A stretch of DNA of 43,899 nt from Rhodospirillaceae bacterium (GTDB lineage: Bacteria; Pseudomonadota; Alphaproteobacteria; Rhodospirillales; JABHCV01), in NCBI GenBank assembly GCA_013204045.1, contig JABMOQ010000059.1, positions 1 to 43,899 of the forward strand, read 5' to 3'. Of this stretch, positions 1 through 43,899 are shown in pieces. How positions within the stretch are numbered: the first letter of the stretch is position 1; the number at the start of each line of letters is the position of its first letter. Position numbers and translations under genes: made by a program. The notes under the pieces were generated by a model that saw only the letters and a program-made list of their open reading frames with translations, did no database searches and was not told where the DNA came from.

Positions 1-220
1 AGTCACGACATTCCTGCCATGTCCGTGGCCGGATGGTGTCACCCGGCCAGCCTTCAATCGCAAGATCACCAGCTTCCAAGTCAAAGAACAGTGCGGTCGA
101 CGAATTTAACGTCCACAGCAACGATGTTTTGCCAATGCCGGATTTGCCGAAGATGACGCCCTTGATGCCTCGCGTTTCTTTAAGGCGTGCATCTGCTGAA
201 ATAATGGGGAGGGACATCAT
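1..220 (-). CDS. Phage-type AAA ATP-binding protein, C-terminus outside window
   Basis: The reading frame starts at the ATG at 220-218 and runs off the left edge after 73 codons. A Walker A motif, GKSGIGKTS, lies at about residues 25-33, and FFDLEAGD follows at about 45-52, as in RecA-like or AAA_24-type nucleotide-binding proteins of prophages. Such proteins usually act in phage recombination or replication; that role is family knowledge, not visible here. The start overlaps the stop of the upstream 98-residue gene in an ATGA arrangement, so the two are probably translationally coupled. It is the last visible gene of a five-gene minus-strand cassette (1539 to 1). The catalytic glutamate and the rest of the fold lie outside the window, so the subfamily is uncertain. 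Confidence 0.75.
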   Translation of the reverse strand, partial: MMSLPIISADARLKETRGIKGVIFGKSGIGKTSLLWTLNSSTALFFDLEAGDLAIEGWPGDTIRPRTWQECRD

Positions 221-513
221 TTACCCCCTTTTTTATCGGGGATTGAATCAAGCGCATTATCTGAGCCAAGATGCCCATTTTGGCGGGCCATTTCATAGAT
301 CCGTTGCAAGGCACTTGATTTGCTGTGAATTGCAGATGACTTGTCCTGAAGGCCCAGTTGTGCGAAAGCAAGATCATCAAGTGTCGCGGTTTCAATAGGC
401 TTGGTTACTTCTTCTTGGCGATCTCCCAGTGCTGGAATGCAGATGGTGTCGGGGAGCCCTGAAAGATAGAATTCATCTTTACGAAGGCGGTCGAGTTTAG
501 ATTTAGTTGTCAT
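217..513 (-). CDS. Small phage-cassette protein, function unknown (98 aa)
   Basis: A 98-residue hydrophilic protein with no cysteines of note, no membrane segment and no motif that I recognise. The N-terminus is basic (MTTKSKLDRLRKDEF) and the C-terminus ends in a lysine/glycine-rich tail. It begins two bases after the stop of the 161-residue gene and overlaps the start of the AAA ATPase by four bases, so it belongs to the same transcription unit. By position, between a possible recombination-type protein and a phage ATPase, it may be an accessory factor of that cassette; this is inference only. Confidence 0.6.
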   Translation of the reverse strand: MTTKSKLDRLRKDEFYLSGLPDTICIPALGDRQEEVTKPIETATLDDLAFAQLGLQDKSSAIHSKSSALQRIYEMARQNGHLGSDNALDSIPDKKGGK

Positions 514-515
514 GA

Positions 516-1001
516 TTAAACCTCATTTTTTAGGGATAGATGGAAGGACGCTTTGCCAGTGCGCAGGGTGCGGGCTTTTTCAAATACAGACCGGATATGG
601 TTTGGCCATGCGGTGTATTTTCTTTCGGAAATTTTTATGATGATGTCGACATATTCAGCCGGATCATCGCCCTCGGCTTTCATCCGTTCGACCAATACAG
701 AAAGCTTGGCTTGATCCCAGGCCACCTTTTTGGATAGGTCTGCGGTGACGGTTACCAAACCATCATCAAAATGAACGGTGCCTGTATCCTTGCCAGTCTC
801 CTGTCGTTGAGAATGAGCGCGGTCTAAATAGCGTTGAGCAATAGCGCCCTCGAGCCAGTCTTTGACCAATTTAGCCGAACGAACACTTTCATTGGCTTGG
901 TCTTGTAATAATGCCAAATGAGCGGAAGGCAGGGCTGCAATGTCTCCCACAGGGATCGCTTTGATTTGGTCTAAAGATGGTAGATTGGTTAGGGCAGACA
1001 T
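516..1001 (-). CDS. Conserved phage-cassette protein, function unknown (161 aa)
   Basis: A 161-residue soluble protein. The first third looks alpha-helical (about residues 20-60), followed by a segment rich in Thr/Val/Asp (TGTVHFDDGLVTVTADLSKK) and a C-terminal part containing KISERKYTAWPNHIRSVF. The middle and end resemble small proteins seen next to AAA ATPases in alphaproteobacterial prophages, but I cannot name the family. Its start shares one base with the stop of the 111-residue gene and its stop is two bases from the next start, so it is a core member of the cassette. It shows no signal peptide and no membrane segment. Confidence 0.6.
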   Translation of the reverse strand: MSALTNLPSLDQIKAIPVGDIAALPSAHLALLQDQANESVRSAKLVKDWLEGAIAQRYLDRAHSQRQETGKDTGTVHFDDGLVTVTADLSKKVAWDQAKLSVLVERMKAEGDDPAEYVDIIIKISERKYTAWPNHIRSVFEKARTLRTGKASFHLSLKNEV

Positions 1002-1336
1002 CAGTTTGCCTCCTCTTTCATAAGTGTTGAAAAATTAATGGATTGCCCGTCTGGGCAAGGACGCACGATAGCCAGATAGCTAAAGCAGGCATCGTCGATG
1101 CGCTGTTGGAGCAAGTGAAGAAATCCACGCTCTGCCAGGTCGAAAACCCGTGCAGACATCTCGTCAATTTGAACCTGGTTAGGGTTTTTGTTTTTTTGCT
1201 CCGGGTATCCTCGGTCCAGGCTTAAAAAACCACGGTGGTATTCCAGGAGCTCACCAGGTTCAGCTTGAGCAACCCAGGCACAGAAATTGATTTCTGAAAT
1301 TGCATCGGGCTGGGAAATGTTGACTGAAGATTTCAT
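1001..1336 (-). CDS. Small cassette protein, function unknown (111 aa)
   Basis: A 111-residue protein of unassigned function. It contains INFCAWVAQAEPGELLEYHRGFL near residues 16-38 and a helical second half including MSARVFDLAERGFLHLLQQR. Proteins with the phrase 'AEPGELLEYHRGFL' accompany phage-like replication genes in alphaproteobacteria as far as I can recall, which supports a prophage origin. It overlaps the upstream 68-residue gene by four bases (ATGA) and abuts the 161-residue gene, indicating co-translation. No catalytic motif is evident. Confidence 0.6.
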   Translation of the reverse strand: MKSSVNISQPDAISEINFCAWVAQAEPGELLEYHRGFLSLDRGYPEQKNKNPNQVQIDEMSARVFDLAERGFLHLLQQRIDDACFSYLAIVRPCPDGQSINFSTLMKEEAN

Positions 1337-1539
1337 GTCACCGCCTCCGAGTATGAATTTTTAAGGTCGGGTGGAACGTTTTGAAAAACAGCAATAAGCG
1401 CTGTGCCATCACTTGTTGTTCCCGCATCTTCAAGGTGATAGTCCTCCCCGGACTTAAGCACCTGTGCGAGTTCCCATCGCCGATACAGACCCGGAATGCG
1501 GCGTAATTCACAAGGAACGGTTGAGGTCATGTCAGCCAT
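1333..1539 (-). CDS. Small cassette protein, function unknown (68 aa)
   Basis: A 68-residue protein, first of the five overlapping genes that run to the left edge. It has a central IPGLYRRWELAQVLKSGEDY segment and an acidic C-terminal half, with no recognised domain. The ATGA overlap with the next gene supports it being real despite its size. The 87 bases between it and the sigma-like gene at 1627 hold no obvious terminator, so read-through from that gene is possible. Confidence 0.5.
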   Translation of the reverse strand: MADMTSTVPCELRRIPGLYRRWELAQVLKSGEDYHLEDAGTTSDGTALIAVFQNVPPDLKNSYSEAVT

Positions 1540-1626
1540 GAAAAGTGCTTTCTAAAGTTTTGGCACCGGACCATCCGCTGCCTATATTTGGTAAACGCGG
1601 GTTTGGGTCGCGTTTTGGGACAAGCC

Positions 1627-2370
1627 TCATAAAATTATTTTGATTTTCTTTTGCAGAAGACGTGTGGCGCGTTGGTAGCGCTTGCGTGCAGCCTCAGCAC
1701 TTATGCCTAGGTCATCACCGGCCTCATGCTGACGATTGCCATGAATGGCAATTGAAATAACGAGCGATGCATCATCTCCAATCCATGCCTCTAACTGATT
1801 TGTGAGCAGGGCAGTTGCCTCATCCGTACCAATGCCGTCGGGCAAGGCGAAGACGCATGACGGTTGTGGTTCAGATTGTTCATCTGGCATGACATCGCGT
1901 AACCCAGCTTCAACCCATGACGCTTTTAATGAGGTGCGGATTTCTCGCTCGACGTTGAGAATGAGAGTTGCGGCAATGCGGTTGACCCTATTCAAATCAA
2001 GGCACTGAATGCCTTTACTGAATTGATCAGATATTTCTGAAACCAGGTCTTCTGGATGCTGGAGAAAATAACGCAGAAGCCGTCTGTAAAGTGCGTCCAG
2101 ACCCGGCCACAGTGCCAACCACAACATTGTTGTTGCTACTTTCTGAGCCGGTCCTACCTCTTGAGCCGTGGTGACTAGCGCAGCAAGTATTTGGTTTTTT
2201 TCATCAAGCCGGTCACCTTTGGAATGGAGATGATCGAGAAGCGCACATGGGTCGATGAAATCTTGAAGTGCATCGTTGGGTTGTCGAACGGCATTAAATT
2301 GGTTTTGAAAAGAAAGAAGTTCGCTCGACTGCACAAAACTAGTGTGCAGAGATTGCCAGAGGACTCGCAT
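1627..2370 (-). CDS. Sigma-region-4-like transcription regulator (247 aa)
   Basis: A 247-residue protein whose C-terminus, around residues 205-240, reads like the helix-turn-helix of sigma factor region 4: HEAGDDLGISAEAARKRYQR followed by a basic RLLQKKIKIIL end. The preceding part is largely helical and carries no clear region 2 core-binding motif, so it may be a divergent sigma-like activator rather than a complete sigma factor. It lies just upstream of the phage-type cassette in the same orientation and is a natural candidate for its regulator. The start at 2370 is the first ATG of the frame; I see no strong ribosome binding site before it. Confidence 0.55.
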   Translation of the reverse strand: MRVLWQSLHTSFVQSSELLSFQNQFNAVRQPNDALQDFIDPCALLDHLHSKGDRLDEKNQILAALVTTAQEVGPAQKVATTMLWLALWPGLDALYRRLLRYFLQHPEDLVSEISDQFSKGIQCLDLNRVNRIAATLILNVEREIRTSLKASWVEAGLRDVMPDEQSEPQPSCVFALPDGIGTDEATALLTNQLEAWIGDDASLVISIAIHGNRQHEAGDDLGISAEAARKRYQRATRLLQKKIKIIL

Positions 2371-2462
2371 GGACGGCCTGCCTTTGGGCCGAGCGTCCAG
2401 CGCTTCCGGTGGCCTAAGTCAGGGCGTCGTGCGCCTCTGTGTGGGGGAAAAATAAGTAAAAT

Positions 2463-2492
2463 CAACTCAGCAAGCCTTAGCCTGCTGAGTTG
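2463..2492 (-). terminator. Intrinsic terminator embedded in the end of the Com-like gene
   Basis: CAACTCAGCA (2463-2472) and TGCTGAGTTG (2483-2492) form a perfect 10-bp stem with a 10-base loop. Read on the minus strand, it is followed by a T-rich run (ATTTTACTTATTTTT). The last codons and the TGA stop (2467-2469) of the Com-like gene lie inside the stem, so transcription stops right at the gene end and separates it from the sigma-like gene. Confidence 0.75.
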
Positions 2493-2676
2493 AAATAATG
2501 TGTGTGGCGGAGGGGTCGATAACTTCATTTAATGTGCGGCAACTGCGGCACACGCTGATGCCTGGAAAGCCGACTATATATTCGTGGCCCCGGGCGAATT
2601 TAAGATGAATCCGCTCATCGCGAATGATACCCAGAAGCTTGCCACAATGGCTGCATCGCCATTCTTGTTCGTTCAT
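2467..2676 (-). CDS. Mu Com-like zinc-finger protein (69 aa)
   Basis: A 69-residue protein with two Cys pairs, C8-x2-C11 (CSHCGKLLG) and C43-x2-C46 (CRSCRTLNEV). This is the pattern of the phage Mu Com family, a small zinc-binding RNA-binding protein that in Mu activates translation of the DNA-modification gene mom. The spacer between the pairs is longer than in Mu Com. No mom-like gene is visible nearby, so a different target or an orphan copy is likely. It has its own terminator overlapping the stop codon and a promoter region with phased repeats at 2727-2767. The family assignment rests on the Cys pattern and the KLLG and CRTLN phrases; the function is inferred. Confidence 0.65.
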   Translation of the reverse strand: MNEQEWRCSHCGKLLGIIRDERIHLKFARGHEYIVGFPGISVCRSCRTLNEVIDPSATHIISTQQAKAC

Positions 2677-2726
2677 AATTGTCTCCTTGCAATTGATTTG
2701 CGTTACGGAGGCAATTTGAAGGGGGC

Positions 2727-2767
2727 GTCTGTATGAGGAATGGATGGTGTCTGTATCCAGTCTGTAT
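2727..2767. repeat. Three GTCTGTAT direct repeats on an 11-bp phase
   Basis: GTCTGTAT occurs at 2727-2734, 2749-2756 and 2760-2767, so the repeat starts are 22 and 11 bases apart, matching whole helical turns. The first and third copies are extended to GTCTGTATGAG. They lie in the 114-base gap between the unassigned 370-residue gene and the Com-like gene, upstream of the latter. This looks like a cooperative regulator-binding array; the regulator is unknown. Confidence 0.5.
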
Positions 2768-2790
2768 GAGCTGGATAATTTGTTAGAAAG

Positions 2791-3903
2791 TTAGACTTCT
2801 GGGAGAAAAAGATAGGCGAAGGAGACGCCTGCTTCGGGTTGGAAGGCATAAACCGTATGCCCCTCTTCATGTTTTATGCTTTGGAATATACGCCAAGGAG
2901 ACTTGCCCGTCCTCGGGTCAAATATTCTTCGAGCGTTTTGGAATGTTTGTTTGTCTGATGCTAGGCCTGGCCCATGAACAATAGGATCGTAATATCCACG
3001 CCACTTTATGGCAGCTAAAACGGTGCTGAAATAAGAGTCTTGTATCTTTGCTTTAACCGTTTTTGCCTTCCAAACACTACGCTGACGTTGATCCGCAAAG
3101 ACATCATAATTGTCCTTTTCTGCGATGAGCGTTTGATATCCTTGTTCATCAAGGTTGACCCATTGACGGTCAGATGTACCGTCACAAACCAGAGCGCGGG
3201 CGACTATCACCCCTGCATCGTTGAACCCTGCTGATGAATTCTGTCCAAGAGATGCAAAGAGGTGTTCAGGAGACCGGGACGTGACGATTTTACCACTCTC
3301 CACTACCAAGACATCAGCCAAAGCCAAAATAGTCACGCCCAGCGATCTAGCTTGGTGTTCAATGACATCCGTTAGAAATTGGCTGGTTGGCACAAACATC
3401 ACGAAAGCTGAACCATTGTGTTGGGCAGCAATTGCTCCCAGAACTTCTGCATATTCTTGAGCTGATCGGCGGCTAGCTAAATATGCAGGATACTTAATTC
3501 CTGGGCCCAGGATGATGGAGCCCACTCGATGTACATTGGTGAAATAGGATGATTTTTCAGGCTTGCCACGAAGGCTCATGGCAGTACCAATTTTATTGCA
3601 TAGAGCCTGCATATTTAGGCTGAGCTGTGCCACATCGTGTTCTGACAAGATAAGGTCTGCACACTCAGATGGTCGGTTCCCGCAAACGGCGTGATATTCA
3701 TCCTCAATTTTAATCACGGTGCGCGGACAACCATCTCCCCGACGTTTTGAACAGGGGAAAGTTGGCGCAGTTTTACCCTGACGGAGAATACTGGTTTCTT
3801 CCAGAAGTAGCGTTAAATCTCCTCCAAGCAATTTCTGAATATGACGACGTGGCCCGCCAAAACGGGTCGTCGCCTCAAGCTGCGTCCACCAGTCCGTTAG
3901 CAT
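2791..3903 (-). CDS. Unassigned protein with Cys4 N-terminal segment (370 aa), operon partner of ImmA/IrrE protease
   Basis: I do not recognise this 370-residue protein. Near the N-terminus four cysteines (C51, C59, C74, C81; FPCSKRRGDGCP, then AVCGNRPSEC) look like a zinc-binding knuckle. The middle (about residues 125-215) alternates hydrophobic strands and helices, with GSIILGPG, AFVMFVPTSQFLTDVI and LGVTILALADVLVVE, which resembles a Rossmann-like or flavodoxin-like alpha/beta domain. The C-terminal third is basic, then ends in FAYLFLPEV. No signal peptide or membrane span is evident. It is the last gene of the four-gene XRE/ImmA operon, and its start lies inside the end of the 391-residue gene (29-base overlap), which argues for coupled expression. 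A sensor or effector role in a stress or defence module is inference. Confidence 0.65.
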   Translation of the reverse strand: MLTDWWTQLEATTRFGGPRRHIQKLLGGDLTLLLEETSILRQGKTAPTFPCSKRRGDGCPRTVIKIEDEYHAVCGNRPSECADLILSEHDVAQLSLNMQALCNKIGTAMSLRGKPEKSSYFTNVHRVGSIILGPGIKYPAYLASRRSAQEYAEVLGAIAAQHNGSAFVMFVPTSQFLTDVIEHQARSLGVTILALADVLVVESGKIVTSRSPEHLFASLGQNSSAGFNDAGVIVARALVCDGTSDRQWVNLDEQGYQTLIAEKDNYDVFADQRQRSVWKAKTVKAKIQDSYFSTVLAAIKWRGYYDPIVHGPGLASDKQTFQNARRIFDPRTGKSPWRIFQSIKHEEGHTVYAFQPEAGVSFAYLFLPEV

Positions 3904-5050
3904 CAGTGTCCCCAGCTATTAAAAAACCATTTACACGAAGGAATGCCTCTGTCACGTCGCCATCCCTGTCCCTATTATAATCTGCAACGTTGGGAAGACG
4001 GACTTCCAACTTTCGTGGTCTGCCGCCGCTTTTATACCTGAGCATGAAGCATGCACGGACGATTTCACCAGGCAACATCGATAATGCGCCAGTTCCAGCC
4101 ACCATTTCAGTCAAATCATCCCCCTTGAGATCTTGGCGGCGGCAATCAACAGCATCTACTTCCAATGTAACCTCGGTAAGGCAGACCCATTCAAGTCCGT
4201 CAACCAAAGTAAGAACACCACCATTTGTTTGCAGTGAATTAAGACGATAGGGAGCGGCATCCAAAAAATATCCACTATTACTGGTAAGAACCTGCCCAAG
4301 CGCTTCACGATATGCCTTACGCTCAGGCGCATAGGATGCGTGAATTTTCAGAATGCCGGTCTTGGTGTCGTAAATGATAGTGTCATGTTTTTGCGGTCGC
4401 CAGCCGAGGCGGGAAAGTTTCAGATGGTTCGTGATATTACCGTCGGCGCGAAAAAGGGCACCATGCGTGATCAGGATATGAAGTTCACTCCCTTCCGGAT
4501 AAACGAACAATTCGCATGTGGGGGTACGTTTCTTCTCTTCAAACCATGGCCCCAGAATGGCTTTGATTTTATCCCTGCTAGTTTCCGTAGCTGAAAGATC
4601 AAAACGTTGGTCATCGCATGATCGGTACTCATAATATCGCTTAACCTGCCGAGCGACCAATTTTTCATGACATACCTTGACTACAATGGGGTGTTCAAGA
4701 AGGACCAAGGCTGCAAAATCTCCTGGTGAAATATCATCCGGTAACAGCTTTAAACTGATCCCCCTAAGCTCAGCTTCTTCAAAAATACGCTGAACACCAT
4801 CCTCATCCGAAATTTCATCGAGGATATAAAGGTCACTGAGCAAATCGCCCGGCATGTCTTCATCCGATTTTGTAAAAACTTCAAGCAACTGTCGCGCACA
4901 GGCATCGTCGTTGGACAAGGCATTAACATCGAGTCCTTGCCGTAGAAAATAATCACTATGACTGGCCAGCAGCCTTCTTAAGACTTTTTCTTTATCCAGA
5001 GATTGGAGAAATGATAAATTGCCAAAAAGGCGAAATTTAAGACTGGCCAT
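3875..5050 (-). CDS. Unassigned protein (391 aa), operon partner of ImmA/IrrE protease
   Basis: A 391-residue soluble protein that I cannot assign to a family. It begins with MASLKFRLFGNLSFLQSLD, continues with an acidic helical region (residues 20-110), and then a mixed alpha/beta part with KIHASYAPERKAYREALGQ. Near the C-terminus, ADYNRDRDGDVTEAF and AGDTDANGLVDAA look like loose calcium-loop (EF-hand or dockerin-like) repeats, although neither is complete. The gene sits 49 bases downstream of the metalloprotease gene and overlaps the 370-residue gene by 29 bases. Its fixed place between protease and Cys4 protein suggests it could be a protease substrate or a complex partner; that is a hypothesis only. 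Confidence 0.65.
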   Translation of the reverse strand: MASLKFRLFGNLSFLQSLDKEKVLRRLLASHSDYFLRQGLDVNALSNDDACARQLLEVFTKSDEDMPGDLLSDLYILDEISDEDGVQRIFEEAELRGISLKLLPDDISPGDFAALVLLEHPIVVKVCHEKLVARQVKRYYEYRSCDDQRFDLSATETSRDKIKAILGPWFEEKKRTPTCELFVYPEGSELHILITHGALFRADGNITNHLKLSRLGWRPQKHDTIIYDTKTGILKIHASYAPERKAYREALGQVLTSNSGYFLDAAPYRLNSLQTNGGVLTLVDGLEWVCLTEVTLEVDAVDCRRQDLKGDDLTEMVAGTGALSMLPGEIVRACFMLRYKSGGRPRKLEVRLPNVADYNRDRDGDVTEAFLRVNGFLIAGDTDANGLVDAA

Positions 5051-5099
5051 GTAATAATTCCTAACAAAACAAGGGTGGTGAACTGACGATGAGGGCTCT

Positions 5100-5795
5100 T
5101 TAAATTAATCGGGACCGACTTTCTTCTTCATCCTGAACAAGTTTTAGATCGAGAAGCCGGTAGCACATGGCTTCATTAGACACGTTAGTAAATTGACCAT
5201 TGTCGATAATATCATCGGCTATGGTCCGGAGAGGTGGGATAAGGCTTCCGCAATTTTGTGAAGTATTTAAACCTTCAATGCTCACCACATTATCACCAGA
5301 AACTTTCTGGACTGCTGATCGCATGGCAGCACTTGGCATCAATAACCGGGCGGCAAATTGGTCAGCTTGCCATTCTGCAGGTGCCTTGCCTGATTTAGCT
5401 CGGCACACAATAGCAGGGGTCGCAGTCTTGCCATCTCGAGATTGGAACAGGGACAACGACATTTTTTCCAACTCATATAATGGACGATGTAACTGCCAGT
5501 GACCGATTTCATGAGCCATGGTGAAGGCTAAACGCCCTTCCTTGTCCTCCAGCGACTGGTCGATACAGATCCGTGATTCTTCGAACCATGTAGCCCCAAG
5601 GACGTCAGGCATTCCCAGCCTCGACTTGAGATTATCAATTTCCAGGGTCAAGCCAAGATACCCCTCAACAATTTCATCAACGTCAATGGGTGGCTTTGTC
5701 GGTTCCTTGCGCCACGTACTGTAATTGTGGAGCAGTTCACGAACAGCATGATCAATATCAGTGGGTTTGAGAAAAGATACTTTTAACGCCTGCAT
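5100..5795 (-). CDS. ImmA/IrrE-type zinc metalloprotease (231 aa)
   Basis: The HExxH zinc motif is at residues 95-99 (AHEIGHWQLH), followed by the family's third-ligand region EWQADQFAARLLMP starting at E141. This is the classic layout of ImmA/IrrE metallopeptidases (COG2856), which cleave a partner XRE repressor to switch on mobile elements, as in ICEBs1, or stress genes, as in Deinococcus. The start codon shares one base with the stop of the adjacent XRE gene, the arrangement expected for a protease/repressor pair. The C-terminal part after residue 155 is acidic and may sense partners. Cleavage of the neighbouring repressor is inferred from family precedent. Confidence 0.9.
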   Translation of the reverse strand: MQALKVSFLKPTDIDHAVRELLHNYSTWRKEPTKPPIDVDEIVEGYLGLTLEIDNLKSRLGMPDVLGATWFEESRICIDQSLEDKEGRLAFTMAHEIGHWQLHRPLYELEKMSLSLFQSRDGKTATPAIVCRAKSGKAPAEWQADQFAARLLMPSAAMRSAVQKVSGDNVVSIEGLNTSQNCGSLIPPLRTIADDIIDNGQFTNVSNEAMCYRLLDLKLVQDEEESRSRLI

Positions 5796-6142
5796 TAATC
5801 TTCGTCCTTCACCTTGTTCAGCAGCTTCATAAGCTTTTCTGCTGATACGTTTTGTTCCTTGGCCTGACGTAAAAATGCAGGCATTCCAGGATCTGATTTA
5901 ACGAGGTCACTGACTTCTGCAGATACCCGGCCTGCCAATGCCATCAATTCATCAAATTCATCTTCCAATATGGTGGACAGTTTTTTAATCACGTCCTCGC
6001 TTGGGATCGCTTTTTCCGCATTGGTTTCTACGCGCGATAGAAAGGTTGGTGAGATACCAACTTTCACAGCCGCTTTTCGAAGTCCTATATTTTGCTCCGT
6101 GCGTTTGCGCCGAATTCTTTCGCCAAATGTCTCGGTAGCCAT
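5795..6142 (-). CDS. XRE-family repressor, partner of ImmA/IrrE protease (115 aa)
   Basis: A 115-residue protein with an N-terminal Cro/C1-type helix-turn-helix at about residues 8-62 (GERIRRKRTEQNIGLRKAA, then VGISPTFLSRVE). A short acidic and helical tail follows, which could be the protease-sensitive and oligomerisation part. It is the first gene of the minus-strand operon and directly precedes the metalloprotease gene. A palindrome at 6166-6183 lies just upstream of its start and is a likely autoregulatory operator. Expected action: bind that operator, repress its own operon and possibly the divergent recombinase operon, and be relieved by proteolysis. Confidence 0.88.
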   Translation of the reverse strand: MATETFGERIRRKRTEQNIGLRKAAVKVGISPTFLSRVETNAEKAIPSEDVIKKLSTILEDEFDELMALAGRVSAEVSDLVKSDPGMPAFLRQAKEQNVSAEKLMKLLNKVKDED

Positions 6143-6165
6143 TTTGCATCCTCCAATTTATAACT

Positions 6166-6183
6166 GTTTAGTAAACCCTAAAC
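6166..6183. promoter_or_regulatory. Palindromic operator between XRE operon and recombinase operon
   Basis: GTTTAGTAAACCCTAAAC has perfect 6-bp arms (GTTTAG at 6166-6171, CTAAAC at 6178-6183) and a nested perfect palindrome GTTTA-G-TAAAC. It lies 24 bases upstream of the XRE start in the divergent 150-base gap, where C1-type repressors normally bind. Binding by this XRE protein is inferred. Confidence 0.55.
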
Positions 6184-6292
6184 ATCAAAGAGTCAATAAC
6201 AGAAATTCTTTGTCCCATTTCCCTCTGAAAACCCGCGTTTACATATTGAAAGCGAAAACCATCCCGGTCGCTAAAGTAGAAGAAAATGTAAA

Positions 6293-6490
6293 ATGCAGCA
6301 TAACGCCCTTGATCCGATTCGCATGACGCCAGGCGAGCGCCTTGATGAAATTGCGGAAATTCTTGCCGTCGGCATCATTCGCCTACAGTCAAGTGGACAA
6401 TCCGCAAATCAAAGAGACAGTTCTCTGGACTTCACCGCCAACCAGAGCATGCATGGTCATGACATTAACGACCATGGAGAAAGCAAATGA
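6293..6490 (+). CDS. Small leader protein of the DUF2924/recombinase operon (65 aa)
   Basis: A 65-residue protein whose first half carries DPIRMTPGERLDEIAEILAV, a phrase typical of the small conserved protein that precedes DUF2924 and serine recombinase genes in alphaproteobacteria. The second half is polar and less conserved. The stop overlaps the DUF2924 start (ATGA at 6487-6490). The function is unknown; co-occurrence with the recombinase suggests a role in mobile-element maintenance or integration. Confidence 0.65.
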   Translation: MQHNALDPIRMTPGERLDEIAEILAVGIIRLQSSGQSANQRDSSLDFTANQSMHGHDINDHGESK

Positions 6491-6933
6491 ATTTAAGTGT
6501 TATGGCTCAGGTGGCATCTCTACCGGATAAGCCTACCTCGGACCTGAAGCGAATGTGGCAAGACCTATTTGAAACCAAGGCACCGCCATACAATCGATCT
6601 TTTCTGATCAAACGTCTTAGCTACCGCCTTCAAGAATTGGCATTCGGTGGACTGTCGAAAGAAACACAAATTCGGTTGGATGCTTTAGCCGATGATGCAA
6701 CTTGCGCCAATTCCAGAAAATCAAAACGCAAAGCCGAATTTCGACCTATTTCCGGGACCAGATTAATCCGGGAATGGCAGGGTATTGAGCATCAGGTCAC
6801 CGTCCTGGACGACGGCTTCGAATACCAAGGATGCAAATATAAAAGCCTGTCCGTCATTGCCAGAACCATCACCGGCACGCGCTGGTCCGGTCCTGTGTTT
6901 TTCGGGATTAAAAAACAAGGGAACGGAACATGA
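6487..6933 (+). CDS. DUF2924 family protein (148 aa)
   Basis: A 148-residue protein with the features of DUF2924: LKRMWQDLFETKAPPYNRSFL near residues 20-40, LSYRLQELAFGGLS, then LIREWQGIEHQVTVLDDGFE and a C-terminal SLSVIARTITGTRWSGPVFF. This domain is found almost always next to large serine recombinases in alphaproteobacterial islands; the GTRWSGPVFFG end resembles the GxRwnGp segment of small phage DNA-associated proteins. It overlaps both neighbours by four bases, so it is part of a tightly coupled quartet. Its biochemical role is not established. Confidence 0.85.
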   Translation: MNLSVMAQVASLPDKPTSDLKRMWQDLFETKAPPYNRSFLIKRLSYRLQELAFGGLSKETQIRLDALADDATCANSRKSKRKAEFRPISGTRLIREWQGIEHQVTVLDDGFEYQGCKYKSLSVIARTITGTRWSGPVFFGIKKQGNGT

Positions 6934-8282
6934 CACAAAAACCAGTCCAAAAAATCCGCTGCGCCATTTACACCCGCAAATCTTCCGAAGAGGGCTTGGA
7001 TATGGAATTCAACTCCTTGGATGCCCAGCGTGAATCCTGCGAGGCCTATATCACCAGCCAGAAACGCGAAGGCTGGCTACAGGTTACAGATTATTATGAT
7101 GACGGTGGATTTTCGGGTGGTACTCTTGAGCGCCCGGCCCTTAAATGCCTGATAGAAGATATTGAAGCAGGTCTCATCAACTGCGTGGTGGTGTACAAGA
7201 TTGACCGGCTGAGCCGTTCCTTAATAGATTTCACAAAATTAGTAGAAGTTTTTGACCGCCATAGCGTCACCTTTGTCAGCATAACCCAGTCATTCAATAC
7301 GACAACCAGCATGGGGCGGTTGACCCTCAACATTCTGCTTTCTTTCGCCCAGTTCGAGCGCGAGGTTATTGGGGAACGCATACGCGATAAGTTTGCTGCC
7401 AGCAGAAAAAAGGGTATGTGGATGGGTGGAACGCCACCGCTGGGCTACGATGTCAAAAATCGTAAATTGCTTATCAACAATACCGAAGCAAATTTGGTTC
7501 GGCATATCTTTAAACAATTTACTCGTATTGGCTCAGCCACTTTGTTAGTTGCCGAACTGAAAAAGGATGGGTATTGCACCAAGACCTGGGTGACGCAGAA
7601 GGGCAAAATTAGAGAAGGGCGACACATCGATAAGGGCTTTCTTTACAAACTTCTCCATAATCGGGTTTATCTGGGCGATGCCGTCCACAAAGGCGAGAGC
7701 TTCCCCGGCGAGCACGACGCTATCATCGATCAGGCGCTATGGGACAAGGTCCACTCTATCTTCGCCAAGAACTCAACGGCCCGGGCCAATGTTACGCGCG
7801 CCGCCATGCCGATGCCACTCAAGGGTTTAATCCGCTGCGGCCACTGTGATTCGACTATGACACCAAGCCACACTCGGCGGCGGGGAAAACAATACCGATA
7901 TTATCTTTGCCTAAAAGCCTCGAAGAACGGCCATCGCACTTGCCCGGTGCGCAGCATTGCCGCCGGTGAAGCTGAGGCCGCCGTCGTCGGCAACCTTCGC
8001 GCCCTGGTGCGCTCTCCGGAACTGGTGGTCCGCACATGGCGCTCGGTGAATGCCGAAGGGACAAAGGTTCCGGAGCGTGAAGTCAGGGACGCCCTAGGCC
8101 GACTGGATGATGTTTGGGATGAATTATTCCCCGCCGAGCAATCACGATTAATCCACCTGATGGTAGAGACCGTATCGTTGAAAACCGATGGCCTCGACAT
8201 TCGGTTCAGAGGCGAAGGCCTTGATACCGTTATTGAGGAACTTCGGTCCATTGAACATGATCACGAAAGGAAAACCGCATGA
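6930..8282 (+). CDS. Large serine recombinase (450 aa)
   Basis: The N-terminal resolvase domain (about residues 8-150) shows IYTRKSSEEG with the nucleophilic serine, AQRESCEAYI, YKIDRLSRSLIDF and FAQFEREVIGERIRDK. A recombinase domain follows (GTPPLGYDV, LLHNRVYLGDAVHKGE), then a zinc ribbon (IRCGHCDSTM with a later CLKASKNGHRTCP) and a coiled C-terminus. Large serine recombinases catalyse site-specific integration and excision through a phosphoserine intermediate. At 450 residues it is somewhat short for the family, but all expected domains are visible. It sits third in the overlapping quartet and is the best candidate for the enzyme that moves this island. The attachment site cannot be defined in this window. 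Confidence 0.93.
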   Translation: MTQKPVQKIRCAIYTRKSSEEGLDMEFNSLDAQRESCEAYITSQKREGWLQVTDYYDDGGFSGGTLERPALKCLIEDIEAGLINCVVVYKIDRLSRSLIDFTKLVEVFDRHSVTFVSITQSFNTTTSMGRLTLNILLSFAQFEREVIGERIRDKFAASRKKGMWMGGTPPLGYDVKNRKLLINNTEANLVRHIFKQFTRIGSATLLVAELKKDGYCTKTWVTQKGKIREGRHIDKGFLYKLLHNRVYLGDAVHKGESFPGEHDAIIDQALWDKVHSIFAKNSTARANVTRAAMPMPLKGLIRCGHCDSTMTPSHTRRRGKQYRYYLCLKASKNGHRTCPVRSIAAGEAEAAVVGNLRALVRSPELVVRTWRSVNAEGTKVPEREVRDALGRLDDVWDELFPAEQSRLIHLMVETVSLKTDGLDIRFRGEGLDTVIEELRSIEHDHERKTA

Positions 8283-8695
8283 AAATGGAGCTTTGCCCGG
8301 ACGGCCATACAATCAAGGTATTTGTCCCCATGACTTTTCAACGCCGGGGTGGGCGCAAACTGATTATTGCCCCTGACGGGGCTGAGGACTGGGCGCAAAC
8401 CAAGCCCAAGCAAGATAACACCCTAATAAAAGCAATCGTCCGCGCCAAGCGGTGGCAGAAGATGCTTGAGGATGGAAAGATACCTTCAAGCAGGCAGCTG
8501 GCGGAAAGGGAGAAAACCAACCCGTCCTACCTAGCTCGCATTCTTCGCCTGACTTTACTAGCCCCAGACATTGTTGAAGCGATCATTAATGGCCGCCAGC
8601 CAAAAGGGCTTCTGCTTGCCGACTTATTAAAACCGTTCCCGGTGGAATGGGATCGGCAAAGAGCGTTGTTTGGCTTCTCAGAGAAAGTTTATTAA
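8279..8695 (+). CDS. Recombinase-associated HTH-like protein (138 aa)
   Basis: A 138-residue protein overlapping the recombinase stop by four bases. The N-terminal part is a beta-rich segment (IKVFVPMTFQRRGGRKLIIAP). The C-terminal half, SSRQLAEREKTNPSYLARIL followed by LTLLAPDIVEAIINGRQP, resembles the ParB/KorB-type helix-turn-helix found in small proteins that accompany these recombinases. It could be a recombination directionality or DNA-binding accessory factor; this is inferred from position and the HTH-like segment. Confidence 0.7.
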   Translation: MKMELCPDGHTIKVFVPMTFQRRGGRKLIIAPDGAEDWAQTKPKQDNTLIKAIVRAKRWQKMLEDGKIPSSRQLAEREKTNPSYLARILRLTLLAPDIVEAIINGRQPKGLLLADLLKPFPVEWDRQRALFGFSEKVY

Positions 8696-8711
8696 AGACA
8701 GTTGGCTGTCT
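8696..8711. terminator. Short hairpin between convergent genes
   Basis: AGACAG-TTGG-CTGTCT is a perfect 6-bp stem with a 4-base loop starting at the base after the stop of the recombinase quartet. It lacks a long T tract on either strand, so it may be only a weak terminator or an RNA-end stabiliser for the quartet. Confidence 0.35.
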
Positions 8712-8742
8712 GTCACCGGCACGAAAACAATCCCTAAAAAGA

Positions 8743-9450
8743 TCAGTGCAGCGTAGGCCCATTTCCGCAGCATTTCTTATGTTTTTTACCCGACCCGCAT
8801 GGGCAAAGTTCGTTCCGTCCTACCTTCTTTCCTGAGCGAATGAATGTAGCGCTTTTTGGTAAAAATTGTTTTCGCTGTTTACGAAAATGAGCATGCATTC
8901 TCATGACACCCGCCGCCGAACCAATCATGAGTTCATCGCGCTTTTTATCATCAATCGGTTCTTTGAAAGGGCGCATCTCTATATCATCGTGATTTTCATA
9001 AGCCAAAGCCATGATAGCAATAATTGAACCACCATGTTCTTCGTCATGGATCAGGTCGTCCCAGATATCGAAGCGCACATGCGTTCCGCTTATAAAGCCA
9101 TTAGCCCAATCATTACCAAGGTACTCACCCTTTTCGTTTTCCTGAACTAACGGGAGGTAAGCCTCCTCATTGTCCAATTGAGCATTCACATGGTTCCAGT
9201 GCCGACTGACAAGTTCGTTGAAACGCTGGACTTCATCCATGCCCTCAAAAACCAGATCGCCATCTTCGGTCGCGCCGCCTTGAATGATAGGCATGTATTC
9301 ACTTGGCATGACGAGGTCGGGACAGCATGCCAGGGCGGCAAAGAACCCATCAAGGGCTTCTGTGTTTTGTATTTTTCCGCCCTCTTTTTGTGCAAGAAAC
9401 TCATCGAGCTCCTTCAAGTCATTCTCTGTTAATTTTGAGGTATTCATCAT
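8743..9450 (-). CDS. UPF0149/YecA-like protein with C-terminal SEC-C motif (235 aa)
   Basis: The N-terminal 170 residues match the YecA/UPF0149 type: LTENDLKELDEFL, EALDGFFAALACCPDLVMPSEY, and an acidic helical core. The C-terminus carries a SEC-C zinc motif, GRNELCPCGSGKKHKKCCG, like the end of SecA. The role of such proteins is poorly known; a ribosome, SecA or metal-related function has been suggested for relatives. It faces the recombinase quartet convergently and lies between it and the tRNA gene, so it may be either island cargo or chromosomal flank. The start could be either of two adjacent ATGs (9450 or 9447). Confidence 0.85.
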   Translation of the reverse strand: MMNTSKLTENDLKELDEFLAQKEGGKIQNTEALDGFFAALACCPDLVMPSEYMPIIQGGATEDGDLVFEGMDEVQRFNELVSRHWNHVNAQLDNEEAYLPLVQENEKGEYLGNDWANGFISGTHVRFDIWDDLIHDEEHGGSIIAIMALAYENHDDIEMRPFKEPIDDKKRDELMIGSAAGVMRMHAHFRKQRKQFLPKSATFIRSGKKVGRNELCPCGSGKKHKKCCGNGPTLH

Positions 9451-9838
9451 ATCGGTAGCCTGGCCTTTTGTGTCGTGGTTCAGTTTTTTACTCTATTTTT
9501 AATCAGCCTATCTCGTGATAAATGCGATATTTGAACAAAATAGAGATGCCTTGTTTCAATTCCAGATTTCTACCATAGGCAATCTGGTTTCAAAACAGTA
9601 CGCATCATGTTTTCCTATAAAACATTGATTTTAATCGTAATTATTGAAGTACACAGAAACACGTACCTTTGCTAAAAGTGCACAGCCTTTAGAGAATATA
9701 GCCGAAGAGAGAGAAGAAACTGCCAAAATATGGTCTTTAGGGATAAGGCGAGGTGCACAGCTATTCCCGCAAAGCCGCGCAGAAGCTGGGAATTCTGGCG
9801 GCAACCGCCTCGGTGAGAGACAGTTGCCGATAGAATAG
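9451..9838. other. AT-rich gap between YecA-like gene and tRNA-Ser, no gene seen
   Basis: This 388-base stretch holds no convincing coding sequence; frames that cross it lack start signals or run antisense through the tRNA. It is AT-rich to about 9720. A 6-bp stem (GGCAAC at 9800-9805 with GTTGCC further on) lies downstream of the tRNA 3' end but has no T tract. As the strip directly downstream of a tRNA 3' end, it is a plausible place for an island junction, although I found no repeat of the tRNA end within the window. Confidence 0.5.
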
Positions 9839-9928
9839 TGGCGGAGAGGGAGGGATTCGAACCCTCGGAACTCGTGAAAGCTCAACGGTTTTCGAGACCG
9901 CCCCATTCGACCACTCTGGCACCTCTCC
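9839..9928 (-). tRNA. tRNA-Ser(CGA)
   Basis: The minus strand folds into a complete 90-base class II tRNA including an encoded CCA end. The acceptor stem is GGAGAGG with CCTCTCC, the anticodon loop is CTCGAAA with anticodon CGA (reads UCG), there is a long variable arm as expected for serine, and the T-loop is GGTTCGAATCC. The 3' end points left toward the mobile island. Confidence 0.95.
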
Positions 9929-10189
9929 GCATTTGATTTTCCACCGGAATCGTTGCCGGCGGTGGTCTGGTGGCGTTTTTTAACGCGCCCTATAGCGCCG
10001 TGTCCACCTTTTCCGCAGCTACTTTGTACGCGCCTGGGGGCATGGAAAATAGGCCTGAATAATAAGACCGTGAAATCCGGCGCGGAACTGGGGAAAATCA
10101 ATCGGGCTAGCCGATTCCGGGTGGTGAATTTGCCAAAATCGGGGTATTTTTGAGCAGTTTTAGGCACCCTGGTTTTCTCGTTCGGTGGG

Positions 10190-10210
10190 TGATAACCGTC
10201 ATTGTTATCA
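10190..10210. promoter_or_regulatory. Palindrome upstream of first TMADH-family gene
   Basis: GATAACCGTCATTGTTATC, extended by T and A on the outside, gives 7-bp perfect arms (TGATAAC and GTTATCA) around a 7-base centre. It ends about 46 bases before the start codon. The spacing and symmetry suit a dimeric repressor or activator. It differs from the PuuR-like sites elsewhere in the locus, so another regulator is likely. Confidence 0.5.
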
Positions 10211-10213
10211 TTA

Positions 10214-10229
10214 GTTTCGAGTATGAAAC
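10214..10229. promoter_or_regulatory. Second palindrome upstream of first TMADH-family gene
   Basis: GTTTCGAGTATGAAAC has 5-bp perfect arms (GTTTC and GAAAC) around six bases and follows the first palindrome by three bases. It ends 27 bases before the start codon. It might be a second operator or part of the 5' leader; short arms make a chance occurrence possible. Confidence 0.35.
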
Positions 10230-10256
10230 CGCAGCCCTTGATGAGGAACCACAAAT

Positions 10257-12326
10257 ATGACCCGTGACCCCCGCTACGATATTCTGTTTGAACCGGTCCG
10301 GATTGGCCCCGTCACGGCAAAAAACCGCTTTTATCAGGTTCCCCATTGCAACGGCATGGGGTTCAACTTGCCGCAATCCCATAACAAAATGCGGGAAGTG
10401 AAGGCCGAGGGCGGTTGGGCCGTGATCTGTACCGAGGAGTGCATGATCCATCCGTCATCGGACTATTCGCCGGAACCGCAGGCGCGGCTGTGGGATGGCT
10501 ACGACGTTAAATGCCTGGGCCTGATGACCGATGCCATCCATCGTTACGATGCCCTGGCCGGCGTCGAATTGGCGCACAACGGTGTCGGCAGCCAGAACCT
10601 GTACACCCGGCTCAAGCCTATGGGGCCGTCGCCGCAAGCAGGCATTACCGGCATCCCGACCCAGACCCGGGGCATGGACAAATCCGATATCAAGGAATTC
10701 CGCCGCTGGCACCGTAACGCGGCGCTACGGGCCAAGGAAGCCGAGTCCGATATTGTCTATGTATACGCCGGTCACGATTCGACGCTGCTGATGCACTTCC
10801 TGCAGAAACGCCGCAACCACCGTACCGATGAATACGGCGGCAGCCTGGAAAACCGTGTCCGGCTGCTGCGCGAGGTTATCGAGGACACCAAGGAAGCCGT
10901 CGGCGACCGCTGCGCCATTGCCGTTCGCCTCGCCGTAGATGAACTTTTGGGCGATGACGGAATCACCAGTCAGGGAGAAGGAAGAGAGATCGTCGAGATG
11001 CTGGCCGAGTTACCGGACCTTTGGGATGTCAACGTCTCCGACTGGTCCAATGATTCGGTGACCTCGCGCTTTGGCGAGGAAGGCATCCAGGAATCACATA
11101 TCTCGTTTGTCAAATCGGTGACCACAAAACCGGTGGTCGGCGTTGGCTGGTTCACCTCGCCGGACACCATGGTCAGCCAGATCAAGCGCGGCGTGCTTGA
11201 CATGATCGGCGCGGCCAGGCCGTCGATCGCCGACCCGTTTCTGCCGAAAAAAATCGAAGAAGGCCGGGCCGATGAAATTCGGGAGTGCATAGGCTGTAAC
11301 ATCTGTGTTTCCGGCCAGCATACCTTCACGCCCATGCGCTGCACCCAAAACCCGAGCATGGGTGAGGAGTGGCGGCGCGGCTGGCACCCGGAAAACATCA
11401 ACCCGAAGGGCTCAGATGACAGCATCCTGATCGTCGGTGCCGGCCCGGCCGGCCTGGAGGCCGCCCGCGGCCTCGGTCAGCGCGGCTACAAGGTCGCCCT
11501 TGCCGAGGCGACGACGGTTCTTGGCGGCCGGGTGACAGGGGAAAGCAGTTTGCCGGGCCTTGCCGCTTGGGCCCGGGTGCGCGACTGGCGGGTCGGTCGC
11601 CTCCGCGAAATGGCCAATGTGGACATTTACATGGACAGTGACCTGACGCCCGAGAACGTCCTCGATTTCGGCTTCGATCATGTGATCATCGCCACCGGCG
11701 CCAGGTGGCGCAAGGATGGCGTCGGCGTCAACAACACCTCGGCCATTGCCGGAAGCGAAGGGACCAATATTTTTACGCCAGAGGACATCATTGCCGGCGC
11801 CAAGGTTTCCGGCCCGGTCGTCCTGTTTGATGACGACAACTTCTACATGGGCGGCGTGGTCGCAGAAAAACTGCGCCGGGATGGCCACCAGGTAACTCTT
11901 GTCACAACCGGGTCCTGTGTTTCATCGTGGACAGAGAACACCCTGGAACAACACCGCATCCAGTCGCAGCTCATGAAGCTGGGCGTGGATGTCATCACCC
12001 ATTACAAGATCAAGCAGGTAAAAAAAGGTGAGGTGGATATTGTCTGTGATTTCACGGACCAGGTCCGCAGCCTTCCGGCCGCATCGGTTGTGATGGTGAC
12101 CTCGCGGCAACCCAACAATGGCCTCTATCTGGCTTTGGCCGCAGATCCGGAAAAGCTTGCGGCGGCCGGCATAAAATCGCTTCAGGCCATCGGCGATTGC
12201 GACGCGCCAGCGACCATCGCGCTTGCGGTATATGACGGCCACCGGACGGCACGCGAAATAGATTCACCGCCGGAAAACCCGGACCTGCCTTTCCGACGCG
12301 AATATATTCAACTGGATTCAGAATAG
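10257..12326 (+). CDS. TMADH-family iron-sulfur flavoprotein amine dehydrogenase, copy 1 (689 aa)
   Basis: The N-terminal half is an FMN TIM barrel of the old-yellow-enzyme type, starting with RDPRYDILFEPVRIGPVTAK and the NRFYQVPHC segment whose Cys31 matches the covalent 6-S-cysteinyl-FMN cysteine of trimethylamine dehydrogenase. The catalytic Tyr170, His173 and Asp266 equivalents are present. A 4Fe-4S motif (C344, C347, C350, C362 in CIGCNIC...RC) is followed by FAD/ADP-binding domains (ILIVGAGPAGLEAARGLG). In the substrate pocket, however, only Trp263 of the TMADH aromatic bowl is kept: Tyr60 is replaced by Glu61 and Trp355 by Gln354. That argues against trimethylamine and for a more cationic amine, perhaps a di- or polyamine given the neighbouring genes. 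It is followed nine bases later by a cupin gene. Confidence 0.88.
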   Translation: MTRDPRYDILFEPVRIGPVTAKNRFYQVPHCNGMGFNLPQSHNKMREVKAEGGWAVICTEECMIHPSSDYSPEPQARLWDGYDVKCLGLMTDAIHRYDALAGVELAHNGVGSQNLYTRLKPMGPSPQAGITGIPTQTRGMDKSDIKEFRRWHRNAALRAKEAESDIVYVYAGHDSTLLMHFLQKRRNHRTDEYGGSLENRVRLLREVIEDTKEAVGDRCAIAVRLAVDELLGDDGITSQGEGREIVEMLAELPDLWDVNVSDWSNDSVTSRFGEEGIQESHISFVKSVTTKPVVGVGWFTSPDTMVSQIKRGVLDMIGAARPSIADPFLPKKIEEGRADEIRECIGCNICVSGQHTFTPMRCTQNPSMGEEWRRGWHPENINPKGSDDSILIVGAGPAGLEAARGLGQRGYKVALAEATTVLGGRVTGESSLPGLAAWARVRDWRVGRLREMANVDIYMDSDLTPENVLDFGFDHVIIATGARWRKDGVGVNNTSAIAGSEGTNIFTPEDIIAGAKVSGPVVLFDDDNFYMGGVVAEKLRRDGHQVTLVTTGSCVSSWTENTLEQHRIQSQLMKLGVDVITHYKIKQVKKGEVDIVCDFTDQVRSLPAASVVMVTSRQPNNGLYLALAADPEKLAAAGIKSLQAIGDCDAPATIALAVYDGHRTAREIDSPPENPDLPFRREYIQLDSE

Positions 12327-12335
12327 GAGAACATC

Positions 12336-12728
12336 ATGAGCGGTAAAACCGTCGTGCGCTTGAACCCAAACGGCCCCGATGGTGCGGGGCTTGCGTTCTG
12401 GGGCCACTTGGAAAAAGAAAATGTCATCGAAGGGAATCCAACTGAAACGGGGCATAGCTTCTTTACAGATGAAACCGGCACGTTGACCTCCGGGGTTTGG
12501 GAATGCACGCCTTGCACGTCGCAGATCGACAGCTACCCGGTCGACGAATTCTGCTACATCATAAGCGGCACGGTGATCATCACCGACGGGGATGGCCATG
12601 CTGAAACGTTTAAGGCGGGCGACAGCTTTGTCATTCCAAAGGGTATGCCCTGCACTTGGCACATGCCCGAAACCACCCGCAAGTATTACGTCATTTTTGA
12701 CCAGAAAGGCACAGCCAGCGAGGGCTGA
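12336..12728 (+). CDS. Cupin_3 (EutQ-like) domain protein (130 aa)
   Basis: A single-domain cupin of 130 residues. The conserved parts are TSGVWECTPCTSQIDSYPVD, DEFCYIISGTVIITDGDG, FKAGDSFVIPKGMPCTW and a final YVIFDQ strand, which match the cupin_3 (DUF861) type seen in EutQ and ureidoglycine-related proteins. It starts nine bases after the flavoprotein stop, so the two form an operon, and it meets the MFS gene convergently 16 bases on. It may act on or sequester the product of the dehydrogenase; no specific reaction can be read from the sequence. Confidence 0.85.
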   Translation: MSGKTVVRLNPNGPDGAGLAFWGHLEKENVIEGNPTETGHSFFTDETGTLTSGVWECTPCTSQIDSYPVDEFCYIISGTVIITDGDGHAETFKAGDSFVIPKGMPCTWHMPETTRKYYVIFDQKGTASEG

Positions 12729-12744
12729 GAGAGCAAAGCTACGC

Positions 12745-13920
12745 TCAGGGGCGCACCTTGTCGGGGTTGCGGCGCAGATGAAAAATGGTTAGCCCGGCGA
12801 AAATAATGGCGACCATCAACAGGAAGCTGGTAAAGCCATGGTCGGGCCAAAGGTCCATTGCCAGGCCGGACAGTGCCGGGCCACCGAAGCCACCCACTTC
12901 ATAAAATATAATGAACACCGCATTGGCGGCGATCAGGTCCGAAGTCGGGTATTTGTCACCCAGCAAAATAAGCCCAAGGGTGTACATTCCGAAAATCATA
13001 CCACCCCAGAAAAAAAGCAAGGCCAGCAATAAGGGCGTCGAGTAAACCGCATAGGGCATGGCGACAATGCCAAGAAGAATGCCGATTGCGGTAACCGCCA
13101 TCAGAAAATCCCGGCCTTTGGTATCGGCCAGACGGCCGAGGGGCATTTGCAGAGCGATGCCGCCGGCACTGCAGGCACTCAGGGCGTAAAGGGATTCCAT
13201 TTCAGATAAACCAGTGCGCAGTGTGAAAATCGGCAGCAGGGAATAGGCCGTCGTTTCAAACAGTCCTGCGGCCAGGGCAACCAGGAAAATCACAGGCGCA
13301 ATCCAGAACAGGCTCATCTGAGCCGACCCGCCAATTTTGGTAACGCTTTCTCTGTTTGACAGCAAGATAAGCGGAATTGCCGAAACGGTTATGATCGCCG
13401 CCGTCACTACAAATGGAAAAGAGCCGATCGAACCGATGGTGGCGACCAATAACGGCCCGACAGCGAAGCCACTGGAAAAGGCGGCGCTATAATAGCCGAT
13501 CATTCGACCGCGCCGTTCGTTGCTGGCCAGGCCATTAATCCAGCTTTCGCTCAACAACCAAAGGAAGCCAAGGCCGAGGGCCAGAGTGAAACGCAACACA
13601 AACCAGCCGGCGGCATGATCGATCAGCGGCATGATCAGCAGCGAGCCGACCGACAAGGCCGTCGCCGCAAGCAGGGGCATGAAGTTTCCAAATGAGCGCA
13701 GCAGGCGCCCGGTGAATAATCCGACAATAATAATACCCAGTGAGCCGGTGGCGGTGTTGATGCCGATAAGGGTCGAGCCGAATTCCAGCCTTTCCAGGGT
13801 CAGGCTGATCAACGGAAAGGTTATGCCGATTGCCGCCCCCATGCCGGCAACCGAGACAAGAAGCAGGGCAATAACCATTCTGGGGGAAGGGTTACGCAAA
13901 TAAAGGGCTCTAAAATTCAT
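12745..13920 (-). CDS. MFS transporter (391 aa)
   Basis: A 391-residue protein with about 12 hydrophobic segments. The first is MVIALLLVSVAGMGAAIG, and the loop after the second carries GLFTGRLLRSFGNF, the usual MFS basic loop. A second half-motif (PLGRLADTKGRDFLM) marks the pseudo-repeat. I place the start at the ATG at 13920, because upstream extension would run antisense through the puuD-like gene. It diverges from puuD with 33 bases between starts, where a PuuR-like site is found, so it probably belongs to the same regulon. The substrate is likely an amine or its acid product, by context only. Confidence 0.85.
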   Translation of the reverse strand: MNFRALYLRNPSPRMVIALLLVSVAGMGAAIGITFPLISLTLERLEFGSTLIGINTATGSLGIIIVGLFTGRLLRSFGNFMPLLAATALSVGSLLIMPLIDHAAGWFVLRFTLALGLGFLWLLSESWINGLASNERRGRMIGYYSAAFSSGFAVGPLLVATIGSIGSFPFVVTAAIITVSAIPLILLSNRESVTKIGGSAQMSLFWIAPVIFLVALAAGLFETTAYSLLPIFTLRTGLSEMESLYALSACSAGGIALQMPLGRLADTKGRDFLMAVTAIGILLGIVAMPYAVYSTPLLLALLFFWGGMIFGMYTLGLILLGDKYPTSDLIAANAVFIIFYEVGGFGGPALSGLAMDLWPDHGFTSFLLMVAIIFAGLTIFHLRRNPDKVRP

Positions 13921-13953
13921 CGTCGCTGACCCGTTGAAGCCGAGAAGGTGTTT

Positions 13954-14742
13954 ATGATACCGTTGAATATAATGAGCAACAATAAAGCAAAACCGATTAT
14001 CGGCATTTCCGGATGCCGAATGCTGGTAGAGAAGCATGAAATGGATGCGGCCGGGCATATGTATATGCGGGCCGTTGAAAGCGTTTGCCGGGGGATTCCC
14101 CTGGTGGTGCCGACCCTGGGCGATGCCCTGGACCGACAGGCCCTGCTCGGGCGGATCGACGGCATGATATTTACCGGCAGCGGCTCCAACGTCGAACCCC
14201 ATCATTATGACGGCCCGGACAGCGCCCCCGGCACCCTCCACGATGCATACCGTGATGCCACGACCCTGCCGTTGATCCGTGATACCATTGATGCCGGATT
14301 GCCTGTTTTGTGCATCTGCCGGGGCCATCAGGAACTCAACGTCGCCTTTGGTGGCAGCCTGCATCAGAGGATTTTCGAGCTTGCGGACAAGATCGATCAC
14401 GCCGACGATGAGGACCAGCCCATGGCCGTCCGCTATGGCCCGGCCCATGCCGTCACGATCGTCGCCGGCGGCATTTTGTCCGGGATCACCGGCCTCGCCG
14501 AGGCCCGTATAAATTCGCTTCACAACCAGGGGATTGACCGCTTGGGCGACGGCCTGACGGCCGAGGCCCACGCCCCCGATGGCCTTATCGAGGCGGTTTC
14601 GGTCGCGGCGGCGAAACGCTTTGCCATGGGGGTGCAGTGGCACCCGGAATGGGATGCCGACGACAATCCGCTGTCCCGCGCCCTGTTTCAGGCCTTCGCC
14701 GACGGCTGCCGGGATGTCTTGAGAGAACGTCAATTATATTGA
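13954..14742 (+). CDS. puuD: Gamma-glutamyl-GABA hydrolase-like class I amidotransferase (262 aa)
   Basis: A peptidase C26 / class I glutamine amidotransferase fold: nucleophile Cys122 in VLCICRGHQELN, with His230 and Glu232 in VQWHPEWD. In the Puu pathway PuuD releases GABA and glutamate from gamma-glutamyl-GABA. I choose the ATG at 13954 because GAGAAGG lies seven bases upstream; a GTG at 13948 and an ATG at 13972 are alternatives. It diverges from the MFS gene and precedes the SpuC-like aminotransferase by 31 bases. A PuuR-like operator (13964-13978) covers its first codons and another lies at its end. Function is assigned from family and neighbours. Confidence 0.88.
   Translation: MIPLNIMSNNKAKPIIGISGCRMLVEKHEMDAAGHMYMRAVESVCRGIPLVVPTLGDALDRQALLGRIDGMIFTGSGSNVEPHHYDGPDSAPGTLHDAYRDATTLPLIRDTIDAGLPVLCICRGHQELNVAFGGSLHQRIFELADKIDHADDEDQPMAVRYGPAHAVTIVAGGILSGITGLAEARINSLHNQGIDRLGDGLTAEAHAPDGLIEAVSVAAAKRFAMGVQWHPEWDADDNPLSRALFQAFADGCRDVLRERQLY
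13964..13978. promoter_or_regulatory. PuuR-like operator candidate over the puuD start
   Basis: TGAATATAATGAGCA matches 12 of 15 bases of the E. coli PuuR consensus AAAATATAATGAACA as I recall it, including ten in a row (AATATAATGA). It lies within the first codons of puuD, downstream of the divergent MFS start, so bound repressor could block both genes. Partner protein: the PuuR-like regulator at 16144-16692. Confidence 0.45.
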
Positions 14743-14745
14743 ACA
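14731..14745. promoter_or_regulatory. PuuR-like operator candidate before spuC-like gene
   Basis: CAATTATATTGAACA overlaps the puuD stop codon and lies 28 bases before the aminotransferase start. It shares 12 of 15 bases with the recalled E. coli PuuR consensus and 14 of 15 with the site at 28693-28707. The following bases CTC also match that site. Confidence 0.6.
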
Positions 14746-14773
14746 CTCGGGCTTTCTCGGGCAATATGTCGAC

Positions 14774-16147
14774 ATGATACAAAAACTCAACACCACCGAA
14801 GAATGGCAACGTCAGGATAGCGCCCATCACCTGCACCCGTTCACCGATACGAACGAGATAAACGCCCTCGGCGCGCGTATCATTACCCGTGCCGAGGGCG
14901 TTTATATCTGGGATTCCGAAGGCAACCGTCTGCTCGACGGCATGGCCGGGTTGTGGTGCGTCAACGTCGGCTATGGCCGACGGGAACTGGCCGATGCGGC
15001 ATTCCGCCAGATGCAGGAACTGCCCTACTACAACACCTTTTTCAAGACCTCGACCATGCCGGCGACGGAACTGGCGGCGGTCCTGGCAGGCGTCACGCCG
15101 GATGGCTTCAACCACGCCTTTTTCGCCAATTCCGGATCGGAAGCCAACGACACCGTGGTGCGCATGGTGCGTCATTACTGGAATGCCATGGGCAAGCCCG
15201 ACAAGTCGGTGATCATCAGCCGTAATAACGCCTATCACGGAACCACCATGGCCGGCGCCAGCCTTGGCGGCATGAGCTACATGCATGCCCAGGGTGGCCT
15301 GCCGATCCCCGGCATCGAACATATCGAGCAGCCTTACTGGTATCATCTGGGCGGCGATCTGAGCCCGGAAGAATTTGGCCTCAAGGCGGCACAAGCCCTG
15401 GAAACCAAAATCAAGGAACTGGGCCCGGACAAGGTTGCCGCATTTATTGGCGAGCCGGTCCAGGGCGCCGGCGGAGTTATCGTGCCGCCAGCCACCTATT
15501 GGCCGGAAATTCAGCGCATCTGTGACGAATACAATATCTTGCTGGTCGCCGACGAAGTTATTTGCGGCTTCGGGCGGACCGGCAGTTGGTTCGGCAGCGA
15601 CACTTTCGGCATAAAGCCGGATCTGATGTCCATGGCCAAGGGCCTGTCATCGGGCTATCAGCCTATTTCCGCCGTCATGGTTCATGACCGTGTCGCCGAT
15701 GGGCTGATTGAAAAGGGCGGCGCCTTCGAACACGGATTCACCTATTCGGGCCATCCGGTCGCCGCCGCCGTTGCCCTGGCCAATATAGAAATCCTCAAGC
15801 GCGAAAAAATCATCGAAACCGTCGGCGCCGATACCGGCCCATATTTCCAGCAGCGCCTGCGCGAACTTGTGGACCATCCTCTGGTTGGCGAGGTTCGCGG
15901 TGTTGGCATGGTCGCCGCCATCGAGATGGTCAAGGACAAGAAAACCCGCACCCTGTTCGACAAGGTGGGCGACACCGGCACCATATGCCGCGATCACTGT
16001 ATGAATAACGGTCTGATCATGCGCGCCACCCAGGACAGCATGCTGGCGTCTCCGCCCTTGATCATCAGCACCAAGGAAATTGATGAACTGGTTGATACGT
16101 TTCGTGGCTGTCTGGATGCGACGGCCAAGGACGTCGGCATTTCCTAG
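14774..16147 (+). CDS. spuC: Class III aminotransferase, SpuC-like (putrescine/pyruvate type, 457 aa)
   Basis: A fold type I PLP enzyme. FFANSGSEANDTVVRMVRHY binds the cofactor phosphate, NNAYHGTTMAG and GEPVQGAGG are typical family blocks, Asp260 sits in LLVADEVICGFGRTG and the PLP lysine is Lys289 in SMAKGLSSGYQP. The DEVICGFGRTG...GSD...KPDLM...AKGLSSGY series is very close to SpuC of Pseudomonas, which transaminates putrescine with pyruvate to give 4-aminobutanal. It lies 31 bases after puuD behind a PuuR-like site, and its TAG stop shares the palindrome CTAG (16144-16147) with the stop of the convergent puuR-like gene. Other omega-amino substrates are possible. Confidence 0.88.
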   Translation: MIQKLNTTEEWQRQDSAHHLHPFTDTNEINALGARIITRAEGVYIWDSEGNRLLDGMAGLWCVNVGYGRRELADAAFRQMQELPYYNTFFKTSTMPATELAAVLAGVTPDGFNHAFFANSGSEANDTVVRMVRHYWNAMGKPDKSVIISRNNAYHGTTMAGASLGGMSYMHAQGGLPIPGIEHIEQPYWYHLGGDLSPEEFGLKAAQALETKIKELGPDKVAAFIGEPVQGAGGVIVPPATYWPEIQRICDEYNILLVADEVICGFGRTGSWFGSDTFGIKPDLMSMAKGLSSGYQPISAVMVHDRVADGLIEKGGAFEHGFTYSGHPVAAAVALANIEILKREKIIETVGADTGPYFQQRLRELVDHPLVGEVRGVGMVAAIEMVKDKKTRTLFDKVGDTGTICRDHCMNNGLIMRATQDSMLASPPLIISTKEIDELVDTFRGCLDATAKDVGIS

Positions 16148-16692
16148 AAGTTTGGCGGCGTCGCGGCGCTGATAATTTCACAAACCTCGTCTGAAATATT
16201 GTTGAAGGCGTGAGGAATCTGGCTGTCGATATAATAAGCCTCGCCCTCGTGCAGCACGCGCACTTCCTTGCCGACGGTGATCTGAATCGAGCCCTTGGTA
16301 ATGACGCCGGCTTCTTCGCCCGGATGGCTAATCATGGTGTCGCCGGAATTGCCGCCGGGCGGGTATATCTCATGCAGTACGCGCAGCTTCCTGTCTTTGC
16401 GGGTCGCCCCGACCAGCAACAGGGAAGCCTGGCCATCTGACAGCTCGACAAGATCCTTGCGGGAAAAGAAGGATGTTTCCTTGGACTCCATATCCATGGT
16501 GAAAAAATCAATCAGGGTCAGGGGGAAGCCTTCCAGCACCTTCTTCAGGGAATCGACGGACGGGCTAACCCGGTTCTGTTCTATCAGCGAGATGGTTGAA
16601 TTGGTAACCCCGGCGCGGCGCGCCAGTTCGCGCTGGGAAAAATTATAAATTCCCCGGATGGTTTTCAGGCGTTCACCAATATCGGCAGTCAT
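16144..16692 (-). CDS. puuR: XRE-cupin repressor, PuuR-like (182 aa)
   Basis: A 182-residue protein with an N-terminal Cro/C1 helix-turn-helix (about residues 5-60: IGERLKTIRGIYNFSQRELA, then VTNSTISLIEQNRVSPSV) and a C-terminal cupin (about 105-175: GEEAGVITKGSIQITVGKEV, then YYIDSQIPHAFNN). Length and layout match PuuR of E. coli (185 residues), the repressor of putrescine utilisation. I start it at the ATG at 16692, which overlaps the potA stop as ATGA; upstream extension would lie inside potA. It is the last gene of the minus-strand transporter operon. Four similar AT-rich sites in the locus fit the known PuuR target, so it likely represses the cluster until putrescine or a related inducer binds the cupin. 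Confidence 0.87.
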   Translation of the reverse strand: MTADIGERLKTIRGIYNFSQRELARRAGVTNSTISLIEQNRVSPSVDSLKKVLEGFPLTLIDFFTMDMESKETSFFSRKDLVELSDGQASLLLVGATRKDRKLRVLHEIYPPGGNSGDTMISHPGEEAGVITKGSIQITVGKEVRVLHEGEAYYIDSQIPHAFNNISDEVCEIISAATPPNF

Positions 16693-17780
16693 TCTGTCAA
16701 CACCAGGGTATCGGCGGCCGACCATGAAATCCACATGTCGTCGCCTTCGACAATGCGCCCCTGCGCTTCACGGCTGTCGTTGGGCACATTAGCGGTGATC
16801 ACCACGCCGGTCGGATTTTCCAGGAGAATATGACTTTCATCGCCGTAATAGGCGACCTGAATGACCTTGCCGCTGATCTTGATGGCATCGCCGCTGGGCT
16901 CGGTGCCGCTCAGGCGTACTTTTTCCGGGCGGATGGCGATCGAGATATCATTTTCGGCCTGCCCTTTAAAAGGGATCGCGACCTCGCCCAGGCCTTTAAT
17001 TTCAAGGATAACGTTACTTCCTTCCGTGCCGCGGGTGGTCGCCTTGAACAAATTTGTTTTGCCGATGAAATCAGCGACAAAGCGGCAATTGGGGAACTCA
17101 TACAGTTCGCTCGGCGGGGCCAGTTGACGGACCCGACCGTCTTCCATGACGGCGATGCGGTCTGCCATGGACAGGGCCTCGTCCTGGTCGTGGGTGACGA
17201 TGACGAAGGTGATGCCGACGGATTGCTGAAGGCGCACCAGTTCAAGCTGCATCTGCTCGCGCAGTTTGGCATCAAGCGCCGATAAGGGCTCGTCGAGCAG
17301 CAACACTTTTGGCTTTTTGATCAATGCCCGCGCCAAGGCAACGCGCTGGCGCTGGCCGCCGGAAAGCTGATCGGGCATGCGGTCCTCGTAGCCGTCAAGC
17401 TGCACCAGAGAAAGCGCCTCGGTAATGCGGGGCCTGGCTTCCGCCATATTGACGCCATCGACCTTGAGTCCATAACCGACATTTTCCGCCACCGTCATAT
17501 GGGGAAACACGGCATAGGATTGAAACACCATGTTGACGGGCCTGCGGTTCGGCTGGATACCGACCATATCCTGACCATCAATCAGGATACGCCCCTCGTT
17601 GGGGTTTTCGAATCCGGCGAGCATGCGAAGTAAAGTTGTCTTGCCGCAACCGGACGGTCCCAGCAGGGCAAAAAACTCGCCCTCGATAATATCGATTGTC
17701 ACATTATCGACGGCGACGACCACGTCACCGAAGGTCTTGGTCAGGTTGTTTATGGAAATGATGGCTCTGTTATCGTTCAT
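16689..17780 (-). CDS. potA: Polyamine ABC transporter ATP-binding protein (363 aa)
   Basis: An ABC ATPase of PotA length. Walker A is GPSGCGKTT at about residues 38-46, the signature is LSGGQRQRVALARAL, Walker B is VLLLDEPLSALD, and the switch histidine lies in VIVTHDQDEAL. The C-terminal 120 residues form the TOBE-type regulatory domain (SIAIRPEKVRLS). It powers uptake of spermidine or putrescine together with the PotB/PotC channel and PotD receptor encoded directly upstream. It overlaps the puuR-like start by four bases and follows potC by 14 bases. Confidence 0.93.
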   Translation of the reverse strand: MNDNRAIISINNLTKTFGDVVVAVDNVTIDIIEGEFFALLGPSGCGKTTLLRMLAGFENPNEGRILIDGQDMVGIQPNRRPVNMVFQSYAVFPHMTVAENVGYGLKVDGVNMAEARPRITEALSLVQLDGYEDRMPDQLSGGQRQRVALARALIKKPKVLLLDEPLSALDAKLREQMQLELVRLQQSVGITFVIVTHDQDEALSMADRIAVMEDGRVRQLAPPSELYEFPNCRFVADFIGKTNLFKATTRGTEGSNVILEIKGLGEVAIPFKGQAENDISIAIRPEKVRLSGTEPSGDAIKISGKVIQVAYYGDESHILLENPTGVVITANVPNDSREAQGRIVEGDDMWISWSAADTLVLTE

Positions 17781-17794
17781 AATTTTTCCGGTTG

Positions 17795-18637
17795 TCAGCG
17801 CTTGTTTGCACGCGCCTGAATGGTCATGGCGAGAATGGTCAGGGTTAGGGTCAGAACGATCAGCACCGTGGAAGCAGCATTTACTTCGGGCGTGACGCTG
17901 AACCGCAGCATGGAATAAATCTTGATCGGCAGCGTCGTCGAGCCGATGCCGGCGGTGAAGAAGGTGATGACAAAATCATCGATGGACAGGGTGAACGCCA
18001 AAAGTGCACCGGCGACGACGCCGGGCCTTAAGTAAGGGAAGGTGACATTCCAGAAGGTCTGCCACTGGGACGCACCCAAATCGTAGGACACCTCTTCATA
18101 GGAGGTGTCGAACCCTGACATGCGGGCCCGGATAACGACGGCGACGAAGGGAATGGTGAAGGCGATGTGGCTGACGGTAATGGTAAACAGGCTCAACGGC
18201 ATATTGATTAACGAGAAAAATACCAGCATGGCAATGCCCATGCAAATTTCCGGAATCATGATCGGCAGGTGGGCAAATCCTTCATATGCAGGTTTGAAGG
18301 GGAACCGATAGCGGTAAAGGGCTAGGCCCAGCATGGTCCCCAGAAGGGTCGACACAACGGTGGATATGGACGCCACCGTAATCGAATTCATGAACGAAGA
18401 ATGCAGGGCCTCGTTGTTGTAGGCCTTGATGTAATATTTGAAGGTAAAGCCCTTCCAGACGATGTTGCGCTTCGAATCGTTGAAGCTGAAGGCGACCAGG
18501 GCGACAATCGGGAAATACAGGAAAAAGAAATTTATCCCCAGAAGCGTCTGCATCCAGCCCTTGCGGGTGTAGTCGAGCGGATTGACCAGCTTGCCGTACC
18601 GCTTCTTTTTCAATGGCGCGTCCTTCATGGCCTTCAT
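17795..18637 (-). CDS. potC: Polyamine ABC transporter permease PotC-like (280 aa)
   Basis: An inner-membrane permease with about six membrane segments and the EAA loop that docks on the ATPase (EEVSYDLGASQWQTFWNVTF, then PYLRPGVVAG). The PotC-type segment TFFTAGIGSTTLPIKIYSML is present near the end. I place the start at the ATG at 18637, which overlaps the potB stop as ATGA; a second ATG follows three codons later. The N-terminal 30 residues are basic and cytoplasmic (KDAPLKKKRYGKLVN). It forms the channel with PotB. Confidence 0.92.
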   Translation of the reverse strand: MKAMKDAPLKKKRYGKLVNPLDYTRKGWMQTLLGINFFFLYFPIVALVAFSFNDSKRNIVWKGFTFKYYIKAYNNEALHSSFMNSITVASISTVVSTLLGTMLGLALYRYRFPFKPAYEGFAHLPIMIPEICMGIAMLVFFSLINMPLSLFTITVSHIAFTIPFVAVVIRARMSGFDTSYEEVSYDLGASQWQTFWNVTFPYLRPGVVAGALLAFTLSIDDFVITFFTAGIGSTTLPIKIYSMLRFSVTPEVNAASTVLIVLTLTLTILAMTIQARANKR

Positions 18638-19542
18638 ATCCCCGTCGCCTCGCCGTCCTTGGCATTGACGGTCTTGATCCACAGAATGATGAAGGTGGCG
18701 TACATCAAAAGAAACGACAGCGCCGAGCCGAAGGCCCAGTCCCGAGATGATCCGAACTGTTGGGCGATCAGGTTGCCGATCATCATGCTCTCGGTGCCGC
18801 CCAGAAGATCCGGCGTCAGGAAGCTGCCAATGGACAGGATATAGGTCAGCAGCACGCCCGACAGGATGCCGGGCTTGACCAGCGGCACGGTTACATTAAA
18901 CAGGGTCCGCCAGTGACCGGCACCAAGATCAAGGCTGGCTTCCAGGTACGACCGGTCGAGTTTTTCCATGGACGCATAGAGCGGCAGCACCATAAACGGC
19001 AGGTGGACATAGACCAGCCCGATAATCACGGCGCTCTGATTATAGAGTAACGCCAGGGGATGAAACGTGCCCATCAATTCCGGCAGGCCCAAGAAGGTCA
19101 TGGCCATGTCGGTCTTGTCGTGCAGCCATTCCAGGGCAAAGTTGAGATGCCCACGGGTCCTGAGCACGGCGATCCATGAATAGGTACGGATCAGCAAGTT
19201 CGTCCAGAACGGCAGAATAACGATCAGCAGCAGCGGGTTTTTCCATTTTGCCGGCGCGAAGGCGATGCCCTTGGCCAGCGGGAAGCCCATCAACAGGCAC
19301 AACAGGGTCGCGATACCGGCGATCCAGGCTGATTTCCAGATAATGCCCAGATGAATCCATTCCAGCGCCCGTTGGTAATTGGCCAACGAAAAAGTAATGA
19401 TGGTCTGGCCCTGGGGGCCGCGCCCGCCAAAGCTGTAGACCCAGACGACCGCCAGCGGCAGCATGAAAAAAAGCACCAGCCAGAACGTCGCCGGGCCGAT
19501 GAATATTCCGAACGCGAATTTGTTTTTTCGCCAGTCTTCCAT
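18634..19542 (-). CDS. potB: Polyamine ABC transporter permease PotB-like (302 aa)
   Basis: A 302-residue permease with six or seven hydrophobic segments, beginning FGIFIGPATFWLVLFFMLPL. It carries FWTNLLIRTYSWIAVL, the PotB/PotH-type periplasmic motif, and an EAA loop (LEASLDLGAGHWRTLFNVTV). The C-terminal part has LLGGTESMMIGNLIAQQFG, a block shared by PotB and PotH. It lies 97 bases downstream of the binding-protein gene and overlaps potC by four bases. The function is inner-membrane translocation of spermidine or putrescine. Confidence 0.92.
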   Translation of the reverse strand: MEDWRKNKFAFGIFIGPATFWLVLFFMLPLAVVWVYSFGGRGPQGQTIITFSLANYQRALEWIHLGIIWKSAWIAGIATLLCLLMGFPLAKGIAFAPAKWKNPLLLIVILPFWTNLLIRTYSWIAVLRTRGHLNFALEWLHDKTDMAMTFLGLPELMGTFHPLALLYNQSAVIIGLVYVHLPFMVLPLYASMEKLDRSYLEASLDLGAGHWRTLFNVTVPLVKPGILSGVLLTYILSIGSFLTPDLLGGTESMMIGNLIAQQFGSSRDWAFGSALSFLLMYATFIILWIKTVNAKDGEATGI

Positions 19543-19639
19543 GCTTCAGATGCCGCTGATCGAATAGAGAAAAGGTGCAGGAAGTGCCGTCCGTTTCCAA
19601 ATCCGGAAACGGACGGCAACCCCCCTTGGATTTGGCCCC

Positions 19640-20716
19640 CTAGGCGGCCTGAACCGCGGTCCAGGCTTCGTCGTAAAGCCGGGCGTCGTCGCCGACGCTA
19701 AGGATGGCTTCGCAACGGGACAACACGTCGGCCGGCGCAAACACGGCCGGGTTTTCGGTGTAATCCGCCGACATCTTGGCTTTCGCCGACGCATTCGGCG
19801 TGGCGAAGTAGATGGTGTTGGCGATTTCCATATGGACTTCCACATCATGCAGGAAGTTGATGAACGTATGCGCGTTGCCTGGGTGCGGCGCGCCCTTCGG
19901 AATGCACAGGTTATCGACCCAGACGTTCGAGCCTTCCTTGGGCACGACGTAGTTCAGGTCGCTGTCATCGGCCATAACGGCGGCAATATCGCCACTCCAT
20001 TCCAGGCACAGGTCAACCTCGCCGGAGACCAGCAAGTCCTGACCGTTATCTTCGGCGAAGGTCAGGATGTCTTTTTTGGCAGAGATGACCAGGTCGCGGG
20101 CCTTGCCGATTTCGGTGGCACTATGGCTGTTCATGGAATAGCCAAGATACTTCAACGCACCGCCGAGAACGGCCCGCTGATCGCTGAGCAGCGACATGCG
20201 TTTGCTCAACGACGGATCCTTGTTTTCAAGAATGTGGGACCAGCTGTCCGGCGTCCCCTTGACCTTCGACTTGCGATAGCCATAGCCCATGGTGCCCCAC
20301 ATATAGGGCAGGGAATGCTTCAGGCCCGGATCGTAGGCCGGGTTAAGGAACGCCTTGTCCAGATGGGACATGTTGGGCAGTTTGCTGTGATCCAGCGTCT
20401 CCAGCATGTCCAGGGTCAGCATGTCCTCGACCATGTAATCGGTCGGCACGATGATGTCATAACCCGGGTTTCCGGCTTTCAGCTTGGCGAACATTTCCTC
20501 GTTGTCGCCGAACAGGTCGTATTGAACCTTGATGCCCGTTTGCTTGGTAAAGTTGGGCAACGTGGTCTCGCCGATATAGGTATCCCAGTTATAGACGTTC
20601 AGTTGTTTTTCTTCCGCCGACCAGGCTTCGTAGGGAATAAACTGCAGCGCAGCGACGCCTGCCGAGGCGCCTAGGAAACGCCGCCGGGTCATAAATTTAA
20701 AGAAGTTATCACTCAT
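19640..20716 (-). CDS. potD: Polyamine ABC transporter periplasmic binding protein (358 aa)
   Basis: A PotD/PotF-type receptor. The N-terminus has a twin-arginine-like signal, MTRRRFLGASAGVAAL, at about residues 9-24, suggesting Tat export. The mature part starts near EKQLNVYNWDTYIGE, the family hallmark, followed by FTKQTGIKVQYDLFGDNEEM and YDIIVPTDYMVEDM. The aromatic and acidic residues expected for polyamine binding are present in these blocks. It is the second gene after the aminotransferase gene upstream (18-base gap) and the first of the transporter set potDBCA. Substrate choice between putrescine and spermidine cannot be read from sequence. Confidence 0.92.
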   Translation of the reverse strand: MSDNFFKFMTRRRFLGASAGVAALQFIPYEAWSAEEKQLNVYNWDTYIGETTLPNFTKQTGIKVQYDLFGDNEEMFAKLKAGNPGYDIIVPTDYMVEDMLTLDMLETLDHSKLPNMSHLDKAFLNPAYDPGLKHSLPYMWGTMGYGYRKSKVKGTPDSWSHILENKDPSLSKRMSLLSDQRAVLGGALKYLGYSMNSHSATEIGKARDLVISAKKDILTFAEDNGQDLLVSGEVDLCLEWSGDIAAVMADDSDLNYVVPKEGSNVWVDNLCIPKGAPHPGNAHTFINFLHDVEVHMEIANTIYFATPNASAKAKMSADYTENPAVFAPADVLSRCEAILSVGDDARLYDEAWTAVQAA

Positions 20717-20734
20717 AGTTTTCCTCCACTGTGT

Positions 20735-22168
20735 TTATGGGGACGCGTTCAAAAGTTCCCCGACGCATTCATTGAAAACAGTTGTATGCCGATCGACATG
20801 TTCCGCCGTAGTTTTCGGCGATGTTAGCAGCATATTGTGCATCGGCGTCACAAGAATGCCACGGTTAAGAAAATATAGGTGGATGAAGCGGTCCAGCTCG
20901 CCATCCTTGCCAAGCAGGGCTTCGCTGCCGTTTTTCGGGGCTGTTGGCTGGAACCGATACTCGACCCTGGCCCCGATCCGGGTCACATACCAGTCAAGAT
21001 CATATTCCCGGATTACGCCCTCGACTCCACCCGCCAGCTGCTCGGCCAGTGGGATCATATGGGCGAAGGCTTGTTCGGTAATGACGTATTCAAGGGCCGC
21101 GCGCATGGCGCCAAGGGCCAGGGCATTGGCCGTCAAGGTGCCGCCGATACCGGCGATCGACGTGCCGGGGCCGATGGTCCGGGCCTTGATCTTGGCGGCG
21201 ATGTCGGCGGTAAAGCCGTACACGGCGACGGGGATGCCGCCGGCCAGCGGCTTGCCGATGGTCAGCATATCCGGCTCCAATCCATGGGCGGCGGTGTAAC
21301 CGCCCGGCCCCGACGAAATGGTATGGGTTTCATCGATGATCAGAAGCACATCATGTTTTTTGGTCAGTGCCCGCAGCGCCTCGTGGAAACCGGGATCGGG
21401 CAGCACGATGCCGCTGTGATTGGTCAGGGCCGGTTCGGTCAAAACGCAGGCGACGTCCCCTTTCGCCAGTTCTGCTGCAAGCCCGTCCAGGTCATTGAAT
21501 TCAACCACGCGGGTGGTCTCGGCCAGATCGGACGGCGGGCCCACATTGCCGCCGCGGCTGACCACCTTGCCGTTTTCCACGGTCGCAATGGTTTCATCGA
21601 CGGTGCCGTGATAACAGCCCTCAAACACCAGCACCTTGGGCCGCCCGGTAATATCGCGGGCCAGCCGCAGGGCAAAACGGTTGGCGTCGGTGGCGGTCAT
21701 GGCGAATTGCCAGAACGGAAGTCCGAACCGCCGGGAAAGATCCTTGCCGATCCAGGCCGCGTCCTCGGTCGGCATCATGAACGTCAGGCCCCTGGATGCC
21801 TGATCGACCACGGCCTTGGCTACGGGGTCGGGGGAATGGCCGAACATGGCGCCGGTATCGCCGAGGCAGAAATCAAGATAGTCATGGCCGTCCACATCGG
21901 TGACCGTGACCCCTTTGGCCTGACGCACAAACAGCGGGAAAGAGCCGGGCCATTCAATCATCCATTGCATGGGGACGCCGCCGACAAGGCTGCCCTCAGC
22001 GCTTTCGAACAATTCCTGGGATTTTGGGTTCTCGGACCGGAAACGCTCAATTTCACGGTCCATCAGCTGGCTCAGCCGGCGACGGTCGACGGCGCCCTTA
22101 AGGGGCGGGGCGGCTGAAAGCGGTTGATTGGTTGCTGCGATCCCCATGCCGTCAATTTTATTCAACAC
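20735..22168 (-). CDS. Class III aminotransferase, GSA-like (477 aa)
   Basis: A PLP-dependent class III aminotransferase of the type often annotated 'aspartate aminotransferase family' and related to glutamate-1-semialdehyde aminomutase. The cofactor lysine is Lys306 (GTG start) in MLTIGKPLAGGIPV, with Asp279 in LLIIDETHTISSGPGG and the GCYHGTVDE block. The usual SGSEA phosphate motif is changed to MTATDANRF, a variant I note without interpreting. It could act as the PuuE-like GABA aminotransferase of the pathway or on another amino acid. The start is either the GTG at 22168 or the ATG at 22147; a PuuR-like site lies between these two. It heads the run to potDBCA and puuR. Confidence 0.82.
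   Translation of the reverse strand: MLNKIDGMGIAATNQPLSAAPPLKGAVDRRRLSQLMDREIERFRSENPKSQELFESAEGSLVGGVPMQWMIEWPGSFPLFVRQAKGVTVTDVDGHDYLDFCLGDTGAMFGHSPDPVAKAVVDQASRGLTFMMPTEDAAWIGKDLSRRFGLPFWQFAMTATDANRFALRLARDITGRPKVLVFEGCYHGTVDETIATVENGKVVSRGGNVGPPSDLAETTRVVEFNDLDGLAAELAKGDVACVLTEPALTNHSGIVLPDPGFHEALRALTKKHDVLLIIDETHTISSGPGGYTAAHGLEPDMLTIGKPLAGGIPVAVYGFTADIAAKIKARTIGPGTSIAGIGGTLTANALALGAMRAALEYVITEQAFAHMIPLAEQLAGGVEGVIREYDLDWYVTRIGARVEYRFQPTAPKNGSEALLGKDGELDRFIHLYFLNRGILVTPMHNMLLTSPKTTAEHVDRHTTVFNECVGELLNASP
22153..22167. promoter_or_regulatory. PuuR-like operator candidate at aminotransferase start
   Basis: CAATTTTATTCAACA differs at two bases from the site at 14731-14745, and the identity extends outward (CGT before, CACT after). 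It lies on the GTG/ATG start region of the aminotransferase gene that leads potDBCA-puuR, so it would allow autoregulation of the repressor. The match to the recalled E. coli consensus alone is only 10 of 15, so the case rests on similarity to the other local sites. Confidence 0.5.
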
Positions 22169-22235
22169 TTGATCTACCCGTCAACAGCCCCGGTGATATG
22201 GAGGGAAAATTCTGGTTGTTTCGGCGAGATGCGGG

Positions 22236-22994
22236 TCAGGCCGATGCCCCGCCATCGACAAGAAACGCCGTTCCGGTGATGAAAGAGGCACTTTCAGAAG
22301 CCATAAACACAACCGTATTGGCTATTTCTTCAGGGCTGCCGATGCGCCCCAACGGGATATCGGCGGCCGATACGACTCTGCCCTCAGCGTTGCTCAGGCC
22401 AAGCTCGGCGTATTCCCTTTCAAGCATTGGTGTATCGGTCTCGCCCGGGCAAATGGCGTTGACGCGGATGCCGTCGCTGGCGTGATCCAGGGCCATGCAG
22501 CGGGTCAATTGAACGACGGCGCCCTTGCTGACACAGTAGGCGGCGGCCCGGCGGCCGCCACTCAGGCCCCAGTCAGACGCGATATTGACAATATTGCCGC
22601 CGCCGCGTTTTTTTAAGGCCGGAACGGCGGCCCGGCTCAGATAGAAAACCGCATCCACATTGACCGACATGGTATCGCGCCATTGGCTGTCGGTGGTGTC
22701 CTCGGCGGTGGCCCGGTGAATGATGCCGGCGTTGTTGACCAGTACATCAAGGCCGCCGAAGCGGGAAGCTGCCGCGTCAATCAGGGTCTGGCAGAAACCG
22801 GGGTCGGTGACGTCGCCGGCCATAAAGGCGGCGTTGTCCACGGCAAGTCCTTCCAGCACCGCCTTGCCGCGGGCCTGGTCGCGGCCGGTCAGTAGCAGGG
22901 ATGCGCCTTCGATGGCGAAGGCCCTTGCAATGGCCGTCCCGATACCCGACGTGGCGCCGGTAACCACAACGATTTTGCCTTTAAGATCATTCAT
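22236..22994 (-). CDS. Short-chain dehydrogenase/reductase (252 aa)
   Basis: A classical SDR: the cofactor motif is TGATSGIGTAIA at about residues 13-24, NNAGI lies at about 87, the catalytic Ser is in IVNIASDWGLSGG, and Tyr and Lys are in YCVSKGAVV. The family is NAD(P)-dependent; the C-terminus SFITGTAFLVDGGAS is typical. The substrate is unknown. Its place between the agmatinase and aminotransferase genes (8-base overlap with the former) suggests oxidation or reduction of an amino-aldehyde, hydroxy acid or related intermediate. It does not look like a PuuC aldehyde dehydrogenase, which is a different fold. Confidence 0.9.
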   Translation of the reverse strand: MNDLKGKIVVVTGATSGIGTAIARAFAIEGASLLLTGRDQARGKAVLEGLAVDNAAFMAGDVTDPGFCQTLIDAAASRFGGLDVLVNNAGIIHRATAEDTTDSQWRDTMSVNVDAVFYLSRAAVPALKKRGGGNIVNIASDWGLSGGRRAAAYCVSKGAVVQLTRCMALDHASDGIRVNAICPGETDTPMLEREYAELGLSNAEGRVVSAADIPLGRIGSPEEIANTVVFMASESASFITGTAFLVDGGASA

Positions 22995-23907
22995 CAGAAG
23001 ATCCCTTTTTTATCAAAAGACACAGATAGGTCCAGACAAAGGTCGCCGCCGCCAGCGCCGTGATCTGGGCTTGATCGTAGGCGGGGGCGACCTCGACCAT
23101 GTCCATACCGATCCAGTTGATGCCGCCCAGACGTTTCAGGATCGCCAGCGCCTGCCAGGTGAACAGGCCGCCGACCTCGGGCGTGCCGGTGCCGGGGGCC
23201 TGGCCGGGGTCGATGGCGTCGATGTCGAAGGTCAGGTAGGCCGGGTTGTTGCCGACGGTTTTTTCAATGGCCGCGATCACCTGTTCGATGCCGCCGACGT
23301 GAACATCTTCGGCGGTGATGACCGTGAACCCCAACGCGTCCCTGGTGTAATCCATGGTCTCATTATCGACCGGCGAACGGATGCCGATCTGGATGCTGCG
23401 CTTCGGGTCGATCAGGCCTTCCTGGGCCGCGTAATGGAACGGCGTGCCATGGCCGACGGGGCCGCCGAAATTATCTTTCCAGGTGTCCACGTGGGCATCG
23501 AAGTGAACCAGGCTGATGCCCTTGCCATCCCGGCCAGCCCGGGCCCGCAAAATCGGCAGGGTCACCGTATGGTCGCCGCCCAGGGTAATCACATGGCCGG
23601 GAATATCGGCAATCTGACGCTCGATCAGGGCCAGACTTTCATCCATATAACCATTGACGATATCCAGATCCCCGCCATCGATGGCGCGCAGGGTGGTTGC
23701 CGGATTGACGCGCAATTCCGGATGGTCCCCATCGACCAGCATCAGGCTGGCCTCGCGGATGGCCGCCGGACCAAAGCGGCTACCGGGCCGATTGGTGGTA
23801 CCAAGATCGAAGGGAACGCCGACAATCGTTACGTCGGGGGCGCTGCCATCGGCCAGGGCGGCGGGGAGTTGCAGGAATGTCCTCGGTCCGGAAAATGTTG
23901 GCTGCAT
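22987..23907 (-). CDS. speB: Agmatinase-family ureohydrolase (306 aa)
   Basis: A binuclear manganese ureohydrolase. Metal-binding motifs are GGDHTVTLP, HFDAHVDTW and TFDIDAIDPGQAPGTGTPEV. These are the hallmarks of agmatinase and guanidinobutyrase, which release urea from agmatine to give putrescine or from 4-guanidinobutyrate to give GABA. The pathway context makes both plausible. It precedes the SDR gene with an 8-base overlap and follows the second flavoprotein gene by 22 bases. The exact substrate is undetermined, so the speB symbol is tentative. Confidence 0.87.
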   Translation of the reverse strand: MQPTFSGPRTFLQLPAALADGSAPDVTIVGVPFDLGTTNRPGSRFGPAAIREASLMLVDGDHPELRVNPATTLRAIDGGDLDIVNGYMDESLALIERQIADIPGHVITLGGDHTVTLPILRARAGRDGKGISLVHFDAHVDTWKDNFGGPVGHGTPFHYAAQEGLIDPKRSIQIGIRSPVDNETMDYTRDALGFTVITAEDVHVGGIEQVIAAIEKTVGNNPAYLTFDIDAIDPGQAPGTGTPEVGGLFTWQALAILKRLGGINWIGMDMVEVAPAYDQAQITALAAATFVWTYLCLLIKKGSSDE

Positions 23908-23929
23908 TTTTTATATCCTGCTCTGTTTT

Positions 23930-25975
23930 CTAGTAGGGGCCAAGGGCCGCCAGTTCGCGCCGGAACGACGGCGCATCAATGTTGACCGGTTCATCCAGTT
24001 CGCGGGCGTATCGGTGGCCGGCATAGACCGCCGCCGCGATGGTCGCCGGGGCCAGACAATCGCCGATCCGCACCAGCGATAGGGCGTCACTTTTGACAAG
24101 CTGTTGATAGAGATTATCTTCTGGTAGCCGCATGGTCACCAGTATAACCGAGGCCGCCTGAACGGGCTTCTGTTTGCCCGTATAGACGCAGGCGATATCC
24201 ACATTGCCGGGCTTAATGGCAGCAAGATTATGCAGGGGGATTATATCAACCCCCATTTCCAGCAGCCGGGTCTGGATGCGGCCCTGTTCCAGCGTGTTGT
24301 GGGTCCATGTGGAGGCGTCGGCGGCCGGCGTCACATAGGTGACGTCCAGGCCGCGCCCGCGCAAGGCTTCGGCCATGATGCCGCCCATGTAATAATGGTC
24401 GTCATCAAAGATCACCACCGGCCCGGCGATGTCGGCACCGGCCATAACGTCATCGGGGGTCAGAACCCCGGCCCCGCCGGACCCGGCAATGGCCTTGCAA
24501 TTGGCGCGCCCGATGCCGTCCCGGCGCCAGCGGCTGCCGGTCGCCAGCACCACCTGGGTGGCCCCGAATTCGATCACATGATCTGGCGTAAGATCGCTAT
24601 CCAGATAAATCTCGACGTTGGTCATGGGCTGGATTTGCCCGACCCGGTAATCGACGACGCGCTTCCATGCGGCCAGTCCCGGCAGCAGGCATTCGCGGTT
24701 GACCCGGCCGCCGAGCGCCGTCCCGGCTTCAGCCAGCACCACATCGTAGCCACGCTTGCCCAGGGCGTGGGTGCATTCCAGCCCGGCCGGACCGCTGCCG
24801 ACGACCAGGATGCGGGACTCTGTTTTCTTTGCGGCTATCCGTTCCGGGTGCCAGCCGCGCCGCCATTCTTCGCCCATGGTCGGGTTTTGGGTGCAGCGGA
24901 TCGGTGTCTTGGTGAAGTCGTTGCTGACGCAGATATTGCAGCCGATGCATTCGCGGATGTCTTCGAGGCGGCCTTCCTCGATTTTTTTTGGCAGGAACGG
25001 ATCGGCAATGGACGGCCTTGCCGCCCCGATCATATCGAGGATACCGCGCTTGATTTGGCTGACCATGGCGTCGGGCGAGGTAAAGCGGCCAACGCCGACC
25101 ACCGGCTTCGTCGTTACCTGCTTGACGAAATTGACATAAGGCTCCTGGGCACCTTCTTCGCCGAAGCGCGAGGTTACGGAATCGTTGGCCCAGTCGCTGA
25201 CGTTGACGTCCCACAAATCCGGCAGTTCGGCCAGCATTTCGATAACGTCATGGCTTTCGTCAACCGTGATGCCGTCGGTGCCCAACAGCTCGTCGGTCAC
25301 CAGCCGGACGGCGACGGCGCAGGTGTCGCCGACGGCATCCTTGGTGTCCTCGATCATTTCACGCAGCAACCGCACCCTGTTTTCCAGGGAGCCACCATAT
25401 TCGTCGATACGGTCATTATAGCGGCGGGACAAAAAATGCATGGGCAGGGACAGGTAATGGCCAGCGTAAACATAAACGATATCGAACCCGGCGGCCTTCG
25501 ACCGGATCGCCGCTTCCCGGTGCCAGCGCCGGACATTTTTGATGTCCTGCTTGTCCATGGCATAGGCCTGAACCGGGTCGTAAGCCCCGCCGACCAGATG
25601 GGAAACGCCCATGGGCACTTCCCGGGAATACCGGTTGGTCGTTTCGTGGCCCTGAAAGACCAGCTCGATTCCGGCCAGTCCGCCGTGTTCATGAACGGCG
25701 TCGGTCATGCGCCGCAGGTGCGGGATGTCGGAGTCGTCCCAAATTCGTTCCTCGGCATGGGGCGAGACATCTGATTTCGGATGGATCTCGGCTTCTTCCG
25801 TGCACACCACGGCCCAGCCGCCTTCTGCCTTGATGCCGCGCATGGCGGCGGTGCTGGATGGATTGCGATGGCCCATGCCGTTGCAGTGGGGCACCTGATA
25901 AAACCGGTTTTTGGCCGTTACCGGGCCCAGTTTGATGGGCTCGAACAGAATGTCGTAGCGGGGATCGCGGGTCAT
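23930..25975 (-). CDS. TMADH-family iron-sulfur flavoprotein amine dehydrogenase, copy 2 (681 aa)
   Basis: A paralogue of the gene at 10257 with the same start (MTRDPRYDILFEP) and domain order: FMN barrel with Cys31 in NRFYQVPHC, 4Fe-4S cysteines C343, C346, C349 and C361, then FAD-type domains (ILVVGSGPAGLECTHALG). The catalytic equivalents Tyr170, His173 and Asp265 are kept. In the pocket Trp262 is kept, Tyr60 becomes Glu61 and Trp355 becomes Asp353. As I recall, histamine dehydrogenase has Gln, Trp and Asp at these three places, so this copy resembles a diamine-type pocket. I start it at the ATG at 25975, where the homology begins; an upstream ATG would overlap the glutamine-synthetase gene. 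It lies ten bases after that gene, in one operon with it. Confidence 0.87.
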   Translation of the reverse strand: MTRDPRYDILFEPIKLGPVTAKNRFYQVPHCNGMGHRNPSSTAAMRGIKAEGGWAVVCTEEAEIHPKSDVSPHAEERIWDDSDIPHLRRMTDAVHEHGGLAGIELVFQGHETTNRYSREVPMGVSHLVGGAYDPVQAYAMDKQDIKNVRRWHREAAIRSKAAGFDIVYVYAGHYLSLPMHFLSRRYNDRIDEYGGSLENRVRLLREMIEDTKDAVGDTCAVAVRLVTDELLGTDGITVDESHDVIEMLAELPDLWDVNVSDWANDSVTSRFGEEGAQEPYVNFVKQVTTKPVVGVGRFTSPDAMVSQIKRGILDMIGAARPSIADPFLPKKIEEGRLEDIRECIGCNICVSNDFTKTPIRCTQNPTMGEEWRRGWHPERIAAKKTESRILVVGSGPAGLECTHALGKRGYDVVLAEAGTALGGRVNRECLLPGLAAWKRVVDYRVGQIQPMTNVEIYLDSDLTPDHVIEFGATQVVLATGSRWRRDGIGRANCKAIAGSGGAGVLTPDDVMAGADIAGPVVIFDDDHYYMGGIMAEALRGRGLDVTYVTPAADASTWTHNTLEQGRIQTRLLEMGVDIIPLHNLAAIKPGNVDIACVYTGKQKPVQAASVILVTMRLPEDNLYQQLVKSDALSLVRIGDCLAPATIAAAVYAGHRYARELDEPVNIDAPSFRRELAALGPY

Positions 25976-25985
25976 GGCCGCACCC

Positions 25986-27341
25986 TCAACCGTCAGGCCG
26001 GAGATACCAGGCATATTCCTGCCGCGAAACGACCGACATGAATCTGTCAAGTTCGTCACTTTTGCAGGCGACATAGGCGCGCACATAGTTTGCACCCAGG
26101 TATTCGGCCATCACCTCCGATGCGGCCAGCATATCCAGTGCCGGCCCCCACTTGAAGGGAAGGCCGGGATCCAGCTCAGTGCCGGCGTTGCCGGTTGAAA
26201 TTTCGGGCGGGTGAATTTTGTTTGTGATGCCGTAATGGATGCCGGCCAGGGTCGCGGCGAGGGCCAGATAGGGGTTGGCGTCGGCACCGGCGATCCGATG
26301 CTCGATCCGGCGATTGGTATCGTCGCCGCCGGGAATGCGGATCGCAACCGAGCGGTTATTGACACCCCACGTGCGGCCCACGGGAACATAAATATCGGGG
26401 ACAAAACGACGGAATGAATTGATGTTGGGGCAAAAAATGGCCATGGCGTCGGGCATGGTTTCTATCATTCCGCCGACCGCATGGCGCAGTGTCTCGCTGC
26501 CGGTTTCGTCGCCGCCGGAAAAAACATTATTACCCTTGTCGTCGAGCAGGCTGACATGCATGTGCAGGCCACTGCCCGATTGATCAATATAGGGTTTGGC
26601 CATGAACGTGGCGTCGACTCCATGCTGGTGCGCCACGCCCTTAACGGTGCGGGGCAGCAGCACGGCCGCGTCGGCGGCGGCCAGCGGATCGTCGGTATGC
26701 ATAAGATTGATTTCATACTGGCCGATGGCGAATTCGGCACTCATGGGGCCGATCGGAATTTTCTGCGCCTTGCATGATTCCGTCACCTGATCGAGGAACA
26801 GGGCAAAACCTTCCAGTTCGCTGATCGAAAGCACCTGCATGCCGGAGGCGCGTCGTCCCGTCGCAGGCAGGATCGGCGGTTGCGGCTTGCCATCGAGGGC
26901 GCCTTCAGGGTCGAGCAAATAAAATTCCTGCTCCAGGGCGACGACGGGGCGCAGGCCAAGCGCCGAAAAACGCGCGACGACGCTTGCCAGAATACCCCTG
27001 GGGTCTGTTTCAATAGGTGCGCCGTCATCATCGAACAGGCTGACCAACACCTGTGCCATCGGCTTTTTAAACCATGGCACCGTCACCAGGGTGCCCGCTA
27101 CAGGCCTGGCCGTGGCATCCGGGTCGCCATCGCTGAAGCCGATGCCTTCCGGGTCGTCGCTGTCGCCGGTAACTTCCAGCACAACCGTTGATGCCGGAAT
27201 CTGGAATCCGGATTTGAAGATTTTTTCCAGATCGTTGCGGGCAATCCGTTTGCCGCGGATATATCCACTCATATCCGGCAGCAGTGCGTCGATGGTTTCC
27301 ACATCAGGGTTGTCGCGCAGAAAATCAGAAACTTCAGTCAT
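25986..27341 (-). CDS. puuA: Glutamine synthetase-like gamma-glutamylpolyamine synthetase (451 aa)
   Basis: A glutamine synthetase-fold ligase of PuuA size (451 against about 472 residues). GS blocks visible are LEQEFYLLDPEG, SAEFAIGQYEINLMHTD, FMAKPYIDQSGSGLHMHVSL, and the late IEHRIAGADANPYLALAATL. The N-terminus has a DALLPDMSGYIRGKRI segment typical of the type that glutamylates amines. PuuA couples glutamate to putrescine with ATP, the first step of the Puu pathway. The gene is nine bases after puuB and ten before the second flavoprotein. Ethanolamine or other monoamine ligation is an alternative. Confidence 0.88.
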   Translation of the reverse strand: MTEVSDFLRDNPDVETIDALLPDMSGYIRGKRIARNDLEKIFKSGFQIPASTVVLEVTGDSDDPEGIGFSDGDPDATARPVAGTLVTVPWFKKPMAQVLVSLFDDDGAPIETDPRGILASVVARFSALGLRPVVALEQEFYLLDPEGALDGKPQPPILPATGRRASGMQVLSISELEGFALFLDQVTESCKAQKIPIGPMSAEFAIGQYEINLMHTDDPLAAADAAVLLPRTVKGVAHQHGVDATFMAKPYIDQSGSGLHMHVSLLDDKGNNVFSGGDETGSETLRHAVGGMIETMPDAMAIFCPNINSFRRFVPDIYVPVGRTWGVNNRSVAIRIPGGDDTNRRIEHRIAGADANPYLALAATLAGIHYGITNKIHPPEISTGNAGTELDPGLPFKWGPALDMLAASEVMAEYLGANYVRAYVACKSDELDRFMSVVSRQEYAWYLRPDG

Positions 27342-27350
27342 GGTGTCCCT

Positions 27351-28622
27351 TTAGCTCAAAATATCACGTATTCTATAATACAGCATGCCCAATGCCAGCA
27401 TCGGTGTTCGGATCGGGCCGCCCGGGAACGGCTGATGCTTGATGCGGGCCAGAACATCAAAACGCTCGGCGGTTCCGGCAATGGCGTCTGCAATCAGTTT
27501 ACCGCTCATGCCGGAAAGGGCCACCCCATGGCCGCAGTAGCCGTGGGCAAAGAACACATTGCCACCGATCGACCCCATGTGCGGCATACGGTCCAGCGTG
27601 ATCGCAATGTTGCCGCCCCACGCGTATTCAAGTTTGGCGTCGGCCAACTGGGGGAATACCTTGAGCATCCGCGGCCGCATATAGGAGAACAAATCCTTGG
27701 GCTCGTAGCCGGAATAATTGGCGCGGCCGCCGAATAGCATGCGCCGGTCAGCCGACAGCCGGTAATAATCGACGATGAAGTTGGTATCGGAAATAGCGTC
27801 ATTGTCGCGGATCAGGGAGCGGGCGCGTTCCCCGGACAACGGCTCGGTGGCGACAATGAAACTGCCGACCGGCATCACCCGGTGATAAAGGCTCGGCACA
27901 AGTTTTCCCAAATAGGCATTTCCCGCGGTGACCACGAAGCGCGCCTTGACGGTGCCGTGAGCCGTAGAAACAACCGGGTTGGTTCCTGCTTCAAGCTTGA
28001 TGACACGGGAATCTTCGAAAATACGCACACCGGCTTCGGCGGCCGCACGGGCCAGGCCGAGGGCATAGTTGAGGGGATGCAGGTGGCCGGCATTCCCTTC
28101 CCAAAGGGCACCATGGTAAATGCCGGTGCCTAGACGTTCCTGAAGCGCCGACTTGTCGAGAACGGCGGTATCCTCGTAACCGTAGCGCGCCCATTCATCG
28201 CGGGTTTCATTGATTCCCGACATATGGCTGGGCTTTACCGCCGTATGCAGATAACCCCATTTCAGGTCGCAATCGATTTTATGCTGCTGGACACGGTCAC
28301 GAATCAGGTCTTTCGACTCGCGTTCGATCTGCCAGCAGATTTGCGCACCTTCCTTGCCGACCAACCCTTCGATGTGCGCCATGGATTTGTTAAAGGCAGT
28401 GCAGATTTGGCCGCCGTTGCGCCCCGATGCCCCCCAGCCGGCGCGCATCTCTTCCAGCAAAACCACATCATAGCCGCGCTCGGCCAGATGCAGGGCCGCC
28501 GAGATCCCGGTGTAGCCACCACCGACAACGCAGACATCGGCGCTAATGTCGCCCACCAAATGTGGATGGCGGGCGTCATCGTTGGCGGTGGCGGCGTAAT
28601 AGGAGGCAGGGAAATCGCTCAT
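27351..28622 (-). CDS. puuB: PuuB-like FAD-dependent amine oxidoreductase (423 aa)
   Basis: A DAO-type FAD enzyme of PuuB length (423 residues). The dinucleotide motif VCVVGGGYTGISAALHLAERG starts near residue 29, followed by GWGASGRNGGQICTAFN, the PuuB/OrdL hallmark, and a C-terminal HGYCGHGVALSGMSGKLIADA. PuuB oxidises gamma-glutamylputrescine to the aldehyde and ammonia. It is the first gene of the long minus-strand operon and has a PuuR-like operator 71 bases upstream. I see no good ribosome binding site at its ATG. Confidence 0.88.
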   Translation of the reverse strand: MSDFPASYYAATANDDARHPHLVGDISADVCVVGGGYTGISAALHLAERGYDVVLLEEMRAGWGASGRNGGQICTAFNKSMAHIEGLVGKEGAQICWQIERESKDLIRDRVQQHKIDCDLKWGYLHTAVKPSHMSGINETRDEWARYGYEDTAVLDKSALQERLGTGIYHGALWEGNAGHLHPLNYALGLARAAAEAGVRIFEDSRVIKLEAGTNPVVSTAHGTVKARFVVTAGNAYLGKLVPSLYHRVMPVGSFIVATEPLSGERARSLIRDNDAISDTNFIVDYYRLSADRRMLFGGRANYSGYEPKDLFSYMRPRMLKVFPQLADAKLEYAWGGNIAITLDRMPHMGSIGGNVFFAHGYCGHGVALSGMSGKLIADAIAGTAERFDVLARIKHQPFPGGPIRTPMLALGMLYYRIRDILS

Positions 28623-28692
28623 AATGGGGAAACGCGCCTTTTAATCTTCGAACATTTTATGCGAAAAAGGATTTTCCCTGATTCCACGCGAG

Positions 28693-28707
28693 TGTTCAAT
28701 ATAATTT
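28693..28707. promoter_or_regulatory. PuuR-like operator upstream of puuB operon
   Basis: The minus strand reads AAATTATATTGAACA, matching 13 of 15 bases of the recalled E. coli PuuR consensus. The outer bases make a partial dyad (GAGTGT on one side, ACACTC on the other, 28690-28713), and 21 of 24 bases match the site before the spuC-like gene. It lies 71 bases upstream of puuB, in the place of a promoter operator. Confidence 0.68.
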
Positions 28708-28764
28708 ACACTCTCCGGGGCCGAACGGCTCGCCGAGCATCTGGAAGTCTCGCCGAGGGCAGCC

Positions 28765-31458
28765 CTACCAGGTCAGCCATTTAAGGACGAACGGATTGCC
28801 GCGGCGCACGAAAACCCGGCGCAGCTCGTCGCCCAGTAAAATCAAGATGGCGAAGGGCACACTCAACATCAGATGCCAGCCTTGCAGCGGCGCCGTGCCG
28901 AAGAACGTGTTAAATGCCGGCACATAGGCAATCAGCCCGAGCATCGCCAATTCCGAGGCGATGCCGAACAGCACCAGCCGGTTGGTGAAAAAACCGACGG
29001 TGAACAGGCTTTGCCGCCGGGTCCGGCAGATGATGACGTCGGCAATCTGGCAAATAATGATCGAGGCGAAGAAACCGGTAATCGCCGTCCGGTATAAGGG
29101 GTCGGCAGGTGCCAGTTGCTGGCCCCATTGCCAGTCGCCGGAATACAGTATGACGAAATAAGTAAAAAATCCGGCCGCCGCCTGCACCATGCCGATGATG
29201 CCGTAGCTCATGCCGAGCAGGTTACGGGTCAGCAGGCGTTCACCACGCGGCCTCGGTTTCTTGTGCATGACATCGGTTTCCGGCGCTTCCGCCCCAAGGC
29301 CCAGCGCCGGTATAATATCGGTGCCAAGATCAATACTAAGAATCAGTACCACGGTCAGCGGTAGCGGAATATCGAGCAGCACATAGGCGATGAACGGCAG
29401 GATTTGCGGAATGTTGCTGGTCAGGATGTAGGCGATAAATTTCTTGATGTTATCGAAGATGGCGCGGCCTTCTTCTATGGCCGCGACGATGGTCGCAAAA
29501 TTGTCGTCCATCAGCACCATGTTGCTGGCTTCCTTGGCCACGTCGGTGCCGATCACGCCCATGGCTACCCCCATGTCGGCGTTTTTCAGCGCTGGCGCAT
29601 CGTTGACGCCATCGCCGGTCACGGTGACGATTTCCCCTTCCGCCTGAAAGGCGCGCACCACCCGAAGTTTCTGTGCCGGCGAAATGCGCGCAAAAATAAG
29701 CTCATCTTTATGAAGCACGGCGGACAGCTGCCGGTCGTCCATGGCCATCAGTTCATTGCCATAAACGACGGTGCCGTGTCCGGTGATCATGCCGATCTGG
29801 CGGGCGATGGTTTTCGCCGTCAGGCCGTGGTCACCGGTCACCATGGCGACCTTGATGCCGGCGGTCCGGCATTTTGACAGCGCATCGGGAACTTCCGGGC
29901 GCGGCGGGTCGATCATGCCGACAATGGCGATAAAGGCATAACCGGATTGCGGTATCCCGAATTCTTTTTCCTCCCGCCAGGCAAGGGCAAGGCCGCGCTC
30001 GCCACGCGCCGCCAGCCGCCTGAAATCATCGAGAACATTTTTTCTGGTGTCGTCGGTCAGCGGCTGAATCGCGCCATCGATAAACAGGCTATCGCACATA
30101 TCCAGAACGATTTCAGGCGCCCCCTTCAGATACGCTTCCTGGCGGTTCGTATGGGGCATTTCGCAGACCGTCAGCATCCACTTCTTTACGGAATCAAATG
30201 GAATTTCATGAATGCGAACAACATCTTGCAGGTCACTGACCGGCCGGATGCCATTGGCGAAAACAAGCATCGCCCCTTCCGTCGGATCGCCCGTATAGCC
30301 ACCTTCGATCAGATGGGCGTTGTTGCAAAGGCTCATCACCTTCCACGCGTATTCCAGCCCCGCCTCATCGAGAAGGCCAAGACTGGTCGAGCTGTGTTCA
30401 TGATGGCCGAGCACCAGAGTCGATACGGCCAGTCTGTTTTGCGTCAGGGTGCCCGTCTTGTCGGTGCAGATCACCGTCGTGCTGCCCAGGGTTTCGACAC
30501 TTTCAAGGTTTTTAATCAGCGCCTTTTTAATCGCCATGCGCTTGCTGGCCATGGTCAGCGACAGGGTGACGGTCGGCAGCAGGCCTTCGGGCACGTTGGC
30601 GACAATGATGCCGATGGCGAATATAAGGCTGCCGATCTCGCCTTTGCCGATGGCGATACTGACAAGGAAAAATAAAACCCCAAGAAAAATGGCGATGCCG
30701 GAAATAACCTTGATGAAATATTTCAGCTCCTTATGGATCGGCGTTTCAACATGGTCCGTTGCCTTGGTCAGCGTGACGATATCGCCGATCTGGGTCGTCA
30801 TGCCCGTATTGCAGACAATCGCCTTGCCGACACCGCTGTTGATCAACATGCCGGAAAAAACCATGTTGCGGCTTTCCTGAATATTGTCGTGGCTGTCGTT
30901 GACATCCAGCCATTGTGGTTCGCTCTCGCCGGTCAGGCTGCTGATGTCTTCTTTCAGGTGGGTTTGTTCAATCAATCGCCCGTCGGCGGGCACCCGGTCG
31001 CCTTCGTAAAGCAGGAACACATCCCCCGGCACCAGCCACTTGGCCTCGACCTCCTGAACCCGGTCATCGCGCATAACCTTGACCACGGAAGGCAGCATCT
31101 TCTTGAAACTTTCCATGATCTTTTCGCTTTGGTGTTCCTGGGCGTAGGTGAACATGGCGTTCAGCACCACCACTCCCAAAAGCGCATAGGCGATGTAAAG
31201 GTTGCCTTGTCCGGGGTCGAGCCGTTCGGCGAGCAAGGCCAGGCCGCCCCCGAACATCAGCAACAGGGCGAAAAAATTTTTAAACTGGTGAAGAAACTTG
31301 ACGATTTCCGGCGTCCGCTGGCGGACCCGGAGTTCGTTAAGGCCGAATTGTTCCAGGCGTCTTTCGGCCTCGGCAGACGTCAGTCCATTTTCCCTGCTTT
31401 CCAGCAGCGTATAGAGCTCGTCAAGCGGAACCTTATGCGGGTTTCTTAGGTCGGCCAT
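28765..31458 (-). CDS. P-type cation ATPase of the Na,K-ATPase-like (P2C) type (897 aa)
   Basis: A full-length P-type ATPase. The actuator loop is SLTGESEP (residues 174-181), the phosphorylated Asp333 is in CTDKTGTLTQ, and the hinge is VTGDGVNDAPALK. Membrane motifs follow Na,K-ATPase rather than SERCA: VANVPEGLL (M4, with Glu291), YILTSNIPQILPF (M5) and SIDLGTDIIPALGL (M6, with both Asp). In M5 the Glu of animal Na,K-ATPase (NIPEITPF) is Gln here. No beta-subunit gene is near. Likely substrates are Na+, K+ or protons; calcium is less likely because the PEGLP motif is absent. It is transcribed alone, between the puuB operator and the methyltransferase gene. Confidence 0.88.
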   Translation of the reverse strand: MADLRNPHKVPLDELYTLLESRENGLTSAEAERRLEQFGLNELRVRQRTPEIVKFLHQFKNFFALLLMFGGGLALLAERLDPGQGNLYIAYALLGVVVLNAMFTYAQEHQSEKIMESFKKMLPSVVKVMRDDRVQEVEAKWLVPGDVFLLYEGDRVPADGRLIEQTHLKEDISSLTGESEPQWLDVNDSHDNIQESRNMVFSGMLINSGVGKAIVCNTGMTTQIGDIVTLTKATDHVETPIHKELKYFIKVISGIAIFLGVLFFLVSIAIGKGEIGSLIFAIGIIVANVPEGLLPTVTLSLTMASKRMAIKKALIKNLESVETLGSTTVICTDKTGTLTQNRLAVSTLVLGHHEHSSTSLGLLDEAGLEYAWKVMSLCNNAHLIEGGYTGDPTEGAMLVFANGIRPVSDLQDVVRIHEIPFDSVKKWMLTVCEMPHTNRQEAYLKGAPEIVLDMCDSLFIDGAIQPLTDDTRKNVLDDFRRLAARGERGLALAWREEKEFGIPQSGYAFIAIVGMIDPPRPEVPDALSKCRTAGIKVAMVTGDHGLTAKTIARQIGMITGHGTVVYGNELMAMDDRQLSAVLHKDELIFARISPAQKLRVVRAFQAEGEIVTVTGDGVNDAPALKNADMGVAMGVIGTDVAKEASNMVLMDDNFATIVAAIEEGRAIFDNIKKFIAYILTSNIPQILPFIAYVLLDIPLPLTVVLILSIDLGTDIIPALGLGAEAPETDVMHKKPRPRGERLLTRNLLGMSYGIIGMVQAAAGFFTYFVILYSGDWQWGQQLAPADPLYRTAITGFFASIIICQIADVIICRTRRQSLFTVGFFTNRLVLFGIASELAMLGLIAYVPAFNTFFGTAPLQGWHLMLSVPFAILILLGDELRRVFVRRGNPFVLKWLTW

Positions 31459-31597
31459 TTCCCCGCACTATATCAGCTTATGGCCAAAAAACGGGGCAAT
31501 TTACGCAAGCCTATTAGCGGCCAAGGCGAAAATATCCTATAACCATAGCAACCTGCCCGTATCCTGTTGGAGCGCCGGGGAGTGGGTGGAAAATTTT

Positions 31598-31603
31598 TAT
31601 AAT
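31598..31603 (+). promoter_or_regulatory. Candidate -10 box before methyltransferase gene
   Basis: A perfect TATAAT lies 18 bases before the methyltransferase start; a Shine-Dalgarno AGGGAGG follows at 31609-31615. No good -35 hexamer is present at the usual distance, and the short distance to the start would give a very short leader, so the promoter call is weak, whereas the ribosome site is clear. Confidence 0.3.
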
Positions 31604-31621
31604 CGGCTAGGGAGGCAATCA

Positions 31622-32182
31622 ATGAAGCTCAACCTGGGGTGCGGCCAAAACCATATGCCCGGTTATGTTAACGTCGACAAGGAACAGGCCGCCAACCCGG
31701 ACCGTCAAGTCGATCTTGAGACCTTTCCGTGGCCGTTTGATGACAATTCAGCCGAGGAAATTGTCATGTCCCACGTGCTTGAACATTTAGGCCAGGATCC
31801 ACAGGTCTTTCTGGGCATCATCAAGGAGCTTTACCGAATCTCGGCACCCAATGCGCAAATAACCATCGTGGTTCCCCATCCGCGTCATGATCATTACCTC
31901 TCCGACCCGACCCACGTTCGCCCCGTGCTTCCCGAAATGATGCACCTTTTTTCCAAGTCATTGAACCGGGAATGTAAGGAAAAGGGCATATCCAACTCGC
32001 CCTTGGGGCTGTACCTGGACGTTGATTTTCATCTTGTAAATGTGAATTTTTATGTCGATGACCGGATCCAGAAGGAAATGAGCGAAGGCAAGCTTAGCCA
32101 GGATGACGTTTCCAAATTAATGATTACCCAAAACAACATCGTTCAGTCGATCACCATGACCTTGCGCGCGATAAAGGCATAA
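31622..32182 (+). CDS. Small class I SAM-dependent methyltransferase (186 aa)
   Basis: The protein opens directly with MKLNLGCGQNHMPGYVNVDK, the glycine-rich motif I of class I methyltransferases of the short 'predicted SAM-dependent methyltransferase' type. MSHVLEHLGQDPQVFL, a family block for motif IV, and HPRHDHYLSDPTHVRP follow. The ATG at 31622 with AGGGAGG seven bases before it is the natural start. The protein is cytosolic by appearance. Relatives are often near polysaccharide or glycan genes, but none are here. The substrate is unknown. It converges with the EamA gene 23 bases on. Confidence 0.85.
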   Translation: MKLNLGCGQNHMPGYVNVDKEQAANPDRQVDLETFPWPFDDNSAEEIVMSHVLEHLGQDPQVFLGIIKELYRISAPNAQITIVVPHPRHDHYLSDPTHVRPVLPEMMHLFSKSLNRECKEKGISNSPLGLYLDVDFHLVNVNFYVDDRIQKEMSEGKLSQDDVSKLMITQNNIVQSITMTLRAIKA

Positions 32183-32205
32183 ATGGAATCTGAGCGGTCG
32201 ATGCC

Positions 32206-33114
32206 TCATGGGGCAACCTTGTGCGGGCCGATACGAAGACGGCTCTCGCGGTACCATACGTAAATGCCACTGCTGATAATCACGCCCGCCCCGCCCGCCG
32301 TCCAGATGCTTGGCACGTCGCCAAAAACCAGATACCCCCAGACAATAGCGGCGACCACCTGGGAATAGGTGAAAGGAGCAAGCATGGAGGCTTCCGCCGA
32401 GTGAAAAGCTTTGACCAACAAGTAATGCCCGATGGCTCCGGCCATCCCCATGGTCACCATCAATCCCCATTGGGCGGGTGTCAGGGCTTGCCAGTAAAAC
32501 GGGGCCAGGGCTGACAGAGCCAGCGCCCCCACCGCCGTCGAATAAAAGGTGGTCGAGTCCGGGTTATCCTTGCTGCGAATAATCCGTGTCATCACCATGT
32601 ATATGGCAAGCAGAACCGCCGTCGCCAACGGTAACAGGGCCGACCAGCCGAGCACGCCGGAGCCGGGCCGGGCCACCAGCAGGACGCCAATAAAGGCAAA
32701 TATCACGGCGGCCAAGCGCCGTGGACCCACATGCTCACCGAGGAACAGACCGGAAAGAGCGGTGACCAGCACCGGGGCCAGGAACTGAATGGCCGCCGCG
32801 TCCCCCAATGGCATTCGCGTGATCGCCACATACATGAATGAGGTTGCCCCGAACAGGGCAGCGGCACGTATGAATTGCAGGCCCGGGCTGCGGGCGCGCA
32901 GGAAATGGAGCGAGCGCCTTTTCCCGGCATAGAGGGCGAAGGTAATCACCGTGTGAAAAAAATACCGCCCCCAGAGGACCAGCAGGACGGGGACCTCGAT
33001 GGCCAAATGCTTGGCGGTGGCGTCCATGCCCGCCAGAACACCGCCGGTGACGATGATCATCACGATGGCCAAGGCCGGAGCAATCTGGGCGTGGGGATGG
33101 GGGAGAATCGTCAT
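32206..33114 (-). CDS. EamA/DMT family transporter (302 aa)
   Basis: A ten-helix drug/metabolite transporter with two EamA halves. The first half has GGVLAGMDATAKHLAIEVPV, LLVLWGRYFFHTV and TRMPLGDAAAIQFLAPVLVT; the second has YLLVKAFHSAEASMLAPFTY and QVVAAIVWGYLVFGDVP. These are standard family phrases. I choose the ATG at 33114 because the upstream part is not like the family. Substrates of such exporters are amino acids or small metabolites; nothing here narrows it. It diverges from the riboswitch-led small gene. Confidence 0.87.
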   Translation of the reverse strand: MTILPHPHAQIAPALAIVMIIVTGGVLAGMDATAKHLAIEVPVLLVLWGRYFFHTVITFALYAGKRRSLHFLRARSPGLQFIRAAALFGATSFMYVAITRMPLGDAAAIQFLAPVLVTALSGLFLGEHVGPRRLAAVIFAFIGVLLVARPGSGVLGWSALLPLATAVLLAIYMVMTRIIRSKDNPDSTTFYSTAVGALALSALAPFYWQALTPAQWGLMVTMGMAGAIGHYLLVKAFHSAEASMLAPFTYSQVVAAIVWGYLVFGDVPSIWTAGGAGVIISSGIYVWYRESRLRIGPHKVAP

Positions 33115-33263
33115 TATAAAATGTATAACACACCCGACATGCCATACCACCTACGCCATGCCCCCCTGAAACCCTTGTCAGCCGGGCATTATAAGGCCCT
33201 GTGATTGGCGTCACTGCGGGCCCAGGGTGATCGCGATACGCTAACACAATCAATGGGCGCGCA

Positions 33264-33302
33264 TGACCGGGCGTTGTTTCCTCCCTTAGAAAGGCCCGGT
33301 CA
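33264..33302 (+). promoter_or_regulatory. 9-bp hairpin just upstream of the c-di-GMP aptamer
   Basis: TGACCGGGC (33264-33272) pairs perfectly with GCCCGGTCA (33294-33302), and TTTC and GAAA inside the loop can extend the stem. It ends four bases before the aptamer's P1 strand. It may insulate or stabilise the leader RNA; it lacks a T tract, so it is not a typical terminator. Confidence 0.45.
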
Positions 33303-33306
33303 GGTG

Positions 33307-33395
33307 TTTTCCACGATAACGGCAAACCGGCGGAAACGTCGGGACGCAAAGCCACCGGCCTAAGGCAATCGCTAGGGCAGCGGGGTTACCGAAAA
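33307..33395 (+). promoter_or_regulatory. Cyclic di-GMP-I (GEMM-I) riboswitch
   Basis: The leader carries the conserved GEMM-I blocks in order: GGCAAACC (33321-33328), a stem capped by a GAAA tetraloop at 33333-33336, GGGACGCAAAGCC (33341-33353), the receptor-side CCGGCCTAAG, and GCGGGGTTACCG (33380-33391). These match the Vc2 aptamer of Vibrio very closely. The GG before CAAACC is kept, whereas cGAMP-type variants carry an A at that contact, so c-di-GMP is the likely ligand. The P1 closing helix can pair TTTTC (33307-33311) with GAAAA (33391-33395); the latter overlaps the first two bases of the AAGGAG ribosome site (33394-33399), so ligand binding may reduce translation. The switch direction is inferred. 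Confidence 0.9.
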
Positions 33396-33406
33396 GGAGA
33401 AATGCC

Positions 33407-33565
33407 ATGGTTGTCAGTTTTCATACCATGATTCAGGACTCTTGGGATGTCTGGAGCGGGCTGTTTTCGCCCCTTCCATACGGCGATCCATATATGGCCT
33501 CTGCCGTGCTGTTGGGGGCCATCGCCTATATCTCAAGGCAGATCTTCGGCAATTATAACGATTGA
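33407..33565 (+). CDS. Riboswitch-controlled small membrane protein (52 aa)
   Basis: An ATG at 33407 with AAGGAG eight bases upstream opens a 52-residue frame that ends at TGA 33565. The N-terminal half is aromatic-rich (SFHTMIQDSWDVWSGLF), then SPLPYGDP, and a single hydrophobic helix, MASAVLLGAIAYISRQIF, at residues 30-47. It looks like a one-span inner-membrane protein with a short polar end (GNYND). Position between the GEMM-I aptamer and an intrinsic terminator makes it the sole visible target of c-di-GMP control here. I know of no family for it. It may influence motility, attachment or signalling, but this is inference from the regulator alone. Confidence 0.75.
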   Translation: MVVSFHTMIQDSWDVWSGLFSPLPYGDPYMASAVLLGAIAYISRQIFGNYND

Positions 33566-33578
33566 CCGAAGTTCGGTT

Positions 33579-33618
33579 AAAAAGGGCCTCTCGCGGTATC
33601 TCGCGAGGGCCCTTTTTT
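33579..33618 (+). terminator. Intrinsic terminator of the riboswitch gene
   Basis: AAAAAGGGCC...TCTCGCG and CGCGAGGGCCCTTTTTT form a long GC-rich stem with one bulge and a run of six T. It begins 14 bases after the small protein's stop, so the riboswitch and the 52-codon gene form a self-contained unit. Confidence 0.9.
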
Positions 33619-33681
33619 GTTGTTTGCCGCCTCCCCGCAAGCTGTTGACAAGCGGGGTTTTAAGGGTATATTGCCGCCTCG

Positions 33682-33771
33682 ATTCAAGGGTCCCCGAGGA
33701 AGTGTCTCCGGGCCCTTGATGCATATGGTTTCTGCGGGTCCCGGCACTGGCCGGATTCCCGCCCCTTGAAT
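33682..33771 (+). promoter_or_regulatory. rplU leader with two mutually exclusive helices
   Basis: ATTCAAGGG (33682-33690) can pair with CCCTTGAAT (33763-33771), nine bases just before the rplU start; its inner seven bases can instead pair with CCCTTGA at 33713-33719. A further hairpin (GCGGG at 33734-33738 with CCCGC at 33758-33762) lies between. This looks like an autoregulatory ribosomal-protein leader. L21 binding is inferred. Confidence 0.5.
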
Positions 33772-33780
33772 GGAATGGTC

Positions 33781-34299
33781 ATGTTCGCAGTCATTAAAAC
33801 CGGCGGAAAACAATATAAAGTCGCCGAAAACGACGTCATTAAAGTCGAGAAACTGGCAGGCATCGCCGGCGCCACGATTGAACTCGGCGACGTGCTGATG
33901 CTGGCTGAGAAGGGCCAGGCCCCGAAAACCGCCGCCGCCGATCTAGGCAAGGCCGCCGTGTTCGCCGAAGTGCTGGAACAGGGCCGTGCCGCCAAGATCA
34001 TCGTTTTCAAGAAAAAGCGCCGTCATAATTACCGCCGCAAGGCCGGCCATCGTCAGGATCAGACGGTTCTGCGTATCACCGGAATCAGCGCCACCGGCAC
34101 CAAGCCTGCCGCGGTCAAGAAGGCGGCCCCGAAGAAAGAGATCGCCGAGGTTAAGGAAGCGGCGCCAAAGAAGGCAGCGGCTAAAAAAGCCGCGCCGAAG
34201 AAGGCAGCAGCTAAAAAAGCCGCGCCCAAGAAGGCAGCGGCTAAAAAAGCAGCCCCCAAGAAAGCGGCTGCAAAAGCCAAGTCGAAGTCGAAGGAGTAG
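33781..34299 (+). CDS. rplU: 50S ribosomal protein L21 with Lys/Ala-rich tail (172 aa)
   Basis: The first 103 residues are standard L21: [28 protein letters not shown], then [20 protein letters not shown] and TVLRITGI. The protein binds 23S rRNA in the large subunit. The remaining 69 residues form a histone-H1-like tail of Ala, Lys and Pro, encoded by a 30-base tandem repeat. Longer L21 tails exist in other alphaproteobacteria; here the repeat is almost perfect at DNA level. I choose the ATG at 33781, where L21 homology starts; an in-frame TTG at 33766 lies inside the leader helix. It is followed by rpmA after six bases. Confidence 0.97.
34171..34278 (+). repeat. 30-bp tandem repeat coding the L21 tail
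   Basis: Three 30-base units begin at 34171, 34201 and 34231, each coding [10 protein letters not shown], followed by a partial fourth. Units differ by only a few bases, mostly silent, which suggests recent expansion by slippage or unequal exchange. Confidence 0.9.
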
Positions 34300-34305
34300 T
34301 CCCGG

Positions 34306-34566
34306 ATGGCACATAAAAAAGCAGGTGGTAGTTCCCGCAACGGTCGCGATACTGCCGGACGTCGGCTCGGCGTTAAGAAATTCGGCGGCGAACAGGTTAT
34401 CGCCGGCAACATCATCATCCGCCAGCGCGGCACCAAGTGGCATCCCGGTAATAATGTCGGTATCGGTCGGGACCACACCATTTTCGCGCTTGTCGATGGC
34501 CATGTGAAATTTCATCACAAGGCCCTTGGCCGTGTGTTTGTTGCGGTGGAGCCGTCGGCGGGTTAA
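34306..34566 (+). CDS. rpmA: 50S ribosomal protein L27 (86 aa)
   Basis: L27 begins [20 protein letters not shown], continues with [20 protein letters not shown] and ends in [14 protein letters not shown]. The N-terminal part reaches toward the peptidyl-transferase centre of the ribosome. Length and sequence are standard for bacteria; there is no cleavable N-terminal extension as in Firmicutes. It follows rplU by six bases and is closed by a strong terminator at 34600-34627. Confidence 0.98.
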
Positions 34567-34599
34567 TTGATCGGCCGCCGTTCGCTTTGCGTTTTATTA

Positions 34600-34627
34600 G
34601 GGGAATGGCTGGCCATTCCCCTTTTTT
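34600..34627 (+). terminator. Intrinsic terminator after rpmA
   Basis: GGGGAATGG and CCATTCCCC make a perfect 9-bp stem around CTGG, followed by six T. It ends the rplU-rpmA transcript; obgE starts 34 bases on, so obgE needs read-through or a promoter inside this short gap. Confidence 0.95.
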
Positions 34628-34660
34628 CATGCCCGAATACCCGGGCTAAAGGCGAAGAGT

Positions 34661-35688
<1,028 letters not shown>

Positions 35689-35692
<4 letters not shown>

Positions 35693-36822
35693 GCCCGCAC
35701 CGCCAGACAACCGACTTGAGCCAGGCCAAGCGCATCGTTATCAAGATCGGCTCGGCCCTGCTGGTCGACCAGGCGCAAGGCACCATCCACCGCAAATGGC
35801 TGGCCGCATTGGCAAGCGACGTTGCGCGCATGATCAAACGCGGCCAGCAGGTGGTGCTGGTATCGTCCGGCGCCATTGCCGTCGGCCGTCGCCATCTCGG
35901 CTTCGAAGATAACCGCCAGCTCAGGCTCGATGAAAAACAGGCGGCCGCCGCCACCGGCATGTTGCGTCTGGCCCATGCCTATCAAGAAGAGCTCGCCCAT
36001 TTCGATTTGACCGTCGCCCAGGTGCTGCTCAGCCTGGACGACAGTGAAAACCGCAAGCGTTACCTGAACGCCCGCAATACCCTGGAAACCCTGCTGCGGC
36101 TCGGTGCGGTGCCGCTGATCAACGAAAACGATACCGTCGCCACCGCCGAAATCCGCCTGGGCGACAACGATCGTCTGGGGGCCCGCGTCGCCGCCATGAT
36201 TTCCGCCGACACCCTGATTCTGCTATCCGACGTCGACGGCCTTTATACCGCCGACCCGGCCACCGACCCGAATGCCACCGTGGTCGCCATCGTTGATGAT
36301 ATTACCCCCGAGATTGAGGCCATGGCGGGCCACGCCAAGGCCGGCGACGGCACCGGCGGCATGGTCACCAAGCTGCTCGCCGCCAGGATCGCCACCGATG
36401 CCGGGTGCCGCATGGTCATCGCCAGTGGTCGGGAAGAAAATCCCGTCCGCCGCATCGAGGAAGGCGCGACGACAACCTGGTTCATGCCCCGCGCCACCCC
36501 GCGCACCGCGCGCCAACACTGGATTGCCGGTTCCCTTAAACCGGCAGGAACGCTAACCGTCGATGACGGCGCGGGCAAGGCGCTGAAAAGCGGCAAAAGC
36601 CTGCTGCCGGCCGGCGTTACAGCGGCCACCGGGGCCTTTGAAAAAGGCGATGCGGTGATTATCCAGAGCGCGGCCGGCAAAGAGCTGGGGCGCGGGCTGA
36701 TTGCCTATTCGGCCGCCGATGCGCAGGCATTGATGGGCCACAAAAGCAGTGAAATAGAACAACTGCTGGGCTACCGTGGCCCGGACGAGTTGATCCACAG
36801 GGATAATCTGGTGCTGTCATGA
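35689..36822 (+). CDS. proB: Glutamate 5-kinase (377 aa)
   Basis: The amino-acid kinase domain starts at [14 protein letters not shown] and includes [34 protein letters not shown] and [10 protein letters not shown]. The C-terminal 75 residues form a PUA domain (ERGDAVIIQ-like strand: [14 protein letters not shown]). The enzyme phosphorylates glutamate, the first and feedback-inhibited step of proline synthesis. It is coupled to obgE and proA by 4-base overlaps at each end. Confidence 0.96.
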
Positions 36823-38090
36823 CCGCTAAAACGGAAGATATCACCATTCTGATGCGGGACTTAGGGCTCGCCGCCCGGGATGCCGCCCAGACCCTGGCCG
36901 TGGCCTCGACCGAGGCCAAGAACCGCGCCCTGACCGAAGCCGCCGCATCCTTGCGAGAGAACCAGCAGGCGATACTGACCGCCAACATCAAGGACCTGGC
37001 CGGCGGTGAGCAGAAAGGCTTGAGCGTGGCCATGATCGACCGGTTGATGCTCAATAATGAACGTATCGAAGCCATGGCAGGCGGCCTGGAAGCGATCGCC
37101 GCCCTGCCCGATCCGGTTGGCACCTCCCTGGCCCAATGGGACCGACCCAACGGCCTTCACTTTGAACGGGTGCGCACGCCCTTGGGGGTTATCGGCGTCA
37201 TTTATGAATCCCGGCCCAACGTCACGGCGGATGCCGGCGCCTTGTGCCTGAAAGCCGGCAACGCGGTGATCTTGCGCGGTGGCTCGGAAAGTTTTCATTC
37301 ATCCAGCGCCATCGCATCGTGCTTAAGCGACGGCCTCAGGGCTGCCAACCTGCCGGTTGCCGCCATCCAGCTGGTGCCGACCCCGGACCGGGCCGCCGTC
37401 GGCGAGATGCTGCGCCTCAGCGAATACATAGATGTCATCGTGCCCCGTGGCGGCAAGTCGTTGATCCAGCGGGTGACGGACGAAAGCCGCATCCCGCTGT
37501 TCAAGCACCTGGAAGGCATCTGCCATACATATATAGATGTCGCCGCCGATCCTGCCATGGCCCGCAAAGTCGCCTTCAACGCCAAGATGCGGCGCACCGG
37601 CGTTTGTGGCGCCATGGAAACCCTGCTCGTCCACCAGGACGTCGCCGCCGCCATACTGCCCGGCATCGTTGACGACCTGACCGAGGCCGGCTGCCAGGTG
37701 CGCGGCGATGGTGCATCAATGGCCATCGACGGACGCATTGCCTGCGCAACCGATGACGACTGGGACACCGAATATCTGGACAGCATCTTGTCGGTGCGCC
37801 TGGTCGGCGGTGTCGATGATGCCATTCGCCATATCGCCGAGCATGGCTCCCGGCACACCGACGCCATCATCACCGAGGACGCGGCGGCGGCGCAGAAGTT
37901 CCTGAACCAAGTCGACAGCGCCATCGTCATGGTCAACGCCTCTACCCAGTACGCCGATGGCGGTGAATTCGGCATGGGTGCCGAAATCGGCATCTCAACC
38001 GGCAAGCTGCATGCCCGCGGCCCGGTCGGCGTCGAGCAGTTGACCAGCTTTAAATATGTGGTGCGCGGGACCGGTCAATGCCGTCCGTGA
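36819..38090 (+). CDS. proA: Gamma-glutamyl phosphate reductase (423 aa)
   Basis: An ALDH-superfamily enzyme that reduces glutamyl phosphate to glutamate semialdehyde with NADPH. Visible blocks are [44 protein letters not shown] and the catalytic-cysteine segment [14 protein letters not shown]; the end reads [17 protein letters not shown]. The length is normal. It overlaps proB by four bases and nadD by 13, so the block is one transcription unit. Confidence 0.97.
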
Positions 38091-38671
38091 AAAACTGCCG
38101 TATCGGCCTGCTCGGGGGCTCCTTCAATCCGGCCCACGAAGGCCATCTGCACATCAGCCGACTGGCCCTGGAAGAATTGCGCCTCGATCAAGTGTGGTGG
38201 CTGGTGGCACCGCAGAACCCGCTTAAAAGCGCCGATGATATGGCGCCCTTTGCCACAAGGCTGGCCCTGGCTGAAAAGGCCACCGCCGAAGACACGCGAA
38301 TCGTCGTCACCGGCATCGAGCAGGAACTGGGAACCCGCTACACCCTCGATACGGTCCGGGCCTTGAAAAAAAGATACCCGGATGCCCGTTTTGTCCTGGT
38401 CATGGGCGCGGATTTGCTGGCCGAATTACCCAAATGGAAGGGCTGGCGGAGCCTGTTCCGGACGGTTCCCATTGCGGTTTTCGCCCGGCCAACCTATTCT
38501 TTAAGGGCGTTGTCGGGAACGGCGGCGCGGCGCTTCGCAAGGTTCCGTATTAAACGGTATCGGGCGGGCAGTTTGGCGGCAAAGCGACCGCCGGTGTGGG
38601 CTTTCCTGCACACCCGGCCCAATGCGCAGTCCGCCACCAAGATTCGCGCCCGACGTCAGGGCCAAGGATGA
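38078..38671 (+). CDS. nadD: Nicotinate-nucleotide adenylyltransferase (197 aa)
   Basis: The nucleotidyltransferase motif [18 protein letters not shown] lies at residues 10-27 and the second substrate motif (ATKIRA, equivalent to ISSTxIR) near the end. [13 protein letters not shown] and [19 protein letters not shown] are NadD-specific. The enzyme makes NaAD from NaMN and ATP in NAD synthesis. It overlaps proA by 13 bases and rsfS by four. The C-terminus is basic (IRARRQGQG). Confidence 0.96.
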
Positions 38672-39105
38672 CGTCGGAAATTTGCCTAACCCCTGGTATT
38701 AAGGAGTCGATCATAGCTCAAGTGAAAAAGAAGCTACCGCTACCGGCAGAATTGCTGGAGCTGGTGGAAACGTCCCTCGAAGACGGCAAGGCTGATTCAA
38801 TTGTCGTCATCGATCTCGCAGGCAAGACCTCGTTAACCGACTATATGGTTATTGCCAGTGGCACATCGCAACGCCATGTCGGCGGAATGGCCTCTCATCT
38901 CTGTGAAACAATCAAGGCTAGTGGCATCAAGGGCGTCGCCGTTGAGGGCGAACCCCAGTGCGATTGGGTTTTGGTTGATGCGGGCGATGTGATCATTCAT
39001 CTGTTCCGGCCGGAGGTTCGGGAATTTTACAACCTCGAGAAAATGTGGGGGGTTGCCCTCCCGGATGTTGCCGCCGACACGAAAGCCGCCACCGTAACGG
39101 CTTGA
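38668..39105 (+). CDS. rsfS: Ribosome silencing factor (145 aa)
   Basis: The RsfS/Iojap domain: [40 protein letters not shown], then [20 protein letters not shown] and [11 protein letters not shown]. It binds L14 and blocks subunit joining in starvation. I start it at the ATG at 38668, which overlaps the nadD stop; the first 35 residues are a less conserved extension. The neighbours nadD and rlmH are its usual partners. Confidence 0.95.
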
Positions 39106-39109
39106 ACGA

Positions 39110-39574
39110 ATGCGAATCCTGATTGCCGCCGTCGGCCGCGCCAAGGCCGGACCGGAGCGTGAGCTCTATGAGCATTATCGTGGCCGCGTCATCCAACCCT
39201 TTTCATTGGAGCTGAAAGAGGTCGAGGAGAAGCGCTCTTTGAGCGCCCCCGAACTAAAACAGCGGGAAGGCGAATTGTTGCTGGCCGCCATCCCCGATGG
39301 CGCCATCACCGTGGCGCTGGATGAAAGAGGCAAGGCGGCCTCCAGTGCCGAATTTGCCAAAATGCTAGGGCATTGGCGCGATGACGGAATCCGCGACGTG
39401 GTTTTCCTGATTGGCGGGGCGGGGGGCCTTGCCGATCCGGTTCGCGCCGCCGCCAGCCATGTCATGTCGTTCGGGGCGGCGACCTGGCCGCATATGCTGG
39501 TCAGGGGACTGCTGGCCGAGCAGGTCTACCGGGCACAGTCTATTCTGTCCGGCCATCCGTATCACCGGGAGTAA
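39110..39574 (+). CDS. rlmH: 23S rRNA pseudouridine-1915 N3-methyltransferase (154 aa)
   Basis: A SPOUT methyltransferase of usual RlmH length. The start [20 protein letters not shown], the [18 protein letters not shown] block, and the knot segment [15 protein letters not shown] followed by [18 protein letters not shown] and a final HPYHRE are all family hallmarks. It methylates pseudouridine 1915 in helix 69 of 23S rRNA. It follows rsfS by four bases and ends the block at the inverted TSUP gene. Confidence 0.97.
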
Positions 39575-39587
39575 TCGCCGGGCGCCC

Positions 39588-40349
39588 TTAAAAGATTTGC
39601 CGCCCCAGCCCGAGAAGGCAAAGCGAGATTAACAGCAAAAGACAAACCCGCTTGTAGAGGTGGGCTAATGAGGGCCGGAAAAGTAAGCTGCCTAAAAAGA
39701 CGCCAACAAGCACGACCGGCGAAAGGATCACCCCGCGCCAAAACGCCTGCAGGTTCATCACGTCATAGAGCAGCAAATAAACAAGTGAGGTGAACATGCC
39801 AATGAACAAGAACATAACCAGCGACGCCCGCATTATTTTGGCATCTGCCCGGCGCGCAAGAACGTAAAGAGCCACAACCATTCCCCCCACCGAGGCAAGG
39901 CCCGTGGCAATACCTGCTGTAACGCCGCTTGCGGAAAGCCCCATTTTCGTCGCCAGGAATTTGGGGCGGATGTGGAATAGTTGAGCGGCAGTCAGGCAAA
40001 AAATAATGAGGAGCGCAATCAGCTTTGACAATTCCGGGTCTATGGTGGTGGTTGCAAAAAGACCGATAGGAACCCCGATTGCAGAGCCAATCACCAACCC
40101 CCAAACAACAGTCATATCGGCGTCTTTCATGCCGCCTCGAAACATCGCGATGCTGGCGGCACCTTCAAGGATGTAGCAAATCGGAATGAGCTCCACCGGC
40201 GGAATGATCGTGACGATACTGGCCATGAGAATCGCCGAAAGGCCAAACCCGGCAAACCCCCTGACCAGGCCCGCAGTAAAAACCGCCGCCACGGCTATGG
40301 CGAAGCTCTGCACAGGCAGGCCGGTAAGGTGAATCAGGCTGTCAAACAT
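39588..40349 (-). CDS. TSUP family (TauE/SafE) membrane permease (253 aa)
   Basis: A polytopic membrane protein of 253 residues with seven or eight hydrophobic segments. The N-terminus FAGFGLSAILMASIVTIIPP and the central GVTAGIATGLASVGGMVVAL are the twin glycine-rich blocks of the TauE/SafE/TSUP family, which moves sulfur-containing organic anions. The substrate is not evident. It is transcribed against the housekeeping block, between rlmH and gpmI, which suggests insertion into an otherwise colinear cluster. It diverges from gpmI. Confidence 0.85.
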   Translation of the reverse strand: MFDSLIHLTGLPVQSFAIAVAAVFTAGLVRGFAGFGLSAILMASIVTIIPPVELIPICYILEGAASIAMFRGGMKDADMTVVWGLVIGSAIGVPIGLFATTTIDPELSKLIALLIIFCLTAAQLFHIRPKFLATKMGLSASGVTAGIATGLASVGGMVVALYVLARRADAKIMRASLVMFLFIGMFTSLVYLLLYDVMNLQAFWRGVILSPVVLVGVFLGSLLFRPSLAHLYKRVCLLLLISLCLLGLGRQIF

Positions 40350-40421
40350 TGCGTATCCTCAAAATCTATATCTGGAACGTGTACCGTGTTAGATTGGTTA
40401 CGCAACTTATTTGAATGTGTG

Positions 40422-40471
40422 CTGCGGAGAATGCCGCAGAAGCCACTTTTATGGCGCGTTATGAGCGCGCC
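40422..40471. promoter_or_regulatory. Two adjacent hairpins upstream of gpmI
   Basis: CTGCGG/CCGCAG (40422-40439) and GGCGCG/CGCGCC (40453-40471) are two 6-bp perfect stems in the 165-base divergent gap. No T tract follows. The AT-rich stretch after them (ATATAACAATATATAAAG) could hold the gpmI promoter, so the stems may be DNA sites rather than RNA. Confidence 0.35.
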
Positions 40472-40514
40472 TCGATATAACAATATATAAAGTATTTCAG
40501 AGATAATTTAAGCT

Positions 40515-42104
40515 ATGACGTTGAACGAAAAAGAATCCCTGACAAGGCCGAAACCGGTCGTCCTGTGTATCCTCGACGGCTGGGGCGAAAGACAGGCCGC
40601 CGCCGATAATGCGGTATCCTCTGCCGATACCCCCAATCTTGATAAATTCCGGTTCCTGGCGGCGCAGGCGGGCTTGATGTCCCGGCTCCAGGCCTCGGAA
40701 GATCATGTCGGCCTGCCGCACGGACAAATGGGCAATTCCGAGGTCGGGCACACCAATATCGGCGCCGGGCGGGTGGTCATGCAGGACCTGCCGCGTATCA
40801 ACGCTGCCGTGGCCGACGGCACGTTGGCAACAAATCCGGCGCTCAAATATATTATCGACAGATTGAAGGCCAGCGGCGGCACCTGTCATCTGGCCGGCCT
40901 GTTGTCGCCGGGCGGCGTCCATTCCCATTCCAGCCACCTGATGGCGCTGACGGAAATCCTCAGCGCCGCCGGCATCCCGGTGGCCATACATGCGTTTCTC
41001 GATGGCCGGGACACGCCACCGAAAAGCGGACTCGATTACATGACCGTTTTTCTGAGCTGTATCGAAGATCTTAAAGGAGTCCGCGTCGCCACCGTATGCG
41101 GGCGCTATTACGCCATGGACCGGGACAACCGCTGGGACCGGGTCGAACAGGCCTACCGGGCGCTGGTCGATGCCGAAGGGGGCAGGGAACCGGACGCCCT
41201 GGCCGCCATTACCGGCGGCTATGGCCGCGGCGAGACCGATGAATTCATCCGGCCATCGGTGATCGGCGATTACGGGGGCATGAACGATGGCGACGGCCTG
41301 CTGATGGCCAATTTTCGAGCCGACCGGGCCCGGGAAATTCTGGCCGCCCTGGTCGATCCCGATTTCGACGGCTTCCAGCGCACGCGCAAGGTCGACTTTG
41401 CCGCGCGCCTTGGCATGATCAGCTATTCCAGCCATCTGGACGGCTTTTTCGCCATCCTGTTCCCGTCGGGTGAATTGAAAAATATTTTGGGCGAGGTCGT
41501 TGCCGATGCCGGCATGAAGCAGTTACGGATTGCCGAGACCGAGAAATACGCCCACGTCACCTTTTTCTTTAACGGCGGCCGGGAACGCGTCTTTGATGGC
41601 GAAGAACGTATCATGGTGCCGTCGCCGAAAGTTGCCACCTATGATCTTAAGCCGGAAATGTCGGCCGTGGAAGTCACCGACCGGCTGGTCGAGGCCATTG
41701 CCGGCGGCACCTTCGATCTGATCATCGTCAACTACGCCAACGGCGATATGGTCGGCCATAGCGGCGTCATGGCGGCCGCTATCAAGGCCGTCGAAACCGT
41801 CGATGCCTGTTTAGGGTCCCTGAACAATGCGGTCACCGCGGCCGGCGGGGTTTTGCTGGTTACCGCCGATCACGGCAATTGCGAGCAGATGCAGGACAAT
41901 TCTAAAGATACGTCGCAGCCCCACACCGCCCACACCATCAATCCGGTTCCCTTGATCATGCTGAATGCGCCGCCCTGGGTTCAGGGCAGCCTCAGGGACG
42001 GCGCTTTGTCCGATATCGCGCCGACGCTGCTCGCCCTGATGGGGCTTGAACAACCGGCTGAAATGACCGGCCGCTCCCTGATCGACGGGCGGGCCGCCCC
42101 ATGA
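40515..42104 (+). CDS. gpmI: 2,3-bisphosphoglycerate-independent phosphoglycerate mutase (529 aa)
   Basis: An alkaline-phosphatase-fold enzyme that interconverts 3- and 2-phosphoglycerate with manganese. Asp21 in LCILDGWGER and the phosphorylated Ser75 in GQMGNSEVGHTNIGAGR are in place, as are HAFLDGRDTPPKSG, CGRYYAMDRDNRWDR and VTADHGNCEQM. The length is slightly above the usual 510-515. It overlaps the envC-like gene by four bases, so the two are co-transcribed with ctpA. Confidence 0.97.
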   Translation: MTLNEKESLTRPKPVVLCILDGWGERQAAADNAVSSADTPNLDKFRFLAAQAGLMSRLQASEDHVGLPHGQMGNSEVGHTNIGAGRVVMQDLPRINAAVADGTLATNPALKYIIDRLKASGGTCHLAGLLSPGGVHSHSSHLMALTEILSAAGIPVAIHAFLDGRDTPPKSGLDYMTVFLSCIEDLKGVRVATVCGRYYAMDRDNRWDRVEQAYRALVDAEGGREPDALAAITGGYGRGETDEFIRPSVIGDYGGMNDGDGLLMANFRADRAREILAALVDPDFDGFQRTRKVDFAARLGMISYSSHLDGFFAILFPSGELKNILGEVVADAGMKQLRIAETEKYAHVTFFFNGGRERVFDGEERIMVPSPKVATYDLKPEMSAVEVTDRLVEAIAGGTFDLIIVNYANGDMVGHSGVMAAAIKAVETVDACLGSLNNAVTAAGGVLLVTADHGNCEQMQDNSKDTSQPHTAHTINPVPLIMLNAPPWVQGSLRDGALSDIAPTLLALMGLEQPAEMTGRSLIDGRAAP

Positions 42105-43318
42105 GGCTCCTTGCCTGTATGATTGTGGCTATGGCGCTGATCTTGGTTGCTGATATTGCCCCGGCGGCAGAGCAACCGGGCGCCAAGTTGCAAGACGTCG
42201 AACGCGCCCTCGATGCCGGCAAGAAACAGCGCGATGCCCTCAAGAAAAAATCCGGCGATCTGGCTGCTGAGCTACAAAGCCTGAAGGTGGCGACGGTCAA
42301 GGCGGCGGCCCTTATTCAAAATCACGAGGCATCGGTGCTGGAACTGGAAGCCCGTATCAAACGGCTGTCGGAAATATCCCGGGAAAAAACCCAGCGCCTG
42401 CAAGCCCGGCGGGGACAATTCGGCCGCGTGCTCCAGGCCCTGTTGCGCATGGCCCGCCACCCACCGGAAGCGATGATCGCCGCCCCGGTAACGCCGTCGG
42501 AAATGGTCCGCGGCGCGATCTTGTTGCGGGCCGCAGTTCCGGAAATAGAACGCCGCGCCGATGCCTTGAGGGACGATCTGGAAAGCCTGTTTCGGGCCGG
42601 CCAGCAGGCCACGGAAAGACGCCAGCAACTGGCCTTGGAAATGACCGGTCTTGCCGAGCAGCGCAGCAACCTGGGCCAGTTGATGGCCCGTAAAACCACA
42701 TTGAAAAGTCAGGCCGACACCGAAACGCAAAAAGCCGAGCGCCGGGTCCGGGCCCTGGCCAACGAGGCGAAAAGCCTGCGCGAGCTCATGGAAAAACTGC
42801 AAGCTGATCGCCAAAGCCGCGAAGCAAAGGCCAAAATTACAGAGAAAAAAGACACCAAAAAGAAAACCCAGGTGGCCTCATTACCAGCCCTGGCAAAGCC
42901 CGCTGATCCCATATCCGGGGCCAAGGGGCGGTTGCCCTACCCGGTGGTCGGCAGCCTTGTCGGGCGCTATGGGCAGACCATGGAAACCGGGCTGACTCGC
43001 AAGGGTATCACCATCGAGGCCCGCCCCGGCTCACAGGTCGTTGCTCCCTATGACGGACAGGTGGTTTTTGCCGGCCCTTTCAAGGGGTACGGGCAGCTCT
43101 TGATCATCGAACATGACGAGGGATATCATAGCCTTCTGGCGGGTGTGACCCGTATCGACAGCGTCATCGGGCAGCATGTGCTTTCCGGTGAACCGGTCGG
43201 CATTATGGGCAGCCCGGCCGACGGATTTCCGATATTGTATGTGGAGTTGCGACGTAATGGTCAACCCATCAATCCCGTGCCGTGGTTGGCGGCGCGCAAA
43301 GCTAAGGTAAGTGGATAA
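42101..43318 (+). CDS. envC: EnvC-like murein hydrolase activator (405 aa)
   Basis: A signal peptide of about 22 residues (MRLLACMIVAMALILVADIA) precedes a long coiled coil (about residues 30-245) and a C-terminal LytM domain (about 285-395). The LytM zinc ligands are degenerate: the HxxxD block reads RKGITIEARPGS and the HFEVR-like strand reads LYVELRR, so it is probably not catalytic. EnvC-type proteins activate amidases at the septum, and this one is probably periplasmic. It lies between gpmI and ctpA, a usual alphaproteobacterial order. Confidence 0.88.
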   Translation: MRLLACMIVAMALILVADIAPAAEQPGAKLQDVERALDAGKKQRDALKKKSGDLAAELQSLKVATVKAAALIQNHEASVLELEARIKRLSEISREKTQRLQARRGQFGRVLQALLRMARHPPEAMIAAPVTPSEMVRGAILLRAAVPEIERRADALRDDLESLFRAGQQATERRQQLALEMTGLAEQRSNLGQLMARKTTLKSQADTETQKAERRVRALANEAKSLRELMEKLQADRQSREAKAKITEKKDTKKKTQVASLPALAKPADPISGAKGRLPYPVVGSLVGRYGQTMETGLTRKGITIEARPGSQVVAPYDGQVVFAGPFKGYGQLLIIEHDEGYHSLLAGVTRIDSVIGQHVLSGEPVGIMGSPADGFPILYVELRRNGQPINPVPWLAARKAKVSG

Positions 43319-43323
43319 AGAGT

Positions 43324-43899
43324 ATGAAAAACAAACTGGTTGCGGCAACCTATGTGGTCTGCCTTTTGGTCGCCCCCTTGAGCTTCATTATGGCTCCGGC
43401 GGCCCTGGCAGAAGAAAATAGCAACAATACCGAGGAAACCTATCGGTTGCTTAACCTGTTCGGCGACGTTTTCGAACGCGTGCGCGCCGATTACGTCGAA
43501 GCGTCATCGGACGAGGAATTGATAGAGGCGGCGATCGCCGGCATGCTGACGTCCCTTGATCCGCACTCCAGCTACCTTAACGCCAAAGACTATACCGATA
43601 TGCAGGTGCAGACCCGTGGCCGCTTCGGCGGATTGGGCATCGAGGTAACCATGGAAAGTGGCGTCATCAAGGTAGTGTCCCCCATCGATGACACGCCGGC
43701 CTTTCGCGCCGGAATCGAAGCCGGTGATTTTGTCACCCATCTTGACGGTGAAGCGGTTCTTGGCCTGACCTTATCCCAGGCGGTCGAGAAAATGCGGGGC
43801 AAGGTTGGCACCGACATCATCCTGACCGTTCGCCGCATCGGCCGTGATGATGCTTTCGATGTGACGATTACCCGCGCCATTATAAAAATCCGTTCGGTG
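43324..43899 (+). CDS. ctpA: Carboxy-terminal processing protease (S41), 3' end outside window
   Basis: The first 192 codons are in the window. A signal peptide (KLVAATYVVCLLVAPLSFIM) ends near residue 31, then an N-terminal helical domain (YRLLNLFGDVFERVRADYVE) with GMLTSLDPHSSYL, the S41 hallmark, and a PDZ domain from about residue 95 (RGRFGGLGIEVTMESGVIKV, then DTPAFRAGIEAGDFVTHLDG). The catalytic Ser-Lys dyad lies beyond the edge. The protease trims periplasmic proteins. It follows the envC-like gene by five bases. Confidence 0.93.
   Translation, partial: MKNKLVAATYVVCLLVAPLSFIMAPAALAEENSNNTEETYRLLNLFGDVFERVRADYVEASSDEELIEAAIAGMLTSLDPHSSYLNAKDYTDMQVQTRGRFGGLGIEVTMESGVIKVVSPIDDTPAFRAGIEAGDFVTHLDGEAVLGLTLSQAVEKMRGKVGTDIILTVRRIGRDDAFDVTITRAIIKIRSV

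Follow-up and report, generated by a model that had tools for sequence, protein, structure and literature searches.

The window analysed here, 43,899 nucleotides of a Rhodospirillaceae bacterium (contig JABMOQ010000059.1), contains what looks like a c-di-GMP-I riboswitch placed in front of a single 52-codon gene, which raises the question of what this switch controls, in which direction, and whether the arrangement recurs among relatives. The RF01051 (c-di-GMP-I / GEMM-I) covariance model matches positions 33311-33393 on the forward strand with 83.9 bits (gathering score 35; E 3.1e-15; model positions 1-87, all 87 covered), and this is the sole match in the 2.68-Mb genome in a search to E 0.001. 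The aptamer has a GAAA loop and the conserved blocks of GEMM-I, in agreement with the class assigned by an earlier sequence-only reading of this DNA. Its two ligand-contact bases, placed by motif position, are G and C; we take these places to be G20 and C92 of Vc2, which separate the c-di-GMP form from the cGAMP variant. Among the 55 aptamers found in the order, the first place is G in 50, C in one, T in one and A in none (three not placed), and the second is C in 45, T in eight and A in two. By these sequence criteria the window aptamer is a riboswitch of the c-di-GMP form, and binding of that ligand is predicted. The features of the unit are as follows.

33201..33214, + strand: CRP-type palindrome GTGATTGGCGTCAC (TGTGATTGGCGTCACTG including flanks), an exact GTGA-N6-TCAC; the same site stands upstream of 39 of 55 aptamers.
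33237..33242, + strand: predicted -10 element TACGCT; TAnnnT at +36 from the palindrome, as in 31 of 39 loci.
33265..33301, + strand: upstream leader hairpin, from the leader fold; similar hairpins by eye in some relatives.
33307..33312, + strand: 5' strand of P1 (UUUUCC), a potential partner of 33396-33401 (GGAGAA); from the sequence and duplex energies.
33311..33393, + strand: c-di-GMP-I (GEMM-I) riboswitch aptamer, RF01051, 83.9 bits; G and C at the presumed Vc2 G20 and C92 positions.
33394..33399, + strand: AAGGAG, the ribosome binding site, which falls within the 3' strand of P1; from the sequence, with relatives placing theirs alike.
33407..33565, + strand: 52-residue predicted membrane protein of the WxxW-PLPYGDPY family; homologues behind aptamers, profile matches in 41 of 317 genomes, two-helix model.
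33588..33617, + strand: intrinsic terminator, from the sequence; hairpin 33588-33609, then CCCTTTTTTG.

The small gene appears to stand alone. The gene upstream of the unit lies on the opposite strand, a terminator follows the frame, and scanning 33100-33800 for the sigma-70 consensus gives the next gene a separate promoter-like site at 33645-33672. The unit is therefore monocistronic, in line with the sequence-only reading. The interval given there began at 33264 and does contain the aptamer, but 33264-33310 lies mostly outside it and comprises a separate leader hairpin (arms GACCGGGC at 33265-33272 and GCCCGGTC at 33294-33301 in the leader fold) together with the 5' strand of P1. The same reading had correctly listed aptamer, frame and terminator but missed the CRP-type site and promoter upstream, which distinguish these units more than anything else. 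A second ATG, at 33402, is out of frame with the 52-codon frame. The next gene (33781-34299 of the window; rplU, ribosomal protein L21, by eye) carries a long Lys/Ala/Pro-rich repeated tail.

The 52-codon frame is taken to be real because it belongs to a conserved family with the core W..W...F.PLPYGDPY.A. Alignment of 17 members shows M1, W13, F20, P24, G26 and P28 to be invariant, and some members are longer, ending in a K.MN-like motif. Three close pairs, which differ by few changes, give dN/dS ratios of 0.89, 1.14 and 1.86, and a fourth pair gives 0.23; the coding argument therefore rests on conservation of the core over long distances. The predicted model of the protein has helices at residues 3-20 and 28-51 with the PLPYGDP loop between them (mean pLDDT 74, pTM 0.43), and from its sequence the product is predicted to be a single-pass membrane protein of a new family. 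Searches of Pfam, NCBIfam and PDB sequences returned no accepted relative, and none of the 17 members matched Flp pilin (PF04964) at E up to 0.1. Weak matches of single members, such as that of one of 27 members to the NCBIfam model 'putative transporter small subunit' (E 0.0048), look like chance and were rejected as a database identity.

Neither the aptamer nor the protein is peculiar to this genome. The sequence-only reading had suggested that alphaproteobacterial examples of the aptamer class might be few, which did not hold up: RF01051 occurs in 43 of 317 genomes searched in the order, a number that includes the window's genome, at 55 places of which one scores below the gathering threshold. 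In the class it occurs in 33 of 385 sampled genomes, the window's again counted. A homologue search behind other GEMM-I aptamers, proposed in the same reading, found the frame conserved, with an intact relative directly behind 21 of the order's 55 aptamers, in 11 genera and 5 families; when targets are grouped by eye, this is the commonest class. Behind one further aptamer (G297:C37) there is a frameshifted copy of the family, and in G053 an aptamer is accompanied by a PilZ-like frame, with no small protein behind it. A profile of the family (E up to 0.01) matches 41 of the order's 317 genomes, with a few of the matches weak or partial, and 9 of 250 genomes sampled from the class (window's included). 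Outside the order, G382 has a member directly behind an aptamer and G594 probably has one likewise. Neither protein nor aptamer occurs in the five further genomes of the family to which the window belongs. Seven loci (L204-L210) encode distant relatives with a WDP(W/Y/L)GA-like core in place of GDPYxA; the regions upstream of these have neither the aptamer motif nor an exact palindrome, and three (L204, L206 and L207) lie beside TetR-like genes by eye.

What the aptamers of the order share, beyond their own fold, is a CRP-type palindrome. Within 220 nt upstream, GTGA-N6-TCAC is exact at 39 of the 55 aptamers, has one mismatch at 10 and is found in neither form at six; only exact palindromes are counted here, since single-mismatch matches also occur in 4 to 12% of shuffles. 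The six include the second aptamer of G309, which shares its operon with a first aptamer that does have the palindrome, and the aptamer of G297:C37, a locus that begins near a contig end. Exact palindromes span 17 of the 20 aptamer-bearing genera of the order, and none was found in the 220 nt upstream of 204 other genes at the aptamer loci (gene calls in these scans being crude longest-frame calls). The spacing is equally specific, as GTGA-Nx-TCAC with x of 2-5, 7, 8 or 10 occurs at no locus and with x of 9 or 11 at one each, the reversed order at N6 occurs at none and other test arrangements at no more than two, while random 220-nt windows of the aptamer loci contain the palindrome in 30 of 9703 cases. 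In the wider class the exact palindrome was found at 6 of 29 aptamer loci outside the order (the 29 with loci, out of 55 class-level places beyond the window's genome) against 39 of 55 within it, so the pairing of palindrome and aptamer is commoner in the window's order. Seven loci (L117, L118, L123-L126 and L129) have another GTGA-N6-TCAC close to the start of the DUF6166 gene next door; it encodes VTSVTV-like residues there and may be either a coding coincidence or a second operator.

The palindrome is also held at a fixed distance from a promoter-like element. In 31 of the 39 loci a TAnnnT hexamer starts exactly 36 nt downstream of the palindrome's first base, and every other offset is found in at most five. 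Assuming the usual 7 nt between the -10 element and the transcription start, this spacing would centre the palindrome at -41.5, the position of a class II activator; in the window the start is predicted at about 33249, and there, as in those 31 loci, the operator lies near -41.5 of the predicted start. The consensus scan of 33100-33800 matched no sigma-70 promoter for the 52-codon unit, and a class II activator would account for the absence of a -35 box.

The activator of the palindrome is probably a cAMP-type CRP encoded in the same genome. TGTGAYN4RTCAC occurs at 12 distinct sites there, that of the unit included, against none for the pattern read backwards. By Pfam, the genes near these sites include a CRP-like gene, one for a GGDEF protein and the divergent TadG-like and TPR genes of the Tad locus; response-regulator genes are also recognisable there by eye. 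Five regulators of the PF13545 type are above the cut-off, one of them inside the Tad locus, and GTGA half-sites go, as a rule, with an RExxxR recognition helix. The CRP-like protein on contig C36 carries TRETVAR as its recognition helix and GEL..RSA in the nucleotide-binding domain, which match E. coli CRP. The other four helices read do not match: three are of the form PE(T/S)xSR, resembling FNR, and the Tad-locus protein has TDKQSVAEA. These observations, together with six PF00211 cyclase domains in the genome, make a cAMP-type CRP the best candidate.

Downstream of the promoter, the position of the ribosome site suggests how c-di-GMP might act. As the sequence-only reading had noticed, the site overlaps P1, with AAGGAG (33394-33399) in its 3' strand. 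This layout is general: in 50 of the 55 loci of the order a GGA-like core is found where the aptamer ends, and an ATG lies nearby; in 39 of the 50 the distance between aptamer end and ATG is 10-14 nt. In a partner-swap test comparing duplex energies of own and swapped P1 strands, permutations did as well in 3 of 5000 cases for the other loci of the order (a clear weakening of P1 by swapping), in 358 of 5000 for the small-protein loci (a marginal result) and in 3354 of 5000 for the class loci (no weakening); four of the 55 (G053, G056:C93, G089 and G297:C37) were set aside. Ensembles calculated in the ligand-free state for 48 leaders (setting aside the same four with G073, G293 and G294) have the core paired with the 5' strand of P1 only 6% of the time on average, and free 45% of the time. 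Since the core is so rarely paired with that strand in the absence of ligand, P1 stabilised by the ligand should mask the ribosome site, and repression of small-protein translation by c-di-GMP is the sign we favour. The targets of sister switches point the same way, as flagellin, Flp pilin, TadG-like proteins and, in the class, Peptidase_C93 fit a programme of low c-di-GMP.

The window leader itself gives reason to weigh the opposite sign, under which c-di-GMP would raise synthesis because the 5' flank of the aptamer pairs across the start codon in the free state and binding releases it. The minimum-energy fold of this leader (fold z -1.43) places the start codon in a helix with that flank (GAUAACGGC with GCCAUGGUUGUC), even without P1, and in the ligand-free ensemble the start codon is 4% free and the ribosome site 25% free; with its start codon thus buried in an alternative helix, the window's own sign could differ from that of its relatives. 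By eye, however, those relatives do not keep the downstream half of the helix, for which reason it was set aside as the main mechanism; P1 is itself able to hold the ribosome site, and flagellin and Peptidase_C93 as sister-switch targets fit repression better, so that we consider activation by the ligand unlikely. Similarly unlikely, in our judgement, is that the palindrome serves another regulator of the CRP/FNR family, for instance one of the c-di-GMP-binding Clp type, in which case one signal would act at both levels. Five PF13545 regulators in the genome, one within the Tad locus, leave room for this, but among the five helices read RExxxR occurs only in the C36 protein. That the frame is untranslated and the aptamer controls only the stability or the end of a small RNA is very improbable: the unit is short and has a terminator, as such an RNA might, and Vc2 reportedly acts through stability on a putative small RNA upstream, but the protein core is kept over at least six families and the ribosome site and start are similarly spaced among relatives. 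Repression of translation, under a promoter activated by a cAMP-type CRP, is the reading with which we continue; palindrome, promoter and aptamer together suggest that the small gene is gated twice, at transcription by the CRP family and at translation by c-di-GMP.

The two gates do not always occur together. In one family (f21) ten genomes have the protein; the order search found no aptamer in any of them, and a cmscan of seven of these loci at E up to 0.1 likewise found no aptamer, so the idea that the whole protein family is tied to aptamers was rejected. The exact palindrome is nevertheless present in all ten, with TAnnnT at +36 in eight. Over the order, 13 of 18 aptamer-less places have the palindrome (f21, G007, G012 and G040) and five do not (G028, G196, G221, and second copies in G054 and G058); these 18 are what remains of 21 profile-matched places, neither intact copies behind an aptamer nor the frameshifted copy, once G067 and G068, with aptamer-like sequence, and G053:C109, with a weak partial match, are set aside. 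In G067 and G068 the palindrome is followed, by eye, by apparently decayed aptamer-like sequence that was not among the matches of the order search. Since the palindrome persists without the aptamer, it goes with the gene no less than with the aptamer. The aptamer may then have been added later, as a second gate, to an existing CRP-type promoter; equally possible is that it was lost in f21.

Individual loci vary further. One without an aptamer (L187) has two exact palindromes with no -10 element at +36, two (L188 and L189) have neither aptamer nor exact palindrome, and L190 has just 38 bases of upstream sequence. At L189 the frame next to the small frame looks MucR/Ros-like by eye. The second small-protein copies of G058 (L217) and G054 (L218), which lack the palindrome, have AT-rich DNA upstream.

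As to what the protein does, several neighbourhoods point to the Tad (Flp) pilus. In all ten f21 genomes a CpaB match is encoded on the opposite strand, 1.1-1.3 kb away from the small protein (six loci read), and in G309 (contig C36, L043) an aptamer, a Flp pilin gene, a second aptamer, the small protein and a TadG-like gene form one operon. In the window's genome the palindrome pattern also occurs between divergent TadG-like and TPR genes (the latter TadD-like by eye), and in five relatives a PilZ gene lies next to the small protein, downstream. On these grounds a role in Tad function or surface contact can be put forward tentatively. A strictly Tad-only role was rejected, as 17 of the 41 protein-bearing genomes have no CpaB match; with a match in 24 of 41 protein-bearing genomes against 117 of 276 others, and with f21 a single clade, such a role is unsupported. 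The chance that the protein has no link to a pilus or to surface contact at all, being for example a membrane-stress or transporter-partner microprotein made at low c-di-GMP, is close to even in our view. The 17 genomes lacking CpaB fit this, as do the unrelated genes, by eye, on either side of the unit at most small-protein loci listed, and the single weak transporter-subunit match among 27 members; against it stand the Tad neighbourhood in all ten f21 genomes and G309, the PilZ gene behind the small protein in five relatives, and the operator common to the unit and to Tad genes in the window's genome.

Other targets behind the aptamers widen the picture. Those sampled by Pfam are flagellin, Flp pilin and TadG-like proteins and, in the class, Peptidase_C93, of the LapG type. 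Peptidase_C93 genes lie directly behind c-di-GMP-I aptamers at L146, L153 and L157, assigned by Pfam at L153 and by likeness at the others. A membrane protein of about 151 residues, containing ..ALEVAAVAVKNYxDENPPxxGW.. by eye, recurs at eight loci (L053, L054, L061, L065, L076, L078, L079 and L081), and the one member compared with Pfam (L061) gave no match. ParA-like ATPases follow aptamers inside and outside the order (L070, L077, L130, L132, L136, L137, L139, L140, L144 and L148), some of them 80-130 nt behind; these were assigned by eye, with L139 tested by Pfam.

In the model that we propose, a CRP-family activator at the class II operator would turn on transcription of the small-protein unit, and c-di-GMP, by stabilising P1, would mask the ribosome site and lower translation. 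On this model the protein is expected when an engaged activator coincides with low c-di-GMP, corresponding to a motile or first-contact state; that it would act at the membrane together with the Tad (Flp) pilus, or with a related system of surface contact, is the weakest step. Taken whole, with its parts read from sequence and its regulation inferred from them, this combination of CRP-type activation, c-di-GMP repression and a membrane protein in Tad function or surface contact seems to us somewhat more probable than its negation. A broader form, in which most aptamer targets of the order (flagellin, Flp pilin, the ParA-like ATPase, the 151-residue protein and, most often, the WxxW-PLPYGDPY microprotein) would use a class II CRP promoter followed by a c-di-GMP filter at translation, with the microprotein as a dedicated membrane effector in surface contact, we regard as evenly balanced.

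Among known systems, the nearest precedent for the sign is the Vc2 switch of Vibrio cholerae tfoY. The Vc2 study reportedly describes masking of a ribosome-binding site distant from the aptamer, whereas here the site lies within P1. Translation of tfoY is restricted with c-di-GMP bound, an OFF precedent, in the excerpted text of one report (PMC7371385), while the excerpt of one review calls Vc2 a gene-on switch (PMC12564702). For the pairing with CRP, the closest case is V. cholerae gbpA, for which the excerpted report gives a predicted CRP site upstream of the GEMM-I element Vc1 and an inhibition by c-di-GMP that is independent of Vc1 (PMC4545359). As far as that excerpt extends, gbpA represents one gene in one species, in contrast to the pairing here, which is found with fixed geometry in 17 of 20 aptamer-bearing genera. 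Among the titles and abstract openings listed in searches of open-licence PMC papers, none concerned a GEMM-I riboswitch with such a protein or a lineage-wide CRP pairing, and the excerpt of a review on c-di-GMP and cAMP contains no such pairing (PMC11139211). With Tad/Flp pilus loci these units share a neighbourhood in f21 and G309 and an operator in the window's genome, but the protein itself has no Flp pilin match. Compared with GEMM-I riboswitches in general (RF01051), the aptamer is the same; the target differs in being an unnamed family of small membrane proteins rather than a known motility or adhesion gene, and a CRP-type class II operator is predicted upstream at 39 of the 55 loci of the order. 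The riboswitch class is thus known, and the target family and the standing CRP-aptamer pairing appear to be new. If the model is right, a protein of about 50 residues with a strongly conserved core would be a new c-di-GMP output at the membrane, and two global second-messenger systems would act one after the other, first on the promoter and then on the mRNA, in an arrangement repeated across an order rather than confined to a single gene.
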